Source: Ignavibacteriales bacterium (GTDB taxonomy: Bacteria > Bacteroidota > Ignavibacteria > Ignavibacteriales > Melioribacteraceae). From it: 64,000 nucleotides of DNA. The stretch lies in contig JAPLFG010000004.1 in NCBI GenBank assembly GCA_026390795.1, forward strand, positions 186,001 to 250,000, written 5' to 3'. Every line of letters begins with the position of its first letter. The first letter of the stretch is position 1. Below are positions 1-64,000 of this stretch, piece by piece. The position numbers were made by a program, and so were the translations under genes. The notes beneath the pieces are model-generated. The model saw nothing but the letters and a program-made list of their open reading frames with translations, did not search any database and was not told the DNA's origin.

Positions 1-356
1 TTTTACTGGTAGCTTCATTCCATTCTCATAAAATCGAGTATTCTTCTAAGTCTCAAGTTACAAGCATCAACCCCAATAGTAATCTTGTTGAGCCGGTTCT
101 TTGTCTCTTTAATCAAATCAACAAACCGACATATTTTTATTTTAATTCCGATTTCTCTTCTTTTAATTCTTATACAGTAAAAGTAATTGCTACAATTCCT
201 GCTATCCAACCTTTTCATTCTCAAATTTTATATTCTCTCTCAAACCTCAGAGCGCCTCCTACAACTATATAGATTTAGTTAGAAGTATATTGAGCGCAAA
301 CTGATCAGCGTATCATTTTGATTTATATAATTATATAGTTACTAGAGGAAGAGAAG
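1..356. other. Intergenic/upstream region
   Basis: No convincing gene is visible. A 69-codon minus-strand open frame ends at 15, but it has no recognisable family, is rich in Arg/Ile/Lys, and may be a relic. The right end holds the promoter region of the metal-uptake operon. Confidence 0.4.
324..337. promoter_or_regulatory. AT-only palindrome upstream of the metal-importer operon (possible operator)
   Basis: A perfect 14-bp palindrome (TATATAATTATATA) lies 19 bp before the first ATG of the outer-membrane-protein/zinc-importer operon. It contains a TATAAT-like -10 element. Zur and Fur family operators are AT-rich palindromes placed over promoters, so this may be the metal-responsive site. In a genome this AT-rich, such a palindrome can also arise by chance. 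Confidence 0.25.
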
Positions 357-1526
357 ATGAAAAATAAATTTTTTGCCTTTTTTATAATATTATTCAGTGC
401 CGGAATAATATTTCCGCAATCGAGCATAAACCCGGATGTAAGTTTAATAGGCACATTTAATACAAATACAAATTTCATAAAAGGTTCACCGGGATACGGG
501 AAGTTAAACTTCGAGAATCCCGAAATGGAATTATTTATTGACGGTTATTTGAATCCTTTTGCCTTGGCAACCGGAAACATTTCCTATGAGAACAATCAAT
601 TCGGAGTTGAAGAACTTTATGGGAATATTGTCCGCGGACTTCCGCTCGACATGCAGATTAAAGCCGGAAAATTTTTAGTCGGTTTCGGCAAATTGAATAC
701 AGTTCATCAGCATGCCTGGCCTTTTTTGGAGCGCCCTCTTTTTCATCAAGTTTTTTTCGGAGAAGGCGGCTTTAATGATGTCGGCGTGAATTTTAGTTTT
801 CTAATTCCAACGGGAGATGTCTTCACAAATTTAGATCTCGGTATATTCAAAGGTGAATCGATGACGGCGTTACTTGATTCAAACGCAATTGACCGGGGAA
901 TTAATCCAATATTTGTAGGCAGACTTGGAACATTCTGGTCGCTGGATGATTACACAAATCTGGAAGTCGGAGTAAGCGGTTCTTATGGAGCTTATTCAAA
1001 AGGAAATTTGATTTTATTCAGCATTTTGAAAAATGAAGCTGATGAAAGAACTTTCAATTATTTCTACGGAGGACTCGATTTCAAATTTAAATATACTCCC
1101 GATGCTTATACGGTCTTAACTATTCAAGGTGAAGCAATTTTAAATAACCGCAATGTTCCGCGTATTTCACAAATAGGTATTGACCGTACAGTGGCATTTT
1201 CAAAAAATATTACAAACTCCGGAGCTTTTATATATGCCGACTATAAATTTCAGAAGCAATTTAGTTTTGGCGCTAAGTATGATTACACTGCCGGTATTTT
1301 AGGTTCCGATCCAACATTTTATTCATTAAGCAATGACGATAAGAATTCAACGAGAGGAATTGAAGCATGGTTTTCTTATTACCCGGTAGAAGAAACTTCC
1401 GTAGTCCGTCTCGGCGTTCAGCATTTAACATTTCATTATGGCGACGGTACGAATAGAGACGGAGAAACAACGATAAAATTACAATTCATGTTTTCACTTG
1501 GACCGCATAAAGCGCATCCATTCTAA
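357..1526 (+). CDS. Outer-membrane beta-barrel-like protein in the metal-importer operon
   Basis: 389 residues. A clear Sec signal peptide (Lys-rich start, hydrophobic stretch to about residue 20, then Gln-Ser-Ser) is followed by a Gly/aromatic-rich, strand-alternating body. The protein ends in a terminal Phe, the usual signature of an outer-membrane beta-barrel. The start is fixed by an AGGAAGAG-type ribosome site just before ATG. The stop lies 17 bp before the solute-binding protein gene, so the two are almost certainly co-transcribed with the ABC importer. The context suggests that it brings metal (zinc or manganese) across the outer membrane, or senses it there. No metal-binding His cluster is obvious, although several His occur around residues 115-130. 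Family not recognised by name; the function is inferred only from signal peptide, barrel features and operon. Confidence 0.7.
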   Translation: MKNKFFAFFIILFSAGIIFPQSSINPDVSLIGTFNTNTNFIKGSPGYGKLNFENPEMELFIDGYLNPFALATGNISYENNQFGVEELYGNIVRGLPLDMQIKAGKFLVGFGKLNTVHQHAWPFLERPLFHQVFFGEGGFNDVGVNFSFLIPTGDVFTNLDLGIFKGESMTALLDSNAIDRGINPIFVGRLGTFWSLDDYTNLEVGVSGSYGAYSKGNLILFSILKNEADERTFNYFYGGLDFKFKYTPDAYTVLTIQGEAILNNRNVPRISQIGIDRTVAFSKNITNSGAFIYADYKFQKQFSFGAKYDYTAGILGSDPTFYSLSNDDKNSTRGIEAWFSYYPVEETSVVRLGVQHLTFHYGDGTNRDGETTIKLQFMFSLGPHKAHPF

Positions 1527-1543
1527 TTTCAAGAGGAACTCAG

Positions 1544-2419
1544 ATGAAAAAAATATTAATCGTACTGCTGATTGCAGTTACAAGCTTCAGTTATGCAAAT
1601 ATAAAAGTTGTTGTGTCAACAACAGTAATTTACGATTTGGTAAAAGAGATCGGTAAAGATAAAGTTACGGTTGATTTCATTGCGCGTGGAGATCAAGATC
1701 CGCATTTTGTAGAGGTTCTCCCAAGTTATATGATAAAATTGCGCAATGCCGACATATTTTTTAGGATTGGAATGGCATTGGAAATGTGGTCCAACCAATT
1801 AATAGACGGCTCAAGAAACAGCAAATTAAAAGTTATTGATCTTTCGGAAGATATAGATAAAAAAGAAGTTCCAAGTTATAAAACCGATGCAAGTTACGGC
1901 GACGTTCATCCTTACGGAAATCCGCATTATTGGCTCGATCCGCTAAACGCAAAAGTTATGGCAAAAGAAATCTACGAAGCACTCTCAGCGGAATCGAGTT
2001 CGGATGAAAGCTATTTTAAGAAAAATTTAGACGACTTTGATTCACGGCTTGATAAAAAAATCGATGAATGGACTAAAAAAATGGCGCAGGTAAAAGGAAA
2101 ATCTTTTCTCTTTTTTCATGCAAGTTGGATCTATTTCTCCGACAGATTCGGAATCAAGAGCGCTGGATTTGTTGAACCGAAACCCGGTATTTCACCATCC
2201 CCTTCTCATAATGCCGAGCTGGTTCAGATAATTAGGAATAAAGGAATCAAAACAATCGTGATGGAAAATTATTACAGCGATTCGGCTCCTAATCAACTTG
2301 CGCAATTGACCGGAGTAAAGGTTGTTAAAGTTCCTACGGCTGTATTCGGATTGAAAAATGTTAATTCATATATAGAAATGATGGATTATATCGTTAACCA
2401 AATTGTTCAAAACAGTTGA
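1544..2419 (+). CDS. znuA: Zinc/manganese ABC importer, periplasmic metal-binding protein
   Basis: 291 residues, cluster A-I (ZnuA/TroA family) solute-binding protein that captures Zn(II) or Mn(II) in the periplasm for the ATPase and permease encoded next. The signal peptide covers about residues 1-18 (ends Ser-Tyr-Ala). Candidate metal ligands in the family positions are His54 (motif DPHF), His128 (NPHYWLDP), His192 (FFHASW), and an acidic residue near 241-246. The loop between the first two ligands holds only His122 as an extra His. It therefore lacks the long His/Asp-rich loop of many zinc-specific ZnuA proteins, and manganese or a mixed specificity cannot be excluded. The ribosome site GAGGAA precedes the ATG. 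It is followed 6 bp later by the ATPase gene. Confidence 0.9.
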   Translation: MKKILIVLLIAVTSFSYANIKVVVSTTVIYDLVKEIGKDKVTVDFIARGDQDPHFVEVLPSYMIKLRNADIFFRIGMALEMWSNQLIDGSRNSKLKVIDLSEDIDKKEVPSYKTDASYGDVHPYGNPHYWLDPLNAKVMAKEIYEALSAESSSDESYFKKNLDDFDSRLDKKIDEWTKKMAQVKGKSFLFFHASWIYFSDRFGIKSAGFVEPKPGISPSPSHNAELVQIIRNKGIKTIVMENYYSDSAPNQLAQLTGVKVVKVPTAVFGLKNVNSYIEMMDYIVNQIVQNS

Positions 2420-2425
2420 CCGAAC

Positions 2426-3181
2426 ATGAATAAAGAAATCATAAAATTTACAGATGCATCCGTCGGCTACGGTAAAACAATTATTCTTACCGGGATAAAT
2501 CTTTCAATAATGGAAAATGATTTTATCGGTATTGTAGGACCGAACGGTGCCGGTAAAACAACTTTTCTAAAATCGCTTCTTGGAAATATCAAGCTGCTTG
2601 GCGGAAAAATTTCAAGAGAGAACCTGCGCTTCGGATATGTTCCCCAGCGCGATACGGTTCAGCCTCTTCTTCCTTACTCGGTATTTGATGTTGTGATGAT
2701 GGGGAGATATTCGCTTTCCGGTCCATTTTCAGGAATCAGTGCTGAAGATAGAAGAATTGTCGAAGAGTCTCTTAGTTACATCGGAATGTATGATTTGAAA
2801 GATAAAAATTATAATTCTCTTTCCGGAGGACAAAGGCAGCGCACTTTGATAGCGCGGGCACTTGCCGTTGAACCTTCAGTTTTAATACTAGATGAACCGA
2901 CAAACGGAATGGACACTCCTTCTCATTATTCTCTTCTCGATTTGATATCACGCTTACACGATGAAAAGAACTTAACAATATTTCTTGTCAGCCATCTTCT
3001 AACAGACGTAGCCAATATTGTTAAAAAAATTATTCTTCTCGACCAAAATTATTTTCAGTTCGGTCCTATCGAAGAGATCCTTTCCGAGGAAAATTTAAAA
3101 AAAATATATTCTTCCGATTTTCATGTATCGCAAGCTGACGGAGAATATATCATTACACCAAAACATATGAAGAAATTATAA
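2426..3181 (+). CDS. znuC: Zinc/manganese ABC importer, ATP-binding protein
   Basis: 251 residues; cytoplasmic ATPase of the metal importer. Walker A is at residues 38-46 (GPNGAGKTT), the ABC signature at 132-139 (LSGGQRQR), and Walker B at about 153-158 (LILDEP), followed by the switch His in the VSHLL segment. Length and motif spacing match the ZnuC/MntB/SitB family. The stop codon shares its last A with the ATG of the permease gene (TAATG), so translation is probably coupled. The partners are the binding protein upstream and the membrane permease downstream. Confidence 0.93.
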   Translation: MNKEIIKFTDASVGYGKTIILTGINLSIMENDFIGIVGPNGAGKTTFLKSLLGNIKLLGGKISRENLRFGYVPQRDTVQPLLPYSVFDVVMMGRYSLSGPFSGISAEDRRIVEESLSYIGMYDLKDKNYNSLSGGQRQRTLIARALAVEPSVLILDEPTNGMDTPSHYSLLDLISRLHDEKNLTIFLVSHLLTDVANIVKKIILLDQNYFQFGPIEEILSEENLKKIYSSDFHVSQADGEYIITPKHMKKL

Positions 3182-4059
3182 TGGAAACAGTACATCAATT
3201 AATCGAACTATTCCCCTATGCAATTGCCGGCAGTATCTTAGCGGGAATTATCTGCGGCTTTCTTGGAATCTTTATTGTATCTCAAAGAGTTGTTTTTCTC
3301 GGCGCTGTGCTAACCCAGGTTGCAATTGCGGGAGTTGCATTTTCTTTTCTGCACGTTATACACATCGAAACATTCATCGCTTCTTTATTAGGTACGACAA
3401 TAAAAGAAGATTCTCTACTCCATAACTTCGAGCCGGCTTTTTACTCTTTATTGTTTGCCCTTTCAACCGTAATTGTTTTTTCTCAAACTCACCGGCAGAA
3501 AATTCTTACGCAGGATGGAATACTCGGGATTATATTTGTTGTAGCTATTGCAGTCCGGATCATGTTCATTCAAAAAAGTCCTATTGCTGATGTATCCGAG
3601 GTTGAATCAATTTTAAAAGGTGATATTCTTTTTATTAGTCAAACAGAATTTTTCACACTTGCAGCCATTCTGGTTTTCACAGTTTCTATCTTTGCATTAT
3701 TTCAAAAGCAATTAAAATTCGTAACCTTTGATGCTGAATCTGCGAGTGCTCATGGAATTAATTCAAAAATGTGGCTCCTTATTTTTTATTTAGTAGTCGG
3801 AACCGGAATTTCTCTTACAACACGTTTTGTTGGTGATGTTTTTGCATTTGCGTATTTAATAATACCGGCTTCAATCGGAATATTGATTTCCAAAAAAGTT
3901 AAAAATGTTTTTATAATCTCTGTTTTAGTTGGTGCGATAGTACCGCCTATTTCAATCTTTATTGCATTCAAATTCGATTTTTCAAGCGGACCAACAGCAG
4001 TAGTGACGGCGTTTCTACTCTTTTTAATAGTCTTTGGTTACAAGAAGCTGAAAGGATAA
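3181..4059 (+). CDS. znuB: Zinc/manganese ABC importer, permease
   Basis: 292 residues, the ABC-3 family integral-membrane permease. It has about eight hydrophobic segments, beginning at residues 11-36 (PYAIAGSILAGIICGFLGIF) and ending with a strongly hydrophobic C-terminus. The family loop near Asp-Ala-Glu-Ser-Ala, which contacts the ATPase, is present around residue 180 (DAESASAHGI). It overlaps the ATPase stop by one base and is the last gene of the operon; tRNA-Ser follows about 100 bp later. Length is normal for the family. Confidence 0.93.
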   Translation: METVHQLIELFPYAIAGSILAGIICGFLGIFIVSQRVVFLGAVLTQVAIAGVAFSFLHVIHIETFIASLLGTTIKEDSLLHNFEPAFYSLLFALSTVIVFSQTHRQKILTQDGILGIIFVVAIAVRIMFIQKSPIADVSEVESILKGDILFISQTEFFTLAAILVFTVSIFALFQKQLKFVTFDAESASAHGINSKMWLLIFYLVVGTGISLTTRFVGDVFAFAYLIIPASIGILISKKVKNVFIISVLVGAIVPPISIFIAFKFDFSSGPTAVVTAFLLFLIVFGYKKLKG

Positions 4060-4156
4060 TCGATTAAAAATTTAGATGAAAAGAATTTTTCTCTATATAA
4101 TTCATTGTTAAGTATTATATTTGCATCGAAAATTATTGGTAATGATATTTCAGCAC

Positions 4157-4245
4157 GGAGAGATGGGTGAGTGGCTGAAACCAACGGTTTGCTAAACCGT
4201 CGTAGTGGGAAACTGCTACCGAGAGTTCGAATCTCTCTCTCTCCG
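4157..4245 (+). tRNA. tRNA-Ser(GCT)
   Basis: A class II tRNA of 89 nt. The acceptor arms 4157-4163 (GGAGAGA) and 4238-4244 (TCTCTCC) pair fully, with discriminator G at 4245. The anticodon stem 4184-4188/4196-4200 encloses a loop with anticodon GCT at 4191-4193, which reads AGC/AGT codons. A long variable arm typical of tRNA-Ser is present, and the T-arm 4221-4225/4233-4237 contains TTCGAAT. CCA is not encoded. Confidence 0.97.
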
Positions 4246-4252
4246 CCTTCTT

Positions 4253-4285
4253 CAGAAAAGCCTCCATAAGAGGCTTTTCTGTTTC
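4253..4285 (+). terminator. Strong hairpin after tRNA-Ser
   Basis: A perfect 12-bp stem (4253-4264 with 4270-4281) with a 5-nt loop is followed by TTTCTC, directly behind the tRNA. It is a good intrinsic terminator for the tRNA transcript, although the T-tract is short. Confidence 0.75.
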
Positions 4286-4541
4286 TCACAACTTTAGTTT
4301 TTCCCACTTACTAAATTCAGCGATGATATCAGGATCGAATTAATTAAATTTTTGTCATCACTTTTGTCATCACCTATGATGAAGTCTCACAATCTAATGA
4401 AAGTTAGATATTTAGATAATATTTTTTTTGAGATACTTCATGAGATTTATCTGCATTTAATGTTTTTGTGTTTCTACGCCTTAAGAGAATTATTTTTATT
4501 GAGATCAACTTCTTAGTAAGTAAGAATAATCTTATGTTAAT
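4282..4541. other. Non-coding tract downstream of tRNA-Ser
   Basis: No gene can be supported. It holds a short repeat (TGTCATCACTTT then TGTCATCACC near 4353-4375) and otherwise AT-rich sequence. A tRNA 3' side followed by gene relics is a usual landing place for integrated elements, but no integrase or att duplication could be seen. Confidence 0.4.
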
Positions 4542-4748
4542 TTAAATTCCCAAACGGTCCTTCCAATATTGAGTAAGAAAAACGTTCGCCGATTCCAGCT
4601 TACTTTTGAATAATAGAAATTCATTCATCTTAGGATAAGGAAGAAACTTCAGCACCTTAAAATGGTCGAGCTTTGTGTCCTGGGCTTTGAATACATCACC
4701 CGGTTTCTCTAGAATTTTATAGTGATGAATCGTTTCACCGATTATAAT
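4542..4748 (-). pseudogene. Chimeric relic: Ser/Thr kinase start fused to FAD-oxidase end
   Basis: Read on the minus strand, 4748-4638 encodes a run resembling the first 45 residues of the neighbouring kinases: IGETIHHYKILEK, then GDVFKAQDTKLDHFK and LKFLP. The Gly-loop GQGGM has been lost. At about 4637 it switches in frame to the last 31 residues of the oxidase encoded at 8132-9634 (YPKMNEFL, then FLTQYWKDRLGI and stop at 4542). An in-frame stop sits just upstream of 4748 and there is no start codon, so it cannot be a working gene. The order kinase then oxidase on the minus strand is that of the living pair 9700-13980/8132-9634. A past duplication of that pair followed by an internal deletion explains it. 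Confidence 0.85.
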
Positions 4749-4815
4749 TTATTTTATGAATTCTTTGAAACCCATAGCGGATGAATCAGTTCACCCGCCA
4801 TAATTATTTTTCATT
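4724..4815. repeat. Degenerate direct repeat (two units of about 37 bp)
   Basis: Segments starting at 4724 and 4778 share GATGAATC, a TTCACC core and a following TAATT/TTTT tract. The unit corresponds to the beginning of the kinase-like relic, so this may be a small tandem duplication of its 5' end. Confidence 0.4.
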
Positions 4816-4841
4816 TAATATCAAAGCTCAAGTTTATTATT

Positions 4842-5273
4842 TTATTCAATGATAATTTTTGGCGGCGAGCCGCCGATTGCATTGACACTGTCTTTAATAC
4901 AAAAAACAGAATATATATAAGTACCGGCTGCAGCACTATCTTTCACTTTTTGTTTCAATTTTTTACCATCTTTTACAAATTTAATTTTTCCCGGTTGAAT
5001 ACTATCATCACTTGTTACTGCATCTAACAAATTTGCTGGTAGCTGGAAATTGGCGTCGGTGCCTACTAGAGTCCAAACAATTGTATCTTTCTTTTTTACA
5101 CGTGCTTCTTTAGAAGTAGAGTCTGTAACATTTATAACTTTCCAGATACCCCCGACTTTCATTACCTTTATCTCTACTACTTTTGGAGAAGGGGATCCTG
5201 GTAAAAGATTTAATCCCATTACTAACATAATTAGTATCAATCCTGACGCTAGGATTGTTAATTTGTTCTTCAT
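4842..5273 (-). CDS. Secreted cupredoxin-like protein of unknown function
   Basis: 143 residues from the ATG at 5271-5273, chosen over an upstream in-frame ATG at 5303 because GGAGGAAG (5276-5283) sits directly before it and the signal peptide then starts correctly (KNKLTI, then a hydrophobic run). The mature part (about 120 residues) has the strand pattern of a small Greek-key/cupredoxin fold. It has a charged strand VKKKDTIVWTL and a C-terminal strand GTYIYSVFCIKD with one Cys. The His ligands of a true blue-copper site are not seen, so copper binding is doubtful. It is encoded just downstream of the membrane kinase gene, on the same strand. Exact family not recognised. Confidence 0.7.
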   Translation of the reverse strand: MKNKLTILASGLILIMLVMGLNLLPGSPSPKVVEIKVMKVGGIWKVINVTDSTSKEARVKKKDTIVWTLVGTDANFQLPANLLDAVTSDDSIQPGKIKFVKDGKKLKQKVKDSAAAGTYIYSVFCIKDSVNAIGGSPPKIIIE

Positions 5274-5349
5274 TACTTCCTCCATATTTTGTGATTTGAA
5301 CATGTTTTATTTATTGAATAAATATGACTTTAAGAAAAAATAAATTTTA

Positions 5350-7995
5350 TTAATATTTACTAACAGAATAATTCTCTGATATTTTTTTATAACGTGCATC
5401 GGCAACTAAATCTTTCAATTCCGGTTGATGCTCAATTTCGGACTTTGAATACCCGTTCTCTATAGCCTTGCCAATCCACAATAACGCTTTCTCTCTATTG
5501 CCAAGATGTTCATAAATCGTAGCCGCACGATAAAATACCTGTATATCATCGGGAGCGATCTTCAGTGATCTGGTTAATAAGTTGAGCGCTTTTTTTCCAT
5601 TTCCTATATCAGCATTGTAAGCCGCGAGATTAGATATAATTTCACTGTCATTTGGATTTATTTTTAACTGTCCTTCAGCCATTTCTATTGCATGTTTGTA
5701 AGTTTCAACTGCTTTCTCTTTTTTGTCTGGAATAGCATTATAAGCAGCTGCGAGATTTCCCCACGTTAAATAATTACTGCTGTTTAGCTCCAGTGCGCGA
5801 TTATAAGTACTTGCCGCATCCTCAAATCTTCCCTCTATATAATAGAGTGTCCCCAGATTTGAATAGATACTATACGACTCCCGGATTTTAAGTGAATGCT
5901 CGAACATAACGCGTGCTTCCCCCCATCTTTCAAGCAGATAATAAATTCCTCCGACATTATTATATCCCTTGTAATTATCTGGGGTTAGTCTTATAACCTC
6001 TTTGAACTGACTGATTGCATCCTCGTAGCGGCTGTGCTTATAATAAAAAACACCAAGGTCATTATAGCCTGCCCAATAATCAGGTTTTAATTTGATTGCC
6101 CGTTTAAAAGTTGATTCCGCCTCAGAAATATCACCAGAGGATTCATATGCTTTTGCTAAACCGCGTAATGCCGCAGCATCCGACGGTTCAATCGCTAAAG
6201 CGCGTTTGAAAGTTTCGATTGCAAGAGTATGATTGCCTGTGCCTGAGTAAATCATTCCCAGAGTAACATTAATGGGCGCAAGAAGGCTATCAAGTTTAAA
6301 AGCTTTTTTAGCTTTTGTCATTGCGAATTCTGCGAATTCAGGTTTTTTTGTTATTTCATATTTACGCCAGTAGGCTTCACCTAAACCTGCATATGCCATT
6401 GTATAATTCTTATCACTGCCTGCAGCCAATTCGAAAAAATTTATAGCTTGATCAATATTTTCAAGATTCTCGTAGCGCTGCAGATTTCCTCTTCCCTGAA
6501 CATAGTATTCATATGCTTTGGGTACAGTAGTTTTGCCTGCATCCATAATATCCTTTAGCTGCGGCTCCATTTCAATGTGAAGCATCTGGAGCAATTGAAT
6601 CACGGCTTTATCCTGAGTTGAAGAAATTTCTTCAGATTTTATATCGATGATTGAGGAATTAAGTTGTCTCAGATTTTTAGCATCAACCAGATTTAAAGTA
6701 AGTCTCAATAAATTATTCATAAACTGAAGACTGCCCGTTACAACCAGATTTACTCCGAACATTTTATGAGCTTCACTGATGCTTTTTATTTTATTCTGTA
6801 CAACTTCGCTCGAAGGAACAACCCATAATGAACTCTGAAATCTTTCTATTTGTGTAAGATTACTTGAAAGAGTTTCTACAAGACCGTCGGAGAAAGCCTG
6901 CCTGGTCGCGTCTCCACCAACTATATTCAGCGGAAGTATGAGTAAATGATTTTCTGCCGATGTTCCGGATGTGCTGAAGATTGAGAAAAAAATATTTTTA
7001 CCCCCGGCAAGAGGAATAATTGCCGCAAATATTAAAATCGAAAGCGCGGTTATGTAAACTGTCCGTTTTCTTATCTTAATACTTTTAATAAGTGCTTTCA
7101 CATTTTCGAAAAACGAAAGTTTTATTCCGCCTAACAGAATTTTCTGAATCATCTTCAGATCACTTGACAATTGCGCGGTTGATTGATAACGGGTCTTCTG
7201 ATTTTTTTCCAGACACTTGCTAATAATATCAATTAACTGCAAAGGACAATTCTGTTGTTTAAGAATTGTCAGATCTGGTTCATCATTTAGAATAGAGTAG
7301 ATAATCACCTGATCGTAATCTCCTCTGAATGGAAGCTTTCCTGTAATTAATTCATACAGAACAACACCGAATGAAAATATATCTGAGCGGTAATCTACAT
7401 CAATTCCCGAAGCCTGTTCTGGAGACATGTATGCAATTGTTCCTATTGTGGTCCCCATCTGTGTAAGCTGATTCCCCTCTCTAATTTTAGCAAGGCCGAA
7501 ATCCATTATTTTAGCCTTGCCATCTTTTGTGATCATTATATTCTGTGATTTTATATCTCTGTGCACAATTCCTTTATTATGAGCGGCTTCCAAACCATCT
7601 GCTATCTGCACGGCATAATTGATAATATCGTTTAATCCTTGCGATGAAAGCCGGGTTATCCGCTCACCGGAACTAATTCCGGAACTGATAAATGACTTTA
7701 ATTCCTCTCCCTCTATATATTCCATCACAATGAAAATCTGGTCATGAGTTTCTTCAATAGAATATATTGTAGAAATATTCTGATGATTTAATGATGCTGC
7801 TGCCTGCGCTTCAACCGTAAACCGTTTTCGCTGTTCTTTATTTACAGCAACTAAACCGGGTAGAAACTTAATAGCGACTTCTCTTTTAAGTTTGGTATCT
7901 TCGGCTTTATAAACAACTCCCATCCCACCCTGTCCGAGTTGTTCAATTATTTTGTAATGCAAAATATTTTTGCCTACCAGACTATTCTCCAGCAT
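5350..7995 (-). CDS. Transmembrane Ser/Thr protein kinase with TolB/FlgO-like and TPR domains
   Basis: 881 residues. The N-terminal Hanks-type kinase (about residues 12-280) is complete: Gly-loop GQGGMG at 21-26, Lys43 in VAIKF, HRD at 145-147, DFG at 165-167, SPEQ in the activation segment. A single membrane segment lies near residues 313-335. Outside it, a domain of about 110 residues (LLILPLNIVGG onward, with VVTGSLQF) resembles the TolB-N/FlgO-like sensor module found in such kinases and in CadC/cyclase proteins. About ten TPR repeats fill residues 490-870. Probably the outer TPR region senses a partner and the cytoplasmic kinase signals. The ribosome site GAGGGAATG precedes the ATG. It lies in a minus-strand signalling cluster with another kinase and a PP2C-type phosphatase. 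Confidence 0.92.
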   Translation of the reverse strand: MLENSLVGKNILHYKIIEQLGQGGMGVVYKAEDTKLKREVAIKFLPGLVAVNKEQRKRFTVEAQAAASLNHQNISTIYSIEETHDQIFIVMEYIEGEELKSFISSGISSGERITRLSSQGLNDIINYAVQIADGLEAAHNKGIVHRDIKSQNIMITKDGKAKIMDFGLAKIREGNQLTQMGTTIGTIAYMSPEQASGIDVDYRSDIFSFGVVLYELITGKLPFRGDYDQVIIYSILNDEPDLTILKQQNCPLQLIDIISKCLEKNQKTRYQSTAQLSSDLKMIQKILLGGIKLSFFENVKALIKSIKIRKRTVYITALSILIFAAIIPLAGGKNIFFSIFSTSGTSAENHLLILPLNIVGGDATRQAFSDGLVETLSSNLTQIERFQSSLWVVPSSEVVQNKIKSISEAHKMFGVNLVVTGSLQFMNNLLRLTLNLVDAKNLRQLNSSIIDIKSEEISSTQDKAVIQLLQMLHIEMEPQLKDIMDAGKTTVPKAYEYYVQGRGNLQRYENLENIDQAINFFELAAGSDKNYTMAYAGLGEAYWRKYEITKKPEFAEFAMTKAKKAFKLDSLLAPINVTLGMIYSGTGNHTLAIETFKRALAIEPSDAAALRGLAKAYESSGDISEAESTFKRAIKLKPDYWAGYNDLGVFYYKHSRYEDAISQFKEVIRLTPDNYKGYNNVGGIYYLLERWGEARVMFEHSLKIRESYSIYSNLGTLYYIEGRFEDAASTYNRALELNSSNYLTWGNLAAAYNAIPDKKEKAVETYKHAIEMAEGQLKINPNDSEIISNLAAYNADIGNGKKALNLLTRSLKIAPDDIQVFYRAATIYEHLGNREKALLWIGKAIENGYSKSEIEHQPELKDLVADARYKKISENYSVSKY

Positions 7996-8131
7996 GATTC
8001 ATTCCCTCATTCCCATGGTTGGCTTTAACTTTCCATTCCTGCTGGAAGGATTTTCAGATATTTTCCGGAAATAAAATGTTGAGTCTTTCATATAACTCTT
8101 TTAAATAAATTAATAAAAATTTTACATCCAT

Positions 8132-9634
8132 TTAAATTCCCAATCGATCCTTCCAATATTGAGTAAGGAAAATATTAGACGGGTCTAGTTTACTTCTGAA
8201 TGAGAGAAATTCATTCATTTTGGGATATTGTTTTTTAAGATAATCCGGATTTATGGGCATATATTTTCCCCAGTGAAACCTGCAACTAAAATCTTTTTCA
8301 TTCATCAATAAATCCCAAAATTGTGGATAAAAAACTTTTGCCGGATCGCCCTGGTTATATTTAAACCAGAAAAGATCAACACGAATAACATCACGGTTAT
8401 ATGAGGGGCTGAGCCAGAAATCACTTTTCTTAGCAGCATAAATTTCAGTAGAAAAAGAACCAGATGCAGCGTAGCCAGTTTTTGCATAGTAATCTCTCAA
8501 CTTCTGCATTACTAATGCAGTTTTATCTATTGGTATCCATATCTCAGTAAACTCAACAGGAATAAGTTTGTCATTCACACGGTTATCCATCGGCAGTCCC
8601 CGATACCAAATATCCCAAAACTGTTGAGCACCGGGAGGAGTTTTTTCCGGATCCAATGGAACGAATAATTGAAGAAGTTTAGGAAGAATATGTTTAGGAT
8701 AAAGCCATCCTGCCAATTTCATAATCCATTTAACATAAAAAGGAATGGATGAATCTTCCAAATTTTTCCAGTTGCCTACTACCGAATAATATAAACCTCC
8801 AGCAGATTCTTCAGGAATTTCTGTTCCCCACATCAACGAGAATTCTAAATACGGTTGAGGTTTAAAATCATTTGACGAAGGAATTTGATTTGCTTTCCAG
8901 ACTACTATTCTCTCAAAACCGTTTTGCGGCCACCACATCAATCTCGTGTATTCGGTTTTAACAAGAAATTCTTGCAAACCAGGTTTTCCATTTGTTCCGT
9001 TACCGAATAGATCAACTTCGCAATCAACTACAGATGTTGTGGATTCACTTCCCTTAATATTGAATTTATTTACTAAAGCAAATGTTGCCTCGGTTATAAT
9101 TCCGAAGAGACCGAATGAAACACCGGCTGCAAAGAAAAGATCATCGCCGCTTTCTCTTGTAAGAATATGAGTTTCACCGTTTCCGTCAATAAGTTTTAAA
9201 GCCATTATCTGATCGCTAAAAGCATGAATCACCGAACCGCCTGCTGAACCGGTTGAAATAAATCCTCCAACAGTCTGATGAATTATTCCTCCCATGTCGG
9301 GCACAGCCAAACCTTCCTGGTCAAGCTGGTAGAAAAGACTATTAATTAAATTCGATGTACCGGACGGATCGTAAGGATCTCTTCCAAGATGGCATCCCGC
9401 CTGCGCAGTTACACGCATATTTTTCTTATCAATATTTACAGCTAGCAATTTATCAAGCATTATATTAATTCCGTTTTCGCTTTTTGTATAAATTGAGTCC
9501 TTGACGGAATGAGCTGCTCCTCTAACCCGTATCTTCTTCCCTTCATTTTTTGCGTATAGGATTAGATCTTTTATTTCAGTTTCATCGGCAGGATGGTAAT
9601 AACCATCGATGCCGGTTTGAAAAAGATTTCCCAT
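8132..9634 (-). CDS. FAD-binding oxidoreductase, D-arabinono-1,4-lactone oxidase family
   Basis: 500 residues. The N-terminal half is a PCMH-type FAD domain: PADETEIKDLILYAK, then RGAAHS, whose His is the usual site of flavin contact, and GGFISTGSAGGS near residue 125. The C-terminal half carries the ALO-type substrate domain and ends in the conserved RFHWGKY / FLTQYW pattern expected for aldono-lactone/L-gulonolactone oxidases. It probably oxidises a sugar lactone or alditol with oxygen or another acceptor; the substrate is not predictable. It sits 65 bp downstream of the large kinase and may be in the same transcript. A truncated second copy of its 3' end survives at 4542-4637. Confidence 0.85.
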   Translation of the reverse strand: MGNLFQTGIDGYYHPADETEIKDLILYAKNEGKKIRVRGAAHSVKDSIYTKSENGINIMLDKLLAVNIDKKNMRVTAQAGCHLGRDPYDPSGTSNLINSLFYQLDQEGLAVPDMGGIIHQTVGGFISTGSAGGSVIHAFSDQIMALKLIDGNGETHILTRESGDDLFFAAGVSFGLFGIITEATFALVNKFNIKGSESTTSVVDCEVDLFGNGTNGKPGLQEFLVKTEYTRLMWWPQNGFERIVVWKANQIPSSNDFKPQPYLEFSLMWGTEIPEESAGGLYYSVVGNWKNLEDSSIPFYVKWIMKLAGWLYPKHILPKLLQLFVPLDPEKTPPGAQQFWDIWYRGLPMDNRVNDKLIPVEFTEIWIPIDKTALVMQKLRDYYAKTGYAASGSFSTEIYAAKKSDFWLSPSYNRDVIRVDLFWFKYNQGDPAKVFYPQFWDLLMNEKDFSCRFHWGKYMPINPDYLKKQYPKMNEFLSFRSKLDPSNIFLTQYWKDRLGI

Positions 9635-9699
9635 TTTTCTCTCCTAAAGAATTTATAATTAAAAAATAAATAGACAATGACTGTTAGATTTCATTTATG

Positions 9700-12600
9700 T
9701 TAAGATATTTGATTAAATTTTTCAAGATCCCATTTTAGATTTAACTGCTCAAATATTTTTTGAGCCTCATAAAGGTAATAATCTGCACCTCTGTTTTTAA
9801 ATTTAGAATTTGATTGTGAAAGGTATTTCCCCATTTCGAAATATGATCTTCCCAATTCCGGAAGAGCTCCCAGATGTAAAGCATATTCAATACTTCTCTG
9901 AAAATATGCCAATCCTTTCTGAGGATTTTTTTTGAATAAATAATATGTCCCGATAAACCTTTCCACTTCGGGTTTAATTTCAGCAACTTTATTCGAAACT
10001 TTTACCGCTGCTTTAATACATTTTTTAATTTCCCGTTCAAGATCATGAAGATCATTTTTTCCAACCGTATTCTCAGCACTTTTTTTTTCATAAATCATCA
10101 CATTACAGAATAATTTATAAGCGACATAATATGATAACAGCATTGGTGTGAGTGCATCGGCTTCATGCAGTGTCTTCTCACCTAATTCCAGGGCTTCATT
10201 CGCGGCAGTATATTCATTTAATAAAATGTATGCCTTTGCCATCTTACCCGATAAACCGATAAGCCATGTATTGACGCCCAATTTTACGGCTAGCTCACAT
10301 GCGTCGCTGTATATTGTAATCGCCTCTCTTAATTCTCTTCGGTGGAGCGCCAAATCACCGCTCATAGAAAGAATAAATAATTTTCCAAAATCAAAATCGA
10401 ATGTTTCATTAATATCATTTCCCTTTTGAATGAGATACTCTGAATATGAATAATCGCCTCTGCATATAGTTATATATAAAGCCCAGCAAATTTGATATTG
10501 GACTTTGATTATTTCACCGGCTCTAAGATTATACTCTAGCAATTTTTCATTTATTCTTGAAAAGCTCTTCCAGTTTCCGCTCAGACAGTAATAAACTATT
10601 TCATCATAACCCGTGTCGTATATTTCTTCTGCTTTACTATTACGTGCAGATTCTTTGGCTTTCTCAATAAACTTTTTACTTAGGTGGAATGAAATTCCGC
10701 TGTATCCGAAAAGCGAGCTTGCTGATGCATAAGTTTCCCAACCTACTTCGCCATTCAATTGATACTTTATTTTTAGCCGCGTGAGATATACCAATTCAAA
10801 AAACATTTTTCTACCGTCATAGTTGGCATATGCCGTAACATTTTTATATAGAATATCGAACAATTCATTTTCTTTTTCGTTCGGCATTTTCTTCATGCCG
10901 GTAGGAAGATATAAATGCTTAACCAACATCGATAAATCAAATACGGCTTTTAATGTATCTGTAATATTATTTTTTTGAACTTTTACACCCCTTGCCTGTA
11001 AAGCCTTATTGAAATGTTCAACTGCGTCGTGAAAGTACCCTCTATAATAGAATGCAAAACCAATATTTTTTTCGAGCATAAAGATTTTTTCTTTATCTGC
11101 AGCCGCGCCGTATTTTTGCAGATATAATTTCAATGCTTCCTGGAAATAGTTTAACGCTTCATAAGACGCAGCCGTTCGCATTGTTCTCTCGCCCGCTTTT
11201 ATTAAATATTCTTCAGCTTTCTCTTTATCATCGGCAAGGTTATAATGATAAGCGAGAGTTTCATAAAAGTCATTAAGTCTTTCCGAGAAGAGTTCTTCCA
11301 CAGCATTGGCAACTTTAAGATGTAATTCCTGTTTATTCCTGGGAAGTAAAGTTTCATAAACAGCTTCCTGCACCAAAGCATGTTTAAATAAATATTCACG
11401 TTCTTTTGAACTTCTATTCTCATTTATCAATTCTAATTTTTCGAGTGACTTAATTTGCAGATTAATCTCACCGGGTTTGCCCGCTACTTTAGACAGAATA
11501 TCAAAAAGAAAATATCTTCCAATCACAGAAGCTATTTTAAGAAGGTTTTTGGCCGGTTCGTCCAGCTTATCAATTCTGGAAAGAAGAAGATCTTTTATTG
11601 TTCCCGGTATAAAAATATTTTCCAAATGCTTTGAGATAACGAACTGATCATTTTTTATCTCAATTATATTGTCATCAATTAATGATCTGATTACCTCCTC
11701 AATAAAAAAAGGATTCCCTTCTGTAATTTTTGAAACAGAATTTTTTAATTGAACCGGGAGTTCAGTTCTGAGTAGATTCTGAAGAAGTAATTCACGCTCT
11801 CCTCCGCTTAACGGTTCTAATTTAATTTCGGAATACATTGAAGAATACTTAGCCTTGATACCAGAAATGATTCCGTCGCTTATCTCCTGAGAATTTGATC
11901 TCATTGTACTGATAAATAATATCCGGTTATTTTCAGTCACTCTTAAAAGTGATTGTATCAGTTCAATTGATGACTGATCTGCCCAATGTAAATCCTCAAT
12001 TACAAAAATCACCGGTTCTATCTGCGAACCTTTTAATATGAGAAGCCTCATACTTCTCTGGATCAATTTATTCAGTGAGTCGCCGGAAACTTCTTTTACT
12101 CTTTTTTCATAATCTCCGCTTAAACGGAATCCGATTATTGTGGCAATAAATGGAAAGATTTCATCAGCTTCTTCATTGAACAATCTTTGAATTGAATTTT
12201 CCAGTTTGGAAAAAGCTAATTTTTCATCGTCAATTTCATTGATATGTGCCCACTTTTTAAGAATCTCAATTATGGGGTAGAAGCTGACATTCTTAGCAGT
12301 TGAAACAGCTTTCCCTTCAAGCAGAATCGTCTGCTGTAGAAGATCGTCTTTCATAAATTCGGAGAGCAATCTTGATTTACCTATTCCGGCTTCCGCAACT
12401 ATTGTTACAATCTGTCCTTCTCCGTTAACAGCACTCTTTAGAATAGCTTTGAGTTTATTAAGTTCAACGGTTCTGCCAACCATCTCCGAATGAATTAGTC
12501 TCTTGATGCCGAAAGCTTGATCAGTTTCCGTCTTAAGAGATTCAAATTCGTAAATTTTTACCGGGTCTCTTTTCCCTTTTAATGTTAGAGTTTTTGCAAA

Positions 12601-13980
12601 TTTAAATTCGAAATTATCTTTTGTGTAACGGTAAGTTATCGGTCCAACAAGTATTTGCCCGCCGCTGCTTAATTCAAGAAGTTTAGAAGTTATTTCAACC
12701 GTATCGCCGATTACAGTGTATTCCATTTTGGAGCCTGATGAAATACTTCCGGCAATAACAATTCCAGTATTTATTCCGATAGCGAGACTTAGTGATAGAT
12801 TATTTTTCTTTCCCAAATCGGAAAATGATTTTGAAATCTCTATTGCAGCATTCAAAGCTTTCTGTGCAGAATTTTCTATCGTAACAGGCAAACCGAAGTA
12901 CAATATTAAATCACTCATATGAGTTTTATTGATTGTGCCGCCGTATTTTATTGCAACCACGTTGACGATCTCATAACATTTTTCAAGAAGCAGAACAAAA
13001 TCTTCGTGACCCAATTTATCAAGCATCTCCGAATATTCTTTGATCTTAATAAATACTATTGTTGCCTGCTTTTGCTCCGTCTCTTTTTTTATTTCTTTCT
13101 TTTGTTCATCAAGATAACTCCTCCTAATGCTCTCGGAATCAATTTCTTTCTTAACTTTTTTAAGGTCAGCAAGAAGCAGCTGAGAATCTCTGTACCTTTT
13201 CTCAATTTCTTTCTCTAAACATGTCATTATAATTTTTTCAAGGTCGGGTGTAATATCGCTTCGTAATGCAGAAGGCGGATCGGGTTCTTCACCAACAATC
13301 GAATAAATAATTGCTTCATCATATTCATGGATGAAAGGAAGTCTGCCTGTCACCATTTCATAAAGGACTACACCGAACGACCAAATATCTGAAGGAAATC
13401 CGGCCGGTAAACTCAACGCTTGCTCGGGAGACATGTATGCGACAGTACCGCTGAATTCTTTTGTGTGCTGATCAGAATCCATATTTCTAAATCGAGCCAA
13501 ACCAAAATCCATAACCTTCACCTGGTTCTGGGAATTGATCATAATATTGTCCGACTTAATATCCAAGTGAGCAATCCCTTTCAAATGGGCTTCCGTTAAA
13601 GCTTCGGTAATTTGAATAGCATAATTCAATGCGTCATTAATTTTTTGAGGTCCTTCTTCATTTTTCTTTCGGAGTGTAGTGCCGGAAACATATTCCATTA
13701 CAATAAAGAGTTCCGGACTGTCATTCTTTCCATTTCTGAATTCTTCGATTGAATGAATAGTGCACACATTAGAATGGTTAAGCGCTGATGCGGATTTAGC
13801 TTCCCTTGTTAATCTTTCTTTGCTGACTTCTTCTAAAGCAAGTTGGTGAGGCAAGAATTTTATAGCTACTTTTCTTTCAAGTTTGATGTCATCGGCTAGA
13901 TAGACTTCACCCATTCCTCCCTGCCCTATTTGTCCTACAATTTTATAATGCAAAATTGTCTGACCGATCAGATTATTCAA
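9700..13980 (-). CDS. Ser/Thr kinase - cyclase-like - AAA ATPase - TPR signalling protein
   Basis: 1426 residues with four parts. (1) Hanks kinase, residues 10-275: Gly-loop GQGGMG 19-24, Lys41, DFG 158-160. The catalytic loop reads HLD (138-140), so the Arg of HRD is missing (non-RD type). (2) Class III cyclase-like domain, about 304-480. The first metal Asp is replaced (FIKIKEYS where FADI is expected), so cyclase activity is unlikely. (3) STAND/AAA ATPase with P-loop AEAGIGKS at 529-536 and Walker B VIEDLHWAD near 640, as in PknK/MalT-like regulators. (4) An alpha-helical TPR-type tail, about 870-1426. The start is TTG: an in-frame TAA lies immediately before it and no usable ATG follows before the Gly-loop. 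No membrane segment is seen. Confidence 0.9.
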   Translation of the reverse strand: MNNLIGQTILHYKIVGQIGQGGMGEVYLADDIKLERKVAIKFLPHQLALEEVSKERLTREAKSASALNHSNVCTIHSIEEFRNGKNDSPELFIVMEYVSGTTLRKKNEEGPQKINDALNYAIQITEALTEAHLKGIAHLDIKSDNIMINSQNQVKVMDFGLARFRNMDSDQHTKEFSGTVAYMSPEQALSLPAGFPSDIWSFGVVLYEMVTGRLPFIHEYDEAIIYSIVGEEPDPPSALRSDITPDLEKIIMTCLEKEIEKRYRDSQLLLADLKKVKKEIDSESIRRSYLDEQKKEIKKETEQKQATIVFIKIKEYSEMLDKLGHEDFVLLLEKCYEIVNVVAIKYGGTINKTHMSDLILYFGLPVTIENSAQKALNAAIEISKSFSDLGKKNNLSLSLAIGINTGIVIAGSISSGSKMEYTVIGDTVEITSKLLELSSGGQILVGPITYRYTKDNFEFKFAKTLTLKGKRDPVKIYEFESLKTETDQAFGIKRLIHSEMVGRTVELNKLKAILKSAVNGEGQIVTIVAEAGIGKSRLLSEFMKDDLLQQTILLEGKAVSTAKNVSFYPIIEILKKWAHINEIDDEKLAFSKLENSIQRLFNEEADEIFPFIATIIGFRLSGDYEKRVKEVSGDSLNKLIQRSMRLLILKGSQIEPVIFVIEDLHWADQSSIELIQSLLRVTENNRILFISTMRSNSQEISDGIISGIKAKYSSMYSEIKLEPLSGGERELLLQNLLRTELPVQLKNSVSKITEGNPFFIEEVIRSLIDDNIIEIKNDQFVISKHLENIFIPGTIKDLLLSRIDKLDEPAKNLLKIASVIGRYFLFDILSKVAGKPGEINLQIKSLEKLELINENRSSKEREYLFKHALVQEAVYETLLPRNKQELHLKVANAVEELFSERLNDFYETLAYHYNLADDKEKAEEYLIKAGERTMRTAASYEALNYFQEALKLYLQKYGAAADKEKIFMLEKNIGFAFYYRGYFHDAVEHFNKALQARGVKVQKNNITDTLKAVFDLSMLVKHLYLPTGMKKMPNEKENELFDILYKNVTAYANYDGRKMFFELVYLTRLKIKYQLNGEVGWETYASASSLFGYSGISFHLSKKFIEKAKESARNSKAEEIYDTGYDEIVYYCLSGNWKSFSRINEKLLEYNLRAGEIIKVQYQICWALYITICRGDYSYSEYLIQKGNDINETFDFDFGKLFILSMSGDLALHRRELREAITIYSDACELAVKLGVNTWLIGLSGKMAKAYILLNEYTAANEALELGEKTLHEADALTPMLLSYYVAYKLFCNVMIYEKKSAENTVGKNDLHDLEREIKKCIKAAVKVSNKVAEIKPEVERFIGTYYLFKKNPQKGLAYFQRSIEYALHLGALPELGRSYFEMGKYLSQSNSKFKNRGADYYLYEAQKIFEQLNLKWDLEKFNQIS

Positions 13981-14134
13981 TTAATCAATTCCATGCAGAT
14001 TTTTATTTCTCCGTTTAATAGAATTTGAATTCCATTAATTATTTGTACAATGATAGATCGATATATGAAATTTCTGTTTACCGGTTCATAAAGACGGAAA
14101 TTGAGTTACCGATTAATTTTACAAACGCAAACCT

Positions 14135-15421
14135 TTACTTTTCATATTTAATGACCACGATTGTTTTATCATCCATCGGTTCGGTGTGATTCGAATATTC
14201 ATTCACTCTTTTTAGTATGTTCTCAATAATTTCCTCTGCCGATTTATCATGCAGTTCCAAAAGAGATTTAATTAATCTTTCTTCTTCATATTCTTCTTCG
14301 GATTCGTTCATCGCTTCCGTTATACCATCCGAAAACAAAAATAAAAGATCGCCGTCATTTAATTGAACGGAGGTTTCCTGGAAAGGAAACTCCGGCATAA
14401 TTCCGACCACAATTCCGCCGATATTAAGTCTCTCAATTTTTTTATCTCTAGAAATAAGGATTGGATTATTATGACCGGCGTTGCAATAACTAATTTGATT
14501 CTTCTTGTAATCTAAAATTCCGTAAAATAATGTTGCGTATTTTTTAGCATCGGTGTTAAGATAGAGTAGTTTGTTGGCGAAAGAGATACAATCCTTGCAA
14601 GAATAATTAAGAAGGGTTTGTCCCCGTAATGTAGCTTGTAAATTTGCCATAAGTAACGCTGCCGGAATTCCTTTTCCAGATATATCTCCCAAACAGAAAG
14701 CTAATTTTTCATCTTCAAGAGAAATAAAATCATAGTAATCGCCGCCGACTTCTTTAGCCGGGATGCTCTTTCCAGCAATTTGGTAACCGGAAATTTCCGG
14801 CGAGCGGTGCGGAAGAAGATTAACTTGTATTTCATTTGCCAGTCTCATCTCTTCTCTCAGTTTAACTAACGCATGTTCTTCCTCATGCAATCTCGCATTT
14901 TCAATAACCTGTGCCGACTGAGCGGCAATTATTGATAATAATTTTTGATCTTCGATTGTAAATTCTTTTTCGTTCTTCTTATTAAAGACTGTCAGCAATC
15001 CGAGCATCTCCCCTTTTAGAACAAGAGGAACACTTAAAAGTGAATTGATATTTATTGTATCCTGACCGATTAATTTAAATCGTACATCTTCTTTTAGATT
15101 ATTTATCAGAAGAGGCGATTTGTTTTTCAGCATCCATCCGGTAAGTAATGTATTGAATCTGAATGGAAGTGTACCGACAACGGAATCCTGCTTTCTAATC
15201 ATTGTTTGAAATGGATTATTTAAATCCTTTTCATTTAGAAGCATTACAACGGCTTGTTCAACTTTCAGATGTTTAACGCATTTATTAACAACCAGGTCAA
15301 CTATTGAATTAAGAGTTTGAGCTGAGCTTACCGCGATTGCAATTTCATTAAGGATTGCCAGTTCTTCAACAGCATTTTTTAATCGCTGATTTTCTAATTC
15401 TAGAAAAGATTGATCATTCAT
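14135..15421 (-). CDS. GAF domain - SpoIIE/PP2C-type protein phosphatase
   Basis: 428 residues. A short coiled-coil start is followed by a GAF sensor domain (about residues 20-185) and a linker helix. A PPM/SpoIIE phosphatase domain follows (about 200-428), with metal-binding motifs GGDYYD near 225, GDISGKG near 243, FSDGITEA near 370 and DDKTIVV near 420. This is the RsbU/RsbP-like architecture: a Mn/Mg-dependent Ser/Thr phosphatase acting on phosphorylated anti-sigma-antagonist-like or kinase substrates in the cytoplasm. It is encoded just upstream of the two kinases on the same strand, so it may reverse their phosphorylation. No anti-sigma partner gene is seen here. Confidence 0.92.
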   Translation of the reverse strand: MNDQSFLELENQRLKNAVEELAILNEIAIAVSSAQTLNSIVDLVVNKCVKHLKVEQAVVMLLNEKDLNNPFQTMIRKQDSVVGTLPFRFNTLLTGWMLKNKSPLLINNLKEDVRFKLIGQDTININSLLSVPLVLKGEMLGLLTVFNKKNEKEFTIEDQKLLSIIAAQSAQVIENARLHEEEHALVKLREEMRLANEIQVNLLPHRSPEISGYQIAGKSIPAKEVGGDYYDFISLEDEKLAFCLGDISGKGIPAALLMANLQATLRGQTLLNYSCKDCISFANKLLYLNTDAKKYATLFYGILDYKKNQISYCNAGHNNPILISRDKKIERLNIGGIVVGIMPEFPFQETSVQLNDGDLLFLFSDGITEAMNESEEEYEEERLIKSLLELHDKSAEEIIENILKRVNEYSNHTEPMDDKTIVVIKYEK

Positions 15422-15690
15422 TATTTTTATTGCGATACTTTAATTAGAATAAAAGATTAAAATTATTTGCATGATAGAAAGATCTTTTGCATCTCCATCT
15501 CTTTTTAAAAATAGAATGGATGAAAAAATATTTGCATAAGACACGTAGTCCTTTAATGAAGATATAGAAAACATTTAATTTGTCAAAGAAGATTAATGAA
15601 ATAGAGGAATGAAATGGGACTATAAAGACCTTATTATTCTTAAGATCTTTATTTGCTAATTAAAGGCGAAGCATGGCACGCTGATTTTTT

Positions 15691-15720
15691 GAGATGACTC
15701 TCAAGTCGTCTCTACATTTA
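15691..15720 (+). repeat. GAGAC/GTCTC hairpin repeat, copy 1
   Basis: GAGATGACT pairs with AGTCGTCTC (one G-T pair), followed by the family tail TACATTTA. Confidence 0.75.
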
Positions 15721-15737
15721 TTCTTTTAGGAGAACTG

Positions 15738-15884
15738 CACATTAAAAGAATTGCGCTAAAAATCCGAGCGGAGTGAAGGCTAGGAAGAAAAATCTGTTTG
15801 ATCCCGCATTCAATATTATATAATCAATAGCGGGTGAGTTATTTTTCTTCCCGGAACGAAGTGAGGATTTATCAATTCTTTTTA
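15738..15884. repeat. Long imperfect inverted repeat (MITE-like), copy A
   Basis: The left arm (about 15743-15792, AAAAGAATTG ... GGAAGAAAAAT) pairs with the right arm (about 15840-15882, ATTTTTCTTCCC ... CAATTCTTTTT). An inner GATCCCGC/GCGGGTGAG pair surrounds the centre. About 147 bp with no coding capacity. Copy B at 16160-16306 is about 80-85% alike by eye. Confidence 0.75.
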
Positions 15885-15934
15885 AGCCTGGCCCGTGCCT
15901 TTTACGAGGAGAGAAGAAAAAAGATTTGGTTTTT

Positions 15935-15960
15935 GAGATGCACCACGGTGCGTCTTTACA
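15935..15960 (+). repeat. GAGAC/GTCTC hairpin repeat, copy 2
   Basis: GAGATGCACC pairs with GGTGCGTCTT (wobble at the outer stem), with tail TACA. Confidence 0.75.
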
Positions 15961-16049
15961 TTTATTCTAATAAGAATTCCGCACATTAAAAGAATTGCAC
16001 CCACCCGCCGTTCTTTTGGCGGGGAGAAAAGAAGAAAGATTCGGTTTTT

Positions 16050-16080
16050 GAGACGCACCACAGTGCGTCTCTACATTTAT
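16050..16080 (+). repeat. GAGAC/GTCTC hairpin repeat, copy 3
   Basis: GAGACGCAC pairs with GTGCGTCTC; tail TACATTTAT. Confidence 0.8.
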
Positions 16081-16112
16081 TTATTAAGCGGAAATTATTC
16101 GAATAAGAATTT

Positions 16113-16140
16113 GAGACATCCCGCGGGATGTCTCTACATT
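16113..16140 (+). repeat. GAGAC/GTCTC hairpin repeat, copy 4
   Basis: Perfect 22-bp palindrome: GAGACATCCCG pairs with CGGGATGTCTC. The inner arm differs from the neighbouring copies yet remains self-complementary. Confidence 0.85.
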
Positions 16141-16159
16141 TAATCTATTAAGAATTCCG

Positions 16160-16306
16160 CGCATTAAAAGAATTGCGTGAAAAATCCGAACGTAGTGATG
16201 GATAAGAAGAAAAATCTGTTTGATCCCGCATTCAATATAATTTTATCAAAAGCGAGTGAGTTATTTTTCTTCCCAGAACGAAGTGAGGATTTAGCAATTC
16301 TTTTTA
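16160..16306. repeat. Long imperfect inverted repeat (MITE-like), copy B
   Basis: Direct repeat of the 15738-15884 element, with the same arms (ATTAAAAGAATTGCG ... and ... GCAATTCTTTTTAA) and the same centre (TTTGATCCCGCATTCAATAT). It has scattered substitutions on both arms. Confidence 0.75.
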
Positions 16307-16452
16307 AAGTGCAAGTTCTTTTCGTTCTTTTCTTCAAAGAAAAGAACATGTTAATAATATTTGCAGTCTTGATATGGAGGCTGCCCCGAAATGTTTTTAT
16401 GCGGGGGTTCCTTTCTTTCAAGCCTGCCCCGCGCTTTTCTTTCTGATTGGTA

Positions 16453-16500
16453 AAGACGTCGTATACCGGCCTGCCGACAGGCAGGTGGCGTCTCTACAAA
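16453..16500 (+). repeat. GAGAC/GTCTC hairpin repeat, copy 5, with inner CCTGCC/GGCAGG stem
   Basis: The outer AAGACG...CGTCTCTACA belongs to the family. The centre carries a second palindrome (CCTGCCGACAGGCAGG), so this copy looks like one repeat nested in another. Confidence 0.6.
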
Positions 16501-16510
16501 TAATATTTTT

Positions 16511-16540
16511 GAGACGGCTCTCGAGTCGTCTATACAATTA
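16511..16540 (+). repeat. GAGAC/GTCTC hairpin repeat, copy 6
   Basis: GAGACGGCTC pairs with GAGTCGTCTA imperfectly; tail TACAATTA. Confidence 0.7.
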
Positions 16541-16676
16541 TACTATTAAGTCTGTCGGAGATTCTTTGAGATTCTTTCTCTTCGATATTGTTATACATTA
16601 ACTTTTCAAGAATAATTCAGGACTATATTGGAAATACTTCTATCGCGGCGGGATTTTTTCAAAAAGACGGAACGGC

Positions 16677-17840
16677 TCATCCTTTCTGTTTGGAAATTAT
16701 TTGCATTTTATTGGTTGCTTTTCTTTTAAAATCTTCATCTGTTCCGTTTTTCAAAACCCAGTTAAAATTTTCTTCAGCTTTGAAATGATCACCCAATGAA
16801 ATATAGCAATCACCGATTACATAGTAACACATGGTTTCTTCTTCCGGAATCAAATTACGGTTTATAAATTCTTTCAGAATATTAACTGTATTCTTAAAAT
16901 CACTACTCTTTCTATAATTCATTGCCAACTGTAAATAAATATTCCCCAAGGTTTTTTTATTGACTTCGTTTAAATTATCATTTTTCGAAAGATCGATACC
17001 GTGGATCAGTAGTTTGTTTGCTTCGTCATCCATTTCATAACGCCTGAATTCATTAGCAAATTGATATAAATAAAAATATTTGGCGCTTGGAATTAAATTG
17101 ACTAATTCATCAATATCCTTTCTGGCTAATGAGGTTTCGCCTTGCCGAATATAGAGTTTACTTAACATTTCAAGAGCTTCATAACGTGCTAGTCTTCCCT
17201 TTTGAATAACTAAAGAAAGATATTTAACAGCATTCTCCTCACTCCCGCTTCTTTTTAGGATCCATAAGACCGGCTTTAGGTACCACGGAACATCACTTGC
17301 GTAATAATTGAAAATGGCTTGGCCGAAATAGGCATCTGCCCAATCCGGGCACAATGAAATAAGTCTGTCATGGTAGTCCAACCCTTTTTTCCCTTCGGAG
17401 GCGGCTTTAAATTTATCACCATTTAAAGCATAGGATAATCCAATATAGCCATAAGATGCACCGGTATAAAATAATGCTACGGTATCATTAGGGTCTTTGT
17501 TAAGTATTACATCTCCTAAATGTGTAATCTCTTTGAATTCGAAAAAATCCAGGTCAGGTCTTCTATGGGACTTCTGTTCACCGAAATTTTTTATTTCCCC
17601 TTCAATTTGCAGATAGAGGCTTTTACGAAAGGTCACCATTGCGTGCATATATTTCCAGATTATACTTGACTGATCCATCGATAAATGGTTTTCGATCAAA
17701 TTATATGCTTCATCAAAATTTAGCTCGTAGGTTAATTTTACCACCTTATCTAAATCCTGGTCAGTAAGGGCATTTCTATTATTCTGTGCCGGGCAGATAT
17801 TTATTGAAATCAGAATGAAAAGTAGAATTACTTTTCTCAT
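16677..17840 (-). CDS. Secreted TPR-repeat protein of unknown function
   Basis: 387 residues from the ATG at 17838-17840, preferred over the ATG at 17882. The signal peptide (RKVILLFILISI, cleaved near Cys-Pro-Ala-Gln) then starts properly, and GAAAGGACC stands before it. The rest is alpha-helical with TPR-like repeats: ALFYTGASYGYIGLSYALNGD near residue 130, LEMLSKLYIRQGETSLARKD near 230, MCYYVIGDCYISLGDHFKAEE near 355. It is probably periplasmic or surface-attached and involved in protein-protein contacts. It is alone in its transcription unit, beside a repeat-rich tract. Family not recognised. Confidence 0.75.
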   Translation of the reverse strand: MRKVILLFILISINICPAQNNRNALTDQDLDKVVKLTYELNFDEAYNLIENHLSMDQSSIIWKYMHAMVTFRKSLYLQIEGEIKNFGEQKSHRRPDLDFFEFKEITHLGDVILNKDPNDTVALFYTGASYGYIGLSYALNGDKFKAASEGKKGLDYHDRLISLCPDWADAYFGQAIFNYYASDVPWYLKPVLWILKRSGSEENAVKYLSLVIQKGRLARYEALEMLSKLYIRQGETSLARKDIDELVNLIPSAKYFYLYQFANEFRRYEMDDEANKLLIHGIDLSKNDNLNEVNKKTLGNIYLQLAMNYRKSSDFKNTVNILKEFINRNLIPEEETMCYYVIGDCYISLGDHFKAEENFNWVLKNGTDEDFKRKATNKMQIISKQKG

Positions 17841-18087
17841 TATCAGGTCCTTTCTAACGTAGATCGTAAAAATTTTCATCAATTATCTGATATAACTTTC
17901 ATGAAAAATGATTCATCTAAAGATTGAATTCTGCCTCTTTAACTTTAGTTTTCGACTTGATGAAAACTATTTATCAGATACAGTTTAAAACTTCATCCGA
18001 TAGAATGTTGAGAACAACACCAACAAAGTTATAGAAGAAGCAGAACTCCTTAATTTGTCCTCGTACCTAACTAAAACCGCTCACAGG

Positions 18088-18528
18088 TTAATCTTTCTTT
18101 GAAAATAAATCTTTTATTCCTTTACCGACTGCTTTTAAATCACGGTTAAACCCTCTTTTAAAAATTACCCATTGATCTTTTCCTTCATACTTATACTCAC
18201 TTATCTTTTTCTTCAGTTCTATATTTCTTTCTTCTAGTACAACAATTTTTTTCTCATACTTAATCTTGAATTTCTCGTCAGCGGTTTTGATCTTCACTTT
18301 GAATTCTTCAATACTTTTTTCGTTAGCAGCAATTTTAAGATCTACACCGGCTTTAAATTCACGGTATTCCTTATCGCTTTCTGCCTGTGCATCATTCAAC
18401 TCAATTTTTGCAGCTTTAACTTTTTCTTTTGCAGTTTCTACTTTAGTTGCCTGTGCAAAGTTGACATTTGATAATGCTAGGCTGCTTATCAAAGCTATTG
18501 CCGTTACTATGATGCTTTTGATTTTCAT
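18088..18528 (-). CDS. Small secreted coiled-coil protein
   Basis: 146 residues. The start is ATG at 18526-18528, directly after AAGGAGAATT; an upstream in-frame ATG at 18561 has no ribosome site. The signal peptide (KIKSIIVTAIALISSLALS) ends near Asn-Phe-Ala-Gln-Ala. It is followed by a long Lys/Glu-rich coiled coil (about residues 30-115) and a short basic tail (FKRGFNRDLKAVGKGIKDLF). Similar small periplasmic helical proteins occur beside CsbD-like stress genes, as here. Exact function unknown; a structural or stress role in the envelope is an inference. Confidence 0.7.
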   Translation of the reverse strand: MKIKSIIVTAIALISSLALSNVNFAQATKVETAKEKVKAAKIELNDAQAESDKEYREFKAGVDLKIAANEKSIEEFKVKIKTADEKFKIKYEKKIVVLEERNIELKKKISEYKYEGKDQWVIFKRGFNRDLKAVGKGIKDLFSKKD

Positions 18529-18624
18529 AATTCTCCTTGATTGTAATTTAGAAATATTCATTTAGTTTATTCTTTTTGGCCGGATATTCTTCCAGCTGGA
18601 ACTCATTAAATTTCTTCGCGCATT

Positions 18625-18810
18625 CTATAATTTTGAAATTATGTTGTGTAGCTCTTCTTTAGTTTTTTCAAGTTTACTTTGCAATCTTCCCAATAATTCT
18701 TCTTCCTTACCTTTTTTGAAAAGCTGATCATCGTCGGTCAGATTTGCGTATTGTTGTTTTAGTTTCCCTGCAAATTCCTTCCAGTTTCCTTTAAGTAACA
18801 GCGAATTCAT
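18625..18810 (-). CDS. CsbD-like stress-response protein
   Basis: 61 residues from the ATG at 18808-18810 (ATAGGACAATCA before it). The sequence has the CsbD-family pattern: LLKGNWKEFAGKLKQQYANLT, then DDQLFKKGKEEELLGRLQ. It is short, hydrophilic and helical. CsbD proteins are induced by general stress and starvation in many bacteria; their molecular role is unknown. It lies upstream of the coiled-coil secreted protein on the same strand, which suggests a small stress unit. Confidence 0.8.
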   Translation of the reverse strand: MNSLLLKGNWKEFAGKLKQQYANLTDDDQLFKKGKEEELLGRLQSKLEKTKEELHNIISKL

Positions 18811-19050
18811 TGATTGTCCTATTTTTATGGATAAATTATTCAACATTGTTTGTTGTTTTGTGTAGTATATTATGAAGGAATTAAGCAGTGTTCAATCGGG
18901 CAAAAGGATGAAAAAAGGACTACACCCTTTAGGTCAACTTCCGGATTTCGATCTTCTTGATGATCATTGAGATAAAATTAAGAGCTGATATTTCTAAATT
19001 ATTCGAGCAAGTTGGGTTTTTGAGACATTCCGCAAAACATCTACTTTACA

Positions 19051-19178
19051 TGTCATTCTGATGAGCAAAGCGAAGAAGAATCTTTTTATTTGAGACGCAC
19101 CATAGTGCGTCTCTACAATTATGTTATTAAAATTCTTTGAGATTCTTCCTCTTCGACAAGCTCAGAGTCAGAATGACA
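19051..19178. repeat. Inverted GTCATTCTGA...TCAGAATGAC pair enclosing a hairpin repeat
   Basis: The left arm at 19051-19087 (TGTCATTCTGATGAGC, then GAAGAAGAATCTTTT) is mirrored by the right arm at 19131-19178 (GATTCTTCCTCTTCGAC, then AGAATGACA). Between them is a GAGAC hairpin at 19092-19120. The arm motif resembles a repeat I recall as common in Bacteroidota-like genomes. Confidence 0.7.
19092..19120 (+). repeat. GAGAC/GTCTC hairpin repeat, copy 7
   Basis: GAGACGCAC pairs with GTGCGTCTC; tail TACAATTA. Confidence 0.8.
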
Positions 19179-19196
19179 TCAATCATTTTCTTTTTT

Positions 19197-19225
19197 GAGA
19201 CGACTCTCGAGTCGTCTCTACATTA
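19197..19225 (+). repeat. GAGAC/GTCTC hairpin repeat, copy 8
   Basis: Perfect 22-bp palindrome: GAGACGACTCT pairs with TCGAGTCGTCTC around the centre; tail TACATTA. Confidence 0.85.
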
Positions 19226-19257
19226 ATTTCTTACATAAATTATTCGATTAAGAATTT

Positions 19258-19288
19258 GAGACACACCGCAGTGCATCTCTACATTTAT
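19258..19288 (+). repeat. GAGAC/GTCTC hairpin repeat, copy 9
   Basis: GAGACACACCGCAGTGCATCTC, with a weaker stem (GAGA.GCAC paired against GTGCATCTC), followed by TACATTTA. It ends directly at the stop codon of the aminotransferase gene and may serve as its terminator. Confidence 0.65.
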
Positions 19289-19289
19289 T

Positions 19290-20498
19290 TTATAAATGTG
19301 TGAAGATATTTCTTATTCTCTCCAATCCTTCTTCAATAATGTTGATTGGTGTAGTGGAGAATGAAAATCTCACATTATCGATAAAATAATCCCCGAAACA
19401 TGAACCATAGACAGATGCGACGCCTTCCTTAAAGAGAAGATTGTAGATATAAACTTTCCGGTCCTCTGTATTAAGATTATTTGGAATAAAAGAAGAGAAA
19501 TTAGGGAATAAATAAAATCCGCCGGCGGGTTTTGTAACGCTCATTCCTTCAATTTTAGTTAAACCGTCAAAAAAATGATTTCTTCTATTTTGAAACTCGG
19601 TTACCATATTTGCAATCGCTTTTTCACTTTCGGTTTTATTGCTTAATGCTTCTGCGGCGGCATGCTGAAGAAATGTTGTAACACCGGCAGTCTGTGTATA
19701 ATTACCGAGCTTAAGGAGTTTTGGAATCTGTTTATTTCGGGTAACAAGATAACCTAAACGCCAGCCAGTCATTGCGTAGCTTTTAGATAATGTAAATGTG
19801 CTGATTATATTATCATATTCCAGAGAGGTTGGACTGAAGTGCTTAGCGTTGTCAAAAACAATTGCTTCATAAGCTTCATCTGAAATGAGGAACGCCCCGT
19901 GTTTCAAACAAAGTTCTGCTATAGCAGTCACTTCCTCTTTCGTGAAAAGTTTTCCGGTTGGATTTTGCGGTGTGTTGAGATAAAAGAAAGCAGCACCTTC
20001 GAGTTCTTTATCAAGACGGTCGAAGTCGATGCTGAAATCAGGTTCGAGAGGAACCTGTTTAAAATTTGTAGCGCAATAAGGAACAAAATTTTCGAGAACG
20101 CAGCTCCAGCACGGCGCAAACCCAACTCCCTTCTTCCCTTCAAATAATTTGAATGATAATTCCAGCGCTTCCTGACCGCCGTCGGTACAAACAATATTTT
20201 CTCTATCAAATCCTTTTGCCTGATTGAAATAATCAAGTTTGTAAATGATCGCGTCTTTAAAAATATCTTCACCGCCGGATTTAGGATATTTTGTAAATCC
20301 TTTATCGAGAGCTTTTTTTGCCGCATCAACAATAAATTGTGGAGTATTAAAATCAATTTCACCGCGCTGAAATAGAATAAAATCTTTTCCGGTTGCAGAT
20401 TTATACTCCGGCGCTTTCTTCCTGACCTCTTCGCTAATACTAACGATAGGCGACATTCTTATGTTTTGTAAATTTTCACTGAATGTATTTGTGCTCAT
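19290..20498 (-). CDS. PLP-dependent class I/II aminotransferase (aspartate aminotransferase-like)
   Basis: 402 residues, fold type I aminotransferase. It has the substrate-binding N-terminal segment GEIDFNTPQFIVDAA, the PLP Asp/Tyr region LISDEAYEAIVFD near 205-217, and the Schiff-base lysine in TLSKSYAMTGWRLGY near 235. The conserved Arg that binds the carboxylate lies in the C-terminal NVRFSFSTT. It probably transfers an amino group between aspartate or another amino acid and 2-oxoglutarate in the cytoplasm; the exact substrate is not fixed by sequence. It is single and not in an evident operon. The flanks are both rich in hairpin repeats. Confidence 0.88.
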   Translation of the reverse strand: MSTNTFSENLQNIRMSPIVSISEEVRKKAPEYKSATGKDFILFQRGEIDFNTPQFIVDAAKKALDKGFTKYPKSGGEDIFKDAIIYKLDYFNQAKGFDRENIVCTDGGQEALELSFKLFEGKKGVGFAPCWSCVLENFVPYCATNFKQVPLEPDFSIDFDRLDKELEGAAFFYLNTPQNPTGKLFTKEEVTAIAELCLKHGAFLISDEAYEAIVFDNAKHFSPTSLEYDNIISTFTLSKSYAMTGWRLGYLVTRNKQIPKLLKLGNYTQTAGVTTFLQHAAAEALSNKTESEKAIANMVTEFQNRRNHFFDGLTKIEGMSVTKPAGGFYLFPNFSSFIPNNLNTEDRKVYIYNLLFKEGVASVYGSCFGDYFIDNVRFSFSTTPINIIEEGLERIRNIFTHL

Positions 20499-20700
20499 AT
20501 AATACCTTTTTTATTGAATGTATTTTTTTTGGGCAGGGATGTAAAAATCAATTAATCCGAAAAGAAGATAAAATATTTTTATCAGTCTCTCAAGAAGTAG
20601 ACAAGATCATTTCATAAATATTTTTGTAAATAGTATAATCGGGACAACTTTAGTGGATTACATCTACTGTATTCTAAATATGAAAATCACATTAGTTTTT

Positions 20701-20730
20701 CAGACGCCCCTCTAGGCTTCTCTACATTTA
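20701..20730 (+). repeat. GAGAC/GTCTC hairpin repeat, copy 10 (degenerate)
   Basis: CAGACGCCCCTCTAGGCTTCTC followed by TACATTTA; the stem is imperfect but the tail is typical. Confidence 0.6.
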
Positions 20731-20774
20731 ATAATGTCATTCTTATTAGAGAAGTGAAGCGAAATCTTTCATTT

Positions 20775-20800
20775 GAGACGCACCACGGTGCGTCTTTACA
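20775..20800 (+). repeat. GAGAC/GTCTC hairpin repeat, copy 11
   Basis: GAGACGCACC pairs with GGTGCGTCTT; tail TACA. Almost identical to copy 2. Confidence 0.75.
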
Positions 20801-20812
20801 AATAATATTTCT

Positions 20813-20842
20813 GAGACAATTGAACCGATTGTCTCTACATTT
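20813..20842 (+). repeat. GAGAC/GTCTC hairpin repeat, copy 12
   Basis: GAGACAAT pairs with ATTGTCTC, with an inner TGAACCG loop; tail TACATTTA. A third distinct inner arm that still pairs. Confidence 0.8.
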
Positions 20843-20893
20843 AATATTCTTCATCCACTAAACTAGAGTTTATAAAAAGATGTGCTGAAATGT

Positions 20894-22987
20894 TCAGTTT
20901 GCTCTGAAGAGTGAAGTATTTCTTTTCTTCGATTTTTTATTTCCGACTGCCATTGCAAGGGCTTGTTTGGATCCTACAAGAATCATCATCTTTGATGCGC
21001 GCGTTACTGCCGTGTATAAAAGATTTCTTTGAAGCATAATGTAATGAGCAGTTGTTACCGGCATAATAACGCACGGATATTCCGAGCCCTGAGACTTATG
21101 AACTGTAATTGCATATGCAAGTGTTATATCATCGAGTTCGAGAAAATCATAACCTACATTTCTTCCGCCGAAGTTGATTTCAAGTTTCTGATCTTCAATT
21201 TCGATTTTTTCGATCAATCCGATATCTCCGTTATATACATCTTTATCATAATTATTTCTCAGCTGCATAACTTTGTCACCGATCTTAAATTTTTTTTCTC
21301 CGCGTGCAAGTAATATTTTTTTTGGATTCAATGCATTCTGCAGTTTATCGTTCAGGTTATTCGCTCCGGTATCGCCCTTATACATCGGTGTAAGAACCTG
21401 TATCTCCTTCATCGGATCGAAACCGTATTTCTCAGGTAATCTCTGCTGACACAATTCCGTTATAACATCGGCAATCCTAGAATTATCATTCTCCGGAATA
21501 AAAAAGAAATCAGATGATTCATTATTGAGAAGAGTTGGAAATTCTCCTTTGTTGATCTTATGAGCGTTTACAACAATCCGGCTCTCTTCAGCCTGGCGGA
21601 ATATTTTCGTAAGCATTGCCGTGGGAATAATTTCCGATTGAATCAGATCATGCAGAATATTCCCGCAACCGACGGACGGGAGCTGATCTACATCCCCGAC
21701 AAGAATTAATGTAGTATTTAGACTAACCGCACTTATCAAACTGTTCATTAATAATGTGTCTATCATTGAGATTTCGTCAATAACAAGAAGATCGGTTTCA
21801 AGCGGGTTTTCTTCATCACGCTGAAAGAGATGGTCTTGAGGATTATACTCCAGCAGACGGTGAATTGTCTTTGCTTCCATACCGATCACTTCACTCATTC
21901 TTTTTGCTGCTCTTCCGGTCGGCGCGGCAAGCATAATATTTTTCTTTAATATTTTATAAGATTCGATTATTCCTTTGAGTGCCGTTGTTTTACCGGTGCC
22001 AGGTCCCCCGGTCAAAATCAGAATTTTATTAGCAAGAGAATTGCGGATCGCCTCAAGCTGTTCTTCGGAATAGACTGAATTTAACCGGATCGATTTTATT
22101 TCTTTTTCAGAAAACTCGCTTGAACGTTCGGATAAAGCTTTTATTTTTTCCTCAATATTCCTTTCGGCTTCATAATAAAACGAGAGATAAATTTTTTCAT
22201 TTATAATTTTAATCAGATTTTGCGATTCCATCTCTCGGAAAAGCATTAATGAATCGGTCAGATCGGTACCCAATACTTCGTAACACTTTGAGATAAGTTC
22301 TTCCAATTGAAGAAACACATGTCCGTCCCCGGAAGCTTCATTCAGAACATAAGTAATTCCCGCTTTAATCCTTTTTGGATGATCTTCGCTAAAGCCGACA
22401 CTCTTTCCTATAGCGTCGGCAATTTTGAAACCGATTCCCCAGACATCGTAAGTAAGTTGATAAGGATTATCCTGAACAATTTTAACCGAGTTGGCGCCAT
22501 ATGTTCTGTAAATTTTTAAAGCATATGAGGAAGAAATATCAAATGATTGGAGGAAGATCATTATTTCTTTGATCGCTTTTTGTTCTACCCAGCTTTTCTT
22601 AATGAGATCAAGTTTTTTAATACCGATCCCCTCAATATCTAGAAGCCGGTTTATATCAACATCAAGAATCTCAAGCGTTTCTTCCTTGAAATAATTAACG
22701 ATCTTCTCCGCTGTTGCCGGTCCAACACCTTTAATTAATCCCGAGCCGAGATATTTTGTAATTCCCGTGATTGTTGATGGATAGACGATGGAAAAGGATT
22801 CGATCTTAAACTGTTCACCATATTTGGAGTGAGTTTCAAACTCACCGGATAGTTTTAGTTTTTCTCCAACTTTTACATTCGGTAATATACCGACGGCTTT
22901 CAAGCCATTCGAGAATGATGCAATGCAGTATCCGGTGACTTCATTCTTGTAAAGAAACCCGTCTAATATTGCTTCTATTGTTTGCAT
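20894..22987 (-). CDS. recD2: RecD2-type ATP-dependent DNA helicase
   Basis: 697 residues, superfamily 1B 5'-3' helicase. The N-terminal region (1-70) is OB-like. Helix-hairpin-helix motifs follow at about 80-130 (LIKGVGPATAEKIV, LLDIEGIGIKKLDLI), the feature that separates RecD2 from the RecD of RecBCD. Walker A is LTGGPGTGKTTAL near 327-340, Walker B LLVIDEISMID near 400, and the C-terminal UvrD-like motif ITVHKSQGSEYPCVI lies near 635. RecD2 works without RecBC in recombination and replication-fork repair. Start ATG at 22985-22987. No operon partner. Length is a little short of the roughly 720-740 residues usual for the family but all motifs are present. Confidence 0.93.
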   Translation of the reverse strand: MQTIEAILDGFLYKNEVTGYCIASFSNGLKAVGILPNVKVGEKLKLSGEFETHSKYGEQFKIESFSIVYPSTITGITKYLGSGLIKGVGPATAEKIVNYFKEETLEILDVDINRLLDIEGIGIKKLDLIKKSWVEQKAIKEIMIFLQSFDISSSYALKIYRTYGANSVKIVQDNPYQLTYDVWGIGFKIADAIGKSVGFSEDHPKRIKAGITYVLNEASGDGHVFLQLEELISKCYEVLGTDLTDSLMLFREMESQNLIKIINEKIYLSFYYEAERNIEEKIKALSERSSEFSEKEIKSIRLNSVYSEEQLEAIRNSLANKILILTGGPGTGKTTALKGIIESYKILKKNIMLAAPTGRAAKRMSEVIGMEAKTIHRLLEYNPQDHLFQRDEENPLETDLLVIDEISMIDTLLMNSLISAVSLNTTLILVGDVDQLPSVGCGNILHDLIQSEIIPTAMLTKIFRQAEESRIVVNAHKINKGEFPTLLNNESSDFFFIPENDNSRIADVITELCQQRLPEKYGFDPMKEIQVLTPMYKGDTGANNLNDKLQNALNPKKILLARGEKKFKIGDKVMQLRNNYDKDVYNGDIGLIEKIEIEDQKLEINFGGRNVGYDFLELDDITLAYAITVHKSQGSEYPCVIMPVTTAHYIMLQRNLLYTAVTRASKMMILVGSKQALAMAVGNKKSKKRNTSLFRAN

Positions 22988-23243
22988 TTGTTTTTCAATT
23001 TCATAATTGAAATATAATATTCAGCGGGCTCAATAGAACGCAGACGACACAGATTTTTTATGTTCTTCGCTGATACAATCGAGGTCAATGCAATTGCCAC
23101 GTCTCGCTTTGCGGAACTTTCAATGACAGATAATAATTATTATTCAATCAGTCACACCAGTTTAGCCGGTTCAATATTTCTCATTACGGATAATTGTTAT
23201 ATATTCATATAAGCTAAACAGATTTAAATCTGGATAATAATAG

Positions 23244-24053
23244 ATGATCGGTAGATTCCAAGAAGTAAGTGAAGCGTTCAGCCGTCAGTCTGAAATTTTT
23301 GACTCTTACGAAAAAGGAAATGAAATTTTAAGATGGATGCGCTCGGTAACACATGAACATCTTGCCCGGCATTTAAAAAAAAATGATAAGATTCTTGAAT
23401 TAAATTCCGGTACGGGGCTCGATGCGGTTTATCTTGCAAAGAAAGGATATAAAATTCATTGCACGGATATATCGATCGGAATGCTGGAGAAGTTGAAACA
23501 AAAAATTGAAAATCAAAAATTAGGAAACTTGATTTCATATCAGCTTCTTTCTTTTACCGATCTGGATAAACTAGAGAAAAATAATTATGACTACATTTTT
23601 TCTAATTTCGGCGGATTGAACTGTGTTAATGATTTGAGCGCCGTCTTCGCGAATTTTGGAAAGATTTTAAAACCGGGAGGTAAAGTTACACTTGTAATTA
23701 TTCCACCGGTCTGTCCGTGGGAATTACTTCTCGCATTGAAAGGAAATTTCAAAACCTCGTTTAGAAGACTTCATAATGCCGGTGTTGCTGCTAACGTTGA
23801 GGGAGTTAAATTTACAACTTACTATCACTCGGTTAGAAAAACAGTAAAGTCTCTCGGAAATGAATTCAGCATAATTGAAGTTCAAGGGCTTGCGTCTATA
23901 AGTCCGCCGCCATATATGATAAATTTCCCAAAGAAATATCCGAGATTCTATAATCTCTTAACAAGGATTGAGAATAAATTATCACATACATTTCCATTCA
24001 ACCACTGGGCAGATCATTTTATTATAACTGCCGAATATCATCCCACAGTTTAA
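23244..24053 (+). CDS. SAM-dependent class I methyltransferase
   Basis: 269 residues, Rossmann-like methyltransferase. SAM motif I is ILELNSGTGLDAVYLAKKG (about residues 47-65), the acidic ribose contact is in HCTDIS, and motif IV is near YDYIFSNFGGLNCV. The C-terminal part has hydrophobic segments (CPWELLLALKG), as in ubiquinone/lipid or surface-metabolite methyltransferases. It converges on the amidohydrolase gene: the two stop codons share TTAA at 24050-24053. It probably belongs functionally to the glycan/lipid cluster that follows. Substrate unknown. Confidence 0.82.
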   Translation: MIGRFQEVSEAFSRQSEIFDSYEKGNEILRWMRSVTHEHLARHLKKNDKILELNSGTGLDAVYLAKKGYKIHCTDISIGMLEKLKQKIENQKLGNLISYQLLSFTDLDKLEKNNYDYIFSNFGGLNCVNDLSAVFANFGKILKPGGKVTLVIIPPVCPWELLLALKGNFKTSFRRLHNAGVAANVEGVKFTTYYHSVRKTVKSLGNEFSIIEVQGLASISPPPYMINFPKKYPRFYNLLTRIENKLSHTFPFNHWADHFIITAEYHPTV

Positions 24054-25213
24054 TTGATCTCAAACGGAAACTGATATTCCGGAAGAAATTTATTGATAGA
24101 TTCTTTGAGTTCTCTGATTCCTTTTGTAATATATTTTTGGACCGAGTTTATAATAATCAAATCAAACTTATTTTCAATAAGTAGCCTGTGTTGATCAGCC
24201 AAATTTTTATCAATGAAAACTATTAGGCCGTGTTTTAATATCAGCAGAATATCTTCCGGATTCGTGTCGTAAAAACTATCCCATCCATTTTTATGTTTTC
24301 TTTTAGAGACAACAATATCAGCAGAGTTATTGATTGAAATGGAACCGTAGGATTTGATATTCCATATTTCAGCCGTTGTTCTTGTTAAGCTATTATATAA
24401 TTCTTCGTCACCAAGACAATTCATTTTTCGTGCAAGGCGAAGATGATTCCAAAGATTCCAATCGGCACTTAAAGGTGAATCTGTACCAAAGAGAATCTTT
24501 GTATTGATTTTTAACTTATCAATTGTCGCCGTTTTATCATAAAGGATAATATTGGAGTCCGGGCACCAAACCAATGCCTTGAATTCTCTGCTTTGTGTCT
24601 CGTTCATTGAAATTCCATGAACGGCTATGATCTTTTTCTTAAAAACATTCTTATTTATCAATTTATTAATCTCATTAAATGATTCAACATTTGTCCCTTC
24701 ACCTAAATGGATTACAAAAGGTTTTCCGTTGAATAATAAATTCAGTTTATAGAACCAATACTTTTCCAATCTGATCGAGTGAAGATAATTATATTTTTTA
24801 ATGAGGCCCGGCAAATTACCGTAAGAATTAGCGGGACCGTTTCCATGATGCGCCACATTTGTTACACCACAAATCAAATTCTTATAAAGTCCCCATTTAT
24901 ATTTTAACTCGTAAGGGACCTTCAAAACTTCTTTAATTTTTTCATTGTCAACGGAATGAATATCTTTCCCCCATTCTACATAATCATTATAAATTCGATT
25001 ACCGAGTTTTGGGAAGAGACTAAACTCCAGGTGATCGTGTGAGTTTATCAATCCCGGGAATGCAATTGCATCATCAAAATTGATGACGATCCTATTTTTT
25101 TGATCACCATTTTTAGTTTTGATTGAATCAATAGAAATTATTTTGGAGCCAGTAATTTCTATGGACGAAGGATTAGTTTCCTTGCCGATTATGTAAACAT
25201 TATTCAGAATCAT
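24050..25213 (-). CDS. Amidohydrolase-superfamily metal enzyme
   Basis: 387 residues of the amidohydrolase superfamily (chlorohydrolase/cytosine-deaminase-like). Metal ligands are visible: HxH in INSHDHLEFS near residue 60, His in FVIHLGEGT near 167, His in IAVHGISMNE near 200, and the catalytic Asp in ILFGTDSPLSADW near 245. A beta-sandwich flank encloses the barrel (residues 1-50 and after 320). It probably deaminates or hydrolyses a ring or amide compound in the cytoplasm. It lies at the end of a minus-strand cluster, one base after a methyltransferase, so a tailoring role in the same pathway is likely. Substrate unknown. Confidence 0.8.
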   Translation of the reverse strand: MILNNVYIIGKETNPSSIEITGSKIISIDSIKTKNGDQKNRIVINFDDAIAFPGLINSHDHLEFSLFPKLGNRIYNDYVEWGKDIHSVDNEKIKEVLKVPYELKYKWGLYKNLICGVTNVAHHGNGPANSYGNLPGLIKKYNYLHSIRLEKYWFYKLNLLFNGKPFVIHLGEGTNVESFNEINKLINKNVFKKKIIAVHGISMNETQSREFKALVWCPDSNIILYDKTATIDKLKINTKILFGTDSPLSADWNLWNHLRLARKMNCLGDEELYNSLTRTTAEIWNIKSYGSISINNSADIVVSKRKHKNGWDSFYDTNPEDILLILKHGLIVFIDKNLADQHRLLIENKFDLIIINSVQKYITKGIRELKESINKFLPEYQFPFEIN

Positions 25214-25214
25214 G

Positions 25215-25931
25215 TTACCTGCTCAAATGTAGTCCGTAGATAAAGGGAGTCCCCTCAAATTTTTCATAAACCGGAAGTGCGTTATGCTCCACGTAAAAAT
25301 GTTTTACATCTTCTTCAATCTTTTTTTCGATCAAACGGAGAGTTCTAAATCCGTAGGAGGAGAGTCGTTTTTCTATTTCTGTTATAGTGTGAATATAATT
25401 TTTAATTGTTAGCGACCTATTTTTATGAATAAAAGTTCTTGAACCACCTTTTGCCAGCATTGCAGGATGAAAATCAGTTATGATGATCTCCGAATTCTTT
25501 TTTAAGACTCTATTCCATTCAGCAATCATGTCATCAATTTTTTTTATATGGGCAATGACAAGAGTAGAAATAATAATATCAGTTTCATTATCATCCATGA
25601 GAGGCAATTTGTTATCAAGAATAAGATAGGTTTTAGCTGAATCGTATTTAGATTCTAATTTTTTTAACATGTTTGAAGAGACGTCGCAGCCAATAATATT
25701 TTTTGGATTAGATTTAAGAAAGAGAGGCCAGTTTCTTCCGGTACCACATCCGTAATCGAGTATTAACTTCCCTTTTAATTCCATTTCCGATAATAAATCG
25801 CGCAAAATTATATTATCATAATAGAGCATTAAATTATTTTGTTCTTGATCATAAGTATCAGCCCAAAGATTATATGCATCTTCAGCGTTGTAAATATTTT
25901 TCCCCTTTAAGAAAGCAGATAATTTTTTCAT
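25215..25931 (-). CDS. SAM-dependent methyltransferase
   Basis: 238 residues. The ATG at 25929-25931 overlaps the stop of the radical-SAM gene as ATGA, so the start is clear; an upstream in-frame ATG at 25976 lies inside the other gene. Motif I is LILDYGCGTGRNWPLF near residue 57, with the acidic residue in IIGCDVSSNML and motif IV in DNETDIIISTLVIAHI. The domain is UbiE/Methyltransf_11-like with a tail rich in charged residues. Translational coupling to the upstream B12-type radical-SAM protein and to the amidohydrolase points to sequential tailoring of one product. Confidence 0.85.
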   Translation of the reverse strand: MKKLSAFLKGKNIYNAEDAYNLWADTYDQEQNNLMLYYDNIILRDLLSEMELKGKLILDYGCGTGRNWPLFLKSNPKNIIGCDVSSNMLKKLESKYDSAKTYLILDNKLPLMDDNETDIIISTLVIAHIKKIDDMIAEWNRVLKKNSEIIITDFHPAMLAKGGSRTFIHKNRSLTIKNYIHTITEIEKRLSSYGFRTLRLIEKKIEEDVKHFYVEHNALPVYEKFEGTPFIYGLHLSR

Positions 25932-27442
25932 TCTACATAAAATCCTTCTATCTCCGGCTGACGGTACCGCAGCCAATATTTCTGCAAAATTTTTATTTCG
26001 TACGGCAATGTGTATAACTTCAAATTGTATCTGATCCTTGATACCAATTTAATCGTTGCTCGTTGAAGGGGCGACAATTTAATATCGGAAACTGTCGGAT
26101 AAGATCCGTTCAATACGGTTTCAAAGTTTTTAATTTTATTGACCATTCCATCTTTAAGCCAAGGCGTTAAAGGGTTCTTCCTTAAATCAAATTTTTCCCA
26201 ATGCGGATTGATCCAATCTTCCAGTTTTTCCGGAAATTTAAATCCCTTATTTGCTGCCTGCTTGAATAATTCCGAATCACCCATCGGTACCGGACTGTAT
26301 ATATAGATAATTATTTCTGTCTCTGGATTAATTTCCTTAATCGCGCGAATAAAATTTATGTCTTCCTCAATTTGTTTCATAACTGCTTCATCGGAACTTC
26401 CGGGAAGTCCCAGAACAAAAGAATATTCCGGGATGATATCAAAAATTTTCATTCGTGCTGCAAATTTTTTAATCTGTTCTTTTGATTGAGTTCCACCTTT
26501 GTTCATTTGTTTCAGTACTTCATCGTTTCCACTCTCGGCGCCAAAGAAGATCATCCTGCACCCGGCATCACGCATCAATTTAAGAGTTGAATCTTTGTAA
26601 TTATTAACCGTGTCAATTCTTCCCTCACCCCACCAGATAATATTCTCATTTTTTATAAGCTCTGAAAATTCAATTGTTCGCTTCTCCGATACAAAGAAAT
26701 TATTATCATGAAATTCTATTGCATTGCCGCCGTATTTATTCTTAAGATAAATAATATCATCGTAAATTTTTTGTGCCGATCTTCCTTTCCAGCGGGCATT
26801 ATAGATCGGGACTATGGCGCAGAAAGAACAAGAAAAAGGACAGCCGACGCTTGAGTGATAAGCGATAGTCTTTGAGCCGAGAAATGTTTTTCCAAGATAA
26901 TAATTGAGTGGATAGAATTCGTTCAACTTATCATACGGAAGTGTAAAGAGTGAATCCTGGTCGTACAATTCATCTTTCGGATTGATAATTATCCGATTAT
27001 CATTTTTAAAGATCAAATTGTTGATTGAACCGTATTCAATTCCGGATTCAAGAGAATCAATAAGATTCGGGAATGCATGGTCCCCCGGACCATTAATAAT
27101 AAAATCGACATAACCCGATTCAAGAACAACTTTAGGCTGATTTGACGGAAAGTAACCGCCCCAAATAATTTTAATATCATTAAATGATTTTTTAATTTCT
27201 TTCGAAATAATGATTGCCTGCTTTAACTGTGGTCCCGGCATAACGGTAATTCCAAAATACTTATAGCTACCGGATTGAATAGCTTTAACAATTTTTTGCA
27301 AAGGGTTCTTCTCGATATTTCCATCAATAATTAGGTAATCATACTTTCCTTCTACGGAAGCGGCAATAGACAATATAGAATTTGGAATTCTTGGTTTTGA
27401 ATTAGCGCTGCGCGGATTGAATAAAATAATTTTATTGTTCAT
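25928..27442 (-). CDS. B12-binding-type radical SAM protein (1)
   Basis: 504 residues. The N-terminal Rossmann-like domain of B12-dependent radical SAM proteins (about 1-150, IIWGGYFPS near 92) is present, but the DxHxxG cobalamin motif was not seen; cobalamin may bind without the lower His or not at all. The radical SAM domain (about 185-400) has the cluster motif CPFSCSFCA (CxxxCxxC) near 200, then EFHDNNF and GAESGND typical of the elongator/radical-SAM B12 class. It probably methylates or rearranges an unactivated carbon of a lipid or glycan precursor in the cytoplasm. It starts 6 bp after the flippase stop and overlaps the next methyltransferase. Confidence 0.88.
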   Translation of the reverse strand: MNNKIILFNPRSANSKPRIPNSILSIAASVEGKYDYLIIDGNIEKNPLQKIVKAIQSGSYKYFGITVMPGPQLKQAIIISKEIKKSFNDIKIIWGGYFPSNQPKVVLESGYVDFIINGPGDHAFPNLIDSLESGIEYGSINNLIFKNDNRIIINPKDELYDQDSLFTLPYDKLNEFYPLNYYLGKTFLGSKTIAYHSSVGCPFSCSFCAIVPIYNARWKGRSAQKIYDDIIYLKNKYGGNAIEFHDNNFFVSEKRTIEFSELIKNENIIWWGEGRIDTVNNYKDSTLKLMRDAGCRMIFFGAESGNDEVLKQMNKGGTQSKEQIKKFAARMKIFDIIPEYSFVLGLPGSSDEAVMKQIEEDINFIRAIKEINPETEIIIYIYSPVPMGDSELFKQAANKGFKFPEKLEDWINPHWEKFDLRKNPLTPWLKDGMVNKIKNFETVLNGSYPTVSDIKLSPLQRATIKLVSRIRYNLKLYTLPYEIKILQKYWLRYRQPEIEGFYVE

Positions 27443-27448
27443 AATTAA

Positions 27449-28690
27449 TTATGATGTTTGGCCTAATTCTATTTGTCCCACGTTTATTTTTTTAATCCCG
27501 ACTAATCCAACTTTATTTTCGAAATAAAAATAAAACATAAGCGTAAGCAGTTCGCCGGCAACACCGGAAATCAATGCACCCGTTAATCCGAGGATAGAAA
27601 TCAAATAATAATTAAGAGGGATACTCAACAGAAGAACCGTAATTCCGCTGACGAGAATTAATGATTCCTTCTTAATTTTATAAAGAAGATAAACTCTTAT
27701 TGTATAATAAAAAATTGGTACGATGTAGATGAAAACCAGAATGATCATCTGCAAACTCAAATTGATTACGTATAACTTTTGAAGAACGAATGCGAGAGAA
27801 AGAGTTATTGGAATTGATGCAAGCAATCCTGTCAATGTAAATTTTAATGAGAATTTTGAAAGACTCGCTTGATTCATCCGGTAAATTTCTTTTAAGAATG
27901 GCTGAATTACAAATCCTGTTGCTGCCTGAATTAGAATTATATAATTAATTAGGATCTGGTAAATTGCCAATTCGGTTTTGGGGAGAAGCAAAGCCACAAA
28001 ATAGAGATCAAGCCGTGTTTGAAGCATTCCAATCGTTCCTAAAATGAAAAAAATAAATCCGGCTGATAAGATTTTATAATTCAAAGAAAAAGAAAACTTA
28101 AACTTCAGCGATTTACGGAAATGAAATGCGTATACAATTAATCGAATTGATTCGTTAAGAGCAAGAAGTATTAAAACAAATTGAATAGTTATACTTTTCT
28201 GGAGATAAAAGAGAGTTCCCAAAAGAAGGAATGAGAGAATTATCTCAAGAATTAGAAAGATCCGCATTCTTATAAAAAATAAAATCAATACTTCGAATGA
28301 TCGGCTGATAAAGAGTATTGATTGCCAAGTAATCAATATAACTTTAATATTGCCCGGTATATCAATCAGCAGAACTACTAATGAGAAAAATATCAAAAGC
28401 GGAAAACGCGCTTTTAGATTTTCAAACCAATTGATTCCTACATTCGCGGGATCAACTGCAAATTCTCTTAATAAATACTGCTTGCTTCCCCATCCGATCA
28501 ATTGAGCTCCTAAATTAAAAATGATCAGGTAAGAGACAAGTTCGCCCCATGTCATAAATGACGAATATTTAATTACAAAAAGAGAAACAAGACTATTAAG
28601 CCCAACAGGAATTATATTTCTAGCCGAGTTGCCGAATACGGTGCTCAACCTTCTGCTCCACTTCTTATATTTTTTATAGTTGTTCAGCAT
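27449..28690 (-). CDS. Polysaccharide flippase-like membrane protein (MOP superfamily)
   Basis: 413 residues with about 12 hydrophobic segments from residue 30 to 395, with basic loops and N-terminus, as in Wzx/MATE-like oligosaccharide flippases. A motif such as IGWGSKQYLLREFA near 70 and ARVNxx-like helix pairs fit this superfamily. It would turn a lipid-linked sugar intermediate across the inner membrane. The start is only 29 bp from that of the divergent GT9 gene, so both may share a small promoter region. Neighbouring glycosyltransferases and radical-SAM proteins support a surface-glycan role. Confidence 0.75.
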   Translation of the reverse strand: MLNNYKKYKKWSRRLSTVFGNSARNIIPVGLNSLVSLFVIKYSSFMTWGELVSYLIIFNLGAQLIGWGSKQYLLREFAVDPANVGINWFENLKARFPLLIFFSLVVLLIDIPGNIKVILITWQSILFISRSFEVLILFFIRMRIFLILEIILSFLLLGTLFYLQKSITIQFVLILLALNESIRLIVYAFHFRKSLKFKFSFSLNYKILSAGFIFFILGTIGMLQTRLDLYFVALLLPKTELAIYQILINYIILIQAATGFVIQPFLKEIYRMNQASLSKFSLKFTLTGLLASIPITLSLAFVLQKLYVINLSLQMIILVFIYIVPIFYYTIRVYLLYKIKKESLILVSGITVLLLSIPLNYYLISILGLTGALISGVAGELLTLMFYFYFENKVGLVGIKKINVGQIELGQTS

Positions 28691-28719
28691 GAACTTTCTA
28701 TATAGGTCCTCTGTTTAAA

Positions 28720-30015
28720 ATGCTAAAGATTGATAATTCTAACTCGTTGAAGCTCAAATCAAAAATATTTATAGACAAGCTGATTGGAATTCCTTTTGTA
28801 TTCTCTTTGAATTTGATCTTCCAACTATTCTTATTATTCAAACAAGAAAAGGAACCGGATAATTCAACAATCAAGCGGATTGCGGTTTGTAAATTCATGG
28901 GAATGGGAAGCATAATACAAAGCACTCCGTTATTAATTTCACTTAGAACAAAATATCCGGATGCTGAAATAATATTTGTCACTATTCCCAAAAACATGCC
29001 GCTCTTGGAATGTTTCTCTTTCGTTGATACAATTCTGACTATAGATGATAAGAATGCCGTCTCTCTGGCGTATACTTCCCTAAAAAGCATAACAAATTTT
29101 TTGCGTAATAGGATTGATCTTTTTATCGATCTAGAAATCTATTCATATTTTAGTACTCTCTTTACTGTATTCTGTTTTCCAAAATACAAAATCGGTTTCT
29201 ACAGAAAAGAGTCCCGGATTCAGCTCGGCGTTTATTCCAAAATGATTTACTTCAACACAAAAGCGCCGGTAAAAAATGTTTATCTTCAGGCAGCGCAAAT
29301 GTTCGGTTGCGATTCGGCAGTAAATGAGATTTATGATTATTCTGACTTATTTAATAACGGATTTTTTAAATCAGCTTCTCAGTTCAAAAATTTATTCGAT
29401 AAGTCTAAAGATTATATTGTCATCAATCCAAACGCTTCCGATCTAAGAATCGAAAGAAGATGGGATAAATCCAACTATGTTGATCTGATTAACTCGATTT
29501 CAGAAAAATATCACGATAAACAAATTGTCCTAACCGGTTCATCTGAAGAAGCCGGATATGTTGGATCTATCTATAATGAGATTAATCCAAAGTATCGCGT
29601 AAATGTAACCGATACCTCCGGCAAATTTTCTTTAAAGGAATTAGTTGTATTGATAGCCGGAAGTTCTTTGATGATCACTAATGATTCAGGACCAATGCAC
29701 ATTGCGTTTGCTTTGAAGAAAAAAACTATTGCTCTCTTCGGTCCTTGCTCTCCCTTAGAGTACAGCGAACAACAAAATGTATTTTTTATTTATAAAAACA
29801 TTTACTGCAGTCCGTGCGTTCATCATTTTTCAATATCACCTTGTAATGGTGACAACCAATGCATGAAAATGATTAAGACAAATGAAGTTTTACAAGCCGT
29901 AGATCAAATCTATTCCGGAACAATGGTTTGGAATTCCGGTTATACCGCGAGCAATATTCTCTATAACGTTCAGGAAGAGAATTTGACATTCGGACTTGTA
30001 AGCCGGAAGAATTAG
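28720..30015 (+). CDS. Glycosyltransferase family 9 (heptosyltransferase-like)
   Basis: 431 residues. The N-terminal Rossmann domain is preceded by a hydrophobic segment (FVFSLNLIFQLFLLFK, about 27-42), so it may be membrane-associated. KRIAVCKFMGMGSIIQS near 55 is the acceptor-binding start. The C-terminal donor domain has the GT9 signature ITNDSGPMHIAFAL near 325 and LFGPCSPLEY near 345. GT9 enzymes transfer heptose from ADP-heptose to LPS cores. The cluster around it lacks heptose synthesis genes, so the sugar is open. It is the only plus-strand gene in the cluster, divergent from the flippase. The last base pairs overlap the stop of the convergent GT87-like gene. Confidence 0.85.
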   Translation: MLKIDNSNSLKLKSKIFIDKLIGIPFVFSLNLIFQLFLLFKQEKEPDNSTIKRIAVCKFMGMGSIIQSTPLLISLRTKYPDAEIIFVTIPKNMPLLECFSFVDTILTIDDKNAVSLAYTSLKSITNFLRNRIDLFIDLEIYSYFSTLFTVFCFPKYKIGFYRKESRIQLGVYSKMIYFNTKAPVKNVYLQAAQMFGCDSAVNEIYDYSDLFNNGFFKSASQFKNLFDKSKDYIVINPNASDLRIERRWDKSNYVDLINSISEKYHDKQIVLTGSSEEAGYVGSIYNEINPKYRVNVTDTSGKFSLKELVVLIAGSSLMITNDSGPMHIAFALKKKTIALFGPCSPLEYSEQQNVFFIYKNIYCSPCVHHFSISPCNGDNQCMKMIKTNEVLQAVDQIYSGTMVWNSGYTASNILYNVQEENLTFGLVSRKN

Positions 30016-31277
30016 ACTCTCTTTAATCTCTCCATTCTGTTACTTATTAGTAAATACCATACTGCTGCAGTAAAATATGCAACCGTCAACCACAAGCGAT
30101 AAAAGAGAAGGATCAAAGAACCGATTCCAAGTTTAGGCAACAGAAACGGTGCAGACCCCACTAAAATGAAAAGTATAATGAATGTCAGACTGGATGCCGG
30201 GTAATCTTCATTCAGAGAACTTGTTATTAGTAACATTGCCGGAAATGCAAGGATGAGTAAATGATAACTTGCAGAAGCCGGAGAGAGTACCAATAAAAGA
30301 AGAGATGAAAGAGCTATTGATTTAGCGAAGGAATTTTTATCATTTTTAATTTTTATTGAAACTAGAACTGTGATGATAGTAAATGATAAATAAACAATTA
30401 CTCTAGCAATATTAAAAAGGGCGGGACTATTAATAAAAGGAGTTTTATTTTCTGCCATATCATAGACAAATAAATTTCTAAAAAGTGAATTCCACGATTG
30501 AAACTGAACTGCATAATTAGATTGGCTGCTGAGTTCTCCGTTTAAATGGGAGAATAGAACTTTGTCAATAAATTGGCGGTAGATCTCCGGTCCTAGAATA
30601 AAATATGAAACCGTGTTTATTAAAATTAACGTCAAAAGCAAGGAGACAAGAATTTTCCATTTTTTGTTATAGAATAAAAGAGGAATGAAAACAAGAGGGA
30701 AATATTTTACTGCTGCACCTATTCCCCAGAATAATCCCGCGAATTGTTCTTTCCGCTTTTCGAGGAGCCAATAGCCGAGCACTATAAACATCAAGAGAAA
30801 CAAGTAAAGCTGTCCCAGCAATAAATTGTTCACTAATGCCGCTCCCGAAAAAAGAATGAAATTCAAACAGACAATAATTTTTAGTTTAGAAATTCTTGCG
30901 AAGAGATATGCAGTAAAGAGAAGCACGATCAAATTGAGAACAAGAAAAATTCTTTTTGCTGTTAATGGATTGAAAAACGCACCGGGCAGCATAACAAAAA
31001 CCGTTGGGGGCGGAAAGGGTGAAAATTTTCCTTTCTCTCTAATGCCGTAATCATTTATTTTTTGCTGGAACCATGAATCATCATAGATATTTGATAAATC
31101 TTTTCCTTCTATGAACAGTTTCGATGCAGAGTAGTAGTTCGGGAAATCCGAATTTATATTATTCCATGCGGGAATTATCCCATATTTTATATGAAACAGA
31201 CTTAAAAGAATAAAAAGCAAAATGGGAAAATATTGATGCGGATGGGATAGATAATTTAATGGTTGACGGATATTCAA
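30012..31277 (-). CDS. GT87/DUF2029-type membrane glycosyltransferase
   Basis: 421 residues with about 10-11 membrane segments. The family features are an early luminal/periplasmic loop with Asp (NSDFPNYYSAS near 41-51) and FSPFPPPTVF near 88, then LLGQLYLF and AAVKYFPLVF. This resembles the polyprenyl-phosphate-sugar-dependent mannosyltransferase family GT87 (DUF2029). It would add a sugar from a lipid-linked donor on the outer face of the inner membrane. The start overlaps the stop of the radical-SAM gene by four bases, so translation is probably coupled. The stop shares TTAG with the GT9 gene. Confidence 0.8.
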   Translation of the reverse strand: MNIRQPLNYLSHPHQYFPILLFILLSLFHIKYGIIPAWNNINSDFPNYYSASKLFIEGKDLSNIYDDSWFQQKINDYGIREKGKFSPFPPPTVFVMLPGAFFNPLTAKRIFLVLNLIVLLFTAYLFARISKLKIIVCLNFILFSGAALVNNLLLGQLYLFLLMFIVLGYWLLEKRKEQFAGLFWGIGAAVKYFPLVFIPLLFYNKKWKILVSLLLTLILINTVSYFILGPEIYRQFIDKVLFSHLNGELSSQSNYAVQFQSWNSLFRNLFVYDMAENKTPFINSPALFNIARVIVYLSFTIITVLVSIKIKNDKNSFAKSIALSSLLLLVLSPASASYHLLILAFPAMLLITSSLNEDYPASSLTFIILFILVGSAPFLLPKLGIGSLILLFYRLWLTVAYFTAAVWYLLISNRMERLKRV

Positions 31278-32737
31278 TTCGATCCTTCAAGCCTCTTTAA
31301 ATAAAATGAATCAATAATAACTTGAGGTAAATAGTAAAAGATAGAAAGCGCCGTCTTAAGAGTTGATATTTTTTGTCTAAACGGATTATTAATTATTGCC
31401 TTAAGAGCCGAGATTGCTTTCCGGTTTCGATAAACCCGATGAATAAAATGATGCATTCTTTTATAATAGACCGGTTGAAAAGTATTTCGGAACATCATTG
31501 CAAGATCATCGGAATCATTCCAATTGGTTTTAGTTCCTAAATCTGCTTTGACCATTTCGTAAAATTTTGTTCCGGGCAATGGATAAGAAACTGAAATACC
31601 AATATCGTCGGGAAGCAATTCCGTAATCATTTCAATTGTTTTTTCAATATCCTTTTTAGTTTCACTTAAGTAACCAAGCTGGATAAAAAAAGCCACATTA
31701 ATTTTTTTCTCTTTCAATAATTTAGTTGCACTATAGATCTGTCCAATTGTTGTTCCTTTATCCATCGCGTCAAGAATTCTCTGCGATCCGGATTCTGCCC
31801 CAACCCAAACTGTTTCTGCACCCGATTGAAATAGTGCGTCGATATTGTTTTCATTAAGAAGAAGATCCACTCTTGATTGAATCTTATACTTGAATTTCAT
31901 ATTACGTTCTAGGACTATATTCCGGAATTCGTTTATCCATCCGGGTTTTAGACCAAAGATATCATCACAGAACCAGAAATGATCCGGCTGATATTCTTTA
32001 ATAAGAAATTCAATTTCATCCGAAACATTTTTAGGTGAGCGTGAATTATACCGTGTACCGTAAATCGGTTTTGCACACCAGTTGCATTTGAAAGGACATC
32101 CTCTTGTTGTAGCAATATTTAAAGAGAAATAACCATGATTATCCAACCAGATTTTTCTATACTTATCTATATCAATTAAATCCCAGGCAGGGAATGGAAA
32201 CTCATCCAGAGCTGTTAGAATTTGTCTCTTGCCGGTGGTAATAGTTTTTGTTCCGGACCGTAAAGCAATTCCGTTTATCTTCTCTATATTTTTATTTCCG
32301 CTTTCAATTGATGTGAGTAGTTCATATAAAGTTACTTCACCCTCCCCCATCAAAATATAATCAGCACCATGATCAAGATATTTTTCATAATGATCTGTCG
32401 AGTCGGAACCGGAGACTATTACTGTACAACCGAATTGTTTTCCAATTTGGGATAACTGGAATGCGGATTCCCTCATTTTGGTTAAACACATTTTTGTCAA
32501 ATAATTAAAACCATCATCATAAATTATCAAGTACTTAGGATGATTTTTTTCAAGAACTGGAATAATATCTGTAGCTGATTCCGCTAGGTTTGTATCGAAC
32601 ACACTTACATCGAACCCGTTACTCCGCAGATAGGAAGCAGCGTATAAAGTGCCCAACGGCGGATACGGTTTTTTAGTCTCCCATTGTTTAGGATCGAACC
32701 GGTAGAAATATGAATGAGTTAATAAAATATTATTCAT
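31274..32737 (-). CDS. B12-binding-type radical SAM protein (2)
   Basis: 487 residues. The ATG at 32735-32737 is preferred over an ATG at 32770 because it lies four bases after the stop of the upstream gene and fits the family start (ILLTHSYFYR). The N-terminal cobalamin-type domain has GVD-like strands but no visible DxHxxG. The radical SAM motif is CPFKCNWCA near residue 195, followed by FWFCDDIFG and VGAESGSQRIL, like the Hpn/PhpK B12-radical-SAM group. The two such proteins in this cluster are only distantly alike. Probable lipid or glycan tailoring; substrate unknown. Confidence 0.85.
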   Translation of the reverse strand: MNNILLTHSYFYRFDPKQWETKKPYPPLGTLYAASYLRSNGFDVSVFDTNLAESATDIIPVLEKNHPKYLIIYDDGFNYLTKMCLTKMRESAFQLSQIGKQFGCTVIVSGSDSTDHYEKYLDHGADYILMGEGEVTLYELLTSIESGNKNIEKINGIALRSGTKTITTGKRQILTALDEFPFPAWDLIDIDKYRKIWLDNHGYFSLNIATTRGCPFKCNWCAKPIYGTRYNSRSPKNVSDEIEFLIKEYQPDHFWFCDDIFGLKPGWINEFRNIVLERNMKFKYKIQSRVDLLLNENNIDALFQSGAETVWVGAESGSQRILDAMDKGTTIGQIYSATKLLKEKKINVAFFIQLGYLSETKKDIEKTIEMITELLPDDIGISVSYPLPGTKFYEMVKADLGTKTNWNDSDDLAMMFRNTFQPVYYKRMHHFIHRVYRNRKAISALKAIINNPFRQKISTLKTALSIFYYLPQVIIDSFYLKRLEGSN

Positions 32738-32741
32738 AACA

Positions 32742-34718
32742 TTACTTAGCCAATGCCTGGATAATATCATTAGTGTTTTTAGACTCTATGTATCTAGACC
32801 ATTGTATATCAAATTCCTCTAATATTTTTTTTCTATAATCCTGAGTATGGAGTTTAATTACATGTTCGGATAATATTACGTTGCCGTCGCCAGAACTATT
32901 GATAAATTTTTGATACCATTTACGGTACATTTTGTTTAATGCCCAATTAAATAGCGAATTTATTCTATACAATGAGGAACTTTGAATATGTGAACTTTCC
33001 GGAATCTTATAATTTGGATAGAAATTTGTTACCCAATTATTCTTACTAATAAAAAAGTTAAGGTATTCATCATTTTTAAATGGTTTCAGACTCATGATTT
33101 GATGAGCTACATATAAATCATTAGGGGTATTTATCACTATTTCCTTTTCATCAATCAAATAATTAACACACACTATATTTCTTGATTTGAAGAGAAGCGA
33201 TATAGCATGGATCAACAGATAAACAATATAAACCGAATAAGGCTTTGTAATTATAAAGAGATCAATATCATCATGATTGTTGATACCATAATTGGCGGTT
33301 CCTCCGCTAAAAGCAATCAGAGTTATAAACGGAATTTTATTTAGCACTTTTAATAATCTTTTTACCAACCGCGGATCGATCGATTTATTTTTTTTAGTAT
33401 AGAACGAATCAATTTCCGTATTAAGAATCATTTTGTTGTTATTGATTGTTATCGCGTTCTTCATAAGTAATGATTCGGTTGCGTCATCTATTTGCTCTCT
33501 TGTTACTTTTATATCATGCAGAAAAGGATGCAAACTTTCAAATTCCAATCCGCTGTTAAAAAGTTTATAATAAAGAAGAGTTTTTTCAATTGCATTTTCA
33601 ACTTCATCGTGGTGCGCTCGATTCAAGTAGAATATTATATTTTCTTTTTGGATTACGGTTGATAATATTGAATTTAACTGGTCAGCCATCTGTTCCGGCG
33701 AATATTCAATCTTATATTTTTGTTTTTCCGATTGAGCGGCAATATATAAACGGTCAAATCCCATTAACATCTCATTACACATGGAAGGATGGAAAGTAAA
33801 AGAATGTGGTTGCGAAATTTCTTCTGTACTCGTGCCTGAACTGCAAAGAACGGGCAATCCGTAATGCATCGCTTCCAACACCGGAAATCCAAAACCTTCT
33901 ACAAAACTTGAATGTACAAATCCCGCAGCGTTTTGGTAAAGTTGGTGAAGTTCAAGCTCTTCAACATACCCGGTAAATTCAACATCGGGATGATGAGAAT
34001 AGCGTTTCATCATGTTTTGAATTTCTTCCGAATTTTGCCAGATCTCACCGGCAATTTTCAATTTCATTTTGACACTGTTTTTCGATTTCCAGCTAACAAA
34101 ATTTTCAATCATGAATAATAAATTTTTCCGTGGTTCAATATGCCCGACATATAAAAAATATGGGCTTTCAGCATTGATATGATTCGTCAAATGATTTTTT
34201 GAGAAAATACTTGCGTCAACATACGGCTGCAGCAGATGAATTTTATTTTTATCTACTCCAAGATATTTATTAATCATTTCCTTTGAGTGCTCACTTATAG
34301 TGACAATCAACGGATTCTTTTTCATAATCTTTGTCAACTGGTTTTTGTAATAGAAGACAAATGCTTTTGAATAGAAATCTGGATGAGAATAAAAAGAAAG
34401 ATCATGAATGATTATTAAAGATGGTTTATTGAAATTGAGAGGCATTAAATAATTCGGGAAAATTCCGAAATCCACTTTGGCATTATACATATCCGAGGAG
34501 AGCAAAAATGTTCTGTAAAGATGGCGGTTAATCCCGCCTCTTTTTATGAATGGAATTGAATTTAGAATGTTACTTTTTGGTAATCGATCGATTGATTGTA
34601 TTGGAAATGTTTTTATCTCATGTTCAGTTTTATTTAATTGAGATAGCAGACATTGTATATATCTTGAAGTGCCGGTGTTTTTTCCGCCCATCGCGGAAAT
34701 GTCCAAACCGATAATCAT
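32742..34718 (-). CDS. GT4 glycosyltransferase fused to a winged-helix/nucleotidyltransferase-like domain
   Basis: 658 residues from ATG 34716-34718 (GGATGG about 7 bases upstream; an ATG at 34730 has no ribosome site). The N-terminal part is a complete GT4 glycosyltransferase (about 1-340), with GKNTGTSRYI near the donor loop and the EGFGFPVLEAMHYGLPV motif (E-x7-E) near 280. After a helical linker comes a second region (about 370-650). It has a winged-helix-like piece and then FSGGTANYGINNHDDIDLF near 475-493, matching the GG ... D-x-D pattern of nucleotidyltransferase fold proteins. This pairing is unusual for GT4 enzymes. The second domain may bind or transfer a nucleotide, or may only regulate. 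It is first in the minus-strand cluster. Confidence 0.75.
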   Translation of the reverse strand: MIIGLDISAMGGKNTGTSRYIQCLLSQLNKTEHEIKTFPIQSIDRLPKSNILNSIPFIKRGGINRHLYRTFLLSSDMYNAKVDFGIFPNYLMPLNFNKPSLIIIHDLSFYSHPDFYSKAFVFYYKNQLTKIMKKNPLIVTISEHSKEMINKYLGVDKNKIHLLQPYVDASIFSKNHLTNHINAESPYFLYVGHIEPRKNLLFMIENFVSWKSKNSVKMKLKIAGEIWQNSEEIQNMMKRYSHHPDVEFTGYVEELELHQLYQNAAGFVHSSFVEGFGFPVLEAMHYGLPVLCSSGTSTEEISQPHSFTFHPSMCNEMLMGFDRLYIAAQSEKQKYKIEYSPEQMADQLNSILSTVIQKENIIFYLNRAHHDEVENAIEKTLLYYKLFNSGLEFESLHPFLHDIKVTREQIDDATESLLMKNAITINNNKMILNTEIDSFYTKKNKSIDPRLVKRLLKVLNKIPFITLIAFSGGTANYGINNHDDIDLFIITKPYSVYIVYLLIHAISLLFKSRNIVCVNYLIDEKEIVINTPNDLYVAHQIMSLKPFKNDEYLNFFISKNNWVTNFYPNYKIPESSHIQSSSLYRINSLFNWALNKMYRKWYQKFINSSGDGNVILSEHVIKLHTQDYRKKILEEFDIQWSRYIESKNTNDIIQALAK

Positions 34719-34730
34719 GGTACCATCCAA

Positions 34731-35059
34731 GAATTATTTATTATTATTCAAATTGACAATCTTACTAAGGACATCACCGCCTGGATCTGATTACATTATC
34801 TTTACAAATCAATCTATAGATGTATTCATTTACTTATGTGCTTGATGGAATGTTGATCTCTTTAATACCATGATCTAATTTGGAAAACAACAAACCGGCT
34901 TATGAAGTTCATTTAAATTCATGCGGAATAAATTGCACTATTGCCCTAACATTAAAAACTGGAATTATTCTGCGTTGAAAAGATGTATCTCGGAGTTTGA
35001 GATCGTGAGATGTTTATCGCCATACATTAAAATATTTTTATATTTGGTTAATGGAGCAA
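34731..35059. other. Gene-free spacer
   Basis: 329 bp between the glycosyltransferase start and the end of the polymerase N-half; no gene or clear signal is seen. No reading frame continues the polymerase. Confidence 0.6.
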
Positions 35060-36730
35060 TTAATGGAGTGAGATATTATAGATCGGGATGCTGATATCCC
35101 CTGTATTATTTTTAGAAGCCGAAATTTTATTCAATTCATTCATGGTAAGTTTTAGCACACCGAGAGAACGCTGGCTTAACAGATCAATTTTAATCAAACC
35201 AAGTTCTTCCGTGGAATACATATCCGGCTGTGTGATCACTAGACCGAGCCCTTTGTTCTTGGCGTATTCCATTGCAACGTAATTTGTAATTTTTTCTTTT
35301 GTAATAATTATTCCGCTCGGGTGAATGCTTAAGTGACGCGGGAATCCGGCAAGTCTGGATGCAAGGTTTACAATTGTTTTCCAAGGTTCATTTTTAAAAT
35401 CTAAAGAACGTGTCTCCGGAAATTTCTCGGCAATATTCGGAAGATTGTGTGCCGAAGTCCACGGAATAAATTTACTGTACTTGGAAATTTCGGAATCGGG
35501 GATACCGAATGCTTTGGCAACTTCTCTGAAAGCAGAACGCGCGCGGAAAGTAACTGTTGTGGAGATCATTCCGACCCGATCATAACCATACTTTTCAAAA
35601 ACATATTTTATAATTGAGTCTCTCTCCTTCCATGAAAAATCCAGATCAACATCCGGCGGAGAAAGGCGGCCGCGGTTAAGAAATCTTTCGAAGTAAAGAT
35701 TATGTTTTACCGGATCAACTTCCGTAAAACCAAGACAGTAAGAGACAAGACTATTTGCTGCCGAGCCGCGACCGATATGAATTATTCCGCGGCTCTTTGC
35801 TTCACGTATAATATCCCAAACAATTAAAAAATAATCGCTGAAACCAAGTTCTTCAATTACTTCTAACTCATAATTGAGCCGTTTAATTGCCTGCTCTGTA
35901 ATTTTATCGTACCGCCTTGTAAGACCTTCAAAAGAGATTTTCCAGAGAGATGAGAAAGCGCTGTCGTTCAGCTGTACTGAAAATGTTGGGAATTTATATT
36001 CGCCTATTTTAAGATCAACATTACATTCTTGCGCAATCTTATCGGCATTCCAGAGAGCTTCGGGAAGTCCTTTCCAAGTAAGTGAAAGCTCTGCCGGAGA
36101 TTTAAGATAGAATTCCTCGTCAATAATATCTGCGCTCTCCAAATTGGCAAGAGTGGAATTACTTCTAACTGCAGAAACAACTTTGTGAAGAAGAAAATCT
36201 TCGGGCGAAAGAAAATATGCCGGATGAGTAGCGACAATTTTAAGATGATTCGCTTTTGCAAAATCATAAAGCACACGAGTATTATTTTTTTGTTTCTCCG
36301 TCACAATAAGTTCTACAAATAAATTTTGCCTGAGCGACAGATCAATCTGCATCTGTTTCAATAAACTGATAGAGGAAGTAAGAATGAAAAGATCGTTTAA
36401 AGGTTCTTTGAAAAGATTAGGCAAGGAAAAATCGTCTTTTAATTTACGGGTTGTAATAATTCTGCATAGATGGGAATAACCGTCATTATTCCTGGCAATA
36501 AAAACCGCGGATAAATCTTTCTCTTTGGGATCGTCAATAAGAGCGCCGAGAATAGGTTTGATATTATTTTCTTTAGCGGTTTTGAGAAACTGGATTAAAC
36601 CGTACATGGCATTTGTATCTGTAAGCGCTACGTAAGTACTGTTCGATTTTTTTGCGAAGCCGACGAGTTCATCAATCTTAATTGTTGATTGAAGCAAAGA
36701 ATAATTGGAATGTGCGTGAAGAGTAAACAT
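35060..36730 (-). CDS. DNA polymerase III alpha (DnaE-type), N-terminal half
   Basis: 556 residues, starting MFTLHAHSNYSLL. The PHP domain covers about 1-230 and the polymerase palm about 260-530. The catalytic aspartates of the palm appear in PPDVDLDFSW near 340-350, and the third probably in LGLIKIDLLSQ near 510. The protein ends abruptly after MNELNKISASKNN and a short tail (YNISLH), just where an ordinary DnaE would continue into the fingers. No intein sequence is at the end. The remaining half is encoded on the other strand at 37956-39650. The gene starts one base after the dinB stop, with a ribosome site inside dinB (GGAAGGGAAGG), so the dinB-dnaE pairing is intact. Confidence 0.85.
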   Translation of the reverse strand: MFTLHAHSNYSLLQSTIKIDELVGFAKKSNSTYVALTDTNAMYGLIQFLKTAKENNIKPILGALIDDPKEKDLSAVFIARNNDGYSHLCRIITTRKLKDDFSLPNLFKEPLNDLFILTSSISLLKQMQIDLSLRQNLFVELIVTEKQKNNTRVLYDFAKANHLKIVATHPAYFLSPEDFLLHKVVSAVRSNSTLANLESADIIDEEFYLKSPAELSLTWKGLPEALWNADKIAQECNVDLKIGEYKFPTFSVQLNDSAFSSLWKISFEGLTRRYDKITEQAIKRLNYELEVIEELGFSDYFLIVWDIIREAKSRGIIHIGRGSAANSLVSYCLGFTEVDPVKHNLYFERFLNRGRLSPPDVDLDFSWKERDSIIKYVFEKYGYDRVGMISTTVTFRARSAFREVAKAFGIPDSEISKYSKFIPWTSAHNLPNIAEKFPETRSLDFKNEPWKTIVNLASRLAGFPRHLSIHPSGIIITKEKITNYVAMEYAKNKGLGLVITQPDMYSTEELGLIKIDLLSQRSLGVLKLTMNELNKISASKNNTGDISIPIYNISLH

Positions 36731-36731
36731 C

Positions 36732-37886
36732 TTAATCCTTCCCTTCCGCGCCGATATGAATTGACTTAGAGCCGAACTTGTCTCTGATTTTAGTTACGGC
36801 ATTGAGCATCCGTTTGCGGATGATGTCTTCATCTTCAAATAAAACTCCCTGTTCGGAAGAATGATCGAGATTGCTAAGGTGAACACCGATCAAGCGGACG
36901 CCGACTCTCCGCGAATAAGCGTTGCGGAAAAGTTTAGAAGCGGTTTCAAATATAATTTTATCATCATCGGTTGGTTCGTGCAGAGTTTTTGCACGCGTAA
37001 TTGTTGAAAAATCCGAATAACGGAGTTTTATAGAAACAGTTGCAGCATGAAAATTTTCATTCCGGAGAAGCTGGGCAACTTTTGCAATTAGTTCGAAGAG
37101 ATGATTTTCAATTTCTGTTTTGCCGACTATATCCTGGTTAAAAGTTGTTTCTTTCGAGATGCTTTTTCTATCATGTTCAGCATAAAGAATATCGTTGCCA
37201 AAACCGTTAGCACGGTTCCAGAGATCCGTGCCGAACTTTCCGAGAACAGTTGCAAGATAATCCGGCGAAGCATTGGCAATATCTCCGATTGTTTTAAATC
37301 CGCGCGCCCGTAAAATTGGGAAAGTTTTTTTGCCAACACCGGGAATTCTTTCAATTGCAAGAGGCGCAAGAAACTCTTTTTCCTTTCCGTGAGGAACAAA
37401 AGTAATTCCGCACGGTTTCTTAAAGTCGGTAGCAATTTTACTTACGCCTTTATTCGAGCTGATCCCCATAGAACAAGGGAGAGAAAATTTATGCTGGATT
37501 TCATCCTGCAATTCCTTGGCAAACTTTTCCGGCTTGCCGTAAATTTTTTCGCATCCGGTAAAATCAAAATAAAATTCATCAACAGAAGCCTGCTGCACGA
37601 GCGGAAATTTTTCTTCTAAGAGTAATTTCACCGCGTTTGAGTAGCGCACATATTCTTTGTAATGACCGTGAAGAAAGAGAGCTGTTGGGCATAAGCGGTA
37701 AGCGTTTCGAATCGGCATTGCCGAATGAATGCCGTATTTCCTGGCTTCATATGAACAAGCGGCAACAACTCCGCGCCCATGCGGATCTCCGCCAACAATT
37801 ACCGGTTTACCTTCGAGCGAAGGATCTAAAATCCTTTCGACCGAGACAAAAAAAGCATCCATATCTAAGTGGAAGATGGTTTTCAT
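36732..37886 (-). CDS. dinB: DNA polymerase IV (Y-family, DinB/ImuB-like)
   Basis: 384 residues. Y-family palm motifs are present: HLDMDAFFVSVE at 6-17 with the first catalytic Asp pair, and ASVDEFYFDFTGCEK near 100-114 with Asp-Glu. The fingers motif YEARKYGIHSAMP is near 48, the HhH region RIPGVGKKTFP near 185, and the little-finger domain fills the C-terminus. All catalytic residues are visible, so this is an active translesion polymerase and not a catalytically dead ImuB. It is translationally coupled to the DnaE N-half, as in the dinB-dnaE mutagenesis cassettes of Bacteroidota relatives. Induction by damage is likely but no LexA box was identified. Confidence 0.93.
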   Translation of the reverse strand: MKTIFHLDMDAFFVSVERILDPSLEGKPVIVGGDPHGRGVVAACSYEARKYGIHSAMPIRNAYRLCPTALFLHGHYKEYVRYSNAVKLLLEEKFPLVQQASVDEFYFDFTGCEKIYGKPEKFAKELQDEIQHKFSLPCSMGISSNKGVSKIATDFKKPCGITFVPHGKEKEFLAPLAIERIPGVGKKTFPILRARGFKTIGDIANASPDYLATVLGKFGTDLWNRANGFGNDILYAEHDRKSISKETTFNQDIVGKTEIENHLFELIAKVAQLLRNENFHAATVSIKLRYSDFSTITRAKTLHEPTDDDKIIFETASKLFRNAYSRRVGVRLIGVHLSNLDHSSEQGVLFEDEDIIRKRMLNAVTKIRDKFGSKSIHIGAEGKD

Positions 37887-37955
37887 AGAAAAATGTTGTT
37901 TTTAGTCAATTTTGCCCTTGAAATAGTCGATAATAAATTATAATATAGTGCACAA

Positions 37956-39650
37956 ATGTTCACCATTAATATGATAAAAGAAGAGAATATAAACAAGTCA
38001 GAAGTGCTGGATCTGGCAAAATATAAATTGCCGGAAGCCAGAAAACTGAATAAAATTTTTGACGCCGTCCCAAGAATTATTAACGAGACCGGCTTCGATA
38101 TATTCAATTATGAAAATGTATTTGCCGATTTTGCGACTCAAGAATTAATCCGCACCGGAAATACTATCGGCTGCTTTTATATTGAAAGTCCCGGCATGCG
38201 TTCACTGCTTAAGCGCACCGACTGCCGCACATTTGAAATGCTTACGGCCGTATCATCAATCATCCGTCCGGGTGTTGCCGAAAGCGGAATGATGAAAGAA
38301 TTTATTGAGCGGCATAAAGATCCTAAGAGAAGAAAATATTTAGTCCCAGAGATGGAAAAATATCTTGGTGAAACATACGGCGTTATGATTTATCAGGAAG
38401 ATGTAATAAAAGTCGCTCATCATATTGTCGGATTGACTTTGGAAGAAGCCGATTTGCTCAGAAGAGCGATGAGCGGAAAGATGCGTTCTCATAAAGCAAT
38501 GCAGATGGTAATGGATAAATTTTTTATCTGCTGCAAAGAAAAAGGATATTCCGATAAAACAGCCGGCGAATTATGGAAACAGATAGAAAGTTTTGCCGGA
38601 TACGCATTTTGTAAAGCGCATAGCGCTTCGTTTGCATTACTCTCCTTTCAAGTAGCGTATCTCAAAACGCATTATCCCGCGCAGTTCATGGCATCGGTGT
38701 TAACAAATCAAGGCGGTTATTATTCTGCCGCTGTTTATGTCTCTGAAGCAAAGAGACTTGGAATAAAAATTTTACTTCCGTGCGTTAACAACAGTTATTA
38801 TGAATACAGCGCAGCCGTTAAAGAAATAAGAATCGGTTTAATGGCAATAAAGAATCTTGAATCTTCCGAAGCCGATTTGATAATCAAAGAGCGCGAAGCC
38901 AACGGCAGATATGTTTCTCTTGCCGATTTATTAGTAAGAACAAAACTCGGCTATGAACGCTGCGAATCTCTGATCAAGTGCGGAGCGATGGATTGCTTTA
39001 ATCAAACAAGACCGACACTTTTAAGATTGCTCGATGTCTATTTCAACAGCAGAAAATTGCTTGACGAAAGTTCAAACGATTTGTTTGTGAATGAATCGAT
39101 CAAATTGGAAAAAGAAGTTGTAACTGGAATCGATTTCAGCATGGAAGAAAAATGTCTTTGCGAGTTTGATACTTTCGGCTATATGGTTTCCCAGCATCCG
39201 CTTGAATTTTTTGAAGAGATAAAAGCTGAAGAGATCGTTCCGTCTGCCGGCATGCTGAAGTATAACGGCAAAAAGATAAAGATGATCGGTTGGTATATGG
39301 CATCGAAGAGAATTAAAACAAGCAAGGGCGAAATAATGAAATTTCTTTCCCTCGAAGATCTGAGCGGAACATTTGAAGCGGTGATCTTTCCGCAAGCGTA
39401 CGCAAAGTTTGCTGAGCTCACTCTTTCCATGGGACCGTTTGTAATTGAAGGCAAAGTTGATGCGGAGAGCGGCAATAATATAATAGTCGATAAACTCAGC
39501 GTTCTAACCGAAGCGACGGCGAAATCGATCACGCAAAAAGACCGGAATGCTGCCGACTTCTTCGGCGATGCGGAAAAGCCGGCAAGTTATGAAGAGATAA
39601 TGCTGGTTGATTCTCTCGGTAAAGAGAAATTAATGCATGCTTACTTGTAG
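37956..39650 (+). CDS. DNA polymerase III alpha (DnaE-type), C-terminal half
   Basis: 564 residues. From about residue 60 it reads as the rest of a DnaE protein: QELIRTGNTIGCFYIESPGM (fingers start), then YGVMIYQEDVIKVAHH and AMSGKMRSHKAM. Next come FAGYAFCKAHSASFALLSFQ, helix-hairpin-helix and beta-binding parts, and an OB-fold near 430-500 (KTSKGEIMKFLSLEDLSG). PHP domain and catalytic aspartates are absent; they lie in the N-half at 35060-36730 on the opposite strand. The first 40-50 residues do not look like DnaE. No good ribosome site precedes the ATG, and a promoter between it and divergent dinB is uncertain. It may need the N-half to act, or may be a silent remnant, though the frame is open to the end. 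Confidence 0.85.
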   Translation: MFTINMIKEENINKSEVLDLAKYKLPEARKLNKIFDAVPRIINETGFDIFNYENVFADFATQELIRTGNTIGCFYIESPGMRSLLKRTDCRTFEMLTAVSSIIRPGVAESGMMKEFIERHKDPKRRKYLVPEMEKYLGETYGVMIYQEDVIKVAHHIVGLTLEEADLLRRAMSGKMRSHKAMQMVMDKFFICCKEKGYSDKTAGELWKQIESFAGYAFCKAHSASFALLSFQVAYLKTHYPAQFMASVLTNQGGYYSAAVYVSEAKRLGIKILLPCVNNSYYEYSAAVKEIRIGLMAIKNLESSEADLIIKEREANGRYVSLADLLVRTKLGYERCESLIKCGAMDCFNQTRPTLLRLLDVYFNSRKLLDESSNDLFVNESIKLEKEVVTGIDFSMEEKCLCEFDTFGYMVSQHPLEFFEEIKAEEIVPSAGMLKYNGKKIKMIGWYMASKRIKTSKGEIMKFLSLEDLSGTFEAVIFPQAYAKFAELTLSMGPFVIEGKVDAESGNNIIVDKLSVLTEATAKSITQKDRNAADFFGDAEKPASYEEIMLVDSLGKEKLMHAYL

Positions 39651-39652
39651 AA

Positions 39653-40543
39653 TTAATTGAGAGAAATTTTTCCTAATCTTGGATACGCTTTCAATGTAGC
39701 CGGTGGAACCGGGATTTTAATTCTTTCATTTAACAAGTGAATCAGTTCCAAAGCATTTGCAACGGCATTGCCGTGCGGATGATTGTTAAGAATCAGATAA
39801 ACTTTCTTTACGGTATCAAGAACTTCTTTGATTGCTCTTTCAAACTCCAGCAATTCTCCGGGTGAATAAAGATAATCGTAACGCTCGCTTTGCTGCTCGT
39901 AAGTCTGATCTTTCTCGAAATTATTTAATGATTGCTTCCATGCTTTTTCATTCCGCCCGTGCAGTCTTATATAAAGATTCTCCCCCGCTTTAACTGTTTT
40001 GAACTCAACTGCCTCGCCGATATTCGGCTGATCAATTGTGCAGAGCGAACTTTTATTTTTTGCCGCAAAGTTATAGAAGCGTTCAATCAACCATGATTTA
40101 TGCCGGACTTCGATAAACTTTTCATATTCGGAAAAGATATCAACCAGATCTTTTACATAATTGGCATTTTCCTTTGTTAATGTGAATGAGTAAGGAAACT
40201 GAATGAGCAAACCCCCGAGCCGCTCGGCATTTTTCAGCTGGTTTAGATTTGATTTTATGGCTTCAATTTGAGCGTTCTTAAAATTGTGTTTATGTGTAAA
40301 GTCTTGATGAAGTTTTATTGTGAAGAGAAAATCATTTTTGTCTTCTACTTTATTTATCCATCCCTCAACGGTTTTTGGAGAGATATAAGTATAATAACTT
40401 GCGTTTACTTCAACAGTATTGAAATATTGCGAATAGAATTCGAGCCAGTCGAAAGATTTACTTTGTGATTTGGTATAAAAACTATCGATCCAATCCTTAT
40501 AAGACCAACCGGCTGTACCGATGTAAATTTTTGTTTTAGACAT
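39653..40543 (-). CDS. DUF72 (YecE-like) TIM-barrel protein
   Basis: 296 residues. The family start IYIGTAGWSYKDWIDSFY (4-21) and the conserved blocks FNTVEVNASYYTY near 41, FLFTIKLHQDFTHK near 70, FIEVRHKSW near 142 and YIRLHGRNEKAW near 193 are present. DUF72 proteins are TIM-barrel-like, sometimes linked to nucleic-acid repair; their reaction is not established. It converges on the DnaE C-half, with stops two bases apart. No partner gene. Confidence 0.88.
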   Translation of the reverse strand: MSKTKIYIGTAGWSYKDWIDSFYTKSQSKSFDWLEFYSQYFNTVEVNASYYTYISPKTVEGWINKVEDKNDFLFTIKLHQDFTHKHNFKNAQIEAIKSNLNQLKNAERLGGLLIQFPYSFTLTKENANYVKDLVDIFSEYEKFIEVRHKSWLIERFYNFAAKNKSSLCTIDQPNIGEAVEFKTVKAGENLYIRLHGRNEKAWKQSLNNFEKDQTYEQQSERYDYLYSPGELLEFERAIKEVLDTVKKVYLILNNHPHGNAVANALELIHLLNERIKIPVPPATLKAYPRLGKISLN

Positions 40544-40639
40544 TTTGAATTATTGGGAAGATAGTCCATTCCTTAATGCGATAACAATTGGATTCGTCAA
40601 CATTCAATTACCGCAATTATTTTATTTATTAAGAGAAAC

Positions 40640-40790
40640 TCAATATACTCTGCAGCCAAATTTAGAACCGGCTAATCCTAAGTCAGTTCTTAGAACCCGA
40701 AGCAGCATTCTGTCGCCGTCCACATTTGCCTTAACTTCCCTGCCAATGAGTTTAGATTCAATAAGTTCATCCAGAATGTTCTCTGCATGA
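40640..40790 (-). pseudogene. Relic of a CoxS-like [2Fe-2S] subunit (start only)
   Basis: Read on the minus strand, 40760-40643 encodes KLIGREVKANVDGDRML, then VLRTDLGLAGSKFGC, and stops at TGA (40640-40642) two residues after the first cluster Cys. This matches the beginning of xanthine dehydrogenase/CO dehydrogenase small subunits (expected continuation GVG.CGAC). No start codon in frame is convincing. It sits between the DUF72 gene and the end of the VPS10-like gene and is almost certainly a deletion remnant. Confidence 0.65.
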
Positions 40791-40819
40791 AAAAAATATT
40801 TTTTATTAATTCTTCTTTT

Positions 40820-43774
40820 TTATTTTTTGACCCAATTATTTAACGTTACCACAAACCCTTTTTCAGATTCTTTGAAAGTTCTAATCATTTGTGAAGTCGG
40901 TGGCATATCACTCTCCTGCAATAAATTTTGTAATGAAGAAAAAGTTCTTAAATATTTGGAAAAGTCTTTTCCCATCTCAGAAAATCTTGCATCTTTTTTA
41001 TCAGCAATTTCTTTTAGCGCACTTCTGCATTTAATTACATATGAATAACATGCTAAACTCAAATCATACTGAAGCTGTAAATCTTTTTTACTTGTTTTAA
41101 CTCTGGGATCCATCTTGATCCTAAATGTCTGTGAAGATTCTTTGCCATCAACAACCAATCTAACTGTATACGTTCCGGGCATCACCCACGGAGATGTTGG
41201 AACTGGCGCAGTGTTCATATAAATCGCAGACATCGGATACGACGGCGGAACGTTTTGAGGTGTGTATCTCATATCCCACATAAATCTATGCGAGCCGGAT
41301 TCTGCAGAAGGAATCTGCTGGGGACGGATCCAATAAAGAGGAATATTTAAATCCGGTATCTTGTAGAGCGGATCTTTATTAGTATACTTTCTTACAACAG
41401 TTCCTTGTGAATCTAATATTTCCAGACTAACATCGGCAGCTTTATCATCTAAATAATAATTTATAATTGCGCCTTCCGGAGGATTTTGCCCTGCCGGTTC
41501 TTCCTGCGGTAACGGCGTATCAGTATTCATATTCCAACGAACTCGATATGAATCTTGCGGTTTAAATAGAATAACATCCACTTTTTTTGATTCAGCATTA
41601 AGCTGTCGCAATGGAGTTATATCATCCAGTATCCAAAAACTTCTTCCGTGTGTTGCTATAACTAGATCGTCATCCTTAATTATCAAATCTCTTATAGAAG
41701 TAGCCGGCATGTTCAAACGTAAAGATTGCCAATTTTCACCATCATCAAATGAAACATAAACAGCAGTCTCACTTCCGGCGAATAATAATCCTTTTCTGAT
41801 TGGATCTTCTTTAACAACATTGATCGGATCACTTGGCAAACCGTTTACAATTTCTTTCCAGGTTTTACCGCCGTCTTTTGTTCTATAAATATGAGGGTGC
41901 ATATCATCTAGCCGGATTCTGTTCACCGCAGCATAAGCAGTATTTACATCTGTATGACTTGCATCCATCAAAGAAACCTTTGACCAGCTTGTAATTTCCG
42001 GAGGCGTAACATTTTTCCAAGTTTTACCTCCATCTTTAGTAACATGAATTAAACCATCATCAGTACCGCACCAGATTGTATTTATATCTACATATGATGG
42101 AGCCACGGTATAAATGACTCCGCGTCTCGGCATTTTTTTCATTTCATCTTTTGTATAAATTCCGACGCTGGCGGGTATCTCCCAATTTTCTCTTGATAAA
42201 TCCGGACTAATCACTTTCCAACTGTTTCCCTTATCAATTGTTTTGAATAAAACATTTCCGGCATAGTACAATGTTTTGTTATCAATCGGATTGAACAATA
42301 TTGGTGCAGTTCTTATAAAACGGTATTTACCACCGCGGCTGATTTCCGGTGAAATATTTTGTGTCTGCCCTGTTTGTTTATCATACTTAGAAATTTTTCC
42401 ACCGTAAATAATATTCGGATCTTTCGGATCTGCGACAACATACCCATATTCTTCCGCGCCGACCGGATGCCATTCTCTAAAAGTTATTTCTCCATCATTT
42501 CCACGCGATGCAATTCCCACTGAACCGCTTTCCTGTTGTCCACTATATACGTTATAAGGAAAATCATTGTCCGCACTAACATGATAGAACTGAGCCGTTG
42601 GCTGATTGTACCAGCTCGAAAAAGTTTCACCGCCATTAACAGTTATGATTGCTCCTTGATCTGCAGCGATCAGCATTATCTTATTGTTATCGGGATTAAT
42701 CCAAATACGATGATAATCATCTCCGCCGGGCGCTCCGCGGAAGCCACTCCAAGTTTTGCCTCCGTCAATACTTTTCCATACCACAATATTTGCAGAATAA
42801 ACTACATCGGAGTTAGAAGGATCAACACTCACTTCAGCAAAGTCGTCACCTCTTCCCCAAAGTCTTCCATCAGAATTTATATTAGCCCATGATTCTCCCG
42901 CATCATCACTTCTATATATTCCGCCTAGTTTTCCAGCATCAACGGATGCATACATTCTGTTAGAATTGGAAGGAGCGATGCAAACCCCTATTCTTCCCAA
43001 ACCTTGCGCGGTTGTTGGTAAACCTTTTGTAATTTTATTCCATGTCGTTCCGCCATCTATAGATTTGAATAAACCGCTTTCGGGTCCGCTCCATTCACCA
43101 TTTTCCCATGGACCTTGTCTAGCCGCCCAAAGATCTGCAAAGACGATATTGGAATTGTTCGGATCAATCGTAACTTGAATAGCTCCTGTATTTTCATCTT
43201 TATACAAAACTTTTTCCCAAGTATTTCCGCCGTCGATTGTTCTGTAAACTCCTCTCTCAGTATTAGGTCCGTAAGGATGACCGAGCACTGCGGCAAAAAC
43301 ACGATTTTCATTTTTGGGATCGATTGCAAGTCCACCAATCTGCTGCCAGTCATTCAGACCGGTATTCTTCCAAGTTTTGCCGGCATCAGCCGATTTATAA
43401 ATTCCGTTACCAACCGAAAGATCCGGGCGCTGAATACCTTCACCGGATCCGACATAAATTACATTGGGATTCGAAGGTGCGACGACAATATCACCGATTG
43501 AACCGGTTGACTGTTCATCAAAAATCGGTACCCAGACTCTTCCGAAATCAGAAGTTTTCCAAACACCGCCATTATTTACACCGATATAGAAAACATTCGG
43601 CTGCTGTCTTACACCGACTGCGCCAACAGTTCTTCCGCCCCGGTGCGGACCGATCATTCTCCACCGCATCGAGTTGAAATATTTTTGTTCAAAAGTCTGA
43701 GCGTTTATGATGTTTAGAAAAGTTATTCCGAAAAATACAGTTACAAGAAATTTACTAGTTATATTTTTTCTCAT
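40820..43774 (-). CDS. Secreted BNR/VPS10-type beta-propeller protein
   Basis: 984 residues. A Sec signal peptide (KFLVTVFFGITFLNIINA) ends near residue 25. The body has many Asp-box/BNR turns (SxDxGxxW): SADAGKTW, TIDGGNTW, SIDGGTTW, SDDAGESW, SIDGGKTW, TKDGGKTW and others, spaced as in two fused seven-bladed propellers of the VPS10/sortilin and xyloglucanase type. The C-terminal 250 residues are a beta-sandwich-like region and helices. These proteins are widespread in Bacteroidota and often labelled glycosyl hydrolase without proof. It is probably exported to the periplasm or the cell surface. No enzyme residues can be assigned. It is alone in its unit. Confidence 0.85.
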   Translation of the reverse strand: MRKNITSKFLVTVFFGITFLNIINAQTFEQKYFNSMRWRMIGPHRGGRTVGAVGVRQQPNVFYIGVNNGGVWKTSDFGRVWVPIFDEQSTGSIGDIVVAPSNPNVIYVGSGEGIQRPDLSVGNGIYKSADAGKTWKNTGLNDWQQIGGLAIDPKNENRVFAAVLGHPYGPNTERGVYRTIDGGNTWEKVLYKDENTGAIQVTIDPNNSNIVFADLWAARQGPWENGEWSGPESGLFKSIDGGTTWNKITKGLPTTAQGLGRIGVCIAPSNSNRMYASVDAGKLGGIYRSDDAGESWANINSDGRLWGRGDDFAEVSVDPSNSDVVYSANIVVWKSIDGGKTWSGFRGAPGGDDYHRIWINPDNNKIMLIAADQGAIITVNGGETFSSWYNQPTAQFYHVSADNDFPYNVYSGQQESGSVGIASRGNDGEITFREWHPVGAEEYGYVVADPKDPNIIYGGKISKYDKQTGQTQNISPEISRGGKYRFIRTAPILFNPIDNKTLYYAGNVLFKTIDKGNSWKVISPDLSRENWEIPASVGIYTKDEMKKMPRRGVIYTVAPSYVDINTIWCGTDDGLIHVTKDGGKTWKNVTPPEITSWSKVSLMDASHTDVNTAYAAVNRIRLDDMHPHIYRTKDGGKTWKEIVNGLPSDPINVVKEDPIRKGLLFAGSETAVYVSFDDGENWQSLRLNMPATSIRDLIIKDDDLVIATHGRSFWILDDITPLRQLNAESKKVDVILFKPQDSYRVRWNMNTDTPLPQEEPAGQNPPEGAIINYYLDDKAADVSLEILDSQGTVVRKYTNKDPLYKIPDLNIPLYWIRPQQIPSAESGSHRFMWDMRYTPQNVPPSYPMSAIYMNTAPVPTSPWVMPGTYTVRLVVDGKESSQTFRIKMDPRVKTSKKDLQLQYDLSLACYSYVIKCRSALKEIADKKDARFSEMGKDFSKYLRTFSSLQNLLQESDMPPTSQMIRTFKESEKGFVVTLNNWVKK

Positions 43775-43918
43775 TTTTTTTCATTCATAATTATTGATTA
43801 AAATATTTTTAAGTAACGGAAATTATTCTTACTACTTTATCAAAGTAATAATTTTGGGTTACAAAAACTATATGAGCGACACATTAATAAATGTTTTATG
43901 AAATTATTCTTATCAACA

Positions 43919-43952
43919 AAAAAAAAGGTTCGAAAATAATTATCTTCGAACC
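43919..43952 (-). terminator. Intrinsic terminator of the sensor kinase gene
   Basis: GGTTCGAA pairs with TTCGAACC across a 10-nt loop (43927-43952). On the minus strand it is followed by a run of about eight T. It lies about 90 bp after the sensor-kinase stop. Confidence 0.8.
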
Positions 43953-44041
43953 AATTTAGTATATGCTTTTTGTTTTAATTTATCCCCATAAGCGTATTCA
44001 AGTTAATTCTTTTAAAAATATTACTAAATAAACCGCATCAA

Positions 44042-44995
44042 CTATTTTGAGAAGGTGACAGTAAATTTGCTCCCCTTTCCCTTCTCTGATATAACAGAGA
44101 TCTCTGCTTTATTAAGCTCACAATACTTTTTCACAAGAGATAGTCCTAAACCATTACCTTCAAATTTTCTAGAGTATCCGTGATCTTCTTGAATAAAAGG
44201 TTCGAAGATTTTTGTTATGTAGCCTGGAGCAATTCCAATTCCCGTATCTGAAACAATAATTCTCATTCTTTCTTTCACATCTTTTTCTATTACCACTTCC
44301 ACACTTCCTTTTTCTGTAAATTTAATTGCATTATCAATCAAGTGGGTAAGAATTAGCCGGATACTTCTTTTATCACCGAATATTTTGGAGCCATCAGATT
44401 TATTAACAATGTTGAAATCAATTCCTTTATCATGACATTGATCAAGCAATCCACTTTTTATCTCCAGAAAAACATCATTTATCAAATCAATTTCTACAAA
44501 ATTAGCTTTATAAGTTCCGAGCTGTATTTCCGACATGTCCAAGATCATCTCTACGGTTCTAATTAATCTCTTATCGGCAGTTTCAATTGCATTGATACTT
44601 TTTATTGTTTCCGGTGTTAACATATCTCCGAGCTGGTCTTTGATTATTGTTGTATGTCCCATCGATATTGCAATCGGAGTTCTTATTTCATGCGATATCT
44701 GCGCAAGAAATTCTGTCTTTAATTTGTTTGCTCTCTCCGCTTCTTCCTTTGCAAGATTAATAAAATAGATTGCTTTGCTAATCAAATAATAAAGGAATAT
44801 GGAAGTAAGCATAACATAAGACCAAGCTTTTAAAATCACTATCCATATTTTATGTTCTGTTAATGCAAAGAATTTTCCCAGGGTGGAATCTGTTAGGAAA
44901 ATCCAAACTGCGCTTAGACATACATAGATAAAAATAATTCTAAGCGTCATAATTGAAGAAAATACTTTTGGGGAATTTTCGTCCCTCTTTTTCAC
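44042..44995 (-). CDS. Membrane sensor histidine kinase
   Basis: 317 residues. Two membrane segments lie at about 13-35 and 50-72 with a very short loop between them. They are followed directly by the dimerisation domain with SHEIRTPIAISMGHT (phospho-His near 98) and the ATPase domain: N-box HLIDNAIKFTEKG near 213, G1 DTGIGIAPG near 243, GLGLSLVKKY near 280. No separate input domain is seen, so it may sense through its membrane helices or work with a partner. No response regulator lies nearby (orphan). Confidence 0.88.
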   Translation of the reverse strand: MKKRDENSPKVFSSIMTLRIIFIYVCLSAVWIFLTDSTLGKFFALTEHKIWIVILKAWSYVMLTSIFLYYLISKAIYFINLAKEEAERANKLKTEFLAQISHEIRTPIAISMGHTTIIKDQLGDMLTPETIKSINAIETADKRLIRTVEMILDMSEIQLGTYKANFVEIDLINDVFLEIKSGLLDQCHDKGIDFNIVNKSDGSKIFGDKRSIRLILTHLIDNAIKFTEKGSVEVVIEKDVKERMRIIVSDTGIGIAPGYITKIFEPFIQEDHGYSRKFEGNGLGLSLVKKYCELNKAEISVISEKGKGSKFTVTFSK

Positions 44996-45194
44996 CTAGC
45001 CTCCAAATTATTTTTAATGGCCTTAGTCTCTTTATTATCGTATTAAAAATTAAATTATTTATTAAGTAAAACTTACTAAAACTTTTCCAGTTTATCTTTT
45101 AATAGAGAATAAATCCAAGTCATTTAGCAAAGAGGAGTATAATTTTTGAAGGCAAAAGAAAATGAGGTTATATGAAATTAAAAAGAGGTATTTA

Positions 45195-45222
45195 AAATAA
45201 AAAACCCGCCTGAGCGGGTTTG
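45195..45222 (-). terminator. Intrinsic terminator of the cold-shock gene
   Basis: AACCCGC (45203-45209) pairs with GCGGGTT (45214-45220) with loop CTGA. On the minus strand it is followed by TTTTTTATTTT. It sits 13 bp after the cold-shock gene stop. Confidence 0.9.
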
Positions 45223-45234
45223 TAAAAAGAATTA

Positions 45235-45453
45235 TTAATTCTTGCTTATTAAGCGAACGTCGGCAGCTTGAAGCCCTTTTGGACCTTGTGTAACCGAAAA
45301 TTCAACTTTATCGTTTTCTTCTAAAGATTTATATCCATCTCCAACAATTGACTGAAAATGTACGAATACATCTTCTCCGCCCTCTTGTGAAATAAAACCA
45401 AAACCTTTTGTGCTATTGAACCATTTTACTGATCCTTGTTTGCGCTCTGCCAT
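45235..45453 (-). CDS. Cold-shock protein (CspA family)
   Basis: 72 residues from the ATG at 45451-45453 with AAAGGAGCATCTGTT before it; an in-frame extension upstream to 45588 is Arg-rich untranslated leader. Single cold-shock domain with RNP1 KGFGFI and RNP2 DVFVHF. It binds single-stranded RNA/DNA and acts as an RNA chaperone. The leader between the gene and about 45588 may hold a regulatory RNA structure, as in other csp genes. A second csp is at 53049-53249. Confidence 0.93.
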
Positions 45454-45748
45454 AACAGATGCTCCTTTTTGTGATATAGTGATTGTTAATTTTGACAGGG
45501 CTTTATATCTACTGAAGATTTTCGAATTGCTTCTACGTCTACATCTACTTCTAAAGTTACTGCCTTTGTTGATGTAAACATACGGCAACTATTCACCGTA
45601 TCCTAATTATAATTTAATTGATATTCCTATCTCACAAAGCCGAATAACGATATAAACAATATCAAATTTTATGAAAAAATATGAGAGACCTTGCTTTAAT
45701 TTTTTTACTCTACTGTCTAATAGTGTTTTCCCTTATTATAAAAACAAA

Positions 45749-47227
45749 CTAATAGTAAAACACATACTGGGCACTTTGTCTTAGTGATTTATCCAAATAA
45801 TTATCCAAAGGATTGCTGACTGTAGTATTCAAAGATTTAATCCAGTCGATAACCGGCTGGCGCCAATTTACCTTATAATATATTGGTACATCATCATACT
45901 GTTGAAGAATTTGCGTGATAGAATAATAAAAATCTGTAGTTAAAACCCTATAAGTCTTAGAAAGATTTACTGAAGAGCCGTCTTTTAATGTATAAACACC
46001 TATTGTAGAAATACCTCCTACGAAGACCTCATTCTTTATACTATTTAATGCTGATATTAACTGAGCACCTGTAAGTTGAAGTTCAACTATTTCATTGTCA
46101 AACGGTAATATACCCACTATCGACGCAAGAGTTATATCGCCAGCAGGAATAGATTGTCTTACTCCGCCTCTGTTGGAGATTGAGATGTCGGCATATGGGA
46201 AAGAATATAGCCATGAGTCAGTTATCAGATTATACATGCTGGCCGAACTAATTCCAATATCACTTTTTGTATAACCGATTACTTTGGAGAGTTCATTATT
46301 TGTTTGGATCTTCCATGAATCGACAATGCTCTTAACGTCTAGATCCGAATTACCGCCTATGTTGTCCTTTATGTTTGCGGAAATACTAATTACCGTATCA
46401 ACAACTGCATCTAAATGAATTGAAGCAACTGAATATGACATCATATTAGATCCGCTTTCAATAATCGTAACTCCATTTACAACTTCCAATATTGTTTCAT
46501 GAGTATGACCTCCGGCAATAAAGGAAATACCCATTTTCTTAGCAACTGGTGCCAAAGTCCTCATTTCCGCTTCACCCATATGGGAAATAATTATCAACAA
46601 TTTAGCTCCTTCGGATTTCATCTTTGGAACAACGGTGTTTAGTGCTTCCTGATAAGATATTAATTCAAGGTTTTCAAGATATTTAGGGAACACAATACTT
46701 GTAATATAAACAGATGTTAGTCCAATGATTCCAACTTTAACACCGTTAACTTCTTTTATGATATATGGAGATGCAAAATCGGGATAACCGCCATTAATTT
46801 TATTTTTCATATTTGCTGAGAGAAATGGAAACTTAGATTGATTTTTCCTTTCTAAAAGTTTATCAAATCCGAAATCAAATTCATGGTTGCCAACTGCTGC
46901 GGCACTGTAATTCATTTTATTCATTACTTCCGTCATAGATTTACCTTCGAACCATGTTGAGATAGATGGTCCCGTCCACATATCGCCCCCGCTTAAAATT
47001 AAATAAGGTTTATTTTCGGCATAGCTTTCATTCTGCTTCCAAAGACCCATCATACCCGCAGCACCTCCGCGTGTTGATGTTGCTTCCATCCAGCCGTGTT
47101 CATCATTAGTATAAATTATAGTGATATCTTTGGTTTGTTTGTTGGATGCCGGCTCTGTTACTGTGTTTTCTTTGCTGCAGCTTATTAAGAAAAGAAGGAA
47201 TAAAGGATAGATTTTCCACGTTTTCAT
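45749..47227 (-). CDS. 5'-nucleotidase/UshA-family lipoprotein
   Basis: 492 residues. A lipoprotein signal (FLLFLISCSKE, lipobox Cys near 17) is followed by the two-domain UshA layout. The N-terminal metallophosphatase has TNDEHGW near 40 (Asp/His metal pair), GGDMWTG near 80, GNHEFDFGF near 117, ISHMGEAE near 214 and GGHTHE near 239. The C-terminal nucleotide-binding domain starts near 310. It probably hydrolyses nucleotides or related phosphoesters in the periplasm. The next gene downstream is the cold-shock gene, with about 300 bp between, so it is not in one operon. Confidence 0.9.
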   Translation of the reverse strand: MKTWKIYPLFLLFLISCSKENTVTEPASNKQTKDITIIYTNDEHGWMEATSTRGGAAGMMGLWKQNESYAENKPYLILSGGDMWTGPSISTWFEGKSMTEVMNKMNYSAAAVGNHEFDFGFDKLLERKNQSKFPFLSANMKNKINGGYPDFASPYIIKEVNGVKVGIIGLTSVYITSIVFPKYLENLELISYQEALNTVVPKMKSEGAKLLIIISHMGEAEMRTLAPVAKKMGISFIAGGHTHETILEVVNGVTIIESGSNMMSYSVASIHLDAVVDTVISISANIKDNIGGNSDLDVKSIVDSWKIQTNNELSKVIGYTKSDIGISSASMYNLITDSWLYSFPYADISISNRGGVRQSIPAGDITLASIVGILPFDNEIVELQLTGAQLISALNSIKNEVFVGGISTIGVYTLKDGSSVNLSKTYRVLTTDFYYSITQILQQYDDVPIYYKVNWRQPVIDWIKSLNTTVSNPLDNYLDKSLRQSAQYVFYY

Positions 47228-47651
47228 TTCAGAACCCCATCTATTTTTTGAGAATTTTTTCGAATATGAGATTTGATGCCGGACTAACTTGTTCCCTCAA
47301 CTGATTTACAAATTGTTTAAAATTACTCTCAATATCAAGTAAATAGTTTTTCTACATTTTTGAAGTCATGGTTGTACAGATTTTGAGATAGTGGCATGAA
47401 TATTTGTTATTACAGTATATGAACTCAGTATGCCTTTTCACTATAATTTCGGCATTACATGTTTCTAAGTTTGAGATGACAGAACGGTTTGTTATATCAT
47501 TTATGAGCGAATTTAGCAGAGTATTTGCTTAACAAAAAAACTTGATCGGATAGATTTTAAGAACTCGACGATGATTTCTAATCGGGAAATGATTTAATTC
47601 CTTTCCATTTAATCAAAAATGAAAGCTGCTAATAACTAAACATTTTAACGG
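47228..47651. other. Gene-free spacer
   Basis: 424 bp with nothing that can be supported; AT-rich, without obvious repeats or gene relics. Confidence 0.5.
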
Positions 47652-47876
47652 CTATAATATATTTTTTGTAAGACGCTGAAGTTGCCTTTCAAGCTGTTGA
47701 ATTCTTTGCTGAAGCTCTTCTATTTTTTTCTGCTTTTCTGAACTGCTGTCCGTCTTATTTTGACTTTCAGCCAGCATCTGCTGCTTAAGGGCTTCTACTT
47801 GTTTCTTGAGTTGTTCAACATTAGTGCTTGAATAGTCAGTTGAAAAACCGATTGAAGAAATACTTGGTACTTGCAT
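47652..47876 (-). CDS. Small coiled-coil protein (FlxA-like)
   Basis: 74 residues, preceded by a GGGGACAAT ribosome site. A short Ser-rich start is followed by a coiled coil from residue 18 to the end (VEQLKKQVEALKQQML, then KIEELQQRIQQLERQL). This resembles the small FlxA-like family. No signal peptide. Function not known. Codon use and strand match the next sensor kinase, which starts about 100 bp further upstream on the same strand, so co-transcription is possible. Confidence 0.6.
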   Translation of the reverse strand: MQVPSISSIGFSTDYSSTNVEQLKKQVEALKQQMLAESQNKTDSSSEKQKKIEELQQRIQQLERQLQRLTKNIL

Positions 47877-47981
47877 ATTGTCCCCGTCTTATGGTGAATA
47901 CTCACACAATATTATCGAAGAGTTTATTTTTTATTTTAATCGTGAAAAAGTCTAAGATTAATTTCCAGTTCTTAATGTTGT

Positions 47982-49730
47982 CTAATATTTCGGTACCGTA
48001 AATGAAAAGGTACTTCCTTTGCCTTCCTCGCTTTCTACCCAAATTTTACCACCATGTTTCTCAACAAATTCCTTACAAAGTATCAATCCCAAACCTGTTC
48101 CTTTTTCTAATGACTCCCCGATTTCACTATTCTTAACATCTATTCTAAATAGTTTGTTTAGATCACTGTTCGATATGCCGATACCTGTATCAGCTATCTT
48201 GACCAGTACCATTGTTCCGGAATCGGAAGCAGAAATTTTTACATTACCGTTTTGGTTTGTAAATTTTATAGCGTTCGAAATTAAATTCCGAATAATTGTA
48301 TCGAGCATATTACTGTCGGCAAAGACTGTTGTAATTTCATCGATCTCTGATATTAGATCAATGTTTTTATTTTTTGCATGTGCGAGTAGAATACCTAAAG
48401 ATTCATCTACAATCTTTTTAAGATTGATTTGTTCTGGTACAAAATTAATTCCGCCGGTCTGACACTGTGCCCAGTTAAGCAGGTTATCCAAAAGTCTATG
48501 AGCCGATTTTGCTGACTGAGATATTACTTCAACATATTTCTTTTTTTCTTCTTCAGTTAATTCAATAAAATCTTCTTTCAACATTTCAGCAAAGCTGCTG
48601 ATTATTTGAAATGGGTTTTTTAGATCATGCCCTATTATAGAAAGCAACTTATCTTTAGCACTATTTGATTCTTTTAACTCTCTTTCAGATTCTTCTAAAT
48701 GTTGACGATAATTTCTTAATTTATCTTCAGTAAGTTTACGTTCGGTGATATCACGTTCGACAAATAGAATGCTTTTAGGTTTGCCGTTGGAATCCAATAA
48801 AACCGTAGAATTCACATCTATGAAAAACCGGCTGTTATCTTTTTTTACTGCCAGGTATTCGGTAAGCTTATTTTCGGCTTGACCGTCAATTAGTTTGCGA
48901 ATATTAGTTGATAATAATTGGTGAGAAGAAGAATCAATAAAATCTATTACAGGTTTTCCGAGGAATCCATTTATTTCCTCTTTTGAATATCCATTCATCT
49001 CTGCTAATCTATCCGACACAAATTGCATCTTCCCATCTAACGATATCATACCTATTCCATCAGGTGTAGCTGAAATTATTGCTTCCAATTTTTGATTGCT
49101 TTGCAGTAACGCTTCAACTGCCTGCAAATGTTCCGAATTCTTTTGTGCCAATTCTTCATTTGTCTTTTGCAGATTATCATTTGCGTTGGACAGTTGAATC
49201 GTCCGTTCAGCAACAAGTTCTTCTAGATGTTGATTCCTTTCCACTAATTCCTTCAGAGGATAGATTTCACCTTCTCGAACCAAGTAGTATGGAATTGAAA
49301 TACTGCTGTGCGAAATTTTCCAGCCATTAGCTTCTTTGCGAAAAATCAATACAAGGCGTGCTGTCTCTCGTGACAGAATATGATCTTTGATTGGAAGATG
49401 GATTATGAAGAACCCGGTTGCAACCGCAATCGTTTCGGCTAAGGATTGAATTGCGACATCTTTCAGTTCAATGCGGATTGGATCTTTGACCTGATCGAAA
49501 TCCTGTCTCGTGATCGCAACCCATTCATCCTTATCTTTTACTAGAAAGTCCCCACCGCCTGTAAAACCGGAAAAGTTTTCGCTGAAATAAGTAGTGAGCC
49601 GGTCATCACGAGAAGCATACATTTTCAAGTAGTCGTCAAAAAGTTGCCGAATTTTCTGCTCGTCACTCAGTAATATAGTATTGTCGTTTGATTCAAAAGG
49701 AGGTGTTAATTTCATATTCTTTGATTTCAT
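47982..49730 (-). CDS. SnoaL-like - PAS - sensor histidine kinase
   Basis: 582 residues, cytoplasmic (no membrane segment). A SnoaL/DUF4440-like domain (about 20-155, IRQLFDDYLKMYASRD ... GWKISHSSIS) comes first. It is followed by a coiled coil (165-215), a PAS domain (about 220-340, ISLDGKMQFVSDRLAEMNGY) and a HisKA domain with phospho-His in LLSIIGHDLKNPFQI near 373. The ATPase domain comes last (NLISNAIKFTNQNG, DTGIGISNSDL, GLGLILCKEF). The SnoaL-like domain in front is unusual; it could bind a small ligand. No response regulator is nearby. A weak ribosome site leaves the exact start (49730 or five codons later) open. Confidence 0.85.
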   Translation of the reverse strand: MKSKNMKLTPPFESNDNTILLSDEQKIRQLFDDYLKMYASRDDRLTTYFSENFSGFTGGGDFLVKDKDEWVAITRQDFDQVKDPIRIELKDVAIQSLAETIAVATGFFIIHLPIKDHILSRETARLVLIFRKEANGWKISHSSISIPYYLVREGEIYPLKELVERNQHLEELVAERTIQLSNANDNLQKTNEELAQKNSEHLQAVEALLQSNQKLEAIISATPDGIGMISLDGKMQFVSDRLAEMNGYSKEEINGFLGKPVIDFIDSSSHQLLSTNIRKLIDGQAENKLTEYLAVKKDNSRFFIDVNSTVLLDSNGKPKSILFVERDITERKLTEDKLRNYRQHLEESERELKESNSAKDKLLSIIGHDLKNPFQIISSFAEMLKEDFIELTEEEKKKYVEVISQSAKSAHRLLDNLLNWAQCQTGGINFVPEQINLKKIVDESLGILLAHAKNKNIDLISEIDEITTVFADSNMLDTIIRNLISNAIKFTNQNGNVKISASDSGTMVLVKIADTGIGISNSDLNKLFRIDVKNSEIGESLEKGTGLGLILCKEFVEKHGGKIWVESEEGKGSTFSFTVPKY

Positions 49731-49959
49731 GATTTCGATTTATTTTTCTTGTGATCCAAATACTATTGAACGTTGCGCATCATTTATTAGCTTATTTACA
49801 GACTTTCCCATTATCCAAGCCAATTGATAATCGAGAATTTTAGAAAAAAGTTTAATCGGTAATTCCGAAATGTTGGTCCGTTAAAAATTCACACAAAATC
49901 CTAATAGCTAGATGAATGTAATTTTTTGTACAAGTTTCCGTTTTCTAACACTCAAACTA

Positions 49960-50616
49960 TCATCTCTTGGAAATCAATTTGGGCTTGTACAATCCTTTTG
50001 GGTCGGATCCAATAAAGCAAATTTCTAAAACATCCTTATCGGCTGGACTAAGTGATCTGATAGACTTTGGATCAAGTATTTTGTTATGCTTAATGGTGAA
50101 AAGATAATCACCTATAAATTCTAAGTCATTTTCAGTCGTCATCCAATTAGATTTATCGAATCTTGAGAGATTAACCGGATTAGAATAACTCCGAAGAGAT
50201 TTATCTCCTAGTGTATTGATATAAAAATCGAAATAGCTCATTACTAATTCTCTTATTGAGCGGTAAACGGGTTCACGAAACCTGAGAGTTGTAGTATTTG
50301 ATTTTGCTACTGCTCCATATAAGTTGTTCTCTTTGAAAATTGCAATGACGTGATCATCATCGTTAAAAGTCATAAAATCTACTATTAGCGGTTTATGACC
50401 AAGCATTCTCAAGACTGCGGCTGCAAATAGTGCTCCTTCAAAACAATTTGCCATGTTACGGTGCATTATCATGCGCGGGGAATAAGTAATATAATCCGGG
50501 TTATATTTTACGCTGTTCAGAAAAAGCTGAATTTGGAAAGGAGTTTTAAATTGTTTGAAAAATTTTAGTTCTTTCTCATTTAATAACTGAATATAAGGTT
50601 TGTGATTTTTTTTCAA
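49960..50616 (-). CDS. Transglutaminase-like protein
   Basis: 218 residues, no signal peptide. The central part reads like a small papain/transglutaminase core: a Cys in NCFEGALFAAAVLRMLG near 73 and a His in NDDDHVIAIFK near 103. A further acidic or polar third residue around 115-125 cannot be fixed. It could be a protease-like or cross-linking enzyme or an inactive relative. Neighbours give no clue. The name family was not recognised with certainty. Confidence 0.55.
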   Translation of the reverse strand: MKKNHKPYIQLLNEKELKFFKQFKTPFQIQLFLNSVKYNPDYITYSPRMIMHRNMANCFEGALFAAAVLRMLGHKPLIVDFMTFNDDDHVIAIFKENNLYGAVAKSNTTTLRFREPVYRSIRELVMSYFDFYINTLGDKSLRSYSNPVNLSRFDKSNWMTTENDLEFIGDYLFTIKHNKILDPKSIRSLSPADKDVLEICFIGSDPKGLYKPKLISKR

Positions 50617-51150
50617 TTCCCAATTTCCTCTTATAATTTATATTTCTAAGTCTCTCTTCAAGGTCAAACTAAAAGTTTTGCTAACACAAATGCTTCTTCT
50701 GCCGTTAATTCAAATGGGAAAGCAGTTCCATCTGCCATTCCAATAAAAACATCTCGAACAAAATCCGATGAAGTAAAATGTTTTTCAACGTGCTTAGCGT
50801 CCGGTCTATTGCAATCCTCTTTTATTATTGATTTAAAACTAAGGAATTTTGTTAAAACAATTTTTATTGTTTATTAGAAATTAAGTCCGGTTCAGCTATC
50901 AATAGAAAATGAATGTACTTAAATTGGTTATAGAATAGAAATATTTGTAATTGCAGACGTTTTTGGTTTTTGTTCCTATTAACCTTAATTTAACGACCAA
51001 GATTTAAGAAGCTATGTAAATGAGGTGCCCTGAGGTTATTTTTTGTTTTCCATTCTCTGCAAAAGCTTGCCAAATTTGAAAGCATTATTATTTCTAATTT
51101 CAAAATAATCTTGATGATTTCTGCAGTAATTTATTAATAATGGAGTATTT
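50617..51150. other. Spacer with a VIT-like gene relic
   Basis: 534 bp between the transglutaminase-like gene and typA; no intact gene. It contains the VIT/CCC1 relic and AT-rich upstream sequence of typA. Confidence 0.6.
50664..50844 (-). pseudogene. Relic of a VIT/CCC1-type membrane transporter (start only)
   Basis: On the minus strand the frame reads AKHVEKHFTSSDFVRDVFIG, then MADGTAFPFEL, and stops at 50664-50666. The first part matches the conserved N-terminal signature of VIT1/CCC1 iron/manganese transporters (normally ...VRDVVIGMSDGLTVPFAL). The rest of the transporter is missing and no start codon is obvious. A remnant, or a short decayed gene. Confidence 0.55.
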
Positions 51151-52959
51151 GTGGCTGATATAAGAAATATTGCCATCATCGCGCATGTCGATCATGGTAA
51201 AACAACATTAGTAGATCAAATTTTAAAACAATGCAGTGTATTTAGAAAGAATCAAGTAGTTCGTGAAAGATTTTTGGATTCTAACGATCTGGAAAGAGAG
51301 CGCGGAATTACAATCCTTGCCAAAAATATTAGCATACCTTATAAGAATTTTAAAATTAATCTGATTGACACTCCCGGACACGCTGATTTTGGCGGTGAAG
51401 TTGAGCGAGTTTTAAAAATGGCGGATGGTGTTCTGCTTTTAGTTGATGCATTTGAAGGTCCGATGCCTCAAACACGGTTTGTTTTAGAGAAAGCATTGGC
51501 GCTTCATCTTAAACCGATTGTTGTAATTAATAAAATTGACCGCCCTGATAACCGTCCTGTTGAAGTACTTGATGAAATTTATGATCTGTTCATTGACCTT
51601 GATGCTCATGAAGATCAACTTGATTTTCCGGTGATCTACGCAAGCGGACGCGAAGGATGGGCAATAAAAAATTTGGAAGACAACAGAGAGAATATTACTC
51701 CTCTTCTTGAATCGATAATTAATGATCTTCCCGCCCCGCCGGTTCTTGAAGGTACAACTCAAATTCAAGTTACTTCTCTTGATTACAGCGATTATGTAGG
51801 AAGAATTGGAATCGGTAGAGTATTCCGCGGAACATTGCAAAGAACTGAAAAATTATCAATCATAAAAAGAGATGGTTCAATACAAGAAACGGTACCCAAA
51901 CAAATCTTCGTATTCGACGGTCTTGCTAGAGTTGAAGTTGACGAAGTTCAATGCGGAGATATTTGTGCTATTGTTGGAATTGACGGAATAGATATCGGTG
52001 ATACTATTTGCGACTCTACGAATCCTGAACCGCTTGAAATTATTTCAATTGATGAACCGACCATAAGCATGACTTTCACAGTTAATAATTCTCCGTTTTA
52101 CGGCAGAGAAGGAAAATATGTAACATCCCGCCAGTTGAGAGAAAGGCTTTATAAAGAATTAGAACACAATGTTGCTCTAAAAGTTAACGATACAGCTTCA
52201 CCTGATTCTTACAAAGTATCGGGCAGAGGGATTTTGCATCTCTCGATTTTAATCGAGAACATGAGAAGAGAAGGATATGAATTACAAATCCGTGAACCGA
52301 AAGTAATTTATAAAGAAATTAATCACAAAAAAGCTGAACCAATTGAAATTCTTGTTGTAGATGTACCTACTGAATCCGCGGGCAAAGTAATTGAACTTGT
52401 TGGACAGCGCCGCGGTGAAATGATTAAGATGGAAAATAAAGGCAACCTGCAAAAATTAGAGTTTCATATTCCTACTCGCGGAATAGTTGGACTTCGTACA
52501 AAAGTTCTTACCGCCACTTCCGGGGAAGGTATTATGCATCATAGATTTTTTCAGTATGAATATTTTAAAGGTGCAATTAACAAAGTTTCGAACGGCGTTA
52601 TGATCTCTATGGATGAAGGACCATCAACCGCTTACTCAATTGATGCCCTTCAGGATAGAGGTAAATTTTTTATTGATCCGGGCGACATAGTTTATAAAGG
52701 TCAAATAATTGGCGAACATACAAAAGAAAATGATATCGAAGTGAACATACAGAAAGGTAAAAAATTATCTAACATGCGTGCTTCCGGTTCCGATAAAGCT
52801 GTTAAGATTACTCCGGCAATAAAATTTTCTCTCGAAGAAGCATTGGAATATATTCAGGACGATGAACTCGTTGAGGTCACTCCGAAGTCAATTAGGCTGC
52901 GGAAATTGCATCTGGATACCAATGATAGAAAGAGATATAATTTGGGAAAAACAGTTTGA
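51151..52959 (+). CDS. typA: Ribosome-associated GTPase BipA/TypA
   Basis: 602 residues, translational GTPase of the EF-G/LepA group. G-motifs are AHVDHGKTT at 10-18, the switch region [13 protein letters not shown] near 46, [10 protein letters not shown] near 74 and INKIDRPD near 130. EF-G-like domains III and V and the BipA-specific C-terminus (from about 480) are present. It acts on the 50S ribosome in assembly at low temperature and under stress. The start is GTG with TGGAG before it. The cold-shock gene follows 90 bp later, fitting a cold-growth context. Confidence 0.96.
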
Positions 52960-53048
52960 TTTCTCGTTAGAGTAATTTAACTTATGTACAAGAAATTCTT
53001 ACTTCAGTTGGTAAGAATAAATTAACATCAAAAGGAGAGCAGTACAGT

Positions 53049-53249
53049 ATGGAAAAAGGAACAGTAAAATGGTTCAACGACAAAAAAGGTTTTGGTTTCA
53101 TTACACCTGAATCTGGACCAGACGTTTTTGTTCATCACTCAGCAATTCAATCGGAAGGTTTCAAAACTTTAGCCGAAGGTGACAAGGTTGAATTTGAAAT
53201 CGTTAACGGCGCAAAAGGACCTGGAGCGGCAAACGTAAAGAAAATATAA
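53049..53249 (+). CDS. Cold-shock protein (CspA family)
   Basis: 66 residues, single cold-shock domain ([24 protein letters not shown]). A strong AAAGGAGAG ribosome site precedes the ATG. It may be transcribed with or after typA and is closed by a strong terminator. It differs from the protein at 45235-45453 in RNP2 (VFVHH) and in its tail. RNA chaperone by family. Confidence 0.95.
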
Positions 53250-53282
53250 TATTGTGTTAACACTTTAGCTTTTTTGCAGCGA

Positions 53283-53315
53283 AAGGCAGACAAATTTATG
53301 TCTGCCTTTTTTATT
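53283..53315 (+). terminator. Intrinsic terminator of the cold-shock gene
   Basis: AAGGCAGACA pairs with TGTCTGCCTT (10 bp), followed by TTTTT. The same stem sequence ends the S46 peptidase gene at 57271. Confidence 0.92.
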
Positions 53316-53481
53316 TTAAAATGTATTGACAACAAAAGATGATAAAGGTATGTTTTCGGTAGGCATAACGGTCTAGATTATTTTTGAAAAAATTACTTAT
53401 CCCAGAGATATTTCCAAAATATATTGCGGGTATAAATTGATAGTTGATTTATCATTGCAAAAATAATTTCGGAGGGAATAT

Positions 53482-54198
53482 ATGTTTGCTAATAGAAAAG
53501 ACCTATTTTTTCTTCTGATTATTCCAATTTTTATTTCGTGCGCATCTAAAAATTATATTATTAATCCTGAATACCGCGATAAAAAAATCAGCAACGCCAA
53601 TCTTATTATTCCTACAATTAAAGATGTTAATTTTTCCCAGTTTTCAAATATTTTTAGTGAAGATGAAGTAAAAAGAATTAAGCATGATTTTTCATTACTT
53701 CTGAGTGAGAATTTGAGAAATGAATTGAAATCAAGATCAACGTTCTCTGATATAAAATACGCCTCATTCAAATCCAAACCTGAATTTGGATCAAAAGTAT
53801 TCGATTTGAATGAGAAAGAAAAAATCTCTTTCAGTCTTCCTAAAAACCGTATCGAATCAGATATTGCAGAAAATGTTTTTCTTCTCTTTCTCGAAGATGT
53901 AACTTTATCTCTCATAAATGAAGAGAAGGACACATCCGATCCGGCAAAACATTATTCCGTTACTTCTACCCCGGGTAATGACCCGCTTCTTAATCCGGCC
54001 AAATTTTATAATCAATCATTGCATCTGGATTTGAAGTATTGTCTTTATGATAACAACAATGGTAAGACGGTTCTTTTCGGCAGGTTTTCTGAGAAACAAA
54101 AGTTTACGGAAATCAGCGTGGCAGAAAATATTATTAAAAAAGGGATAGAAAAGTTCGCGAAAAAAGTTTTTGAGAATACTCCATTCGAGAAAGACTGA
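53482..54198 (+). CDS. Lipoprotein of unknown function
   Basis: 238 residues. The signal sequence (LFFLLIIPIFISCAS) has a lipobox with Cys near 20, so the protein is attached to a membrane facing the periplasm. The mature part is charged, with few recognisable features; a conserved-looking segment LHLDLKYCLYDNNNGKTVLF lies near 180. It is followed 47 bp later by the hexapeptide-repeat gene, on the same strand. Family not recognised. Confidence 0.65.
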   Translation: MFANRKDLFFLLIIPIFISCASKNYIINPEYRDKKISNANLIIPTIKDVNFSQFSNIFSEDEVKRIKHDFSLLLSENLRNELKSRSTFSDIKYASFKSKPEFGSKVFDLNEKEKISFSLPKNRIESDIAENVFLLFLEDVTLSLINEEKDTSDPAKHYSVTSTPGNDPLLNPAKFYNQSLHLDLKYCLYDNNNGKTVLFGRFSEKQKFTEISVAENIIKKGIEKFAKKVFENTPFEKD

Positions 54199-54245
54199 AT
54201 TTGAAGAAAGGTTTGTTATTAAACTGCAAGGATATCTAATTCATT

Positions 54246-54995
54246 ATGAAAAAATATGATGGCAAATCTCCGGAAGAAGTAATGAAGTTAGTTACTGTTG
54301 AAATTATTAAAAGAGCAATTTCACTCGGTAATAAGAAACACAGATCAGTATTCATAAGCAAGACATCCGGCGGGAAAGGGACGGATGTTAATACTCTCAA
54401 TCCAAGCACAATCGAAGGAAGAGAAAATCTAGAAAAATATCTAACACCTGTGCGAAGATTTTATACATTTAGCGGTTTGGGTTCACCGGAAGAAAGAGGT
54501 TCGATTAGTTGGAGAGTACTCAATCTTCCTTTTTTTCGAAGGATGCTTTTAGTATTTCAAGTTGCAGTTTCAATTTTCTTAAAAGGAAGTCCCGCCAAAA
54601 ATAAATTATATCGATGGATGGGTGCGCACATCGGTAAAGGAGCCGAAATAATGCAAATGGTTTGGCTCGATCATTTCCGTCCTGAACTTATTTTTATTGG
54701 CGAGAATACTTTACTTGGTGCGTTCACGCAACTTACAGTTCATGCATACGAAGGATCCGGAAAATTCCGTTACGGATTAATCGAAATCGGCAACAACTGT
54801 GTAATTGGAGCCGGCACGGGTATGGGACCGATTCAAATTGAGGACAATGTTAGAACCTTACCGGGTACAACATTGTCGCCTTATTTTTCAAAAATAAAAT
54901 CCGGATCAATCATCGGATGGGATCCACCGAATGTTAAAGAGATAAAAGTAGAGAACTTGAAGAATCAAGATTCATCAATAAATGACTCGCTATAA
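54246..54995 (+). CDS. Hexapeptide-repeat (left-handed beta-helix) protein
   Basis: 249 residues. The N-terminal half is helical. The C-terminal half (about 125-235) has hexapeptide turns of the left-handed beta-helix: MGAHIGKGAEIM, LIFIGENTLLGAF, LIEIGNNCVIGAGTGMG, IQIEDNVRTLPGT. Such proteins are mostly acyl- or acetyltransferases working as trimers; a catalytic His could be His in LTVHAYEG near 162. Substrate unknown. Upstream lipoprotein and downstream S46 peptidase are on the same strand, with spacing of 47 and 110 bp. Confidence 0.75.
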   Translation: MKKYDGKSPEEVMKLVTVEIIKRAISLGNKKHRSVFISKTSGGKGTDVNTLNPSTIEGRENLEKYLTPVRRFYTFSGLGSPEERGSISWRVLNLPFFRRMLLVFQVAVSIFLKGSPAKNKLYRWMGAHIGKGAEIMQMVWLDHFRPELIFIGENTLLGAFTQLTVHAYEGSGKFRYGLIEIGNNCVIGAGTGMGPIQIEDNVRTLPGTTLSPYFSKIKSGSIIGWDPPNVKEIKVENLKNQDSSINDSL

Positions 54996-55105
54996 TTCTT
55001 TTTAAGTAAAGAGTTTCATTAAAAACCAACCTTTCATTTGACAAATACGTCTAAACTTCGCCGGAGTTTTTTCACTAAAACATCTTATAAAATAGGGAGC
55101 CATCT

Positions 55106-57253
55106 ATGAAAAAAATTTTAATGATCATTCTTCTTTCCCTCCTATTTATTGTTAATTCATTTGCTCAGGAAGGAATGTGGTTACTCAATCAACTCGATAA
55201 ACTTAATCTGAAAGAAAAAGGTTTGAAAATCGAGGTGAGCGATATTTATAGCAAAGATAAACCCTCACTCTATAACGCGATAGTACAATTAGGAGGCGGT
55301 ACTGCATCCTTTGTATCATCTGAAGGATTACTTGTAACAAATCATCATGTTGCTTTTACCGCTATCCAGCGTTCATCCAATGTGAATAGCGATTATTTAA
55401 CTAATGGATTTCTGGCTAAAAATTATTCCGAAGAGATTAAAGCACCGGGTTATGTAGCCCAATTGCTTACTGAAATGAGAGAAGTTACTTCAGAAATTTT
55501 GGGAGTAACAAAAAATATTACCGAGCCAATCGAAAAAGATAAAGCAATAAATAAAAAAATTGCTGCTCTAACAGAATCAGTCCGAAATGGTAGAGATGAT
55601 ATAAACGCTGTTATATCGGAAATGTACAACGGCAAACAGTATTTTCTTTTTGTATATAAATTATTTAAAGATATTAGAATTGTGTACGCACCGCCGGAAT
55701 CAATTGGCAATTATGGTGGTGAAATAGATAATTGGATGTGGCCGCGTCATACAGGAGATTTTTCATTCATGCGTGTTTATGTTGCACCAGACGGATCGGG
55801 AAAAGAATATGCCTCAGAAAACGTTCCCTACAAACCAAAAATTTGGCTCAAAGTTGCAAAAGAAAATTTGAAAGATGGGGATTTTACATTCGTTATTGGC
55901 TTCCCGGGATTTACCACACGCTACAGATCATCCACGTCCGTTGACTATAACCAAAATTTCAACTACCCGTTTACGATTAAAAATTTTAAAGAAATAATTG
56001 AATTATTGGATAGCGTCACTAAAAACGATCATGCGGGTGAACTTAAAGTTGCGAGTCTTAAAAAAGGATTGGCAAATACTATGAAAAATTTTGAAGGAAA
56101 AGTCAGCGGTATGAAGAAAACAAATTTCCTTCAGAAGAAAATCGATTTTGAGAAAGAATTCATGACCTGGGTAAATAGTAACCCAGCTCGTAAAGTGAAG
56201 TATGGAGATATACTTATTAGAGAGAAAGAACAATACAAACTTATCTCCGGCACAAGAGAAAGAGATAATGTACTAGGCGTTCTAACAGGACTTGCCGGAA
56301 CCCAGTTGAGAGTTGCTTCATTAATTTATAACACTGTTAAGGAGATGGAATTACCGGAAAATGAAAGACAACCGGGATTCACAGACAAACTTGTAGAACG
56401 AATTATTGATGGATTACAATATACTTATTCAAATTATTATGAACCTGCCGATAAAGCGTTAACAGTACGCGGCTTAAAAATGGCAAATGATCTTAAACAA
56501 GATCAACGAATTCAACCAATGGAATTTATCTTCAGCGATAAATCAAAACCTATCGAGCAATTTGTTGAAGAGGCGTTCAACTCATCCAAGTTGAACGATC
56601 TTGAATATGCGAAGACACTTTTTAAAAAATCCACAAAAGAACTTGAAGCAATCAATGATCCATTTATTAAGATTGCATCAAATATTGATCCTTTGCTGAG
56701 GAAAATTCAGGCAACAAATCAGCTCTTTGGCGCTAATGTTACCGAATTAAGAAAAATTTATTTAGATGCTCTGTATGATTGGAAAGGGACGGGAATGTAT
56801 CCCGATGCAAACGGAACAATGAGGTTTACTAGTGGAAATGTCAGAGGATATAGGCCTGCCGATGCTGTATGGTATTTTCCATTTACGACTTTAACAGGTG
56901 TTATTGAGAAAAATACAAATGAAGAACCATTCAATGTACCTCAGAAATTAATTGATATCAGAAACAATAAAGATTTTGGTAGATGGATTAATCCGGACTT
57001 GAAAGATGTTCCGGTAGCGTTTACCCATCAAGTTGATATAACCGGTGGAAATAGCGGCAGTCCTGTTCTAAATGCGAAAGGAGAAATTGCAGGGATAGTT
57101 TTCGATGGGAACTACGAAGCCATGATTAGCGATTGGCAATATGATTTTGATTTGCAGCGCTGCATTTCTGTTGATATACATTATGTTTTATTTATTACAG
57201 AAAAATTTGGCAATGCCGGATTCATTCTTGATGAAATGGGAGTGAGCAGATAA
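55106..57253 (+). CDS. S46-family dipeptidyl-peptidase (DPP7/DPP11 type)
   Basis: 715 residues. The signal peptide (KKILMIILLSLLFIVNSFA) is cleaved near residue 20. Chymotrypsin-like catalytic residues: His in VTNHHVAF at about 81, Asp probably in the GEIDNWMWPRHTGDF block near 207-221 (typical for the family), Ser in GGNSGSPVL near 650. The residue in the position that separates DPP7 from DPP11 appears to be Gly (FDGNYEAM) rather than Arg, which points to hydrophobic P1 specificity (inference from known family data). It removes dipeptides from oligopeptides in the periplasm for amino-acid catabolism. The gene ends with a strong terminator at 57271. Confidence 0.93.
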   Translation: MKKILMIILLSLLFIVNSFAQEGMWLLNQLDKLNLKEKGLKIEVSDIYSKDKPSLYNAIVQLGGGTASFVSSEGLLVTNHHVAFTAIQRSSNVNSDYLTNGFLAKNYSEEIKAPGYVAQLLTEMREVTSEILGVTKNITEPIEKDKAINKKIAALTESVRNGRDDINAVISEMYNGKQYFLFVYKLFKDIRIVYAPPESIGNYGGEIDNWMWPRHTGDFSFMRVYVAPDGSGKEYASENVPYKPKIWLKVAKENLKDGDFTFVIGFPGFTTRYRSSTSVDYNQNFNYPFTIKNFKEIIELLDSVTKNDHAGELKVASLKKGLANTMKNFEGKVSGMKKTNFLQKKIDFEKEFMTWVNSNPARKVKYGDILIREKEQYKLISGTRERDNVLGVLTGLAGTQLRVASLIYNTVKEMELPENERQPGFTDKLVERIIDGLQYTYSNYYEPADKALTVRGLKMANDLKQDQRIQPMEFIFSDKSKPIEQFVEEAFNSSKLNDLEYAKTLFKKSTKELEAINDPFIKIASNIDPLLRKIQATNQLFGANVTELRKIYLDALYDWKGTGMYPDANGTMRFTSGNVRGYRPADAVWYFPFTTLTGVIEKNTNEEPFNVPQKLIDIRNNKDFGRWINPDLKDVPVAFTHQVDITGGNSGSPVLNAKGEIAGIVFDGNYEAMISDWQYDFDLQRCISVDIHYVLFITEKFGNAGFILDEMGVSR

Positions 57254-57270
57254 TATTTTGATTTCAATTA

Positions 57271-57303
57271 AAGGCAGACATTATGTGTCTGCCTTTTTTT
57301 TAT
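57271..57303 (+). terminator. Intrinsic terminator of the S46 peptidase gene
   Basis: AAGGCAGACA pairs with TGTCTGCCTT around TTATG, followed by an eight-T tract. The stem is identical to that at 53283-53308. Confidence 0.93.
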
Positions 57304-57401
57304 ACTATTGACAAGCTAACAAACTAAAGTTATGTTGCTCACAATTAAAGTTGTCAAAGAAAAATGATAATTGTTTATTCAGCCATTAAAGAATTAAGCA
57401 G

Positions 57402-58979
57402 ATGAAAGAGGAAAAGCAGTCGTTTGATTTTGATTATATAATAATCGGTTCCGGTTTTGGCGGTTCTGTTTCGGCACTCCGGTTATCAGAAAAGGGTTAC
57501 AAAGTTCTTGTAATAGAAAAAGGAAAATGGTTTCGTGCAGAAGATTTTCCAAAATCCAACTGGAATGTGAAAAAATGGATTTGGCTTCCGACTTTCAAAT
57601 TTTTTGGATTGTTTAAGATAACACTTTTCAAAAATGTTACTGTTCTTTCAGGTGTCGGTGTTGGCGGCGGATCACTTGTTTATGCAAATACATTACCGGT
57701 TCCAAAATCTGATTTTTTTACAGCCGAAAGCTGGGCACATTTAGCAGATTGGAAAAATGAATTAAAAGATTTTTATCCAGTCGCATTGAAGATGCTCGGT
57801 GCATCTCAAAATCCACGTTTGGAAAAAGGCGATCTCGCACTTAAAGAACTTGCAAAAAAAATTGGCAAGCTGGATGAGTTTGAAGCTACAGAAGTAGCGG
57901 TATTTTTCGGTGAACCTAATAAAATTGTACCAGACCCATACTTTGAAGGGAAAGGGCCGGACAGATCCGGCTGTACTTTTTGCGGCGGCTGTATGGTCGG
58001 CTGCCGTTTCAATGCAAAGAACACTCTCGATAAGAATTATCTATACTTCGCTCAAAAGAATGGAGTAAAAATTAAAGCTGAGTCGGAAGTGTATGATGTT
58101 CTCCCGCTCGATTCCAAAAACGGATCGACCGGCTACAAGGTAATGTGGAAGAGATCAACATCATTCATAAAAACAAAAGGCGAATTTACATCACGCGGAA
58201 TTATTTTTGCCGGGGGTGTACTGGGTACGATAAAACTTTTGTTAAAATTGAAACGTACTTCCCTACCAAATATTTCAGATAAACTTGGCTCGGGTATTAG
58301 AACTAATTCCGAAAGCCTAATTGGCGTCACGACTTTTGACAAGGATGCCGCATTTTCAGACGGTGTGGCGATCGGTTCGATTCTTCATACAGATCAGTAT
58401 AGTCATCTGGAACCGGTTCGTTATCCGGCAGGCTCCGGATTCTGGAGAATTCTTATGTCTCCGCTCGCTCATGGTAAAAATATTTTTATTCGGCTGGTAA
58501 AAGTAATCTTCGATATAATTTCCCATCCGGTAAAGAATTTTAGAATTTATTTTGTAAGTGATTGGGCAAAGAAAACACAAATCCTTTTATTTATGAGAAC
58601 TATTGATTCAACACTTCATTTTAGAAAAGGAATTTTCGGAATGAAATCCTATATCGAAAAAGGACAAGGACCAACAGCATTCATTCCCGAAGCAAAAACA
58701 TTATCTGATCAGTACGCACAAATTGTAAACGGGAAGACCACAGTGCTTTTATCTGAAACAGCATTAGGAATTCCAACAACGGCACATATTCTAGGCGGTG
58801 CTGTAATGGGAAAAAATAATTCCGAAGGAGTAATTGATAAAGACAATAATGTTTTTGGTTATGAAAACATGCTCATTTGTGACGGCTCGATGATAAGCGC
58901 TAATCCGGGCGTGAATCCTTCTCTTACAATTACAGCTTTATCAGAAAGAGCAATGAGTAAAATCAAAAAAAACAATTAA
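57402..58979 (+). CDS. GMC-type FAD oxidoreductase (cholesterol oxidase-like)
   Basis: 525 residues. The FAD-binding dinucleotide fold begins IIIGSGFGGSVSALRL (GxGxxG at 16-21), followed by VIEKG near 43 and GVGVGGGSLVYANT near 88. The C-terminal block HILGGAVMG near 460 and NPGVNPSLTITAL near 505 complete the GMC pattern. A Cys-rich patch SGCTFCGGCMVGC near 188-200 looks like the segment in cholesterol oxidase/GMC proteins of soil bacteria that may hold a metal or stabilise the fold. No signal peptide. Substrate probably a sterol or alcohol; not provable. Confidence 0.88.
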   Translation: MKEEKQSFDFDYIIIGSGFGGSVSALRLSEKGYKVLVIEKGKWFRAEDFPKSNWNVKKWIWLPTFKFFGLFKITLFKNVTVLSGVGVGGGSLVYANTLPVPKSDFFTAESWAHLADWKNELKDFYPVALKMLGASQNPRLEKGDLALKELAKKIGKLDEFEATEVAVFFGEPNKIVPDPYFEGKGPDRSGCTFCGGCMVGCRFNAKNTLDKNYLYFAQKNGVKIKAESEVYDVLPLDSKNGSTGYKVMWKRSTSFIKTKGEFTSRGIIFAGGVLGTIKLLLKLKRTSLPNISDKLGSGIRTNSESLIGVTTFDKDAAFSDGVAIGSILHTDQYSHLEPVRYPAGSGFWRILMSPLAHGKNIFIRLVKVIFDIISHPVKNFRIYFVSDWAKKTQILLFMRTIDSTLHFRKGIFGMKSYIEKGQGPTAFIPEAKTLSDQYAQIVNGKTTVLLSETALGIPTTAHILGGAVMGKNNSEGVIDKDNNVFGYENMLICDGSMISANPGVNPSLTITALSERAMSKIKKNN

Positions 58980-59108
58980 TAATTATGGATCAGACTTCTT
59001 TCTGAACCGGGTTTATTTTTTGTTGGCGCTTCAATTTGTATCTCGCAAAAAAACGTCTGCATTTTACAATGAGTTTTTTTTACTCTCATCACTAAGTTAT
59101 AAATCGAT

Positions 59109-61346
59109 TTATATTCCGAATAGGTATTGTATTTTAACAAAGTATTGCTGATCCACATTTTTAATTCCGTAAGTACCTTCGTAATTCAGATAATCGCTTG
59201 TGGCGCCGGCATAAAATGTTGTGAACGCACTCAATTTATAACTGAATAACGGATAGACTTGATATGCTTTGGCAAAAGAATCGTACTGCAAAATTGTACG
59301 GAAGAAAAATTCCGGATTAAATTGATAAACTAGGACCGCGCGGTAAATATTTCCATCATAAAAAAGTTCTTTGGTCGCTTCGCTTGAAAGTCTGGCACGC
59401 GCATAATCAAAAGAAAGATTTAATTGTGAAGTTGGTTTAAGAGTAAGCGAGACATCAAGGTTATGTCCGACTCCCATCTCTGGAGAATCTGAACGGTATA
59501 TAAATTTTCCGAACGAACTACTTATTGAAAGTGCTATTTCGTTGATTGGACGCGAATTGATATTAACATTAAAACGATGTATTCCGTAAAACCATATCCC
59601 GTGGAAATTTTCATCGTTCACTAATAAATAACTTGCATTTAGATTGGTCTGCCCTTTTAATGTTAAAGAAGAATACGTTTGAATAAACTGTTCTTTTTTT
59701 ACTCCATAAAAATCGGAACGCATCTCGGAATTAAAGCCGAGAGATCCAAAATCTATGAATGAACCGGTAGGATAAAAATCATATTCGTGACCCATATAAA
59801 CTTGCCTGTAACCATTCTGGTCAAACAAACCGTTGTATGTTTGATATGTAGGAGAAAAGTTGTTAAACGTCAGATTGAAATTATAATTTCTTGACGAATG
59901 CGAAAGATTCAGGTGAATACCGTTTCCCGAATACTCTTCTCCGTTGAATGCGGCATTAAAAGATGTACGGCCGAATTGCCGTGTGGAATTGAGAGCATCC
60001 AGATCATTCAATTCTTTTGTTTGAGATAAAAAGCCTTCACCCGAGAAGTACCAGTTTTCCCAAAATTTATAATTCCAGTCAATACCAAGGACATAATTGT
60101 GTCCTCCGGATAAATCTCTAGTCATCATCTGCGTTCCGATATATGATTCATTGCCAATGTCATAACGGAGTCTGCCGATGTTTGCCAATGATTTTAAATG
60201 TGTACCGACAGTATTGCTTCTCTCTTCACCTGGAATTACAAAAACAGTATTTCTATCGTATGCAGTCATAAAGATATAAGAGAGCGAACCGCTCTTTCCA
60301 TTTATACGTGCAGCAGCAAGCGGATCATTAATAGATCTTGAGTAATACATAGAGTTCATTAATAGTTCTCTGCCAATCAAAAAGAATGGGCGCTTCTCAG
60401 GATACGAAAGTGCAAACGTAGTATTCACACTTATCTGGGCGGCATCAGATTCAATTTGACTAAAATCCGGATTAAGTACAGCATCGAGAGAAAAATCCGG
60501 ACTAGGAGAATATTTTATACCACCGCCAATGCGGCTTTGAAACGAATCAAATTTAATTCCTGCATTCGGATTATCCGGATCGGATAACTTTCCTAATTCC
60601 TGACCCATCGCATAAGGTAGAAGTTCAATTGAACTACCTTGATGAATATTTTTAAGACCATCTAAATAACCGGCTTGAGACATTATTCCGGGAATGTTTC
60701 TATCAAATGGAACCCATGAAAGTTGTGTACGGCTTGCTCTTGGAATGGTGCGTAGAACATTAATACGCCAATTTTGTACATCGGTATTCGGAAAGCTTAG
60801 ACTTGAGAAAGGGATTGCCATTTCTGCGGTCCAGCCTTTGCCATTTCGAGATGCTTTGGCAAACCAGATCCAATCAAGACTTGAATCCTCATTATTTAGG
60901 ATGGCGCCAAGATCACCTTGTATACCATACGGGTTCACAACAAATTCATATGATTTCTGATAATCGCCGTATGTATCAATACCAACAAAAACCCAATCAT
61001 CTTGATACATTTTATCCCTTTCGGAAATATTTGCTCTTATTTGTTCCGGATTAGTATCGAAGCATTGAAAACCGAAATAAATATATTTGTCATCATAGAG
61101 TGCTCTTACAATTGTCTTTTGTGGGGCTGGAGTGTTATCTCCTGGTGTTACTTCGTAATTTATTTCTATCGGTTTAGCATTAAGCCAAACCGGATTATCA
61201 AGTTTTCCATCAATTTCAAATGCTTTATCTAAACGGAAAGCCTCCATAACTGGCTTAGAAACATTAGTCTCGGCTTGACCAAACGCAGAAGAAAACATGA
61301 ATATTAAATGTAGAAAGAGAATTTTAGAAATAAATTTTTCACCCAT
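59109..61346 (-). CDS. CBM9/DUF5916 outer-surface protein
   Basis: 745 residues. The start is ATG 61344-61346 with CGGAGT eight bases upstream, which places the signal peptide (KFISKILFLHLIFMFSSAFG) correctly; an ATG at 61400 has none. The N-terminal CBM9-like beta-sandwich (about 25-220, FEIDGKLDNPVWLNAK, then KYIYFGFQCFD) is followed by a long DUF5916-type beta-rich domain. It ends in a short aromatic terminus (QYLFGI), typical of outer-membrane barrels. Probably outer-membrane located and tied to glycan or substrate binding. Single gene. Confidence 0.85.
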   Translation of the reverse strand: MGEKFISKILFLHLIFMFSSAFGQAETNVSKPVMEAFRLDKAFEIDGKLDNPVWLNAKPIEINYEVTPGDNTPAPQKTIVRALYDDKYIYFGFQCFDTNPEQIRANISERDKMYQDDWVFVGIDTYGDYQKSYEFVVNPYGIQGDLGAILNNEDSSLDWIWFAKASRNGKGWTAEMAIPFSSLSFPNTDVQNWRINVLRTIPRASRTQLSWVPFDRNIPGIMSQAGYLDGLKNIHQGSSIELLPYAMGQELGKLSDPDNPNAGIKFDSFQSRIGGGIKYSPSPDFSLDAVLNPDFSQIESDAAQISVNTTFALSYPEKRPFFLIGRELLMNSMYYSRSINDPLAAARINGKSGSLSYIFMTAYDRNTVFVIPGEERSNTVGTHLKSLANIGRLRYDIGNESYIGTQMMTRDLSGGHNYVLGIDWNYKFWENWYFSGEGFLSQTKELNDLDALNSTRQFGRTSFNAAFNGEEYSGNGIHLNLSHSSRNYNFNLTFNNFSPTYQTYNGLFDQNGYRQVYMGHEYDFYPTGSFIDFGSLGFNSEMRSDFYGVKKEQFIQTYSSLTLKGQTNLNASYLLVNDENFHGIWFYGIHRFNVNINSRPINEIALSISSSFGKFIYRSDSPEMGVGHNLDVSLTLKPTSQLNLSFDYARARLSSEATKELFYDGNIYRAVLVYQFNPEFFFRTILQYDSFAKAYQVYPLFSYKLSAFTTFYAGATSDYLNYEGTYGIKNVDQQYFVKIQYLFGI

Positions 61347-61527
61347 AGAAATACTCCGATTAGAGGTTATAGCCGTAAATGATTTACACATATGACGCAC
61401 AACCCGGCAAAAAGGTTGGCTTGTAATCTTATTTTTCGAAAGAAAAAAGTTTGAATAATGATGTAAATATTTTGGGATTTACCTATGATAGACTGCAGTC
61501 AATACATTTCCACTAAATAGATAGATA

Positions 61528-63414
61528 TTATGAAAGAAGATTTTTTAGGTTTTCAAGTTCTTCCCATCTCACAAACAACCGTTTTACATTCGCTTTAGCT
61601 TTTTCAAGCTGCTCTGAGAGTTCGCTTGTTTGTGTTGCATACTTTTGATAAAAATCGGGTGAAGAAAATATTTTTTCAATTCTTTCCACTTCTGTTTCAG
61701 CTTTCAGAATATCATCTTCAATTGTTTCTAACTCTTTAGCTTCTTTCCATGTTAACTTTTTTATCTTCGGCTTAATACGAACAACTTCTTTTTTCTCCTT
61801 TGTTACCGTTTCAACATCATTTTTAAACCGTGCCTTCCTCTTTTCGATATAATAATCATAATTGCCTTCACTGAAATAAATTTCTCCATTATCTTCGAAC
61901 GCAAGGATACCGTTACAAACACGGTTTAGAAAATACCTATCATGGCTTACTACAACAACACAACCGTCAAAAGCAATTAGCGCTTCTTCAAGAACACGTA
62001 ATGTCGGAAGGTCAAGATCATTGGTAGGTTCATCGAGGAGTAAAAAATTTCCTCCATTCTTCAAAATTCTTGCAAGAGTCAATCTACTTTTCTCACCGCC
62101 GGATAATCTTCCTACCAGAGTGTTAATCCTATCGTCTTCAAACAGAAAGCGGCGTAAATATGTCCATACACTAATCTCGCTTTTACCAAACTTAATTGAC
62201 TCACTCCCTTCTCCTATTGCTTGAATGACTGAATCCTCATCATTTAGTAGAAGGCGAGCTTGATCGATATAGTTGAACTCGGTTTTTTCACCGAAATCAA
62301 TTTTCCCCGATGTAGGAGAGAGTTTTCCTAAAATGATTTTGAGAAGTGTAGTTTTGCCAACTCCGTTCTTACCAACAATTCCAAGTTTTCTTCCGGGCTC
62401 AAAATTGAAACTGAGTCCTTCAAAAAGATTTTTATCACCGATCTTAATACCGATATTTTTCAATTCTGCGACTTTATTTCCTAATTTTTCTGCCGGAGGA
62501 ATTATCATTTCAACATCTAACTCAACTTCGGTATTCTGCTGGGAAGCAACTTCATAATATGTATCGAGACGGCTCTTGGCTTTTGTTCTCCGTGCCCTCG
62601 GTCCGCGTCGAACCCAATCAAGTTCCCGGCGTAAAAAATTCTGGCGCTTTCGCTCTTCAATTTCTTTTACTGTTTGTCTTTCAGATTTATTGATCAAGTA
62701 ATCGGTATAATTTCCTTGATGCGAGAAAAAGACACCTAAAGATAACTCAACAATTCTGTTAGCAATTCGGTCTAAGAAGTAACGATCGTGAGTTACGAAT
62801 ATGCATGTACCTTTATAATCAGCGAGAAAATTTTCGATCCATTCAATCGAATCTGTATCAAGATGATTTGTTGGTTCATCCAGAATCAGCAGATCGGGCT
62901 GCGATATTAAAGCTCGGCATAATGCAACTCTCCTCTTCTCACCGCCGGATAAAGTGGCTACATCTCTTTGAGGTTCGGGTGCATGTAATGATTTTATAAG
63001 TAGATCAATTTTCCGTTCGAGATTCCATCCGTCAATTTGTAAAATCTTTTCTTCAATAATATGCCGCTTAGGAGAATCATGATCAAGATTTTCATATTCT
63101 TCAATCAACTGAATAATACACTTGGCGCCGTCCAAAATATTTTCTTGTACGGTTCTAGTTTCATCAAGAGTAAATTCTTGTGACAGAAAACCAATAACTA
63201 GATCTTTCTTTTTGGCAACTTCGCCGGAATCAGATTGAATTACACCGGAAATAACTTTAAGGAATGTGGATTTGCCCGCTCCGTTTCTTCCCACAAGACC
63301 AATGCGGTCGCCTTCATGAACACTTAGTGATGCTTTATCAAGAATGATCTGTTCACCGTAGTGAACCTCTAGTTCCTTTGCAGTTAGTATTACCGGACTT
63401 ATATTATTTTCCAC
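61528..63414 (-). CDS. ABC-F family ATPase
   Basis: About 628 residues if the GTG at 63412-63414 is the start; the frame extends to TTG 63492, but without a ribosome site. Two ABC domains without membrane segments: Walker A GRNGAGKST and GKNGVGKTT, signatures LSGGEKRR and LSGGEKSR, Walker B LLILDEPTNHLD and LLLDEPTNDLD. The linker has the ABC-F basic arm, and the C-terminal coiled coil (about 560-628) resembles the Uup tail. It acts on the ribosome, not in transport. Which ABC-F branch is uncertain; Uup-like fits best. Confidence 0.92.
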   Translation of the reverse strand: MENNISPVILTAKELEVHYGEQIILDKASLSVHEGDRIGLVGRNGAGKSTFLKVISGVIQSDSGEVAKKKDLVIGFLSQEFTLDETRTVQENILDGAKCIIQLIEEYENLDHDSPKRHIIEEKILQIDGWNLERKIDLLIKSLHAPEPQRDVATLSGGEKRRVALCRALISQPDLLILDEPTNHLDTDSIEWIENFLADYKGTCIFVTHDRYFLDRIANRIVELSLGVFFSHQGNYTDYLINKSERQTVKEIEERKRQNFLRRELDWVRRGPRARRTKAKSRLDTYYEVASQQNTEVELDVEMIIPPAEKLGNKVAELKNIGIKIGDKNLFEGLSFNFEPGRKLGIVGKNGVGKTTLLKIILGKLSPTSGKIDFGEKTEFNYIDQARLLLNDEDSVIQAIGEGSESIKFGKSEISVWTYLRRFLFEDDRINTLVGRLSGGEKSRLTLARILKNGGNFLLLDEPTNDLDLPTLRVLEEALIAFDGCVVVVSHDRYFLNRVCNGILAFEDNGEIYFSEGNYDYYIEKRKARFKNDVETVTKEKKEVVRIKPKIKKLTWKEAKELETIEDDILKAETEVERIEKIFSSPDFYQKYATQTSELSEQLEKAKANVKRLFVRWEELENLKNLLS

Positions 63415-63527
63415 TAAAACTTTTTTATATGTGATTGGGGCTGCAAATATAAGAAATATAGAATTGTGGTCATTAATTGAAAGTGTTGGCAAATTCTGTT
63501 AGTTTGAATCAAAAAATTCCGGTCATT

Positions 63528-64000
63528 ATGAATTCAATCGAATGGACATTTCAACTAAGATTTATTGTTGCTCTTGCTTTGGGTTTACTAATCGGCTTAG
63601 AACGGGAAAGCAACAAAAGTAAGCACAAGGTTTTAATCCTTGGCGGTATTAGAACATTTCCAATAATAAGCATGCTTGGATTTGGCTGCGCATGGCTCTT
63701 TCAGTTGGGCGTTACTGCTATGCTTCCACTCGGGTTGTTAAGCATTTGCGCTCTGGCATCTATCTCATATTTTTCAAAAATACAAGCCGATCATTGGGGA
63801 GTAACAAGCGAGGTATCGGCTCTTCTAACATTCGTTATAGGCGCGTTAGCTTTGCTGGTTGATATTTGGGCTGCAATGGCATTAGGCATTATTAACACTA
63901 TGCTTCTTTCGGAAAAAGCGGGATTAGAAAACGTAGTTGAAAAACTTGACAAGTCGGAATTTACTGCCGTTTTGAAATTCCTTCTGGTTACTCTAATAAT
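63528..64000 (+). CDS. MgtC/DUF4010-type membrane protein (partial, runs off the window)
   Basis: Opens with ATG 63528 and stays open to the window end (157 codons). The first segment FIVALALGLLIGLERE is the hallmark of the MgtC/SapB N-terminal membrane family with DUF4010. GGIRTFPIISMLG and EVSALLTFVIGALALL follow. Probably a multi-span membrane protein of unknown transport. It is divergent from the ABC-F gene; start codons lie about 110 bp apart. Confidence 0.85.
   Translation, partial: MNSIEWTFQLRFIVALALGLLIGLERESNKSKHKVLILGGIRTFPIISMLGFGCAWLFQLGVTAMLPLGLLSICALASISYFSKIQADHWGVTSEVSALLTFVIGALALLVDIWAAMALGIINTMLLSEKAGLENVVEKLDKSEFTAVLKFLLVTLI

Follow-up and report, generated by a model that had tools for sequence, protein, structure and literature searches.

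A DnaE2-like DNA polymerase encoded by two genes in Ignavibacteria, with a candidate LexA operator at the gene for the C-terminal half

The window, the whole stretch of 64,000 nucleotides of an Ignavibacteriales genome that was analysed, encodes a DnaE-type DNA polymerase in two genes, dnaE-N and dnaE-C. The division falls at a single palm-fingers linker and is spread among related genomes; the two halves occur together, keep their conserved residues, and dnaE-C shares with lexA a LexA-box-like palindrome. The products are likely to act as a two-chain DnaE2-like translesion polymerase that is completed when LexA frees the C half, where we infer both the pairing of the chains and the binding of LexA. 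A two-chain enzyme was one of several options raised in the initial annotation and is the best-supported of them.

The dnaE-N gene (35060..36730, minus strand) codes for the N half, a protein of 556 aa with the Pfam domains PF02811 (PHP) and PF07733 (DNA_pol3_alpha), in which a domain scan placed a PHP domain and the palm with three catalytic aspartates. One base upstream lies dinB (36732..37886, minus strand), encoding a Y-family DNA polymerase IV of 384 aa that contains the Pfam domains IMS and IMS_C and scores above the cut-off of NCBIfam PRK02406, and is complete. The tail of DinB resembles a RecA-NT motif by eye, with a pairwise score that 251 of 1000 shuffles reached and that is not significant. 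The C half, comprising fingers, HhH and OB parts, is encoded on the plus strand by dnaE-C (37956..39650; 564 aa from ATG 37956; Pfam PF17657 and PF14579), with the domains DNA_pol3_finger and HHH_6 and an OB match of 19.9 bits against a Pfam cut-off of 27. Its true start is probably ATG 37971 rather than 37956, because the palindrome at 37946-37965 covers the latter codon and because the palindrome is located about 22-37 bp ahead of the start in many relatives. Convergent to dnaE-C is a DUF72 gene (39653..40543, minus strand; Pfam PF01904), and blastp against 60 N/C loci detected a relative of it in 16. The coordinates of dnaE-N, dinB and dnaE-C in the initial annotation all hold, as do its assignment of PHP and palm to the minus frame and of fingers, HhH and OB to the plus frame (the OB part below cut-off), its recognition of an active-looking dinB between the halves, and its view of the halves as intact complementary frames of one DnaE-type polymerase. 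Intein families, likewise reported there as missing, are absent from the Pfam results on both halves.

The genome containing the window (4.08 Mb in 5 contigs, completeness given as 100) was checked for another full dnaE, as had been suggested, and carries one, whose open frame spans 1152 aa, elsewhere on a different contig. Since this full-length protein is 32% identical to the N half and 29% to the C half over the main pieces, the split pair represents a second DnaE of the genome.

The distribution of the halves was counted by hand in 57 genomes (the genome itself and 56 relatives), with full-length dnaE matches set aside. Both halves were found in 39 genomes, C only in one, N only in two and neither in 15, a co-occurrence with a Fisher p of 9e-11. 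Scored as present were N pieces on two contigs (G017 and G021), a partial N (G031) and a C half with an internal gap (G035). The C-only genome, G001, has a C fragment at a contig edge, the N-only genomes are G053 and G054, and in G157, from the wider samples described below, C is present and a split N was not found; these four exceptions may be explained by draft assemblies. Judging by the record titles, metagenome assemblies predominate, which could raise suspicion of an assembly or annotation artefact. The split recurs in many assemblies, however, including the single-contig genomes G034, G045, G047 and G048, whose halves are separated by hundreds of kilobases, and the probability of an artefact is negligible.

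A scan of named genomes retrieved 283 relatives of C. The best 80 of these 283 bear the labels Melioribacter, Ignavibacteria, Bacteroidetes, Chlorobi or plain 'bacterium', and their loci contain 81 C frames, none longer than 628 aa. Among 119 genomes sampled more widely from the class and 148 from the phylum, fused orthologues occur in the class families f4, f12 and f23 as well as outside the class within the phylum; their frames measure about 980-1110 aa unless truncated by a contig end, and at several loci dinB adjoins them. In family f13 of the same class the halves are standalone, and in G106 and G097 unrelated genes separate them.

Alignment to 19 fused orthologues revealed that the end of N and the beginning of C share one palm-fingers linker, and that the halves tile at this linker, which answers the suggestion in the initial annotation that tiling against full-length DnaE be examined. 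Few residues have been added at the split in f13 (G106), where N ends a few residues past a conserved helix. An overlap of about 30 residues between the halves, indicated by NCBIfam models, proved to be apparent only; it stems from the variable leader of dnaE-C, and the alignment to fused orthologues tiles.

Trees of N and of C were built from 64 rows each, these being 64 of 68 rows having both parts, and a joint tree from 63 rows, with DnaE1 as the only outgroup. All 41 split rows form one clade in each of the three trees (SH-aLRT 99 for N, 96 for C and 99 for the joint tree), the 19 fused rows stand beside this clade (98, 81 and 96, in the same order), and DnaE1 falls outside; these are quick trees without bootstrap, in which long DnaE1 branches were flagged and the letter composition of several fused rows deviates. 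The halves are, by these trees, orthologous to the dinB-linked DnaE of the phylum, and the fission would most simply have occurred once. G041, G046, G055 and G056, belonging to families f2 and f3, are placed close to the window among f1 rows by the N tree and the C tree alike, a sign that the N/C pair moves together. Distances in the N and C trees correlate with r = 0.58, a value that includes shared species history, against a maximum of 0.37 in 2000 permutations. A viral origin was considered and rejected: three relatives lie in viral contigs, and in the two with listed frames, L290 and L292, the frames at the match have 1017 and 979 aa and are fused.

The order of the two genes is variable. 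By hand count, N and C are close together in 19 genomes, in ten of which they are divergent with dinB between them; one genome has a divergent pair without dinB, three have N followed by C, two have C followed by N and three are convergent. Among the best 80 of the 283 loci, where contig ends hide some neighbours, N is found within the examined flank in 31, comprising 16 divergent, 10 C-then-N, 2 N-then-C and 3 convergent arrangements. At nine f3 loci N is located 1-89 bp behind purD (TIGR00877), and at three f2 loci it follows DUF72-dinB.

The initial annotation had attributed the split to an inversion around dinB, with a recent event and a flipping segment among its options, and had pointed to the 12-mer TGAATAAAATTT as a plausible recombination or micro-homology site; this 12-mer occurs in the variable tail of dnaE-N (35122..35133, minus strand) and in the variable leader of dnaE-C (38047..38058, plus strand). 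Both positions and the inverted orientation are correct, and the window contains no further copies; for a pair of 200-bp segments of this kind, P is about 0.006-0.008 for an inverted match of at least 12 bases, which together with the divergent arrangement in the window speaks for such an event. However, the pair is absent from all 60 relatives' loci searched (L064-L123), two of which have a single copy, and conserved inverted repeats at both ends of the segment, as in an invertible element, were not found among the loci examined; the two copies are judged a coincidence, and flipping is not supported. The same linker is split throughout the order and also in another family of the class, in a single clade with several gene orders and with halves up to hundreds of kilobases apart, so the split is old, and its distribution, as read from the genome comparison, already refutes a recent origin. 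Because the order of the halves varies among relatives, no recent flip is needed to account for the arrangement in the window, and it is very improbable that an inversion or an invertible segment divided one dnaE in this strain.

In all 37 aligned N halves (37 of 39 rows, two being left out), Asp 360, 362, 364 and 516 are invariant, and in all 32 aligned C halves (32 of 39 rows, seven being excluded because they are truncated or their starts are uncertain) the same is true of R169, R170, K175, K220, H222 and S223 of the fingers and of L376 and F377 in a clamp-motif-like stretch. We take these to be the catalytic aspartates, the fingers residues and a clamp motif, respectively; aspartates and fingers residues sit on different chains. 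PHP, palm, fingers, HhH and the catalytic aspartates of C-family Pol III alpha are all present, but over two proteins instead of the one polypeptide of DnaE, encoded by two genes that are unlinked in several genomes. The C half ends about 50 residues past the OB match without a C-terminal tau-binding domain, a trait of DnaE2 and DnaE2B. A disrupted PHP metal site is a further such trait, and several PHP positions differ from Taq in the alignment, among them position 39, which is T in 29 of 37 sequences, and position 63, which lacks E; these positions are presumably metal ligands. AlphaFold models have a mean pLDDT of 83.1 for N and 79.8 for C, with most of the C leader below 50, and their best PDB matches are both Pol III alpha, namely 2hpi for N (TM 0.81 by query) and 7pu7 for C (TM 0.66).

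Two other readings of the halves have to be weighed against this conservation. They might be non-working remains of a decaying dnaE2, since both are missing in 8 of 11 genus-mates (G002, G004, G005 and G007-G011, three of the eight being less than 90% complete) and the C half of G035 has its internal gap. Against decay stand the long intact frames, the invariance of the catalytic residues across families and the low omega of 0.06-0.14 (dN/dS was obtained for 5 of 9 gene pairs, with 0.144, 0.057 and 0.114 for N or C pairs and synonymous sites near saturation), which make it highly improbable. Alternatively, the two proteins may work apart, or DnaE-C may regulate or assist another polymerase, such as the full-length DnaE, as the frequent lack of linkage and the apparently different control of the genes would allow; yet each chain keeps invariant active-site residues that are missing from the other, and the halves occur and are lost together, so that separate roles are unlikely.

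The proposed two-chain polymerase would be connected to the damage response by the LexA-box-like palindrome TAGTGCACAAATGTTCACCA (37946..37965), situated where dnaE-C and the dinB-dnaE-N unit diverge, which has a matrix score of 25.4 and is the sole site in the window scoring at least 10. With at most 3 mismatches allowed at 14 fixed positions in the region around the dnaE-C start, the 20-bp palindrome TAGTGNNCANNTGNNCACTA was found near the start of 36 of 38 dnaE-C genes, whereas 200 shuffles gave 0.22 on average and never more than 2. Its distance from the start is unusual in G049 and G006, which may reflect the choice of start. When one mismatch was allowed in a search of five genomes, it occurred in 1-3 places in each, all at dnaE-C or just before lexA (the latter in three of the five), and the reversed pattern gave 0 matches. 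The LexA of this group is canonical, scoring above the cut-off of TIGR00498. The main LexA was sought in 20 genomes and matched in 18, and a matrix trained on the dnaE-C sites detected a site at 15 of 15 of its loci, with 4 matches in 2.53 Mb of reversed sequence as a control. None of 12 other LexA-like loci, including the best matches of G151, G106 and G068, had the palindrome. It is thus common to dnaE-C and lexA, as would be the operator of a LexA regulon. In G030, G050 and G106, LexA-like proteins of a second kind are encoded in the neighbourhood of dinB or of N.

Considered as a further target, recA was rejected, the best score in the genome's own recA locus being -0.1. With up to 2 mismatches in four genomes, sites away from lexA and dnaE-C numbered 0-3 per genome against 3-12 for the reversed-pattern control; those that stand out are at lexA and dnaE-C, and if LexA gates the C half only, the half-enzyme would be a main output of LexA. 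Where the halves are apart, a site was detected at 23 of 24 C loci, but upstream of N at 0 of 24 (hand count; Fisher p = 1.6e-12), nine of these N genes being the ones directly behind purD; in L120 a weak site occurs a long way downstream. In G043 and G050, where N precedes C, the palindrome was not found at C, and G044 has a weak site only; nor was it found in the scanned f13 and fused loci. The single palindrome of the window and of other divergent cassettes may serve both halves, and therefore control of one side only is not universal.

The most likely course of events is that a fused ancestral gene, frequently with dinB as its neighbour, was severed at the palm-fingers linker, and that the two genes then moved freely. 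DnaE-N carries PHP and the catalytic palm, and DnaE-C the fingers, HhH, the clamp-motif-like LF and the OB part; because neither alone holds a complete polymerase site, the chains should pair in order to work. A LexA-type operator stands ahead of nearly every dnaE-C, and dnaE-N, behind purD or dinB, has none except where, as in the window, the two halves diverge from a common promoter region. Damage to the DNA would then provide the missing C half and so make the polymerase whole, and DinB would be a likely partner. A more specific proposal, for which we would put the chances slightly short of even, is that the cell produces the catalytic half at a steady level, for instance from a purD operon, that LexA gates the fingers half only, and that damage thereby switches on error-prone synthesis.

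A cellular C-family polymerase that is interrupted within the polymerase domain, between palm and fingers, and has persisted in this form across an order would show that such a heterodimer can work; it also gives structural studies a natural enzyme in two pieces. The damage-response operator at one half allows a direct test of whether gene fission creates a regulatory switch, in which mutagenic synthesis would require a standing half and an induced half. A candidate LexA operator is also gained for Ignavibacteria, for which none was found in the accessible parts of the literature searched.

In Bacteroidetes, DnaE2 occurs with an active Y-family polymerase in the DnaE2B-PolY-RecA system, according to the available portions of PMC12926913 and PMC6511836. 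The locus studied here is similar in that an accessory DnaE adjoins an active-looking DinB, but DnaE2B is described in those portions as one polypeptide, whereas the present polymerase is divided over two genes, of which the one for the C half has a LexA-type operator. An older survey, as far as the accessible text tells, rebuilt or removed fragmented sequences (PMC3919608, PMC6511836, PMC12926913), which may have hidden the split; no description of a split DnaE in Ignavibacteria was found in the accessible text of the literature searched, with subscription papers and preprints outside its scope. Non-canonical LexA proteins recognising other motifs are known in Bacteroidetes from the part of PMC8565304 available; SOS control of error-prone polymerase genes is common to both systems, but here a canonical LexA (TIGR00498) is associated with TAGTGNNCANNTGNNCACTA. 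A split minimal Pol III alpha has been predicted in jumbo phages of group 2.2 in the accessible part of PMC7824862, where, compared by description alone, it is without other Pol III domains. The enzyme described here, in contrast, is cellular and has PHP, HhH and OB parts. The intein-split dnaE of cyanobacteria, like the dnaE studied here, is encoded in two pieces that can lie apart, but there the products are spliced into one protein, whereas the halves studied here contain no intein domain and have very short ends at the split; the cyanobacterial case is named in the available portion of PMC3919608. A natural two-polypeptide cellular DNA polymerase is, like the one proposed here, reportedly also present in Methanobacterium thermoautotrophicum, as a split B-type enzyme, work on which is cited in PMC3984812; unlike the polymerase of the window, it belongs to the B family and is archaeal.

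The DUF72 gene (39653-40543, PF01904) adjoins the cassette formed by dinB and the two dnaE halves, and relatives of it are present in 16 of the 60 fetched loci of the N or C half; at three loci of family f2 such a relative lies upstream of dinB and dnaE-N. The window also encodes a group 1 glycosyltransferase (32742-34730), of which approximately 350 C-terminal residues have no match to any Pfam family.

In an alignment of the starts of the C half, many dnaE-C proteins contain in their disordered leader a weak motif, D-x3-Y-x-L-P, which is absent from the fused, single-gene orthologues and might represent a docking site for the N half. One orthologue that is otherwise fused (L223 in genome G134, family f22) contains a single in-frame stop codon, positioned precisely at the palm-fingers linker; this stop may have arisen by mutation, reflect an error in sequencing or mark a second split of recent date.

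In three genomes of relatives (G030, G050 and G106), a second LexA-like gene lies no more than roughly 10 kb from dnaE-N or dinB, and its product may control dinB-dnaE-N there. This second LexA-like protein shares 38% identity with the first LexA.
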